A stretch of 29,659 nt of DNA. It comes from a virus. Every line of letters starts with the position of its first letter. Position 1 is the first letter of the stretch. A program made the translations under genes and the position numbers. Under the pieces are notes generated by a model. It was not told where the DNA came from and ran no database searches. It saw nothing but the letters and a program-made list of their open reading frames with translations. Location of the stretch: positions 1 through 29,659 of IMG/VR virus record IMGVR_UViG_3300035670_000982. One strand, written 5' to 3'. Of this stretch, positions 1-29,659 are shown piece by piece.

Positions 1-154
1 CAATTGATTCCCAAAGCTTTGCCCATGCTTCTGCATCATCAAGGGACTTAGCTGATGTTCTTGCACCCGCATCAAGTCTCAGCGATTCATAGTTACCAAG
101 ATTCTTGGTAATGCCAATTGATGCCCAGATTTCAGTGCCGTTATTTTCTTTCAT
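1..154 (-). CDS. Hypothetical phage protein, 5' part only (runs off the window)
   Basis: Only the first 51 codons are present; the gene continues below position 1. The start ATG at 154-152 is preceded by AGGAGA about 6 bases upstream, a good ribosome binding site, which fixes the start. The visible N-terminus reads MKENNGTEIWASIGITKN and then contains a LGNYESLRLDAG segment. That pattern recalls a short family of phage proteins of unknown function carrying an N-terminal 'LGNYES' strand; this is from memory and unverified. It lies downstream of the MerR-like gene with an 8-base gap and is probably in the same transcript. No function is proposed. Confidence 0.7.
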   Translation of the reverse strand, partial: MKENNGTEIWASIGITKNLGNYESLRLDAGARTSAKSLDDAEAWAKLWESI

Positions 155-162
155 GGTATCTC

Positions 163-600
163 CTATTTGTGTAGTTTGACTTTTTGATTTAGTGTTTTGA
201 TTTTAGTTGCTACAAATCCGCGAGATTTATTAACAGGTCTCCCCTGCACCCTACCGTTGAAAAATTCAACGATATCATATACATCAGATTCCTGATAATA
301 TCTCCAGCTTTTATAGCCCTTATATGCTTCACCAAACTTCTTTGGTGAGGCAATAAGATTTTTTCTCTCATATTTACGGAGAGTATTTGGCTGTCTGCCA
401 ACTATCTTAGCAACCTCTCCAACGGTATAGATCCTTTTAAGCAACAAATCTGAAGATTTGAGCGGAATGTCAATAATAGAATCATCAAGAAGATTAACAA
501 GTGTAATCTTTGATGTGCTTTTATTAACTTTTTTTACCTTTACAAAATGATTTGCATAAATGTAAAATTTATTTGTAATGACTTTATTCTGGAACAACAT
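163..600 (-). CDS. MerR-like helix-turn-helix DNA-binding protein
   Basis: A 145-residue protein. Residues about 57-110 form a MerR-type winged helix-turn-helix: YTVGEVAKIVGRQPNTLRKYE is the recognition helix region, followed by a wing with WRYYQESDVYDIVEFF. There is no C-terminal effector domain, so it is a stand-alone DNA-binding module, as in many phage regulators. The basic C-terminus (TKIKTLNQKVKLHK) could add DNA contacts. A longer in-frame start exists at 627, but ATG 600 has GGGAG 5-6 bases upstream and is preferred. The start overlaps the end of the zinc-ribbon gene by 17 bases, suggesting translational coupling. It probably regulates phage transcription; the target is unknown. Confidence 0.75.
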   Translation of the reverse strand: MLFQNKVITNKFYIYANHFVKVKKVNKSTSKITLVNLLDDSIIDIPLKSSDLLLKRIYTVGEVAKIVGRQPNTLRKYERKNLIASPKKFGEAYKGYKSWRYYQESDVYDIVEFFNGRVQGRPVNKSRGFVATKIKTLNQKVKLHK

Positions 601-823
601 AGCGCTCCCTAACCGGTAGAAAACCAAACTCTCTAAGAATACCGTTAAGTTGCTTTAATTCAACATCTCCGCCTCTTGCACACCCAACACATGAGAATTC
701 AACCCACATTGTTTTAAGAGCGTAATATTGAATCCCAGCCAGCATTTTATTATTACAATGCGAACAGCGGATATCATGTTGAATATAATATGCCTTTAAC
801 TCTGGAATACTAATTTTGCTCAT
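584..823 (-). CDS. Small zinc-ribbon protein
   Basis: A 79-residue protein with two CxxC knuckles, C20-x2-C23 (CSHC) and C45-x2-C48 (CVGC), about 21 residues apart, the spacing of a zinc ribbon or rubredoxin-like fold. The rest is unremarkable, with no catalytic motif. The ATG overlaps the TGA of the metallophosphoesterase gene (ATGA), so the two are almost certainly translationally coupled. It could be a nucleic-acid-binding or protein-interaction accessory of the upstream enzyme. Function is not known; the zinc-ribbon call rests only on the cysteine pattern. Confidence 0.75.
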   Translation of the reverse strand: MSKISIPELKAYYIQHDIRCSHCNNKMLAGIQYYALKTMWVEFSCVGCARGGDVELKQLNGILREFGFLPVRERYVVPE

Positions 824-1989
824 TGATCAAGCCAGCAGTTATACTCCGCTGTCACCATTCCTTTCTCTGGGTGAACGAACAATAGAGTTTGTGATGGTCT
901 TCCAACTGCGGCAAGTGTTTCTGCAGCATATGTATTGACAGATTCCGGACTGCCAGAAATTCTTAACTGAACAGTATTGAATGTCATCTTTGTTGGGGTG
1001 TGAAAGTGTCCAATATAAATATCATCAAAGTCTTCATCAACCGCACCGATTTTCCAGCCATAAGCTTTCTTTTGGAAAGCATAAAACGATGAAAGGCTTC
1101 CAAACTGATCTCCATGACATAGTAAGGCTTTATATTTGCCAACCTTATCAACAGCATACCAGTGACGCTCACCTCTACCGTCTGGAATAATGAACTTAAC
1201 TCTTGGTTCTTTTTCAAACATTAATTGAGTAATCCGATAGAGCATTCTGTCACCGTTTGTCTCTGGATCATGATCTCTTCTGGCTCTTCCGCCAATTGCG
1301 CCATGATTACCAATAACACCGACAAATGTTACCTTTTCAAAATTTTCCAACATGATGTTGATAAAATTCTTCATAATCCTAGGACCATCAACTGTAATTT
1401 GTCGATACAAGCCTCCATCAACAAGGAATGATTGTCCCGGAAATATAAGTTCCCCCTCAACAATATCTCCCAGCGCCCAGATTCTTAATTCATTAACAGG
1501 ATGATCTTTACGCTGAATATTGGTAAGGTGAACAATCTTTTCTGCAAATTTATAGATTCTTTCTTCACAAATTTGCGAATTATAATCTGGTGTAATTTTA
1601 GCCAGCTGCCAATCGGAAAGAATGGCAACAGCCACTTCCGGTGTTCCTTTACTTTTTGCAATCTTTGGTTTGGGGATTTTCACCTTCTTGGAAGAATCAA
1701 TATCTTCCTTGACTGCTCTGAAGATTGCATCTACAAAGTCATCACTCTTCTCTTTTACTTTCTTATATTCAGTAAGAAGTTTGGAGTAAGCAACTTTTAA
1801 TTCGGCATCAGTCTTAGGGACTTTGCCTGTCACTGGATTTACTGGCACTTCAAATAACCCTTTCTCTCTTCTATATTTACATAGACCGCCAATATCAATT
1901 GACTTCCGACAGTCTTTGTCGGCGTATTTGTGATTGGCGGCTTTTGGTTCAAACTGCTGGTTGCAGCCTTCTGCTTCGCATATTTTCAT
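820..1989 (-). CDS. Calcineurin-like metallophosphoesterase with N-terminal Cys motif
   Basis: A 389-residue protein. The C-terminal two thirds carry the ordered metallophosphoesterase motifs: SDWQ (D126), GDIVEGE (D175), GNHG (N228, H229), CHGD (H293) and GHFHTP (H328, H330). The first motif is normally D-x-H; here the histidine is replaced by Q128, a deviation at a metal ligand. The N-terminal 40 residues hold C4, C9, C27 and C37 with interspersed basic residues, a possible zinc-binding or DNA-binding module, followed by a Lys-rich linker (residues 60-115). In phages such enzymes are commonly annotated as phosphoesterases or SbcD-like nucleases. A nuclease or phosphatase role in nucleic-acid metabolism is likely, but the substrate is not visible. 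Its stop overlaps the next ATG. The Shine-Dalgarno is weak. Confidence 0.85.
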   Translation of the reverse strand: MKICEAEGCNQQFEPKAANHKYADKDCRKSIDIGGLCKYRREKGLFEVPVNPVTGKVPKTDAELKVAYSKLLTEYKKVKEKSDDFVDAIFRAVKEDIDSSKKVKIPKPKIAKSKGTPEVAVAILSDWQLAKITPDYNSQICEERIYKFAEKIVHLTNIQRKDHPVNELRIWALGDIVEGELIFPGQSFLVDGGLYRQITVDGPRIMKNFINIMLENFEKVTFVGVIGNHGAIGGRARRDHDPETNGDRMLYRITQLMFEKEPRVKFIIPDGRGERHWYAVDKVGKYKALLCHGDQFGSLSSFYAFQKKAYGWKIGAVDEDFDDIYIGHFHTPTKMTFNTVQLRISGSPESVNTYAAETLAAVGRPSQTLLFVHPEKGMVTAEYNCWLDQ

Positions 1990-2050
1990 AAGGATTTATC
2001 AACTCCCATGGCAAGGATATCACATACCTGTCGTGAAATTGGGCAAACTT

Positions 2051-2461
2051 TCATTTTTTTCTCTGGATATTTTTTGCAAAATTTCTTTTCTTAGTGTGAG
2101 GCTTATTATTATAAGCCATCTCCCGCAATTTTTTACGGTGTTCATCAGATAATTTAATTCCTTCACGATGGATTGCACTATGCTCTTTATGGGAGCAAAG
2201 AAAAAGATTGTCTATTCGGTTATCAATTTTAATTTCATTGATATGATGTACGGTTTCCCAAGCCTGTAGAAACCTACCAAGATACTTTTCCATTACAAGT
2301 CGATGCTCATATGTATATCCACGAATATTTTTAGGATGATCTGGTTTTAGCACCCGGACATATCCTTTATCATCAATATACTTTCCACCGCGATAATTTG
2401 GACTACCCTCACCAGTTGGAGCCCTGTCATTCCATTTAACATCATTTCTTTGAGATGCCAA
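2051..2461 (-). CDS. HNH endonuclease (free-standing, homing type)
   Basis: A 136-residue protein. EHRLVMEKYLGR (52-63) followed by VHHINEIKIDNRIDNL (71-86) and HKEHSAIH (91-98) is the HNH_3-type arrangement of phage homing endonucleases. H72/H73, N75 and H98 are the likely catalytic and metal-binding residues. The usual HHxNGxxxDN has glutamate in place of glycine here (HHINE), a minor deviation. The C-terminus is strongly basic (KKRNFAKNIQRKK). The first possible start is TTG at 2461 with no clear ribosome binding site; no early in-frame ATG exists, so the N-terminus is uncertain. It sits between tail genes and the phosphoesterase and may be a mobile insert unrelated to its neighbours. Confidence 0.85.
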   Translation of the reverse strand: MASQRNDVKWNDRAPTGEGSPNYRGGKYIDDKGYVRVLKPDHPKNIRGYTYEHRLVMEKYLGRFLQAWETVHHINEIKIDNRIDNLFLCSHKEHSAIHREGIKLSDEHRKKLREMAYNNKPHTKKRNFAKNIQRKK

Positions 2462-2472
2462 TGTTGGTTTTC

Positions 2473-3150
2473 TCAGACAATGCCTCCAATGTCCTCAACA
2501 TACATTTGCAACTCCCTAGTCCCAGATGAAGCTGGAACACTGTATGCTGGGGCATTTGCTGAACTTAATCCCTGGAATCTATTCACTGCTGCAAAGAATG
2601 ATCTGTTTGTAAACCCAGCACCATCACTTGCAATTACAACAGAATGAGTGCCAGCACCAAATCTGCTGTCATATGAATTATTTCTGAGAGCAATATCGCT
2701 AATTGTTGCACCAGCACCGGCAGTTGCAACATTGATATAAGCAAAGATAGGCGGTGTAAATTCCGCAGAGTAGATCATTGTATTGACCCCGCCATGAGTG
2801 CCGTGATGCAGAGACACAACATAATAGGCATCCTCTGCTCCCTTTGCATCAACAACAAACCCCGTAAAGTTTAAAACGACACGGTAGTAACGATTCCCTT
2901 CAATTGAAACCCTTCTATCAGCACCACCAGTTCCAGTCTCATCTTTAAGCGCAATGATTTCATGCGTTGCAGAAAAGTCTGTGAAATTGCCACTACCAGA
3001 AGTAACAGATTTATACTTTTTAATACCTTGCGGCCGGTCATCAGTAGCCTCTTTAACCTGCTGGATATTTGTTGACATTTGCTGGAGGCGCTCCCCAGTA
3101 ATTGGGCTACCGTCTGTCCATGAAACAACTGAATAGTTCTCGTATGCCAT
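2473..3150 (-). CDS. Tail-associated or fibre-type structural protein
   Basis: A 225-residue protein. The N-terminus (SWTDGSPITGERLQQMSTNI) resembles short helices that open phage baseplate or fibre proteins: a Trp-x-Asp-Gly-x-Pro-Ile segment followed by an amphipathic helix. The remainder is Gly/Ala/Ser/Thr-rich and strand-like, as in jelly-roll receptor-binding or fibre heads, and ends in DIGGIV. No enzymatic motif is seen. The ATG has no convincing Shine-Dalgarno but has a perfect TATAAT six bases before it, so this gene may be expressed from its own leaderless transcript. It is the last structural-type gene before the HNH/phosphoesterase block. Family not recognised with certainty. Confidence 0.7.
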   Translation of the reverse strand: MAYENYSVVSWTDGSPITGERLQQMSTNIQQVKEATDDRPQGIKKYKSVTSGSGNFTDFSATHEIIALKDETGTGGADRRVSIEGNRYYRVVLNFTGFVVDAKGAEDAYYVVSLHHGTHGGVNTMIYSAEFTPPIFAYINVATAGAGATISDIALRNNSYDSRFGAGTHSVVIASDGAGFTNRSFFAAVNRFQGLSSANAPAYSVPASSGTRELQMYVEDIGGIV

Positions 3151-3162
3151 TTACCTATTATA
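3151..3162 (-). promoter_or_regulatory. Putative leaderless promoter: TATAAT, 6-base spacer, ATG
   Basis: On the minus strand TATAAT occupies 3162-3157, AGGTAA follows at 3156-3151, and ATG begins at 3150. A transcript initiating 7 bases after the -10 box would begin exactly at the A of the start codon. No -35 match is visible 16-18 bases upstream. The 14-base gap to the dioxygenase stop consists almost only of this element. The same layout recurs before 27420. Confidence 0.5.
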
Positions 3163-3164
3163 CC

Positions 3165-3719
3165 TCAATTTTTCTTCACTCTAATAACGGTATCCAAATA
3201 TGAAGGACCATATTTAAAATACCAATGATCTGGTTCGCAATAAAAATAAAAAGCATATGCCACCATATTTGTTTCCGGTTCGGGAAAATCTTCCCTCCAG
3301 TGTTCTTGAGCATTACCATACATGAAAAGCGCTTCGTTTTCTTTAAGCCTATATGGTTTATTTTCAACCCATAAATCCCAAGGCTGTTTTTGAAACAGGC
3401 AATAATCTATTGTATACTCGCAAGCATTATCATCTTTGTGTTTCCACAACCTAGCCTTTTCAGTTTCATAAATAACTAAAAGATTCCATGATGGTTTTAA
3501 TGTTTCACTTTTAAATTTTTCTTTTGCCATCGGAAGAAGAAGATTAGCCCCCTCATTTAAAACTTCTGTATTTGCCCACTGATATCTTCCAAAACCATCT
3601 GAATAGGCGGAGCCTTCGTTATTAATCCATAAATTAATAGCATACTTCTGTAAGGCACGAAAATAATATTGATCAAATACATTTTTAACAATAAATGGAT
3701 CTTGAATTGTTTTTACCAT
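3165..3719 (-). CDS. 2-oxoglutarate/Fe(II)-dependent dioxygenase-like protein
   Basis: A 184-residue protein from ATG 3719; an upstream in-frame TTG at 3734 is less likely. It shows the iron-ligand layout of the 2OG-Fe(II) oxygenase superfamily as found in phage prolyl-4-hydroxylase-like proteins: H94-x-D96 in KHKDDNACEYTI, and a distal H140 in AQEHWRED, with the intervening LKENEALFMYGN strand-turn. A basic 2OG-binding residue about ten positions after the distal histidine is not obvious, so cosubstrate binding is inferred from the family. Possible substrates include proline or lysine side chains of virion proteins, or nucleic acid. It overlaps the zinc-ribbon gene (AAATGGTAA) and is coupled to it. 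Neighbours are a fucosyltransferase-like gene and tail fibres. Confidence 0.75.
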   Translation of the reverse strand: MVKTIQDPFIVKNVFDQYYFRALQKYAINLWINNEGSAYSDGFGRYQWANTEVLNEGANLLLPMAKEKFKSETLKPSWNLLVIYETEKARLWKHKDDNACEYTIDYCLFQKQPWDLWVENKPYRLKENEALFMYGNAQEHWREDFPEPETNMVAYAFYFYCEPDHWYFKYGPSYLDTVIRVKKN

Positions 3720-3934
3720 TTCTGTAGTGGGCAAGAAGCATTTTGCAATTTAACTTTAGATGTCATAATACACCCGCACTCCCGGCATTGCTTTGTAAGT
3801 TTTATAAACCTATCGCAAGAAGAACAAATCTGTAGTCGCAACCCAGCAGTTTCCTCATTGATTTTTTTACCAGAAACAATATCCCACGGTCTCGTTTCGC
3901 CAATTTTCTTCTTGTACTCTGACCAAGCTGACAT
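3713..3934 (-). CDS. Small six-cysteine zinc-ribbon protein
   Basis: A 73-residue protein from ATG 3934; an upstream TTG at 3946 would overlap the preceding stop. It contains C37-x2-C40, C50-x2-C53-x-C55 and C68: ICSSCDRF, then QCRECGCIM, then SCPLQKW at the C-terminus. This resembles a short family of phage zinc-ribbon proteins that often sit beside glycosyltransferase or structural genes; the exact family name is uncertain. No catalytic residues are visible. It starts 4 bases after the fucosyltransferase-like gene and overlaps the dioxygenase start by 7 bases, so the three genes form one tightly coupled unit. A role as an accessory or adaptor of these enzymes is inference. Confidence 0.75.
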   Translation of the reverse strand: MSAWSEYKKKIGETRPWDIVSGKKINEETAGLRLQICSSCDRFIKLTKQCRECGCIMTSKVKLQNASCPLQKW

Positions 3935-3938
3935 AATA

Positions 3939-4955
3939 TTATCCAATATAACTTTCTTTCCACTCTCGCCACCAGAGCTTTTTACCTATTGATATTTTAT
4001 CATATGAATTCCATGAAAATGGATGACCTGAGATATTTTGATAGTCGCCCATATTTATCCAATGATGTGTATTATTTTTTCTTTGATTTATATTTCTATG
4101 AATTAAACCAGAATATGTACTTCCTATAGTGCCAATAAAATCTTCTGAATTACACATGATTAACATGCATATTAAATCAAATGATAATTTACTTGCAATT
4201 GATAATTGTTTAAAATCAGACAAAAAATTATCTTTTATTATATTATCAATATAAACAACATCTCCATAATTTAATGCAATTTTTGAATCTAATTCATCAG
4301 TAGATACAGCTATTAAATTAGATGACTGTTTTAATTTAAAAATAGCAGAATCGTATTCTTCTTTTTTAACAGAATATATCATTGATTTAAAATCAGTCTG
4401 ACGCAGATGAATCCCCGAAAATTTTCCTATTTGATCAGATATCATTTTTGCGAATTCAACATATTCTTTTTTGAATACAATTTTTCTTAATTTTCTATTA
4501 AAAGATTTTGTGCGATTAAAAAACATTATTGAATAATAAGAAAGATTGTTATTAAAATAATATGATTTGGATTGATCCAAAATCAATAAAGATCTCCCCT
4601 CTGCAAATTTGTCAATATCTTTATCACCTGAATCTACTTGAATAAACCTATCCATAAGATTTGAAATATTGATTTGATGACTAGATGGCGTTTTTATTAA
4701 ATATTTTGAAAAATAAATTTTATCCCTGTTTGGGATTTCAATAAAATCTGTAATATAGTTATTTTTTTCTTCAAATGAATTTGAATAACTTGGTAGTTTT
4801 ATTACCCCATGAATATTTATAATATCATTAATTAAGTATGATATACCGACCGCTAATTCTAAACTTATTAATTGATTAAATAACCCACCATTCCATAACC
4901 TATATGCGGTATTTTTATTTAATTTGATTTTATGCTCTCTCCAAGGCGAATTCAT
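3939..4955 (-). CDS. Fucosyltransferase-like glycosyltransferase
   Basis: A 338-residue protein with motifs of the GT11/GT23/GT65/GT68 fucosyltransferase superfamily: an N-terminal NGGLFNQ (22-28) near a hydrophobic helix, GIHLRQTDF (181-189, corresponding to the H-x-R-R/x-x-D GDP-fucose-binding motif), VSTDE (217-221) and FIGTIGSTYSGLIH (273-286). These occur in order and at family-like spacing. The gene is strikingly AT-rich: sampled lines are about 15-20% G+C, far below its neighbours, which suggests recent acquisition. It overlaps the preceding small gene by one base (TAATG). The acceptor may be a virion protein, since it lies among tail genes, or a host glycan. The sugar could differ from fucose; the superfamily call is firmer than the donor. 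Confidence 0.75.
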   Translation of the reverse strand: MNSPWREHKIKLNKNTAYRLWNGGLFNQLISLELAVGISYLINDIINIHGVIKLPSYSNSFEEKNNYITDFIEIPNRDKIYFSKYLIKTPSSHQINISNLMDRFIQVDSGDKDIDKFAEGRSLLILDQSKSYYFNNNLSYYSIMFFNRTKSFNRKLRKIVFKKEYVEFAKMISDQIGKFSGIHLRQTDFKSMIYSVKKEEYDSAIFKLKQSSNLIAVSTDELDSKIALNYGDVVYIDNIIKDNFLSDFKQLSIASKLSFDLICMLIMCNSEDFIGTIGSTYSGLIHRNINQRKNNTHHWINMGDYQNISGHPFSWNSYDKISIGKKLWWREWKESYIG

Positions 4956-5152
4956 TATGGGGCAATAAAGTCATTTCCATCCCAAATCCAGCCTGGTATT
5001 ACTTCAGGTCTGTTTGTAACATCAATTACAATTGGAGCACTTTGCAATCCCGCAGACCAAGATTGACTTCTCTGACCATCAATTTCGTCATCAAATTGAA
5101 GCTGCATAAAAACATCCCCTTCTGCAATAAAAACAAATCTTTTTAAAGCCAT
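4955..5152 (-). CDS. Small structural-type protein of unknown function
   Basis: A 65-residue protein starting at ATG 5152 with GGAGGAA a few bases upstream. It is rich in beta-prone and aromatic residues (KRFVFIAEGDVFMQLQFDD, then VIPGWIWDGNDFIAP) and contains no cysteine or transmembrane segment. Proteins of this size and style often follow tail fibre genes in aquatic phages, where they may be small tail or baseplate components; this is from general knowledge. It lies between the PTPVA-repeat fibre and the fucosyltransferase-like gene, ending in a TAATG overlap with the latter. Function unknown. Confidence 0.7.
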   Translation of the reverse strand: MALKRFVFIAEGDVFMQLQFDDEIDGQRSQSWSAGLQSAPIVIDVTNRPEVIPGWIWDGNDFIAP

Positions 5153-5186
5153 TATTCCTCCGTTTTAAACAAGTATATCATAGCAA

Positions 5187-6560
5187 TTAACCAATACAAA
5201 TATTATTCTCAAGACAAATAAATCCATCAGGGCACGGCGGATTGCATACTGGAGCGGTGGGTGTCGGAGCAACTGGTGTCGGAGCAACTGGAGTAGGCGC
5301 AACTGGTGTCGGAGCAACTGGAGTAGGCGCAACTGGTGTCGGAGCAACTGGAGTAGGCGCAACTGGAGTCGGAGCAACTGGTGTAGGCACTGGTGTTGGG
5401 GTAGGTACTGGTGTTGGAGTAGATCCACATTGTGATAAGCATATCTCTATATAGCCAGATCCAGTCCATAAGATGGCATATACATCTGTACCATCATATC
5501 TAAATGACCAAGCATAATTTGCATTGTCAAAATAGTTGGCTGTATTTGAATAATACACGCCATATCTTGCTAAATCTATTGCTAAAGTACCAGTTGTTGA
5601 TCCAATTCTTGCTATATTAGTTGCTGTAACATCTTCCGCCTGCAAGTCATTATTACCAATCAATAATCCACCAGCTTCAATAGTTCCACCATTATCTGCA
5701 CTTATTGTCATTGTTGCAAACCCATTTGCGGAAAGACCGACCAGATCTCCACCCACGATATCCCAATTTCCAATAGCTCCAGCTGTTGCTGTGACAATGC
5801 CAGTTACTTCAAGAGTATTATTAGAAAATGTAATCCGATTATCAGAATCAATACCAACTTGAAATATTCCAGGCTCCCAATAATTTAAGTTATCAATATA
5901 AATATTTGCAACTTGGACATCGCCATCAATTTGAACACCTGAACCTATATAAACATATCCATTAACTGTATCAATACCATCGCCCTGTCCACCAATTACA
6001 ATCTCATCACTATTCCAATAATTATTGCCATCAATAAACAATGTATCTGCCTGAATTGCACCCCTAATTACTGAACTATCAAATACTGCATCGCCGGCCC
6101 ATGTAATAGCCCAGCCAACTGTTCCGATACCAGTTATAATTCCATTTGATGCAATAGTTCCGTCAAAGTTGTTGCTAGATATAACCGTATTAACAAGCAC
6201 TACATTTGCAGATAGTAGATCGGCAGTAATTGTTCCAGCAAGAATGTTGTTTGCAGTAATTGTATTTGCGGCAATTTCATTACCAGTAACACTACCTGCA
6301 ATAATATGAGCATTACCGTTTACAATACCCGGTTGAAGCACGAGACCTGATGGCTCAAGAATTGAAGAGTTAACTGTTGAAATAATAAATTGTTTGAACC
6401 CGTTTTGATTTAATTCTTGTCGATAAACTCTATTTGGACCTCCAATATTCCCAAAATCAAAATCAAATATTGAGTATGCAGATGTGTCAATTAAAGATGA
6501 ATTAACTCCGTCATGATTATGACCTCCGCCGGGAAAGAAATATATATTGGATTCATTCAT
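5187..6560 (-). CDS. Tail fibre protein with (PTPVA)n stalk and cysteine-rich C-terminus
   Basis: A 457-residue protein. The N-terminus (MNESNIYFFPGGGHNHDGVNSSLID) carries a GGGHNHDG segment typical of phage tail proteins that bind metal at trimeric fibre ends. Residues about 55-370 are beta-rich repeats (EIAANTITANNILAGTITADLL), as in trimeric fibre shafts. After GGYIEICLSQCG-like residues near 385 comes a Pro-Thr-Val stalk with eight PTPVA-type units, then a compact C-terminal knot with four cysteines (CNPPC, GFIC, NNIC). The beta shaft, Pro/Thr stalk and Cys knob suggest a receptor-binding or spacer fibre. Pro/Thr repeats in this position are potential hydroxylation and O-glycosylation sites (see findings). 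Start ATG 6560 follows the upstream stop by two bases. Confidence 0.8.
   Translation of the reverse strand: MNESNIYFFPGGGHNHDGVNSSLIDTSAYSIFDFDFGNIGGPNRVYRQELNQNGFKQFIISTVNSSILEPSGLVLQPGIVNGNAHIIAGSVTGNEIAANTITANNILAGTITADLLSANVVLVNTVISSNNFDGTIASNGIITGIGTVGWAITWAGDAVFDSSVIRGAIQADTLFIDGNNYWNSDEIVIGGQGDGIDTVNGYVYIGSGVQIDGDVQVANIYIDNLNYWEPGIFQVGIDSDNRITFSNNTLEVTGIVTATAGAIGNWDIVGGDLVGLSANGFATMTISADNGGTIEAGGLLIGNNDLQAEDVTATNIARIGSTTGTLAIDLARYGVYYSNTANYFDNANYAWSFRYDGTDVYAILWTGSGYIEICLSQCGSTPTPVPTPTPVPTPVAPTPVAPTPVAPTPVAPTPVAPTPVAPTPVAPTPVAPTPTAPVCNPPCPDGFICLENNICIG
5260..5379 (-). repeat. Eight tandem 15-bp units encoding PTPVA
   Basis: Eight contiguous 15-bp units of GGTGTCGGAGCAACT/GGAGTAGGCGCAACT type (plus-strand reading). 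Three 30-bp pairs at 5275-5304, 5305-5334 and 5335-5364 are identical, so the array has recently expanded or homogenised. A degenerate PTPVPTP tail follows to about 5420. Because the unit is a multiple of three, slippage changes stalk length without breaking the frame. There are no unique spacers, so it is not a CRISPR array. Confidence 0.95.
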
Positions 6561-6562
6561 AA

Positions 6563-9500
6563 TTATGAAACCTGCCTAAGAACCATTTGCTGGGTAAAAT
6601 TATTACCTATCGTTCTATTATATGATATCACCCAATAATCAGTATTTGTAATTCCAAGAGCTGTAAATGTTGTAATCCTTACCCGATCTCCAAGCTGAAT
6701 TTTTGGCATTATTACACTCGTAATGTTTAAAATTGGCACTGGAATTTGTGTTTTAGAGATAATAAAATCAGCAATCTTTTGTGCATGAACAGCATCATTA
6801 ATAAAGTTACTTTGAATTGTTATATCTTTAAGACCATATTTTTTAATACTTTCAGTAACGGATGCTGTCTGTGATTTAATGTCAGAATTTTGTTCTGAAA
6901 TTTCAACCGGAATACCAGCAATTGATGTAGCGTATGGATAGCGCGTTTCACGATCTTCACCAGCAAGCATAACAATTTTTTCAACTGGAGCTGTATTTGC
7001 CGCAGCAATAATTAGCTCTGCGCCATAAGCATATGGAATGTATTTATGAATCTCAAGAAGATCTGGCTCATCTATTCTAATTGCTGTTATGAATGGGGTC
7101 TGAACATTAAATGCTGGCGCTTTCTGGAATGAGACATTAAAGTATTTAACCTCTCTGATCTTTGATGCATTTCCGTTATCAATGGAATGAGAAGTGGGGT
7201 TTGTTTGAAACTGCCCTCTTTCAAGATTATTAAATGAATTACCAGTTTTAGAATTATATTTAATTATTTCGCTACCGATCTTGATATATCCAGCGTTTGG
7301 AAATGGGATATCGCTGTTTGATGAATAATATGCAACATTTGCATTAGATGTAAGATTTGCAGAAAGAGTAACAGTGGTTATTGTCGTATCGTTTTCAACA
7401 TTCCAAAGGGCTTGACGGGCATCTAATGCTTTCTGCAAACCAGATAGCGGAACATCAACTTTATTACACTGGAGCTGAACTGTGTAACTCCCATCAATAA
7501 TATATGTTGAATCGCTTAGCGTTGTTTGGACATTTGCATGCTGATCAATTGATGTTTCAAAGAATCTGTAGAAGTGTTCATACTTGGCTTTACCCAGTTC
7601 ATCAATATACAATCGACCAATATCCGCAAAGGTAATATCATCAATTATCTGTTTTAAGCTAGAGTTATTTCCATACAAAAATGCAAAGTTTGTTAATGGC
7701 TGAATCTGAGATTCCGAATACCTATCTTTAACTTGTTTTGTAGTTAAGAATTGATTATAAATTTGGAATTCATCAACTATGAAACTTCTAATTGTTGATG
7801 GGGCTACTTCACCAACATTCGCTGTGAATGACGCTCCACGGCCGCCTATTGTGATATCAGAAACAAATGCAATCGGAATCCCAGTCAAAACTGTATTTGA
7901 TTTTAAATCACCGTTTACATAATAGTAAAGACTTGATCCATCAAATGTTGCGACAATATGGCTAAATACACTATTTGAAAGTGCTGTATTGGAAGACACC
8001 GTTTCAGTTGTAACAACAGAGTTTGCTAATGTTTTTATCTTAAATCCATTTGAAGAGCTGTTGTTAAAAAATTCAAAGCCGCTTGTTGGTGAACTATTAG
8101 CCCAAGTGCTAATATATTCACCATCGCTATCAAATGAGCCAGCATTAAACTTTCCATAAAATTCAACTGTCCATCTGCCAGTGTAGAGAGAAGAGTTTGA
8201 ATTTGTAATGTTAATACTATCGTGCATCGGGATTCTAATATATGCATTAGACTCCAATAATACTGATCCATCTTTCGTTTCAGACACTAAACCAGTTGGC
8301 TGACTGAGTTTTGGATTATTTATATAAACACCGTTATTTCGCATATGATATGCATTGGCAACAGTAAGATCCTGTGAAGCATTTCTTGTTCCGATTGAAT
8401 CAAATGTTGCTATTGTTGTGCATTCATTTGCAGTTACAATGGTATCAGAACCGGCTCCAACAACTTTATAAAGTGCAAGTCTAAAATTAGAAGATGCCCC
8501 ACTGTTATAAGAATGATAAAACTCAATCCTTATTTTTCTTGGAACACCGGCTGTTAAATTGACCGTGCTACTTTGAAGTCTTGTATTTGATTCATAAGTA
8601 TTCCACTTATTTAAAATAAGCGCATCATCAAGATATAGCCTTACTCCTCCGCCAGTAATATAAATAACTAAGTTTTGATTTCCACTTGCCAACGGAATAT
8701 AATAGCCATCAATAACGCCATTATAATAATCTGAATAAACTGTTTCATTTGTCCCAGTAAAAGAATAATCTACCAATTGAACAGCATTTGAAGAGTTTGA
8801 TGAAATATTTTTAGAAAGTGCAACAAATGATGGGCTAACAAATCTTGTCTCTCCAAGAGCCAAATCCATCTTTGTCAATTGTCGATCTAAAGCATCAGCC
8901 AATATATCTTTAACAGAAATGTCTTTTTTATTTGATGGCATTCCCCAAAATCTTGCCCGTAATCCATTAGATGGGATAATATCATTTCCGCTTCTATCAA
9001 TAGTTTCTTCTTTAAATGAATAACTGGCTATTGCGCCTCTTTCAAGAGCGCCTTGAGAATATGTGCTTAATTTTTCAATATCTGCTTGAGGGAAGTTTGA
9101 TCTCATCAATAGATTTTTTACTGCATCTCCGACATACGAATTCTGTAAAAGAAAACCATATTTGATTGTTTTTTCAACCAAATACTTAGTCCAATCCTGC
9201 ATCGTTGCTCCAACCGTCATGGATGATGAAGCAGTATTCCATTCATCAATATAATATGTTCCATTTTTTACATATTCATACACTTCAAACTTTACAGAAG
9301 ATAGTGAGCTGTGAGATGTAGCCGTTGTCCCAGCATAACCGCGTTCAACAACATTTAATGTATCTGGGAGCGTTACACCAGAGCACAAGATAAGTTCCTC
9401 AGATTGAGTTCCCTTATCTAAAATAACAACAAAATAATTTCCAGCGCCGCCAGATGGGAATACCGTAGTGTCATTAACTATTAAACTAGTTGTTGTTGAA

Positions 9501-10495
9501 TTTGCATTTGCTGTTAAGAATGTATCAAGATAAACATTATCTATGTAATCATCAGATGGCTTTTTAATTCTCCAACCTGAATAGATATCAACTTTTAACT
9601 CTTTTTTAAGATACTTGCCATAATCTGAATTATTATCAAAGATATTGAACTTTTTAGTTGTATTATCAAATTCGACAGATGCAGTCCCCATCTCACTGCC
9701 GCCAATCGGCAGACTTGTCTCATGCACATCCCTAGTCCTATTGAGCGACATTGAAATTACATAATCGCTCATATCTTCTTCATACAGTGGAACAACTTCT
9801 TGTATCCGTGCATTATCTGACGGGTTGCGAGTGCTATGAGCAACAACTCTTATTTTTGCTATATTTTGTGTAGATAAAGCAGGTGATAAAATGTGTTCTT
9901 TATAATATGTATTTAATGGAATTAAATCGCTAAAAGATACAACAACATTATTGGATGCATCATAAGCGTAAATTGTATAATTTGCTATTCTTCCATAATA
10001 TTCAGATGTAACAATCTTTATCTTATTTACTTTTCTAGCTGTAAATGTAGCTTCAATATATGGATCTGTAATAAATCCATATCCTGTATATGTTCCATGC
10101 AAAGAAGCGTTGCTTTGACTACCAGACCACCACCCAAACTCTAAATTGCCGCCAACCTGTGTATTTGCAAGATCTGTCGTTATTAAAGATGGCATGGTGT
10201 ACCAAGTGCCATCTGCCTTTATAACATCGCCATCCTTGTCCTTAGCGCCTGCTACACCCCATGTAAACGATTGCCTTTCAATGCCATTAAAAGCCTCAGA
10301 AGCTGAGAAGTAGAACCCAATTTCGGGGTATGAAGTATTAGCATGAGCGCTGTTAGTCGTCACAGCAAGATTATCAAGATGGCGACTATCTAACCAAGTC
10401 ACTACTACTTTTGGCTTAATCTTTTGCGCCTTAGCCGCAATAGCGGTATTAAAGTCTGATGACAGGTCTTTATTGTATTGATCAACTGTAATCAT
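6563..10495 (-). CDS. Large multidomain minor tail protein (discoidin-like, PA14-like and LamG-like domains)
   Basis: A 1310-residue protein. Residues about 45-235 look like a discoidin/galactose-binding-like beta-sandwich. Residues 245-300 (SLNRTRDVHETSLPIGGSEMG) resemble tail-hub proteins. Residues about 575-680 (VRLYLDDALILNKW, RKIRIEFYHSY) fit a PA14/GLEYA carbohydrate-binding domain, and about 740-920 (WTVEFYGKF, HIVATFDGSSLYYYVNGDL) a concanavalin/LamG domain. Two paralogous tail motifs, VVERGYAGTTATSHS (about 383-397) and LERGQFQTNPTSHS (1091-1104), bracket these inserts. The C-terminus (QLGDRVRITTF, DYWVISYNRTI) matches hub proteins. It probably combines baseplate hub and glycan-binding roles at the tail tip. 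The start overlaps the upstream stop (ATGA) with GAGGAGG just before it. Confidence 0.8.
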   Translation of the reverse strand: MITVDQYNKDLSSDFNTAIAAKAQKIKPKVVVTWLDSRHLDNLAVTTNSAHANTSYPEIGFYFSASEAFNGIERQSFTWGVAGAKDKDGDVIKADGTWYTMPSLITTDLANTQVGGNLEFGWWSGSQSNASLHGTYTGYGFITDPYIEATFTARKVNKIKIVTSEYYGRIANYTIYAYDASNNVVVSFSDLIPLNTYYKEHILSPALSTQNIAKIRVVAHSTRNPSDNARIQEVVPLYEEDMSDYVISMSLNRTRDVHETSLPIGGSEMGTASVEFDNTTKKFNIFDNNSDYGKYLKKELKVDIYSGWRIKKPSDDYIDNVYLDTFLTANANSTTTSLIVNDTTVFPSGGAGNYFVVILDKGTQSEELILCSGVTLPDTLNVVERGYAGTTATSHSSLSSVKFEVYEYVKNGTYYIDEWNTASSSMTVGATMQDWTKYLVEKTIKYGFLLQNSYVGDAVKNLLMRSNFPQADIEKLSTYSQGALERGAIASYSFKEETIDRSGNDIIPSNGLRARFWGMPSNKKDISVKDILADALDRQLTKMDLALGETRFVSPSFVALSKNISSNSSNAVQLVDYSFTGTNETVYSDYYNGVIDGYYIPLASGNQNLVIYITGGGVRLYLDDALILNKWNTYESNTRLQSSTVNLTAGVPRKIRIEFYHSYNSGASSNFRLALYKVVGAGSDTIVTANECTTIATFDSIGTRNASQDLTVANAYHMRNNGVYINNPKLSQPTGLVSETKDGSVLLESNAYIRIPMHDSINITNSNSSLYTGRWTVEFYGKFNAGSFDSDGEYISTWANSSPTSGFEFFNNSSSNGFKIKTLANSVVTTETVSSNTALSNSVFSHIVATFDGSSLYYYVNGDLKSNTVLTGIPIAFVSDITIGGRGASFTANVGEVAPSTIRSFIVDEFQIYNQFLTTKQVKDRYSESQIQPLTNFAFLYGNNSSLKQIIDDITFADIGRLYIDELGKAKYEHFYRFFETSIDQHANVQTTLSDSTYIIDGSYTVQLQCNKVDVPLSGLQKALDARQALWNVENDTTITTVTLSANLTSNANVAYYSSNSDIPFPNAGYIKIGSEIIKYNSKTGNSFNNLERGQFQTNPTSHSIDNGNASKIREVKYFNVSFQKAPAFNVQTPFITAIRIDEPDLLEIHKYIPYAYGAELIIAAANTAPVEKIVMLAGEDRETRYPYATSIAGIPVEISEQNSDIKSQTASVTESIKKYGLKDITIQSNFINDAVHAQKIADFIISKTQIPVPILNITSVIMPKIQLGDRVRITTFTALGITNTDYWVISYNRTIGNNFTQQMVLRQVS

Positions 10496-11565
10496 CAGAC
10501 CTCCTCAAGTGAAAGTGAGCAATCAAAATAGTATACATCATCAACCAAGTCTCTTCTTATAAGATTCTCAGAATAATTAGTTATAAAAACATCTACATTT
10601 TCTTCTGTATATGGCGTTGTACCGTTTTCATCTTGCTTAACTATTGTAAGCGTATGAACATCTCCATCTTTTGATTTTTTCTTAATAAAATTACGAGATG
10701 CTCTTAAGTCAACTGTTTTAGTTTCATAATTTGGTATAAATCGCCACTGAAGATTAAAGACTCTTTTACCGCCTGCTAAAGATGCAGTATTTTTATAATA
10801 CCTTGATGTATCACCCTGCCAGTTGTTATTTTCTATATATATCGGAGCAACTGCAACATCAAGCTGTCTATTTTGATTTGTAAGAGGTATACCATCAAGC
10901 ATTAGAAGTGTTCTAATAAGGCTAAAGTCTGCAGTAATTGAATCACTAAACCTTATTGCTTGAGCAATAATATTTGTATTACTGAATATTGTAATTTTTG
11001 CAGAAACAAGAATGATATCCCCAGCTACTGTAAGATTTACATTGCCGCTCATTGAAGAGCTTATAAATTTAATTAATCTGCCTAGAGCTGTAAGATTTGA
11101 TGTTACAGATATTGAAGAAATTCCAAAGGCAGTCTTTGAAATTGCCGCTGTGAGATTAGAATCCCCAGTTGCAGATACCGATGCCAAAGCTATCTTGAAT
11201 ATAGAAACTGAAGCATTTGAATTTGCTTGGATCGCAGATTGAGCAAATGCAATCTTTGCTCCAGCAACTGTAAGATTTGATGTTGCAGATATTGAACATT
11301 CCGCAAGTTTTACTCTTGTTCCAAGAGTTAATGTAGCTCCATCGCAAACTATGTTTGCCGAAGCATACGCAATCTTTACTATTGATATAGAAGTATTTGA
11401 ATTGGCATCAATTTGTGATGAAACAAATGCAATCTTTTGTGATTGAACAACAACATTTGATTCAATCTGAATTGAGGCGGCAATTGCTCGATAATCATCT
11501 GGGGTAAAGAAATCTATACCGCTAGAAAATGGATCAGAAAAGCTAAAGATGCTATTAGACGACAT
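10495..11565 (-). CDS. Distal tail protein with N-terminal 20-residue repeat domain
   Basis: A 356-residue protein in two parts. Residues about 30-205 contain roughly eight imperfect repeats of 18-22 residues beginning KIAF/KIAY/KLAE/KIAL and containing ANSN, TSNLT or NVNLT, with regular alternation of hydrophobic and Ser/Asn positions, suggesting a beta-solenoid or stacked-strand domain. The C-terminal part (about 215-356) is homologous to the downstream-encoded-side neighbour at 11568-11984: NYETKTVDLRASR and NYSENLIRRDL correspond to SHEKTIDGRKAR and SYSETLIRRDI. It therefore appears to be a duplicated distal-tail-type protein that gained a repeat domain. The preceding stop is two bases upstream, with GAGG as ribosome site. 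Likely part of the tail tip or tail surface. Confidence 0.75.
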   Translation of the reverse strand: MSSNSIFSFSDPFSSGIDFFTPDDYRAIAASIQIESNVVVQSQKIAFVSSQIDANSNTSISIVKIAYASANIVCDGATLTLGTRVKLAECSISATSNLTVAGAKIAFAQSAIQANSNASVSIFKIALASVSATGDSNLTAAISKTAFGISSISVTSNLTALGRLIKFISSSMSGNVNLTVAGDIILVSAKITIFSNTNIIAQAIRFSDSITADFSLIRTLLMLDGIPLTNQNRQLDVAVAPIYIENNNWQGDTSRYYKNTASLAGGKRVFNLQWRFIPNYETKTVDLRASRNFIKKKSKDGDVHTLTIVKQDENGTTPYTEENVDVFITNYSENLIRRDLVDDVYYFDCSLSLEEV

Positions 11566-11567
11566 AT

Positions 11568-11984
11568 TTATGCCTCAACCAGAGTCATATTGACATTATA
11601 ATAAGCACATTGATTTGGAATATCCCGGCGAATCAATGTCTCAGAATAAGAATCAATATAAACATTTGTATTATAAAAAGACTCAGATGGGTCAAGCTTT
11701 ATTGATAATGGTAGACTTGATGGCGTTCGTGCTAATTGAAGCAAATAATCTCTTGCCTTTCTACCATCAATAGTTTTCTCATGAGAATTTGGCAAATATT
11801 GAAAAGATAGGCTGTATGAATATTTATTGTTTTTAATAAATCTTCTTTTATTCCCATTAGCAAGTTCTGAGGAAACAGAATTAATTCTAAATCCTCCATC
11901 AAATACACGACCATGTTCAGTAATTTCTTGTCCATTTATGACAATCAAATGAGTAATTCCTGGCTGTTGATTTTGTATCGTCAT
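11568..11984 (-). CDS. Distal tail-type protein
   Basis: A 138-residue protein encoded directly after the tape measure gene with a TAATG overlap, the position of the distal tail (Dit) protein in siphoviruses. It is beta-rich, lacks cysteine clusters or transmembrane segments, and has the paralogous SHEKTIDGRKAR and YSETLIRRDI motifs shared with the next gene. The Dit call rests on position and size rather than a recognised motif. Dit proteins form the ring that joins the tail tube to the tip hub. Presence of a second, extended copy next to it is unusual and may mean the two form a hetero-ring or stacked rings. Confidence 0.7.
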   Translation of the reverse strand: MTIQNQQPGITHLIVINGQEITEHGRVFDGGFRINSVSSELANGNKRRFIKNNKYSYSLSFQYLPNSHEKTIDGRKARDYLLQLARTPSSLPLSIKLDPSESFYNTNVYIDSYSETLIRRDIPNQCAYYNVNMTLVEA

Positions 11985-14900
11985 TACAATCCCTGATTAA
12001 TACCGCTGTAACTTGTGAATGTTCTGGATTCAAGACCGGCCGCTTTTTGATTTCTAGGGACAACATTCACATTGTATTCTTTCATCATTGACTTGAACCA
12101 TTCTTCTTGACCAATAAAGTTTTCAACCTGAATATTAACAGTGCTTACACTATTTACAGAAACGCCATTAACTGGTGGGGTTGAAGACCTAGGAGTGCTA
12201 AATCTTGAAGGAACATATCCACCCATTTTATACTTAGGTAGACTATAGTTATTTAATTTTGTTAATGTAGCAACTCCAAGTCTTTTAACAGCTGCGGCAT
12301 TAAGGACAAACTCTCCGCCATGTAAAATTGCAGGAATTTCTCTTGTAGTCGGAGCATTTAAGTAACCACCAGTTTGCATTCTTGCCATTAATGCTGCTCT
12401 TCTTGCCGCATCTGCTGTTGGGAATCTAATTCCAGTCCCAGTTGGAGCTGGCCCCATAATAGTTGTTATTCCAGAAGTTCTTGTGGGCATTGCACCATAT
12501 GGGGTGACAACATATCCACCAGTTCCAGCACCACCACCAGCTCCAGAACCAGCAGCATCCTTTGCAGCGTCTGCAGCAGCGTCAATGGCTGCCTTTAATT
12601 CAATCCATTTCTTAATTGCAGGATCCAACAATCCAAGCATCTTATTGCGAAGATCCTCATTATATTTAAGAGTCTTTTCAAATTCACGTTTAATAGTTTC
12701 ATTGCCATCAGCAATTGCATCTGCAAATACTTTTGTTGGATCTGAATCTGCGAACGCTTTTTCAAATGGTGTAATAAATGCTGTTTTTACTTCAGAAAGT
12801 AATGTTGTAAATATACCAAGAACTTCTGTCTTGAATGTACCTGTTTCGCCTCTAATACCACCAGTTATTTCACCATATTTTTCAATAATTTCGGGAGCTG
12901 ATGTTTCAAATTTGCCGCCAATATCAACAAGCATTCCAAGCGTAATTCCAATGACAGAATCAGACATCTGCTTGGTAACGCCAAGGAATGTGTTATCTGC
13001 TTCTGATCCAAGACCGTATTTAGCTTGAGCAAGACCAACTAATTCATCAAGAGGTCCAGCAAATGCACCAAGGGCTTTTCCGAAATCATCAACAGTATTT
13101 GGCATACGCTCAGCAATTGTTGTGCTAAATTTCTCAAACATCTTTCCGAATTCAAGATTATTATTATCAGCATATTGCGTTGAAAGATTTCTCAATTCCA
13201 TTAACTGAGCTTCATATTGCTCTATTGTGACTGGAGCAATTCTAGTAATATGTTCTGCGGCATCTTGGAATTTCTCCATTGATTCATCAAAGAATCGGCC
13301 AGCCAATTCACGGGCTTCATTGATTGCTTCTCTAAGCGCTTCAAGGTTTTCTTTTGCTAAGTCTTTTCTTCTTGATTCATCTAATGATGCCAACTCTTGG
13401 TTTGATTCCCTAGCAGCATTGATTTCATCCAGATCCATAAGTCTTGCATCGTCAATACGACCTTCATAAATAGCCAATGCGCGATTTCTTACATATTGTT
13501 GCTGTCTCAAAGAAGCATCATCAATAATCTTTCTACGATTTACTTCATACTCTTTCTTTCTAGTAAGTGATTCTTCTGCCTGCTCAAGCTTCATCAGTGT
13601 TCTAATCTGAATATCAAAAACCTTCAGCGCGGATTCTTTTTGCTTATTTAGAGCCTTAGTTGATTCAGAAACAAACTTCTTTATTGCCTGAGAGAAGCGG
13701 TCTACAACGAAATCATAAAGTCTTTGAGCAGCGTCTTCTAATCCCTCTTTAATTTTATTTTTAATTTTATCCATTGCATCTTCAACACCATCTGTGTTTC
13801 CAAGAGCATTTGTAATAGCTTCATTACCGGCTTTGCCAAATTTTGTAGCTTCTGTTTTTACGCTTGGGATACCTAAAGTAATTGCATTTGTTGATTTTTT
13901 AACTCCAAGAGATGCTGCCTTATCAAGACCTTTTGTAACTACATTTCCAACACCTTGCATTGCTTTTGTAGCAAAGTTGCCTATACCCTGTATAGCGCTC
14001 TTACCAATATCAAACACTTTACCAACAATTGGAATTTTAGAAAATGCATCAAGAACTTTACTAATAGCAGTAACAATAACTTTAACAATACCTACACCCA
14101 TCCCGATGAATAGATTGATAACCCCTTTAGCAACTGAAGCAACGCCAGCAATTAGGAATTTAAATGCATCACCCCAATTGCCTTTGAAAATACTGACGAC
14201 TGCCATAACGATGTTTATAATTCCATACATGTATGGCTGAATGACTCCGATAACAAATTGCTTAATCAGGCCAGCAACAAATTCAACTGCTTTTGATATC
14301 CCAATAAATATATTTGCAATTCCAGAACCAGCGGCTTTTGCACCATCACTACCACGACCAAACTGTGCAAAAAGATCCTGAACCGGTCTAATAACTTCCG
14401 ATATTGCATCTTTAATAAGATTAAATGCCTTCTTTAATGAATCCCAAGCTGCAGTTGCTCCTCTAATCTTATCCATGTTTTTAATAACAAGGAATACAAC
14501 AGCAGCAATACCTGCAATGACTGCCCCCACACCGCTAAATAGTAATGCCATTTTAAATATTTTTGCTGAAACTGTTGCTAATTTAAATCCTTGAGCTAAA
14601 CCACCAATACCCGCTTTTAATTTTCCAAAGATAGTTACCTTACCGCCAAGACCTTCTACTTGTCGAATATAAGCTTCAATTGAACCTGTAGCTGATTGCC
14701 ATGCTTTTGATTGACCAAATATTGATGATATACCAACACCTGCCGCTTGAGCAATACCAGCGCCTGTTGATGGAGCGCCAGCAGCAGTGGTTCTCATTGC
14801 TGAAATAAGACCTCTTGCTCTGCCAGCCCCTTCTTTAGCAACATCCATTCCAATACCTGCACGAGCAATAACACCGCGAATACCACCACGAGCAACACCT

Positions 14901-17608
14901 AGAGCTCTTCTTTCTGAAATCTCACGACCTCTTCTAAAGAACCGTGTTGCACTTGTATCGCTAAAATCTTGAGTAATTCCGGCTCTTTCAAGGAATGGCT
15001 GTCTACGCATTTGAGTAAATAATTGAGCAACTGGATCTTTTGGACTTATAAAACCCTTGGGTCCCGGAATTACTCCAGTAGCGAATGGTGTGACCCCTTT
15101 TTGTATTAATTCTTGCGCAGTCAATATTTGAAGGGCTCTTCCGGCATCTGGGCTAAGAATTGGTCTACTTAAACCAGTTTTACTTGGAACTCCAAATTGA
15201 GTACCTGCGCCCTTTGCTCTAGCCCCTAAAGCAAATTGTTTCTTTGCAGCGTCTACCGCTCTTTGAGGCAGTTTCATTGCGGCAGCAAAAGGATCAACGC
15301 CAGCCGCAGCCCCAGTTATTGGCTTTAAAGCGCTTGCAGTTTTAGTCTTAGAAATATAATTTTCATAAAACTTATTTATAGAATCTTTTGCCAAAATCGC
15401 ACTTCTTCCAAGACCAACAAAACTACCATCAAGATTTTTTAACTTGGGAAAGAATCTTGCAATTCCCAAACCGACTTTACCAACGACTGCTTGAAATGTA
15501 CCCATTGCGAGAATAATTGGACCAAGGCTTGCTAAGAAGCTTCCAACTGCAAGAATTAAGCCAAGAATTCTTTGCCTTGTTTGCTCAAAGGCTGGGGACA
15601 TCCATGTGTTGTACATACCCACAACTTTTTCTGAGATTTTTTCAATTGTTGGAGCTAATCTTGCAATTAAATCAGCTGCAAATAGTCTGAATGCATTTTT
15701 AATTTTTTCAATACTAGCGGCCGTAGTTAAAAGGGATCTTTGCAATTCAGCGTCTGCTAATTGAGCAGCATTAGCGCCGCCAGCAAGCTGAATCATTAAT
15801 GCTCTACCAGCCTCTGATTTAACTTCTGAAATAATATCTATGCCTTCGGCTTGCTTCTTTTTGACAACAAATTCGCCAACTGCGTCTCGCATAAATTTGG
15901 CATTTTCAATATCTTGTTTTTTAATTACTAATTCTTTTCCAGCCTCAATTTCAATTATTTGACCAGCAGTAGCTGTTGCAATTCTTGCAACATTTCCAAT
16001 GTCTTTAAATGATCTTATTGTTTTTGGAACAATTGTGTTATTAAAATTAACAAAACTTTTAGCAGCATTTTCTGCAACAGCAACCAGCTGCACTTCAGCA
16101 GATGCTGTTGCTGGAGGGACTTCTCCTAAGTAACCAGCTGTTTTTTCTAACTCTTCATTAAATGCATTAAGCTGCTCAATAGCCAAATACATTCTTGGGC
16201 CTTGGCGTTTTTCAAACAAATCAGACATCAATCTAAGAGCGCCTTCTGGACCTGCTTTTGAACGGAGAACCGTTCTAAACATTTTAACTGTTGCATCTAA
16301 TCCAATAAGACCAGTTTTTGTAGAAAGTGTAAAATCATTTTGAGCATCACCAAGAACGCCATACTCTTTGGCAAGTTTATTAATCATGTCAGAGTTTTGT
16401 TTAGTTGGAGCTAATAATCTCTGGAGTGATACTTTAATTGAGTTTGAAGATGCTCCGATATCAAGACCGGCAGCTTTCATTGGAGCAAGTAGTGCGGCGG
16501 CTTCTGTCATTGATATACCAAAGCTTGTAGCCATTGAACCAACTTCTGGCAAGGCATCGCCAAGGTCTCTTAATGTCAAAGCAGTGGCGTTTTCAATTGC
16601 ATTGAACAAATACATTTGCGCTCTTGCAGCTTCAATAGCCCTTGTCTCTCTTTCTCTAGCAGTTGTAAGACCAGTTAATGCTTTATTAGCATCTAATGCT
16701 CTTTTTGATTGGAAGTAAAGTGCTTGAGTAAGATCTTGAGCGCCTTTGATATCCATCGTGCCAAGTTTTTCCAATTGCAGCGTTATCTCCGTAAGAGATG
16801 CAATATTATCTTGAGAAGTAATACCTAATTCCGCAAAGTCTGCGCCGATAGATACGACCATTTGTTTGGCAACACCAAAAGTCAAAGACATTTGTGTTAA
16901 TACAGTATTAAGATCATTAAAGTTTTTAACAAATAATTTTGCATTTTCAATATCTTGCGGCCTTATCAAATCTCCAAATGCTGCATCTCTTACACCTGTA
17001 ATTTTTTGCGCAGCAATATCAAGTGTCGGAGCAACATTCTCAACAACCTTTGTTAATCTTGTTAATTGAACATCGACTTCTTTAAATGTCTGTAATCCGG
17101 TTCTGGCAAAAGTTGCAAGCGGTAGTGTTAAGTTAATTAACAAGCTTCTACCGACGAACTGCGCATCTTTACCAAGTTTTGACATTCTCAAAGAAATGTT
17201 TTGGAAATCAGAGCCGATAGCTCTTAACCTCATGCCTCTAAATGTTTTAGAAAATCCTTGCAATTCTCTTGTTGTTAATCCAATAGAGCGACCAAGAGCA
17301 GTACTTTCTCTACCAGCTAGAGTATATGCATTTCTTAATGTGGATAAATCAGCCGTAATTCTTCTTTGCTCAGCACTTAAAACTCTTTGATTTTGAATCA
17401 ATCCCTTAATTGATTTAGCATGCTGATCTACACCACGGGATGTAATTCCAAGAGCCTTATTGACAGCCCTTGTCTGGGCATCCATTTTGGACATTGGCAC
17501 ATTAATGCCGCGTAATGTATTAGTAAGATTTCTAAGAGAGGCGCTAAGATTGCCGACCTGTTGTACGCCTTGCGTATGTACTTGTATTATGATATCGACA
17601 TCAGACAT
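11984..17608 (-). CDS. Tail tape measure protein
   Basis: At 1874 residues this is by far the longest gene, placed immediately after the tail chaperone pair as in siphoviruses. The N-terminus is helical (LSASLRNLTNTLRGIN). Residues about 170-480 match the PhageMin_Tail/TP901 tape-measure core (GISMTEAAALLAPMKAAGLD). Hydrophobic segments occur near 680-715 and again in the middle third (ALLFSGVGAVIAGIAAVVFLV; IINIVMAVVSIF), consistent with membrane insertion on DNA ejection. A long charged coiled coil follows, and the C-terminus has EIPAILHGGEFVLNAAAVKR, frequent at tape-measure ends. At about 1.5 angstrom per residue the tail would be near 280 nm. No lysozyme or peptidase motif was seen. The ribosome site is weak (GGTGA). 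Confidence 0.95.
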   Translation of the reverse strand: MSDVDIIIQVHTQGVQQVGNLSASLRNLTNTLRGINVPMSKMDAQTRAVNKALGITSRGVDQHAKSIKGLIQNQRVLSAEQRRITADLSTLRNAYTLAGRESTALGRSIGLTTRELQGFSKTFRGMRLRAIGSDFQNISLRMSKLGKDAQFVGRSLLINLTLPLATFARTGLQTFKEVDVQLTRLTKVVENVAPTLDIAAQKITGVRDAAFGDLIRPQDIENAKLFVKNFNDLNTVLTQMSLTFGVAKQMVVSIGADFAELGITSQDNIASLTEITLQLEKLGTMDIKGAQDLTQALYFQSKRALDANKALTGLTTARERETRAIEAARAQMYLFNAIENATALTLRDLGDALPEVGSMATSFGISMTEAAALLAPMKAAGLDIGASSNSIKVSLQRLLAPTKQNSDMINKLAKEYGVLGDAQNDFTLSTKTGLIGLDATVKMFRTVLRSKAGPEGALRLMSDLFEKRQGPRMYLAIEQLNAFNEELEKTAGYLGEVPPATASAEVQLVAVAENAAKSFVNFNNTIVPKTIRSFKDIGNVARIATATAGQIIEIEAGKELVIKKQDIENAKFMRDAVGEFVVKKKQAEGIDIISEVKSEAGRALMIQLAGGANAAQLADAELQRSLLTTAASIEKIKNAFRLFAADLIARLAPTIEKISEKVVGMYNTWMSPAFEQTRQRILGLILAVGSFLASLGPIILAMGTFQAVVGKVGLGIARFFPKLKNLDGSFVGLGRSAILAKDSINKFYENYISKTKTASALKPITGAAAGVDPFAAAMKLPQRAVDAAKKQFALGARAKGAGTQFGVPSKTGLSRPILSPDAGRALQILTAQELIQKGVTPFATGVIPGPKGFISPKDPVAQLFTQMRRQPFLERAGITQDFSDTSATRFFRRGREISERRALGVARGGIRGVIARAGIGMDVAKEGAGRARGLISAMRTTAAGAPSTGAGIAQAAGVGISSIFGQSKAWQSATGSIEAYIRQVEGLGGKVTIFGKLKAGIGGLAQGFKLATVSAKIFKMALLFSGVGAVIAGIAAVVFLVIKNMDKIRGATAAWDSLKKAFNLIKDAISEVIRPVQDLFAQFGRGSDGAKAAGSGIANIFIGISKAVEFVAGLIKQFVIGVIQPYMYGIINIVMAVVSIFKGNWGDAFKFLIAGVASVAKGVINLFIGMGVGIVKVIVTAISKVLDAFSKIPIVGKVFDIGKSAIQGIGNFATKAMQGVGNVVTKGLDKAASLGVKKSTNAITLGIPSVKTEATKFGKAGNEAITNALGNTDGVEDAMDKIKNKIKEGLEDAAQRLYDFVVDRFSQAIKKFVSESTKALNKQKESALKVFDIQIRTLMKLEQAEESLTRKKEYEVNRRKIIDDASLRQQQYVRNRALAIYEGRIDDARLMDLDEINAARESNQELASLDESRRKDLAKENLEALREAINEARELAGRFFDESMEKFQDAAEHITRIAPVTIEQYEAQLMELRNLSTQYADNNNLEFGKMFEKFSTTIAERMPNTVDDFGKALGAFAGPLDELVGLAQAKYGLGSEADNTFLGVTKQMSDSVIGITLGMLVDIGGKFETSAPEIIEKYGEITGGIRGETGTFKTEVLGIFTTLLSEVKTAFITPFEKAFADSDPTKVFADAIADGNETIKREFEKTLKYNEDLRNKMLGLLDPAIKKWIELKAAIDAAADAAKDAAGSGAGGGAGTGGYVVTPYGAMPTRTSGITTIMGPAPTGTGIRFPTADAARRAALMARMQTGGYLNAPTTREIPAILHGGEFVLNAAAVKRLGVATLTKLNNYSLPKYKMGGYVPSRFSTPRSSTPPVNGVSVNSVSTVNIQVENFIGQEEWFKSMMKEYNVNVVPRNQKAAGLESRTFTSYSGINQGL

Positions 17609-17656
17609 ATTTCACCATCTTAATTATTGCACTTGATGTCAAAAAAAGCAATAAAA

Positions 17657-18327
17657 TCATTGATTTTGTTGAGGCGCTGACTCGTATCCTAAGGATAGAC
17701 CAGTTGCTGCGAAGTTGGGAAGGTCATGCATTCGCATAACTCTGTCATCTTTTGCTACAGCCGACACATCATACCAATCTTCCTCAAAATCAACACCTTC
17801 AGCGCCTTGCGAATAAGCAAGTGCTTTTAACTGTTGCATAAATTGATGACTGCATGCGCGATGCAAGAGAAATAGTTCACGCAATATAAGAGATTCTTCT
17901 AACTGCTCTAAACTTGCCCAAGCGCCAACTCTGACAAAAACTTCAGATTCGTATTTGAGGAGAGGTAGTTCTTCCCAAGCTAGGTCTTCACCTAGCTCGC
18001 CACCTTCTCCATTTACAAGTTTGGGTCGTTATTACCCATTGCGGCAGCCATGACCTGAGCAAATGTTGCAAGATCAAGGACTTCTTCCAGAGCATCTCTG
18101 TCTGCTGCCAATTCAGGGTCTGCCTTCTTTAAGGCAATAGAAGCGGCAGTGACCATCTTATCAATATCTTCATCGGTCATTCCACCTTCTTCCGCATTCT
18201 GCTTCATTCCATTTGCAACCTTCATAAACTCACGAAGGTTCTTGATTGTCAATGGCTTAACCACTCGCTTCTTTCCATCAGCGAAGAGGATTTCCTTACC
18301 ATTAAACAGATCATCATTTGTTGCCAT
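17657..18327 (-). CDS. Tail assembly chaperone fusion made by -1 ribosomal frameshift (G-T type)
   Basis: The first 103 residues are shared with the short chaperone gene; ribosomes then slip back one base at CCCAAAC (18025-18019) and continue in a second frame to the stop at 17657, giving a 223-residue product. The second frame (from LVNGEGGELGEDLAWEEL onward) has no ATG near its beginning and is open only from 18028, so it is unlikely to be translated on its own; its first in-frame non-ATG candidate is a TTG at 17884. This arrangement, chaperone pair between the major tail protein and the tape measure gene, is the classical lambda G/GT organisation in long-tailed phages. The fusion binds the tape measure protein and recruits tail tube subunits during assembly. 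Confidence 0.8.
17976..17999 (-). other. Stem-loop downstream of the slippery site
   Basis: Minus-strand arms AGCTAGGT (17997-17990) and ACCTAGCT (17985-17978) are perfectly complementary around a GAAG loop; a G-T wobble and a C-G pair extend it to ten pairs. It begins about 19-21 bases after the slippery heptamer, longer than the typical 5-9, but is the strongest local hairpin and is a plausible frameshift stimulator. Confidence 0.6.
18013..18327 (-). CDS. Tail assembly chaperone, short form (G type)
   Basis: A 104-residue acidic helical protein (VKPLTIKNLREFMKVANGM; EEGGMTDEDIDKMVTAASIAL; DLATFAQVMAAAMGNNDPNL) encoded between the major tail protein and tape measure genes, with the size, composition and position of the short tail assembly chaperone. 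Its last codons contain the CCCAAAC slippery heptamer, two codons before the TAA stop. ATG 18327 has AGGAGA ten bases upstream. It sits behind a hairpin-rich 106-base leader that may attenuate transcription from the major tail gene. The short form normally is made in excess over the frameshifted fusion. Confidence 0.8.
   Translation of the reverse strand: MATNDDLFNGKEILFADGKKRVVKPLTIKNLREFMKVANGMKQNAEEGGMTDEDIDKMVTAASIALKKADPELAADRDALEEVLDLATFAQVMAAAMGNNDPNL
18019..18025 (-). other. -1 frameshift slippery heptamer C CCA AAC
   Basis: In the frame of the short chaperone the codons are GAC CCA AAC TTG TAA. The heptamer CCCAAAC obeys X XXY YYZ, so both tRNAs can re-pair after slipping one base 5'. 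The overlap between the two open frames is only 18028-18013, and this is the only slippery motif in it. Confidence 0.8.
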
Positions 18328-18354
18328 ATTTTAATTTGTCTCCTATGTTTTGGG

Positions 18355-18403
18355 GATGAAAAATCCCGGCGTTTTCAGTATACCATACCGATCCCGCCGG
18401 GAT
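18355..18403 (-). promoter_or_regulatory. Hairpin leader between major tail and chaperone genes, with embedded -10-like box
   Basis: Minus-strand ATCCCGGCG (18403-18395) pairs perfectly with CGCCGGGAT (18371-18363) around a 23-base loop, followed by five T residues (18363-18359): terminator-like. The 3' arm can instead pair in a smaller hairpin GGGAT-TTTTC-ATCCC just downstream, so two mutually exclusive stems are possible. The large loop contains TGGTATACT (18385-18377), an extended -10-type box. Likely role: attenuation of readthrough from the highly expressed major tail gene and/or a new start for the chaperone message. Confidence 0.55.
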
Positions 18404-18433
18404 ATTCAGATTAAAGACTTTTAAATCTTAAAA

Positions 18434-19012
18434 TCACACTTGGTCAATGATCTTGCCGTACTCGTAACCAGCATCTGCCGTAACCGGCAAAATACGGAAC
18501 GAAACCTCAAACATCGAGGCCTCGGCTCGCTTCATTGACAGCATTGACGATGTGAACGACACTGCTCGCTTTGTGTTGAACTTGCGTGTCTTCGTCACCG
18601 ATGCCGTAGAGCCAGGTGCATTACCTGTGATTTGCAGAGCGTACTCAAACGGATAAACCGACTGCGTACCGAAAAGCAAAGTCTTGGTGTTTGCACCATC
18701 ATTGTTTGAAATGATGTCTGCACCATCTGTTGCGTTGTCATAGCTCCATGCTGTAGCAAGGTTGTTCAGTGTTGCCTCAGCAAGTGTGGTCTTAACCATC
18801 ACTTTAACCTTGGACTGAATAACCTTAGCTGCATCGCCATACTGGTCGATCTCAATGTCAACCATGTCAGGCTCCCACGAAATCTCAACACCGCCGTTTG
18901 TTGCACCCACATCTGTAAGGCTGTCAAAGTCAGCGTTTGTCATTGCTGTGTTAGAAGCACCAGTCTTAATTGTTGCCTCACCCACGACAATGTTAGAAAC
19001 TGAAACTGCCAT
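18434..19012 (-). CDS. Major tail protein (tail tube subunit)
   Basis: A 192-residue protein immediately upstream of the chaperone pair, the conserved position of the tail tube subunit. The sequence is beta-rich: MAVSVSNIVVGEATIKTGA at the N-terminus, WEPDMVDIEIDQYGDAAKVIQ with the typical strand pattern of tube proteins, and FEVSFRILPVTADAG near the end. ATG 19012 is preceded by AGGAGG, one of the strongest ribosome sites here. Local G+C is about 50% in a sampled line and codon choice is richer in C-ending codons than neighbouring genes, as expected for a highly expressed virion protein. A terminator-like hairpin follows within 30 bases. It polymerises into the tail tube. Confidence 0.85.
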   Translation of the reverse strand: MAVSVSNIVVGEATIKTGASNTAMTNADFDSLTDVGATNGGVEISWEPDMVDIEIDQYGDAAKVIQSKVKVMVKTTLAEATLNNLATAWSYDNATDGADIISNNDGANTKTLLFGTQSVYPFEYALQITGNAPGSTASVTKTRKFNTKRAVSFTSSMLSMKRAEASMFEVSFRILPVTADAGYEYGKIIDQV

Positions 19013-19030
19013 GTTATTTCCTCCTATAAT

Positions 19031-19225
19031 TTATTCTAGGACAAATATTTTTTTGCCCTTCCTGTCGCGCCATTTTGAAATTACTTTAACGTGCTCAGGG
19101 TTTATTTCATCAGAGCGGCGACCGATTCCTCGACCTTTTTGCCACTCAAACTCATAAATCTTTTTGCCTATATTGACAACATATCCTGAAGTCTTTCCTA
19201 TATAGGTAATAACAGTATACTCCAT
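19031..19225 (-). CDS. Small basic protein of unknown function
   Basis: A 64-residue lysine- and arginine-rich protein (MEYTVITYIGKTSGYVVNIG, EFEWQKGRGIGRRSDEIN, SKWRDRKGKKIFVLE) between the tail terminator and major tail protein genes. It is beta-rich, with no cysteines and no membrane segment, like a small SH3-type fold, but no family is recognised. A structural accessory or a small DNA/RNA-binding protein are both possible. There is no Shine-Dalgarno before ATG 19225; instead an extended -10-like box lies 8 bases upstream, so it could be read from its own near-leaderless transcript. Confidence 0.65.
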   Translation of the reverse strand: MEYTVITYIGKTSGYVVNIGKKIYEFEWQKGRGIGRRSDEINPEHVKVISKWRDRKGKKIFVLE

Positions 19226-19242
19226 ATACTTTTATAATACCA
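19226..19242 (-). promoter_or_regulatory. Putative extended -10 promoter, near-leaderless
   Basis: Minus-strand TGG TATTAT at 19242-19234, then 8 bases, then ATG at 19225. It fills the 21-base gap between two genes. No Shine-Dalgarno is present. An alternative reading is TATAAA five bases before the ATG. The same TGG-TA box with an 8-base spacer occurs before 21509. Confidence 0.4.
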
Positions 19243-19246
19243 TATT

Positions 19247-19660
19247 TTAAGAGGCACTTACCGAATATATGGAAAAATCAAGGTCCATTTGATACCAGCC
19301 TTCTTTTTCAAGAGGCTCTATAAAGTTAGAAGATGCTAAATAAGTTGATAGAACTCTAACATTTGAACTTGGGACATTCCCTTGTATTTGATCGGCTATA
19401 CCAAGCAATTCAATAATTCTTTCACCTATTTGAAAAAGCCTATCAACATCGCTATCATAAATAGAATATTTAACAGCATCATACCTATTCCAGTAAGCTT
19501 CTACTGAAGGTATAAATGGGTAGTAAAAATAGACAACAAATGGAGCCGCCTCATTTCCATAACCATGTGCCGGGAAGAAGCTCATTGTTTTGCCAGCGAT
19601 ATTGGCAAGCGTTGCATCATCTTTTAAATATTGATTAATATCATATACACTAATTGGCAT
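19247..19660 (-). CDS. Tail terminator / tail completion protein
   Basis: A 137-residue protein with features of siphovirus tail terminators: helix-strand N-terminus (MPISVYDINQYLKDDATLAN), a central block with FVVYFYYPF, a helix containing VDRLFQIGERIIELLGIAD, and a C-terminal strand WYQMDLDFSIYS. Such proteins cap the tail tube and join it to the neck. Its position after the neck protein and two genes before the major tail protein is the classical one. AGGAT precedes ATG 19660 and the upstream stop lies only 3 bases before the start. The call rests on gene order plus the general pattern. Confidence 0.7.
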   Translation of the reverse strand: MPISVYDINQYLKDDATLANIAGKTMSFFPAHGYGNEAAPFVVYFYYPFIPSVEAYWNRYDAVKYSIYDSDVDRLFQIGERIIELLGIADQIQGNVPSSNVRVLSTYLASSNFIEPLEKEGWYQMDLDFSIYSVSAS

Positions 19661-19663
19661 AAA

Positions 19664-20215
19664 CTATCCTACAATCTGCGCTGGGGCATCAAGGGTAGGC
19701 CTCACAACCCCGCCTCTAGGTCCAAAGCCTTGTAGGTTAAGACCCCTTCTAAGATTTCTCAAAGTAATTTCCTTGAGCATCCTCTTAACCTCGTCTTTAT
19801 GAGATCTAACTGCACCCATACGAACTTTTACCAAATATGGCGGATACCCCTTGTTAACGCTTTCTGGTCTTATCTTCATAAATGTCTTTGATTGAGAAAA
19901 AATAATTTTACCGGCTCTTCTTCCCGTTAAGAAAATAGATGCACCCATTCCTCTGTCATATCCATGCTTACCAGTTCTATAAGATTTTTGCGGAGACGCT
20001 TTAATGGTTGCACCGACTGGACCGAACCCTTCAACTGAGACAACAATATATTTTGCAGGTCTGCCAAGCTGTGGAAGTTTTGCCTTTGCTTCCTTTTTTG
20101 CTTTTTCCATAGCAGCAGAACGAGCAGCAGCAATTCTATTAGGAAGAGTTTCTGTATAAATAGAAGCAATATCTAGCTCTAATGCTGCGTTTTTATTAAT
20201 TCTAATACTAAGCAT
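19664..20215 (-). CDS. Neck / head-tail joining protein (HK97 gp10-like)
   Basis: A 183-residue strongly basic protein (EKAKKEAKAKLPQLGRPAKY; HKDEVKRMLKEITLRNLRRG). An N-terminal helix followed by a Gly-rich loop region fits the HK97 gp10-type neck proteins encoded between head closure and tail terminator proteins. The C-terminal extension (GFGPRGGVVRPTLDAPAQIVG) is Pro/Gly-rich. The start overlaps the preceding gene by 8 bases, with GGTGG upstream. It probably forms part of the head-tail interface; assignment comes from gene order and composition, since no diagnostic motif was recognised. Confidence 0.65.
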   Translation of the reverse strand: MLSIRINKNAALELDIASIYTETLPNRIAAARSAAMEKAKKEAKAKLPQLGRPAKYIVVSVEGFGPVGATIKASPQKSYRTGKHGYDRGMGASIFLTGRRAGKIIFSQSKTFMKIRPESVNKGYPPYLVKVRMGAVRSHKDEVKRMLKEITLRNLRRGLNLQGFGPRGGVVRPTLDAPAQIVG

Positions 20216-20582
20216 TTTCTACCACCACTCTACCAACTAATTGCACATGTCTAATTTTACCATTGAAACCTGGTTGCTTAACAATATTAACAATTTCAAT
20301 TGGACCGCTATATACAGCATTACCATATCTATCTACAATGTTTTGAATTCTATTATCGTATGTAATATGCTCAGCATCACGATAAGAAACATAAAATTGA
20401 TACTCATCAATGTTATCAGTATAAGGACTAACTCTTCGCTCAGATGAAATAGGCTGAAAGAAAGTCTTTATTGTTGCCGACTTTGAATAAGTAACAGTTC
20501 TCTGCCCAGCAACACTGGTTGTAATTGTTTTGGTATAAATATCCATTTTATGAGGAAGTTTAAGAAAAATCCCGTTAGACAT
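20208..20582 (-). CDS. Head closure / stopper protein
   Basis: A 124-residue protein with the beta-barrel-like pattern of phage head closure (stopper) proteins: LPHKMDIYTKTITTSVAGQRTVTYS, then FQPISSERRVSPYTDNI, and a C-terminal strand region (IEIVNIVKQPG; HVQLVGRVVV). Sequences opening with a 'hxxDIY...' strand and describing a small barrel are common in SPP1 gp16-like head-tail adaptors. It starts right after the stop of the connector gene (TAAATG) and overlaps the neck gene. It would plug the portal channel and bind the tail terminator complex. Family call is moderately certain. Confidence 0.7.
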   Translation of the reverse strand: MSNGIFLKLPHKMDIYTKTITTSVAGQRTVTYSKSATIKTFFQPISSERRVSPYTDNIDEYQFYVSYRDAEHITYDNRIQNIVDRYGNAVYSGPIEIVNIVKQPGFNGKIRHVQLVGRVVVENA

Positions 20583-21509
20583 TTAGACCACATAATCCAT
20601 CACAAACAATGTGTAATCCATAAGCAATACATCTGCATCAATATTGCCCGTAGATTCATAGAATGAAGACTTTGTTGTATAGCTAATAGTATCCATGTCT
20701 ACGGAAACAACACCGTGTCTGCGCAATTCAGAATCATCAGTCATAATATCAACTAGCAAAAGATCTGCTGCTTGCTCAATATTATTGGGAACAAACTGCC
20801 ATCCAAAATCGCCTTCAATTTTAAAGTCATCATCCTCACTAAATCTAGATTCATAAATTCTTGTCTGAGTTTTATCAAGATAAGACTTTTTAAATTGGAT
20901 ATAATAACTGCTCTGAAAATTATGAGGCTCCCTAGACTTTTCAATATTATTTACAGTTGCATCTGTTGAATCATGAAGAACTTCCTCGTCTTCATCTCCA
21001 ACATTTACAGTGACTTTTCTTAATGTGCTAATTGGAAATGGCAAATGAATAGTTTTTTTGCCGCTTCCCTGAAGGAGCATATACTTGTTTGGATAATAAT
21101 CAAATGATTGACCGCAAAATGTATTAATTATATTACGAACTCTTTTTTCCATGTTATTGAATTGATCATAATAGTCTGATTCAAGTTCTGGGTGATTTTC
21201 AAAGAATGTATCAATATTTGCATATGGTGTATAAACATTAATATACTGAGATTGTGTATAACTTGTTCCGGACACAGTGTAGGTAAAATCAGCTCTGTGA
21301 CGACCTGCGCTATTTAATACATAGATACCTGATGCCTGCTGACCATAAGTAATTGTGTACACCCCAGCGCTTGATCGCGTTGCATTTGTTGGTCCAGAAA
21401 CTAATGAACCAAATTCATGATAGAGGCTTACAGAAACAACATTACTTTCAGGGTCGCTCGGAAGTGTCAATGTAAGAGTTTTGCTTGTATTGATTTTGAC
21501 ATCATCCAT
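20583..21509 (-). CDS. Head-tail connector (adaptor) protein with N-terminal Ig-like domain
   Basis: A 308-residue protein from ATG 21509; an in-frame TTG at 21518 lies inside a promoter-like box and is rejected. Residues 1-100 are a beta-sandwich-like domain (LTLTLPSDPESNVVSVSLYHEF; FTYTVSGTSYTQSQYINVYTP), similar in style to BppU or Ig-like modules. Residues 100-308 look like a helical head-tail adaptor: YYDQFNNMEKRVRNIINTFCGQSFDYY, a beta hairpin with ISTLRKVTVNVG, and a helix EQAADLLLVDIMTDDSELRRHG. It leads the connector, closure, neck and terminator series. An adaptor with an appended decoration-like domain is unusual. There is no Shine-Dalgarno; see the promoter. Confidence 0.65.
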   Translation of the reverse strand: MDDVKINTSKTLTLTLPSDPESNVVSVSLYHEFGSLVSGPTNATRSSAGVYTITYGQQASGIYVLNSAGRHRADFTYTVSGTSYTQSQYINVYTPYANIDTFFENHPELESDYYDQFNNMEKRVRNIINTFCGQSFDYYPNKYMLLQGSGKKTIHLPFPISTLRKVTVNVGDEDEEVLHDSTDATVNNIEKSREPHNFQSSYYIQFKKSYLDKTQTRIYESRFSEDDDFKIEGDFGWQFVPNNIEQAADLLLVDIMTDDSELRRHGVVSVDMDTISYTTKSSFYESTGNIDADVLLMDYTLFVMDYVV

Positions 21510-21526
21510 AATATTCAATTGTACCA
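21510..21526 (-). promoter_or_regulatory. Putative extended -10 promoter, near-leaderless
   Basis: Minus-strand TGG TACAAT at 21526-21518, 8 bases, then ATG at 21509. No ribosome binding site is present and no -35 match was found at 17 bases. It would start a message for the whole head-tail connector and tail block after the fibre genes. Compare 19226-19242. Confidence 0.45.
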
Positions 21527-21544
21527 GAAATCAGGTTCTAACCC

Positions 21545-21766
21545 TTAAAAGACTTGCATCGCAACAGACACTTCTAGATCATTTAAATCGTTACCAACAT
21601 CACTGACATTAAATGTTCCACTGATATCAAAAGAAACAATTGTGTTGCTAGAATCTTTGTAGAACAATAGACCATCGGCATAGTTGATTGCCAATTCACC
21701 GTATTCAAGATCTGTCGGCGCTGAGCTTGATGTGCCGGATCTTTTAATTTTTACAATATTAGCCAT
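21545..21766 (-). CDS. Small fibre-type protein, paralogue of the next gene's N-terminus
   Basis: A 73-residue protein with AAGGAG seven bases before ATG 21766. The N-terminus MANIVKIKRSGTSSSAPTDLEYGELAIN matches, position for position, the N-terminus of the 337-residue fibre protein at 21779-22792 (MANKIRIKRR, then APASLENAELAFN). The segment LLFYKDSSNTIVSFDISG continues the same fold as the LYYGEGTG region. It is probably a free-standing fibre base or attachment domain. Whether it is a truncated copy or an independent adaptor cannot be told from the sequence. Confidence 0.75.
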   Translation of the reverse strand: MANIVKIKRSGTSSSAPTDLEYGELAINYADGLLFYKDSSNTIVSFDISGTFNVSDVGNDLNDLEVSVAMQVF

Positions 21767-21778
21767 TGTTGGCTCCTT

Positions 21779-22792
21779 TTAGAAAGTACCGCCATCAACA
21801 GTAACATTATCCAAGTTTGTTCCGCTCAAGACTGTTGTGTTATTAATCTTGAAAACTTTTCCAGAAGCAAGATCAAAATGCTCCGATGATGTCCAAGCGT
21901 CTGTTGCATCAATCCAATTCAATGTCTTTGTTGTTGCACCAAGAATTGAAATACCAGCGCCATCGGCTGTTGTATCGTCTGGAGAGGCAACATTAGCAAG
22001 TACAACATTCTTATCCTCAACAACAAGTGTTGCTGTATTAAGAGTTGTTGTATTGCCTTGAACTGTGAGATCTCCAGTGACTGTTAAACTATCTGAAATA
22101 GTAACATTTGCTGGAAGGCTTAATGTAACAGCACCAGCAGATGCACTGACAGCAATTTGATTTGCTGTTCCAGTAAGCGATGTAACAGTCGCTGTTGAAA
22201 GATCGCTGACTTGCGACCCTGTAATAGAGATTGTTGAGTTGCTGGCTGCTGTAAGGCGACCTTGTGCATCAACTGTAAAGGTTGCAACAGTCCCTGCACC
22301 ACCATAGCTTGCGGCAGTAACTGCTGTATTATCAAGATTAATTGTAACTGTGTCTGTAGCACCAGCAACAGATGAAAGACCTGTTCCACCAGAAATTGTA
22401 AAAGTATCAGCACCTGTTGTAATCGTTTGTGGTGTACCTCCATCACCAGCAACAGTGAATGTGGTAGCAACATTTGCAATAGAATTTGCAATTTCGCTAT
22501 CGACATATGCTTTTGTTGTAGCATGAGTGTTTGCAGATGGAGTTGGTACAATAACTACACCAGAGAATGTTTTATTTCCGCTTACTGTCTGCTCAGTAGT
22601 CAATGTTGCAAAAGCACCGGAGCCACCAATTGCCAAAATTTGTGTTGCTGTACCATCAACGCCGCCAGTTCCTTCACCGTAGTAAAGAACATCATCCTGT
22701 TCGTTAAATGCTAATTCTGCATTCTCAAGACTTGCTGGAGCTCCAGCAGCGCCACCAGCAGCTCTTCTTTTAATTCTAATCTTATTAGCCAT
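21779..22792 (-). CDS. Tail fibre protein (aquatic-phage type)
   Basis: A 337-residue protein with GGAGGAAA just upstream and a TAATG overlap with the preceding gene. It has the pattern of aquatic phage fibre proteins: a base module MANKIRIKRR...GAPASLENAELAFNEQDDVLYYGEG; ATTKAYVDSEIANSIA, the KAYVD element typical of T4-like short or long fibre proteins; repeated shaft segments (TISDSLTVTGDLTVQGNTTTLNTATLVVEDKNVVLA); and a C-terminal NLDNVTVDGGTF. Low complexity in Thr, Val and Ala suggests a trimeric beta-helical shaft. It lies in a cluster of fibre genes between endolysin and connector genes. Attachment to virion or receptor is unknown. Confidence 0.8.
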   Translation of the reverse strand: MANKIRIKRRAAGGAAGAPASLENAELAFNEQDDVLYYGEGTGGVDGTATQILAIGGSGAFATLTTEQTVSGNKTFSGVVIVPTPSANTHATTKAYVDSEIANSIANVATTFTVAGDGGTPQTITTGADTFTISGGTGLSSVAGATDTVTINLDNTAVTAASYGGAGTVATFTVDAQGRLTAASNSTISITGSQVSDLSTATVTSLTGTANQIAVSASAGAVTLSLPANVTISDSLTVTGDLTVQGNTTTLNTATLVVEDKNVVLANVASPDDTTADGAGISILGATTKTLNWIDATDAWTSSEHFDLASGKVFKINNTTVLSGTNLDNVTVDGGTF

Positions 22793-23031
22793 TAATAATT
22801 TCCTCCATCAAGCAACAAAGTTGCTGCACTATGTACATGGTCAGCTCGAGCTGCCAGATTACTTATCCCCGCACTTGCTGTTCTTGCGATTTCAGCAGGA
22901 GCGGTATTACTTAAACTTAAACTTGCTAAATTAATTGTACCACTAGTTTGTGTTAAAACAGTAGTATCTGTTGTTATGGAGACATTTGAGGCTTGTGTAG
23001 TTGTAAGCTGTAGAGTCGTGATATCGGCCAT
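22792..23031 (-). CDS. Small fibre-type protein with RADHVH motif
   Basis: A 79-residue protein rich in Thr and Ser (MADITTLQLTTTQASNVSIT) with ARADHVHSAATLLLDGGNY at its C-terminus. The DHVH motif is common in phage tail fibre proteins where it can bind metal at the fibre axis. The ending DGGNY parallels DGGTF of the following fibre gene, as if both shared a terminal tag. TAATG overlaps on both sides place it in a single translational unit with its neighbours. It could be a separate fibre tip segment or a small baseplate component. Exact function unknown. Confidence 0.7.
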   Translation of the reverse strand: MADITTLQLTTTQASNVSITTDTTVLTQTSGTINLASLSLSNTAPAEIARTASAGISNLAARADHVHSAATLLLDGGNY

Positions 23032-23363
23032 TACCTAGTAACCTCGCCAGTTACCGTTGCATTTCCTGTTAAAATAGTGGTAATTGTTTGACCGTTAATT
23101 TCTTGAAAATCATATACATATACCCCGGCTCTTAAATTAGCTGTCAATTCTGGGGTAACTGTAAATACCACAACCCCATTGGCTCCGTCTGTAATTTCGG
23201 CAGTAAAATTGGCAGCAACAATATCAGAAGATCTTCTTTTTCTAATTTGACCAGAGTATGTTCTAGAGCTGATATCAATTACAACATTAGCATTGTTTTT
23301 TAAAACAAGCTGATGCGCATATGTATCACCTTGATAAATATCAATATTTCTAGTTGCTGGCAT
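23031..23363 (-). CDS. BppU-like N-terminal domain protein
   Basis: A 110-residue beta-rich protein. MPATRNIDIYQGDTYAHQLVL, VVIDISSRTYSGQIRKRR, VVFTVTPELTANLRAGVYVYDFQ and TGNATVTGEVTR form the pattern of an Ig-like or BppU N-terminal domain found in phage baseplate and tail proteins: strand, 'GDT' turn, 'G.IR' strand and a 'G.Y.YDF' strand. It carries only this single domain and may anchor other fibres. ATG 23363 has AGGAGAT upstream. It begins a fibre block (23363-21545) right after the endolysin gene. Confidence 0.7.
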   Translation of the reverse strand: MPATRNIDIYQGDTYAHQLVLKNNANVVIDISSRTYSGQIRKRRSSDIVAANFTAEITDGANGVVVFTVTPELTANLRAGVYVYDFQEINGQTITTILTGNATVTGEVTR

Positions 23364-23395
23364 AATATCTCCTATAAGATATTAGCAATAATTGG

Positions 23396-24232
23396 TTACG
23401 AGAGCAAGGCTGTCCAAGTAGCTGTATCAACATCTCCTGTTGCGGGGAGCCCAACTTTTGCTTGGAACTCTTTAACAGCTGCTTGTGTTTTTGGTCCAAA
23501 ATCTCCATCTTGTAAGCAATTAATTCCGTGTTTTGTCAAACGCCTTTGCAATCTTTTAACTGCTGGACCTTTATAATCTTTTGTAAGATGCGGAAGTGAT
23601 GCTGGATCAACTTTTGGACCATCATCAGATGCTGATTTTGCTGGCTGTTGCGTAACAGGCTGAGCCGCTGGTTGCGGAGCAGGTTGATCACCTCTTTTAG
23701 CAACATATTCAACAACAGCAGCAGGTGGATTATCACCTTCTGTATACCGCAAATGCCATGGTTCTTCTGGCACAACTTCCCAGCTAAAACCAAACTTACG
23801 AACATTATCAATAAGCCAATTTAATCTCTTTGGCTCAGCAGCTGTATGGACATCGACGGCCAATCCGCTATTATGCTGAGATGTACCAGGTGCAGCAAGA
23901 CTTGCTAACTTTGGTGATTTCTTGTACCACTTAACACCTTCAAAAGTTCTTGTTGAGGCACCGGGGATTGGCTCTTTCTGATATCTTTGCTTAAAAGCAG
24001 TTAGTTGGGATTCAAAAGAGCGATATGTATCACCAGAAGAAACCGGCTTTAATTCAACGCCATCAGCCTTTGCAGCTTCAACCATTGCTTCCCATGCATC
24101 TGCTGCCCTCCAATGCAATTTGCCGCCGCCCTTAAGCGGCTTTAAAAGCTTCTCTGGCAACTTGCCGGGTGCAATCCCCTTCAAATCTGCTGGTTGTTTT
24201 ACTGGGACAACAATATTCCACTTAACACTCAT
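23396..24232 (-). CDS. Endolysin: M15 (VanY-type) peptidase with peptidoglycan-binding domain
   Basis: A 278-residue protein from ATG 24232; a longer frame starting near 24322 is ignored because AGGAGGAG lies 9-10 bases before 24232. Residues about 60-165 carry the M15 signature: SSGDTYRSFESQ, then TSQHNSGLAVDVH (H120, D127) and EEPWHLRY (E157, H160), the zinc ligands and catalytic acid of D-Ala-D-Ala carboxypeptidases or L-Ala-D-Glu endopeptidases. A Pro/Gln/Ala linker (184-200) joins a C-terminal PG_binding_1 domain (about 215-277: AVKRLQRRLTKHGI, DGDFGPKTQAAVKEFQ). The ribosome site lies within the end of the preceding membrane-protein gene, so the lysis genes are coupled. It cuts peptide links of cell-wall peptidoglycan. 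Confidence 0.95.
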   Translation of the reverse strand: MSVKWNIVVPVKQPADLKGIAPGKLPEKLLKPLKGGGKLHWRAADAWEAMVEAAKADGVELKPVSSGDTYRSFESQLTAFKQRYQKEPIPGASTRTFEGVKWYKKSPKLASLAAPGTSQHNSGLAVDVHTAAEPKRLNWLIDNVRKFGFSWEVVPEEPWHLRYTEGDNPPAAVVEYVAKRGDQPAPQPAAQPVTQQPAKSASDDGPKVDPASLPHLTKDYKGPAVKRLQRRLTKHGINCLQDGDFGPKTQAAVKEFQAKVGLPATGDVDTATWTALLS

Positions 24233-24233
24233 T

Positions 24234-24494
24234 TTAGAACTCCTCCTCATCTTCTTTCTTTGCTTTCTTATCGACTTTACTGAAGACCTGATTGATTTCA
24301 TCAACACTAAGTTTACCATCATCTAAGAATGCACGTGACAATCCTTCAATAACAGTAGCAACGCCAGCAATCCCAGCCATAAAAACCGCCTTCCAGACTG
24401 GAACGCCAGCGATTGTACCCGCCCCGATGACTCCTAGCCCCGAGGCAGAAAAGGTCGCCAATATACGAAGGCAAATATTTTTGACCTGATCCAT
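24234..24494 (-). CDS. Holin-like membrane protein with EF-hand-like acidic C-terminus
   Basis: An 86-residue protein. Hydrophobic segments SASGLGVIGAGTIAG and VWKAVFMAGIAGVATVIEGL are two likely transmembrane helices. After them comes AFLDDGKLSVDEINQVFSK, in which DDGKLSVDE resembles an EF-hand calcium loop, then a charged tail KKAKKEDEEEF. Several actinobacteriophage holins have a similar membrane hairpin followed by a 'DGKL..DEI' segment; this is from memory. The end of the gene carries the endolysin ribosome site and the start follows the previous stop by two bases. Likely a holin or antiholin controlling lysis timing. Confidence 0.75.
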   Translation of the reverse strand: MDQVKNICLRILATFSASGLGVIGAGTIAGVPVWKAVFMAGIAGVATVIEGLSRAFLDDGKLSVDEINQVFSKVDKKAKKEDEEEF

Positions 24495-24496
24495 GC

Positions 24497-24727
24497 TTAT
24501 GCCTTCTTCTTAGTAGCGGGCTTTTCCGCAGGCTTCTTTGCTAAGAAAGAAGCAACTGTAGGATCGCCAACCTTTGTTGATAACCATGCAAGACCATAAG
24601 CAATTGCAGGTGTTAATACCGCAACCAACTCACCGTCAAGATTTAGCTGAACTGTAGCCAGCCAGACCCAAACGCCGAGCGCGCCTCCTTTAACTGCTTG
24701 ATCTAAGTTTTGTGACTTAGTAGACAT
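24497..24727 (-). CDS. Holin-like small membrane protein
   Basis: A 76-residue protein from ATG 24727, with GGAGG 5 bases upstream; an in-frame GTG at 24733 is less likely. Residues about 10-55 are hydrophobic with two weak helices (GGALGVWVWLATVQL; LVAVLTPAIAYGLAWL). The tail is Lys/Ala/Pro-rich (KKPAEKPATKKKA), like the cytoplasmic basic tails of holins. It is the first gene after a near-consensus promoter at 24760-24788 and is followed immediately by a second membrane protein and the endolysin. A holin role is the natural reading; which of the three candidates is the true holin cannot be decided. Confidence 0.75.
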   Translation of the reverse strand: MSTKSQNLDQAVKGGALGVWVWLATVQLNLDGELVAVLTPAIAYGLAWLSTKVGDPTVASFLAKKPAEKPATKKKA

Positions 24728-24736
24728 GATCACCTC

Positions 24737-24753
24737 CCTGCCCCAACGGGCAT
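24737..24753 (-). promoter_or_regulatory. 5'-terminal hairpin of the lysis transcript
   Basis: Minus-strand TGCCC, GTTG loop, GGGCA forms a compact five-pair hairpin at the predicted 5' end of the message from the promoter at 24760-24788, just before GGGAGG and the ATG at 24727. Such a stem may stabilise the message or keep the ribosome site open. Positions are approximate to a base or two. Confidence 0.4.
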
Positions 24754-24759
24754 AAGATA

Positions 24760-24788
24760 ATTATACATCATAGGTTATTCCATGTCAT
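24760..24788 (-). promoter_or_regulatory. Near-consensus sigma-70-type promoter for lysis genes
   Basis: Minus-strand ATGACA (24788-24783, 5 of 6 match to TTGACA) and TATAAT (24765-24760, perfect), separated by exactly 17 bases. Predicted start is about 24753, directly upstream of the holin-like gene at 24727. The -35 overlaps the end of the coding region of the 722-residue protein. It is the best promoter in the window. Confidence 0.7.
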
Positions 24789-24969
24789 TCTTTAATATTT
24801 CATTTAAATAATGAACAAATAAGGCAATCAATGTAGCAATTCCAGCAAGTCTTTGAGTTGTACCAGATAGCGTAATATAAACAACAAAGCTACCAGCTAA
24901 TGTAAAAGCTAATCCGGCTGTAATATCCCAAAGTTTTTTACCAAAACCAAACCAGTTAAATTTCTTCAT
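24775..24969 (-). CDS. Nested holin-like membrane protein (in-frame internal start)
   Basis: A 64-residue protein in the same frame as the C-terminus of the 722-residue gene. ATG 24969 is preceded by AAGGAGGG at 24984-24977 with 7 bases of spacing, an excellent ribosome binding site that would have no purpose inside an ordinary coding region. The product starts MKKFNWFGFGKKLWD, amphipathic and basic, followed by two hydrophobic segments (ITAGLAFTLAGSFVVYITL; LAGIATLIALFVHYL) and NEILKNDME. Size and topology fit a small two-helix holin, and two further holin-like genes and the endolysin follow. It may be made both as part of the large protein and independently. Alternative: an ancestral stop between two genes was lost. 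Confidence 0.6.
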   Translation of the reverse strand: MKKFNWFGFGKKLWDITAGLAFTLAGSFVVYITLSGTTQRLAGIATLIALFVHYLNEILKNDME

Positions 24970-26943
24970 TTCAATTCCCTCCTTTATATAATACTTGTAA
25001 ATGCTATTTTTAGCATAATCATTATCATCTTCATCTTCAGGACCAGCAATTTCACCAGCCGCTTCACCAACCTCTTCTTCTTTTCTTGAACGGGCTTCGC
25101 CAGAATTACCGCCTCCGCCAGAACCTCCACCAGAGCCGCCTCCACTTGAGCCTCCAGATGGAGCACTTGGTGCAGCAGGTGCAGCACCAACAGTTATTGT
25201 TGCCAATGCCGCAGCAGCGGCAATAACAGACTTTCTTGTTCCAACATCAACACTTGATCCTGCTGGAACATATTCATCAAAGCCGCCGCCATAAACATTT
25301 ATTTCTTCTTCCAGAGCTTCTTTAATTTCATCCTCTTGTTCATTTAAAGTTTCAACAAGTTGCTCAACCTGTTCATCTGAGAGTTCTTCAACATCAATGG
25401 CCGCAAAGACTTCTTTTAATTGCTCTTGGGGTGCAGATGCCAAATCGCTATTTAAAACCGCCGCAACCGCTTCCTGAGCGCTCTGAGGCGGTGTTTCGGG
25501 CAGCGGGGCAAGGGTTGTTTGTGTCGGGGCTACTGTTGTTGTCGTTGTAGGGGCAATAGTTATTGTAGTACTTGTAGTTGTTGTAGGTGGAATTGTAGTC
25601 GTTGTAGTACTTGTTGTAGATGTTGTTGTACTAGTTGTTGTAGTTGGAGCAAGTGTTGTTGTTGTACTAGTTGTTGTAGTTGGAGCAAGTGTTGTTGTTG
25701 TACTTGTAGTTGTAGTCTCAGGTACTGTTGTAGTTGTTGTAGTTTCAGGTACAGTCGTTGTAGTAGTCGTTGTACTTGTAGTAGTCGTTGGAGCCTGTGT
25801 AGTTGTTGTAGTTTGAGGCGGCGGGGCTTGCGTTGTTGTCGTTGTTGGTGGAAGAGTAGTTGTCGTTGTAGTCGTTGTGGCAGGTGGCACATATACAGTT
25901 GTTGTAGTAGTCTGGGGTGGAGATGTTGTTGTGGTACTGGTTGAAGATGTTGTTGGCGGGATGGTCGTTGTGGAGGTCGTTGAAGAAGTCGTTGAAGTTG
26001 TTTGAGGAGCAATTGTAGTTGTAGTTGTTGCTACTGGGTAGTCAATGACAATTGAAACTTCCTCTGTAAAGTTTGAATAGTAGCGAGAGGTGTCATTGTC
26101 TGATCTGACCCGGAATCTCCATGTTGAGCCAGATTCAACGCCAAAAAAGTCAAGGGCAAAATATTCTTTATTAAATTCGTAATAGGTATTCAACGCATTG
26201 GCATCGCCAACATTGCCTGTTGCAACTCCCCACCCAGCAACATCGCCAGTTGTAAAACCTATTGCATAGCGTTCCGGTTGATAGGTTCCACAACTTGGCG
26301 CATCCCAATCCAACAAAACAGCATCTTCAGTTTCAGAAATAGCCAGGTTCTCTGGAGGGCAGATATCCACAGCCGGAATCGTTGTGGTGGTTGATGTAGT
26401 CGTAGTAGTTTCAGGAACTGTCGTGGTAGTTGATGTAGTCGTTGTGGTCTCAGGAACAGTTGTAGTGGTAGTTGTAGTTTCGGGGACTGTAGTTGTTGTT
26501 GTAGTTGTGGTGCTTGTAGTTGTTGTAGTTGTAGTGGTAGTAGAACTTGTTGTTGTGGTATTTGTTGGAGCAAGGTTTGCTTCAATTAAATATGATGTTC
26601 CATACCAAGCATCTGGATTTCCACAACATACCCCGGCTCTTAATCGATACGTTCCGGGCTCAAGATTTCTTGATATATAAGAATCAAGACCATAATAGTC
26701 ATCATTGCTTGCAATTAAATTATTATTACTATCATATAACCACAGCATTGAATCAATGCCATATTGATCTCTGGCGTATGTACGAACACTTAATGTTTGA
26801 GCGGTTGATAATTCAAAATAAAAATCCCGATCGTTTTGGGTAGCCGTATAGGTATCGGCACTAGCGGGATTAGATGGGAAAAAGAACGCAAGCAGGGCGG
26901 GTATGAGTATCCATGCACCTTTACGAAGCTTAATTCGCTTCAT
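24775..26943 (-). CDS. Secreted threonine-rich multidomain protein with C-terminal membrane segment
   Basis: A 722-residue protein. Residues 1-29 are a signal peptide (KRIKLRKG, then a hydrophobic core, ending ASA). About 30-125 are a pre-peptidase C-terminal (PPC)-like beta-domain (DSMLWLYDSNNNLIASND; LEPGTYRLRAG). About 127-190 are Thr-rich. About 192-305 are fibronectin III-like (PPENLAISETEDAVLLDWDAP). About 306-480 are Thr-rich with VPE, LAP and APT breaks. About 487-550 are acidic helical, then FDEYVPAGSSVDVG and a hydrophobic AAAAALATITVGA, Gly-rich linker, and the nested holin-like region (659-722). This architecture and the Thr linkers resemble actinobacterial surface proteins, so host origin is plausible. 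It is likely anchored in the cell envelope, perhaps remodelling it during infection or lysis. Start ATG 26943 overlaps the upstream stop (TAATG) with only a weak ribosome site. Confidence 0.75.
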   Translation of the reverse strand: MKRIKLRKGAWILIPALLAFFFPSNPASADTYTATQNDRDFYFELSTAQTLSVRTYARDQYGIDSMLWLYDSNNNLIASNDDYYGLDSYISRNLEPGTYRLRAGVCCGNPDAWYGTSYLIEANLAPTNTTTTSSTTTTTTTTTSTTTTTTTTVPETTTTTTTVPETTTTTSTTTTVPETTTTTSTTTTIPAVDICPPENLAISETEDAVLLDWDAPSCGTYQPERYAIGFTTGDVAGWGVATGNVGDANALNTYYEFNKEYFALDFFGVESGSTWRFRVRSDNDTSRYYSNFTEEVSIVIDYPVATTTTTIAPQTTSTTSSTTSTTTIPPTTSSTSTTTTSPPQTTTTTVYVPPATTTTTTTTLPPTTTTTQAPPPQTTTTTQAPTTTTSTTTTTTTVPETTTTTTVPETTTTSTTTTLAPTTTTSTTTTLAPTTTTSTTTSTTSTTTTTIPPTTTTSTTITIAPTTTTTVAPTQTTLAPLPETPPQSAQEAVAAVLNSDLASAPQEQLKEVFAAIDVEELSDEQVEQLVETLNEQEDEIKEALEEEINVYGGGFDEYVPAGSSVDVGTRKSVIAAAAALATITVGAAPAAPSAPSGGSSGGGSGGGSGGGGNSGEARSRKEEEVGEAAGEIAGPEDEDDNDYAKNSIYKYYIKEGIEMKKFNWFGFGKKLWDITAGLAFTLAGSFVVYITLSGTTQRLAGIATLIALFVHYLNEILKNDME
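24977..24984 (-). promoter_or_regulatory. Internal Shine-Dalgarno AAGGAGGG
   Basis: Eight-base ribosome binding site, AAGGAGGG on the minus strand, 7 bases before the in-frame ATG at 24969 inside the 722-residue gene. It is as strong as the sites before the major tail protein (AGGAGG) and the endolysin (AGGAGGAG), and decides the nested start. Confidence 0.75.
25500..26030 (-). repeat. Threonine-codon low-complexity tract, second linker
   Basis: Nearly pure G and T on the plus strand (A and C on the minus strand), encoding the Thr-rich linker of about residues 306-480. A 36-bp unit encoding TLAPTTTTSTTT is repeated in direct copies around 25619-25690, so the linker has expanded by duplication. 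A similar tract occurs at 26380-26570. Confidence 0.85.
26380..26570 (-). repeat. Threonine-codon low-complexity tract, first linker
   Basis: G/T-rich plus strand encoding the first Thr-rich linker (about residues 127-190), with three VPE-TTTTT style repeats. DNA-level copies (tcaggaac and similar) recur at about 33-bp intervals. Strand-skewed tracts of this type are prone to length changes. Confidence 0.8.
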
Positions 26944-27239
26944 TACTTTTCTGTTGGTTCTTGCAACTCCTCAGCTGGGTCTTGTGCGTTCTTGCTTTTT
27001 ACATTTGAAATCATCAACCCCGCCAAAGTTCCGGTAATAAATGTTGCAATACTTGATAACACACTAAAAAACATCTTGTCGTTTTCAGCTTGCGCTCCAA
27101 CGGGTTGAGCAACAAATACAAGGGCATAAAGGATGGCGCATGTTGTTGTAAACAATACGGCTCCAAGAACACATCCCACAATAAACCTTAATCTTGCATC
27201 CAAATCTTCAGGAGTATACTTATTCATCTTCCTTTCCAT
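26943..27239 (-). CDS. Two-helix membrane protein, possible holin
   Basis: A 98-residue protein. Of several ATGs, 27239 is favoured because AAAGGAGG ends 6 bases upstream; a second, MNKY at 27227, is possible. Two hydrophobic segments (FIVGCVLGAVLFTTTCAILYALVFV; FFSVLSSIATFITGTLAGLMI) are joined by a short charged loop (GAQAENDKM). The C-terminus is hydrophilic and acidic (NAQDPAEELQEPTEK). Similar two-helix proteins with N-terminal YTPEDLDARLRF occur in many aquatic phages as uncharacterised or holin-like. It overlaps the preceding lipoprotein gene by about 20 bases and the following secreted protein gene by one base, so the three are coupled. Confidence 0.75.
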   Translation of the reverse strand: MERKMNKYTPEDLDARLRFIVGCVLGAVLFTTTCAILYALVFVAQPVGAQAENDKMFFSVLSSIATFITGTLAGLMISNVKSKNAQDPAEELQEPTEK

Positions 27240-27420
27240 TTGTGTCCTCCTTTGGATCAAATCCAATTAAATCCGTTGTACATCCACCTTCAACAATACA
27301 TACGGGTGGGTTACATTCTTCGTTTTCCCAATTTACAGGGTCTTGACAATGATAGCGATAACTACCTTGATAACCACAGCCAGAAATAATTAAGAATAAA
27401 ATCGGGATTAATTTTTTCAC
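27220..27420 (-). CDS. Small lipoprotein
   Basis: A 66-residue protein starting at GTG 27420. MKKLIPILFLIISGCG is a short signal peptide with a lipobox ISGC, so C15 is probably lipidated and the remaining 51 residues are exported. The mature part holds conserved cysteines (YHCQDPVNWENEECNPPVC; EGGCTTDL). Proteins with a CQDPxNW...C.PPxC pattern are widespread in aquatic phages as predicted lipoproteins of unknown function. No Shine-Dalgarno is visible, but TATAAT with a 6-base spacer directly precedes the GTG. Candidate roles include a spanin-like partner of the following membrane protein or superinfection immunity; neither is proven. Confidence 0.8.
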   Translation of the reverse strand: MKKLIPILFLIISGCGYQGSYRYHCQDPVNWENEECNPPVCIVEGGCTTDLIGFDPKEDTNGKEDE

Positions 27421-27432
27421 TTAACTATTATA
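27421..27432 (-). promoter_or_regulatory. Putative leaderless promoter: TATAAT, 6-base spacer, GTG
   Basis: Minus-strand TATAAT at 27432-27427, AGTTAA, then GTG at 27420. This has the same spacing as the site before 3150, and the 15-base strings differ at only two positions. A second feature here is an inverted repeat (ATAAG and ATAGAT arms) spanning 27430-27472 that overlaps the box and could be an operator. Confidence 0.5.
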
Positions 27433-27472
27433 AGATAGATTTTATTTTTTGGGAAGGATCTATAAAATCTTA
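27430..27472. repeat. Imperfect inverted repeat across the 27420 promoter
   Basis: Plus strand shows ATAAG-ATAGAT near 27430-27440 and ATCTAT, then aaaat, then CTTAT near 27459-27472. The arms pair over 11 bases with a 5-base bulge. It overlaps the -10 box and the stop of the fibre gene. It could be a weak terminator or a regulator-binding operator; there is no T-run after it on the minus strand. Confidence 0.35.
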
Positions 27473-28531
27473 TGAAACGCTTAGCGTTCCACTGGCGGTG
27501 AATGTGTGAACCGTGTATGAAGTGGCTCCAGTTGGACCAACCACTTTTGTTCCGCCAGTTATTGTAAATGTGCTTGCGCTTGAAGTAAGATATCGAACGA
27601 TAACTATTCCAGAACCACCCGCTGACGGTCCAGGACCCTCATGCGAACCACCACCGCCACCGCTGCCAGTGTTTGCGCTACCAGCAGTTGACCCTTGATT
27701 AGTGTAAAAAGCACCTCTTCCACCGCCGCCCGAGCCGCCGCTTCCTCCAGCGAAAGTGCCAAAAATATCTCCGTTGCGGCATCCGCCACCGCCACCGCCA
27801 GCCCTAGTCACCCCAGAGCCGGTGATTGATGAAGTTAAACCACTTCCACCATTCCCACCTCTATTTTCAAAAGATGCATTACCTCCACCGCTTCCCGCAC
27901 CGCCGCCGCCACCTCCTGCATATTCAGGACCAGTGATTCTAGAATTACCACCACCGTATCCATTGCCAGCAGAACCTCCAGCATTTGCTCCTCCACCGCC
28001 AGCACTTGAAGTGATTGTGCTGAATACTGAACTGCTTCCCGCTCCTCCAACAGTAACCGTATATGTTCCGCGGGCTAACGAGAGTGGGCTTTCTGCTGAT
28101 GCACCACCACCGGATGTCTCTCCGGAGACGGAGCACCTATATGCTCCTGCTCCACCACCACCGACATAACCGCCAGAACCGCCACCACCGATAACCAAAT
28201 ACTGAACAGTAATATTTGGAACAACTGGAGTTGCCGAATTACTTGATGCAGATGAATTTGAAGAAACACCATAATTTGTACCAAGAGTAACAGTAAATGT
28301 ATACGCCGTTCCATTATTCAAACCGTTGACTGTAACTGGTGAAGATGAACTCGTACCAGTTATTCCGCCGGGACTTGAAGTTGCTGTATAAGTTAGAGCA
28401 CCGCCTTTTCCAGTATATGATGGCGGTGTAAAAGCAACAGTTGCAGATGCATTACCAGCAGTTGCTGTGCCAATTGTTGGCGTACCAGGTTTTTTACCTC
28501 CGCTAGAGGTATTGCCTACAGGAGATCTCAT
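27470..28531 (-). CDS. Adhesin-type fibre protein: fibronectin III plus glycine-rich domain
   Basis: A 353-residue protein from ATG 28531, which overlaps the previous stop (ATGA) and has GGAG upstream; an earlier ATG at 28558 lacks a ribosome site. Residues about 15-105 are a fibronectin III-like domain (PGTPTIGTATAGNASATVAFTPP; NNGTAYTFTVTLG). Residues about 108-300 are extremely glycine-rich, with YLVIGGGGSGGYVGGGGAGAY opening and GGSGIVIVRYL closing, the signature of the phage glycine-rich fibre-tip domain whose Gly tracts form polyglycine II helices. The C-terminal strands (TITGGTKVVGPTGATSYTVH) close the module. Such tips bind host surface receptors directly. Confidence 0.85.
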   Translation of the reverse strand: MRSPVGNTSSGGKKPGTPTIGTATAGNASATVAFTPPSYTGKGGALTYTATSSPGGITGTSSSSPVTVNGLNNGTAYTFTVTLGTNYGVSSNSSASSNSATPVVPNITVQYLVIGGGGSGGYVGGGGAGAYRCSVSGETSGGGASAESPLSLARGTYTVTVGGAGSSSVFSTITSSAGGGGANAGGSAGNGYGGGNSRITGPEYAGGGGGGAGSGGGNASFENRGGNGGSGLTSSITGSGVTRAGGGGGGCRNGDIFGTFAGGSGGSGGGGRGAFYTNQGSTAGSANTGSGGGGGSHEGPGPSAGGSGIVIVRYLTSSASTFTITGGTKVVGPTGATSYTVHTFTASGTLSVS

Positions 28532-29244
28532 GCACTGAGATCTCCAATTAAAACCCATGTATCTGTTGCGCGTTTAATTAATGTTGCAGAAGACCATCGA
28601 GCACGAAGTTTTAAACCGGGTGTAGAATTAACTGTAACTCCGCCAGCTGGAACAACAGTTGTTTGACCAGTGCCAGTTTGCAAAATATGAATTTGAGAGC
28701 CAACTGGGAAAGCCACTGTGCTATTTAGAGGAACTGTTAAATTATTACTAGAACCAACATTCATTTCAACTAATTTATTTTTATCTGAAAGAGCAAGTGT
28801 ATACGATGCAACTTGAGCACTTGTTGAAATATCTGCTATCTTACCAAGATCTATGGCAGCAGTAGAGCTAATATCTGCATTTACGATTACTCCAGAGGAT
28901 ATTGACACGACACCAGAATTATCTATTGTAACATCCCCAGTTTCAGAAACCCATGTTGGAACACCTGATGAATTGGCAACAATTATTTGACCTGATGTTC
29001 CAGATGCTAATTTAGAAAGATCAATGGCGGCAGACGCATTTATATCTGCGTTAACGATTGCACCATCAACAATTTTTGCAGATGTAACAGCATCATCTAC
29101 AATTTGTGCCGTATCAACAGATCCTGGCGGAATAACTCCGACATAAACATCCAATACCCAAGATGTTCCGTTATATGTCCATGTTCTTCCACCCGCCGAA
29201 TACTTATCATTCGTTGAAGGTGAGTCTGGAAAATCTAATGGCAT
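28528..29244 (-). CDS. Tail fibre protein
   Basis: A 238-residue protein. The N-terminus (PLDFPDSPSTNDKYSAGGRTWTYNGTSWVLD) is a 'G..W.YNGT.W' module common in aquatic phage fibres. The middle is a series of imperfect repeats (DTAQIVDDAVTSAKIVDGAIVNADINASAAIDLSKLA; then VIVNADISSTAAIDLGKIA), a trimeric shaft pattern. The C-terminus (SDKNKLVEMNVGSSNNLTVP; PVGSQIHILQTGTGQTTVVP) is a small beta-domain widespread at fibre ends. AGAGGTAA precedes ATG 29244. It is followed directly by the glycine-rich adhesin, so together they may form shaft and tip of one fibre. Confidence 0.8.
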   Translation of the reverse strand: MPLDFPDSPSTNDKYSAGGRTWTYNGTSWVLDVYVGVIPPGSVDTAQIVDDAVTSAKIVDGAIVNADINASAAIDLSKLASGTSGQIIVANSSGVPTWVSETGDVTIDNSGVVSISSGVIVNADISSTAAIDLGKIADISTSAQVASYTLALSDKNKLVEMNVGSSNNLTVPLNSTVAFPVGSQIHILQTGTGQTTVVPAGGVTVNSTPGLKLRARWSSATLIKRATDTWVLIGDLSA

Positions 29245-29257
29245 TAGTTACCTCTTA

Positions 29258-29623
29258 TTAAGCTGGTAATGTAACCTCATCCCATTGCTGAGTAGATTCA
29301 TTCCATGTCCAGTTGCCTTCTGCTGGGCGGGGTGTTGGGGCTTCCCAATCTGCTGTTTCTGCATTTAATGTCCAAGAAGGATACGGCTGTGGTGCAACGA
29401 ATGCATCAAGCTCTGCATTAAATGTATATCCAATCCCGGCATAACGCTTGCGGAAATTATTATTGTAGGAAGTTTGCTTCCATGTCCCGCCTAAAAGATT
29501 ATGACAAAAGGCGGCTCCAATTGAATCGGATTCAGGATATTCTCCACCACCACAGTCATCATTAGAAACCACAATAACTTGGGTTACAATATTGTTTTCA
29601 TTAATTTGGGCAAAATGAGCCAT
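29258..29623 (-). CDS. Hypothetical fibre-associated protein, aquatic-phage type
   Basis: A 121-residue protein beginning MAHFAQINENNIVTQVIVVSNDDCGGG, a sequence style seen in many cyanophages and other aquatic phages next to fibre genes. It is aromatic-rich with repeated W...P/W..N modules at the end (SWTLNAETADWEAPTPRPAEGNW; TWNESTQQWDEV) and two cysteines (C24, C40). Function in those phages is not established. AAGGAGG lies ten bases before ATG 29623. It precedes the fibre and adhesin genes and may be a fibre connector or chaperone. Nothing catalytic is visible. Confidence 0.75.
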   Translation of the reverse strand: MAHFAQINENNIVTQVIVVSNDDCGGGEYPESDSIGAAFCHNLLGGTWKQTSYNNNFRKRYAGIGYTFNAELDAFVAPQPYPSWTLNAETADWEAPTPRPAEGNWTWNESTQQWDEVTLPA

Positions 29624-29659
29624 TTTAAAAAACCTCCTTTTGGTTTCTCATATATGATA

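Follow-up and report, generated by a model that had tools for sequence, protein, structure and literature searches.

Dual-start holin/antiholin genes of the lambda S107/S105 type give rise to two products that differ by few residues. Phage endolysins composed of two polypeptides are described, in the consulted portion of PMC9430671, as arising from single genes through in-frame internal starts (iTSS), and in that of PMC13059759 the short form of SpaO is helpful but not strictly required. The paper on phage DSL-LC01 predicts an Actinomycetia host (PMC10611076), and its examined text does not discuss the surface gene considered here. PMC6802176, which also covers possible Acidimicrobia phages, and PMC7771536 deal with phages of aquatic actinobacteria; the words 'threonine' and 'RCC1' are absent from the examined main texts of both, and 'PA14' and 'transmembrane' from that of PMC6802176. 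The titles and abstract openings of literature on nested or in-frame holins, and on threonine-rich surface proteins of Acidimicrobiia or phages, did not describe the arrangement reported below. The case for a nested in-frame start is commonly made on a single sequence; in the present case, evolution provides the controls through conservation at the level of codons, shifts of register, split forms and lineages in which the start was lost.

The stretch of DNA analyzed here (the window) is a virus record of 29,659 bases. It carries a long gene whose product is ordered as signal peptide, ectodomain, Thr-rich stalk, membrane-proximal domain, transmembrane helix, linker and two-helix module, followed on the same strand by a group of small membrane protein genes and an endolysin gene:

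24775..26943, minus strand: long open reading frame (ORF) of 722 codons; homologous fusions in 84 of 104 haplotypes (from the best 80 loci per large scan)
26854..26943, minus strand: signal-peptide-like N-terminus (MKRIKLRKGAWILIPALLAFFFPSNPASA), from hydropathy; an RKGxW-hydrophobic start recurs in relatives
25504..26853, minus strand: variable ectodomain and Thr-rich stalk, residues 31-480, with 45% Thr across residues 137-480
25228..25449, minus strand: conserved helical membrane-proximal domain, residues 499-572 (part of alignment A4); model helices with pLDDT of about 71-88
25171..25227, minus strand: transmembrane helix 1, residues 573-591, from the AlphaFold model and hydropathy
24970..25170, minus strand: linker, Gly/Ser-rich then acidic, probably cytoplasmic, ending in KNSIYKYYIKEGIE; disordered in the model
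24977..24984, minus strand: internal Shine-Dalgarno sequence AAGGAGGG, conserved at the nucleotide level in relatives
24775..24969, minus strand: nested in-frame ORF of 64 amino acids, a two-helix membrane module (phrog_29041-like), from profile match and model
24793..24924, minus strand: two membrane helices, residues 674-692 and 699-717 by hydropathy; AlphaFold helices at model positions 166-193 and 197-219
24497..24733, minus strand: neighboring membrane protein of 78 amino acids, no family at E < 0.08
24234..24494, minus strand: membrane protein of 86 amino acids, the likelier holin candidate (phrog_443 holin, 4.6e-6; phrog_26427, 3.3e-23)
23396..24232, minus strand: endolysin (VanY and PG_binding_1), start set at the ATG behind GGAGGAGTTCTAAA

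The internal Shine-Dalgarno sequence is followed by 7 bases (AATTGAA) and then by an in-frame ATG at 24969-24967 on the minus strand, which is residue 659 of 722, and the nested ORF uses the same stop as the long one. An earlier note on this DNA had drawn attention to this strong ribosome site, to its 7-base spacing and to its place in the last tenth of the gene, and the coordinates were confirmed. Its description of a 64-residue product with two membrane helices and a basic N-terminus agrees with hydropathy and with a charge count of four K/R and one D/E in the first 16 residues, and the order that it gave, with the nested gene ahead of two small membrane genes and the endolysin, was likewise recovered. 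The pattern AAGGAGG-N4-10-ATG occurs three times in the window against 0.41 expected, a count reached in 1 of 100 shuffles, and the remaining two sites precede ordinary ORF starts; the comparative control given below is much stronger than this count from a single sequence. A search for sigma-70-like promoters in the surrounding 1-kb region gave a single site, located 3' of the start of the short ORF, which is fewer than in shuffled sequences, and seven RNA folds of 90 nt at the internal start gave no z-score beyond about 1 and no indication of a hidden or regulated ribosome site.

An AlphaFold model of the 224-residue C-terminal part was weak overall (mean pLDDT 65, pTM 0.37), with the helical membrane-proximal domain, a transmembrane helix, a disordered Gly/acidic linker and two helices in this order. 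Charge and hydropathy are consistent with a topology in which the ectodomain lies outside, the linker is cytoplasmic and the terminal hairpin has both ends inside. A fold search of the PDB with this model returned six matches, none with E <= 0.001, and PDB sequence profiles gave nothing for the two-helix module (best 0.79). The best PDB profile match of the membrane-proximal domain, a tautomerase at 0.0021, was treated as chance, and a match of residues 462-640 to the phrog_8482 'attachment protein' (6e-5) was discounted, since Thr/Gly composition is its probable cause. The N-termini inspected by eye, from 16 fused and 3 split ORFs, have the look of signal peptides, and Pfam scans of the phage relatives revealed diverse ectodomains with PA14, FN3-like and MgtE_N-like regions.

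Scans of viral contigs found 42, 131, 133 and 159 relatives, and the best 80 loci were used from each of the last three; because the phage counts rest on these selections plus the 42, the more distant forms may be too thinly represented. With the window and phage DSL-LC01 (OQ999401.1) added, the relatives made up 213 loci and 104 distinct haplotypes: 84 fused, 4 split, 4 with a standalone module and no surface-protein domain, and 12 (including L104, which is fused in other contigs) excluded from the count of states as their contigs end just upstream. An in-frame internal ATG with a Shine-Dalgarno sequence, leading to the shared stop, was found in the window gene and in 76 of the 84 fused haplotypes, 74 of them by script and two (L044 and L102, whose ATG falls outside the range of the script) by eye. 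Since many viral relatives keep both the long fusion and the internal start, the Shine-Dalgarno-like string is not a product of chance. The fused forms prevail across deep lineages in our trees, which are unrooted, and although the length of the linker varies between lineages, the frame is nonetheless kept in the fused ones. In one virus record of 267,766 bases, two fused copies co-occur (L180 and L181), of 1026 and 761 codons. The hosts of these viruses are probably aquatic actinobacteria.

The earlier note had proposed looking in relatives for a stop codon just before the ATG, and such stops were found in L081, L089/L090 and L096. In these split phages, the long ORF stops a few codons past a conserved RNSI-F/Y-KY tail, the module begins 2-3 nt past that stop and its Shine-Dalgarno sequence lies within the long ORF; the RNSIxKY linker tail is retained even where the long ORF stops ahead of the ATG. 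The split phages form one group in the unrooted module-only tree, but they need two changes in the unrooted tree of domain plus module, and the two trees thus disagree. The same note had named two findings that would speak against it, namely relatives that are always fused with no conserved ribosome site, and a sequencing error that had removed the stop; the relatives are mostly fused, yet the site is strongly conserved, and an error of this kind cannot account for 84 fused haplotypes. The module also occurs as a free gene (L129/L130, L134, L144 and L145), with a different upstream gene where this was inspected (L129 and L134), and the membrane-proximal domain was not found in the four standalone-module records searched, of 22-37 kb. 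These standalone modules imply that the module can act without the surface protein.

For the analysis of codon usage at the internal site, the 78 fused haplotypes that have 230 or more codons upstream were clustered at 88% nucleotide identity, which gave 46 clusters. Of the 190 columns scored, the Glu column of the Shine-Dalgarno sequence showed the strongest synonymous conservation: the codon was GAG in 42 of the 42 clusters with Glu at this position, compared with a GAG usage of 27% and with 3-63% in 26 other Glu columns. The preceding codon ended in G in all 42 clusters while encoding Lys (17), Glu (11), Gln (6), Arg (5) or Thr (3). As GAG is fixed, and as the codon before it ends in G despite the varied amino acid, selection acts on the RNA and not on the protein. 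The cluster counts assume independence and are inflated by relatedness, for which stricter cuts help only in part; at 70% identity, GAG and the preceding G-ending codon were each found in 12 of 12 clusters. In 42 of 46 clusters, the conserved in-frame ATG was preceded by a Shine-Dalgarno match of 5 nt or more, which was the case for 4 of the 227 remaining in-frame ATGs of the same ORFs; in L173 and L044/L102 a Shine-Dalgarno sequence persists although the codon register and the amino acids differ. The relative position of the internal start is thus conserved among relatives to a degree that protein constraint would not require, and on this comparative evidence internal initiation is very probably real.

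There are exceptions among the fused haplotypes. The Shine-Dalgarno sequence is lost in L073. In the seven haplotypes of clade C (L082, L091, L098, L101, L103, L105 and L114), GAGGAGG or GAGGAGGG is retained, but the ATG behind it is not in the frame of the module, and an in-frame start is absent; even so, the frame of the fusion is intact in these haplotypes. The clade C records behind L082, L092, L093, L098 and L105 were searched whole, four of them longer than 90 kb and that behind L098 only 5 kb, and contained no second copy of the module. The lack of both an in-frame start and a second copy in clade C suggests that the free product is unneeded there or is made in another way, and together with L073 it implies that the free module is dispensable in some lineages. 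In the clade C linker, the out-of-frame ATG adjoins an A-rich run; the site may conceal frameshifting or represent a start in decay.

The search for homologs was extended to bacterial genomes. A first scan of bacterial genome contigs with the module found no relative, and a scan with the membrane-proximal domain found two contigs, one of them an Acidimicrobiaceae MAG. The other, L219, is a phage contig binned in a Gammaproteobacteria MAG, with a fused gene followed by the endolysin. Around the Acidimicrobiaceae MAG, the domain was detected in 3 of 298 genomes of the order, 7 of 395 of the class, 2 of 396 of the phylum and 14 of 221 of a family, sets that overlap and together hold 15 distinct domain-carrying genomes; from the sampling around this MAG, all 15 would be Acidimicrobiia. 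The module was present in each of the 15, fused in nine and as an adjacent gene in six, and the neighbors in the loci examined were chromosomal, encoding iPGM, Cpn60, FMN oxidoreductase, glyoxalase, sigma-70 and tRNA-Arg, with a gene order in common between L232 and L233. A good Shine-Dalgarno sequence precedes an in-frame ATG in two of the nine fused cellular genes (L230 and L231); it is poor in L232, L233 and L235, and L234, L237, L238 and L239 have no ATG at this position. Four cellular loci (L229, L230, L232 and L233) carry RCC1, DUF4082 or DUF285 ectodomains, which were not reported by the Pfam scans of the phage relatives. In the concatenated tree of domain and module (unrooted), the cellular sequences form two groups among those of phages, and transfer of the surface-protein system between phages and cells is likely. 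The analysis thereby names an uncharacterized surface-protein family common to environmental phages and Acidimicrobiia chromosomes.

The position of the module near the lysis genes had led the earlier note to propose that the locus makes a long protein and a free holin. Given the conserved internal start, the locus can very probably make both a long secreted and anchored protein and a free product of 64 residues, whereas the holin label is doubtful. The 64-residue product, with its two helices and basic N-terminus, is small and charged at one end as a holin would be, although these are weak criteria, and an endolysin follows on the same strand, at a distance of no more than 3.5 kb, in 4 of 4 standalone forms and in 32 of the 66 fused haplotypes whose downstream sequence is 3.5 kb or longer, a count based on the endolysin of the window as query, so that a dissimilar endolysin would be missed. 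However, no holin family in PHROG, Pfam or NCBIfam matched the product, with nothing above the Pfam cut-off; its sole profile match was phrog_29041, of unknown function (positions 2-44 of 55, E 1.1e-5), which the standalone phage copies matched at 1.6e-8 and 7.9e-10. The holin match is carried instead by the separate 86-residue gene, which follows on the same strand at up to 3.5 kb in 40 of 66 fused haplotypes and lies kilobases away on the other strand in several lineages, including L044, L082, L092 and L105. The phrog_26427 family of this protein is labeled 'nuclease', a label that may be wrong given the holin match and the appearance of a small membrane protein. Genes for proteins of 66, 97 and 86 amino acids lie near each other (window positions 26943-27420 with 23396-24494; L044, L081, L082 and L092), in many phages on the strand opposite to the fused or split gene, and the surface gene seems to have moved relative to them. 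The holin reading is therefore weakened by the missing profile match, by the holin match of the 86-residue gene, by the pairing of homologs with the same surface protein amid chromosomal housekeeping genes and by the apparent distance of the endolysin in many fused haplotypes. We consider it unlikely that the locus encodes a free holin beside a secreted protein, also in the bolder form in which the long product is a surface-exposed antiholin or sensor, even though membrane helices would be present in both products. The locus is a caution that not every small two-helix protein near an endolysin is a holin.

Two further explanations concern the fusion itself. The existence of split and standalone versions, and a Shine-Dalgarno sequence under selection everywhere save in the exceptions, would be compatible with two separate genes joined by loss of a stop, the short product alone being functional and the read-through a tolerated by-product; yet the fusion predominates in deep lineages and in cells, and its frame survives linker insertions and deletions and persists in clade C, where the in-frame start is absent, making this explanation quite unlikely. 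Conversely, a long fusion as the sole product, with the Shine-Dalgarno-like string a by-product of the protein sequence, would fit clade C, L073 and the majority of the fused cellular genes, which have no usable internal start. The synonymous and register evidence that nucleotides rather than amino acids are conserved, and the need of the split lineages for the same Shine-Dalgarno sequence, render this highly improbable.

We favor, with moderate confidence, a single gene that yields a membrane-anchored surface protein together with surplus copies of the anchor module of this protein, the two probably forming a complex. The long product would be exported via its signal peptide, display a variable ectodomain on a Thr-rich stalk, span the membrane once and continue through a flexible cytoplasmic linker to a two-helix membrane module at its end, while the conserved internal ribosome site would also yield the module alone, of 64 residues. 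In the most likely model of assembly, which resembles full-length proteins that join their own C-terminal fragment, the free module would assemble with the module of the long product in the membrane, creating a base in which modules outnumber ectodomains. Its role would be at the cell surface, in adhesion, sensing or superinfection control, rather than in membrane lysis. Sequence comparison establishes the fusion, the conservation of the start, the split forms and the occurrence of the same pair in bacterial chromosomes, and we infer that the gene makes both products and that these assemble and act at the surface. The phage modules found without the domain in four haplotypes (records of 22-37 kb) count against a two-product assembly, as do clade C (7 of 84 fused haplotypes), L073 and the scarcity of a good Shine-Dalgarno sequence in the fused cellular genes (2 of 9). 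A more elaborate scheme, which we regard as speculative and improbable, would have the long product hold the module inhibited or sensing at the surface and the separately started module act as an active pore or effector, with the ratio set at the internal site coupling surface signals to lysis or superinfection control, in a system exchanged between phages and Acidimicrobiia.

A surface protein accompanied by its own anchor module would resemble described systems in part. The phrog_29041 family, whose profile of 55 positions matches the module, has no function assigned and is uninformative on the fusion. Like the window gene, lambda-type dual-start genes have two starts in one frame and encode two membrane proteins; unlike in that type, where the N-terminal extension is short, the products differ by 658 residues in the window and by as many as about 1400 in relatives, a difference that comprises a signal peptide and an ectodomain. 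The endolysins (PMC9430671, as far as consulted) are alike in having an internal in-frame ribosome site and start, a shared stop and a short product that corresponds to the C-terminal domain, and their study likewise draws support from a relative position that is shared throughout a cluster; the window gene differs in encoding a membrane-anchored surface protein whose fragment is a membrane module, and in having split and chromosomal versions. SpaO-L and SpaO-short, in the part of PMC13059759 consulted, parallel the proposal most directly as a full-length protein and its own C-terminal fragment that come from one gene and assemble, whereas SpaO belongs to a cytosolic secretion sorting platform of unrelated function. 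If the two products of the window gene do assemble, they would be a membrane-protein case of the principle, represented by the endolysins and SpaO, of a full-length protein combined with its own fragment.
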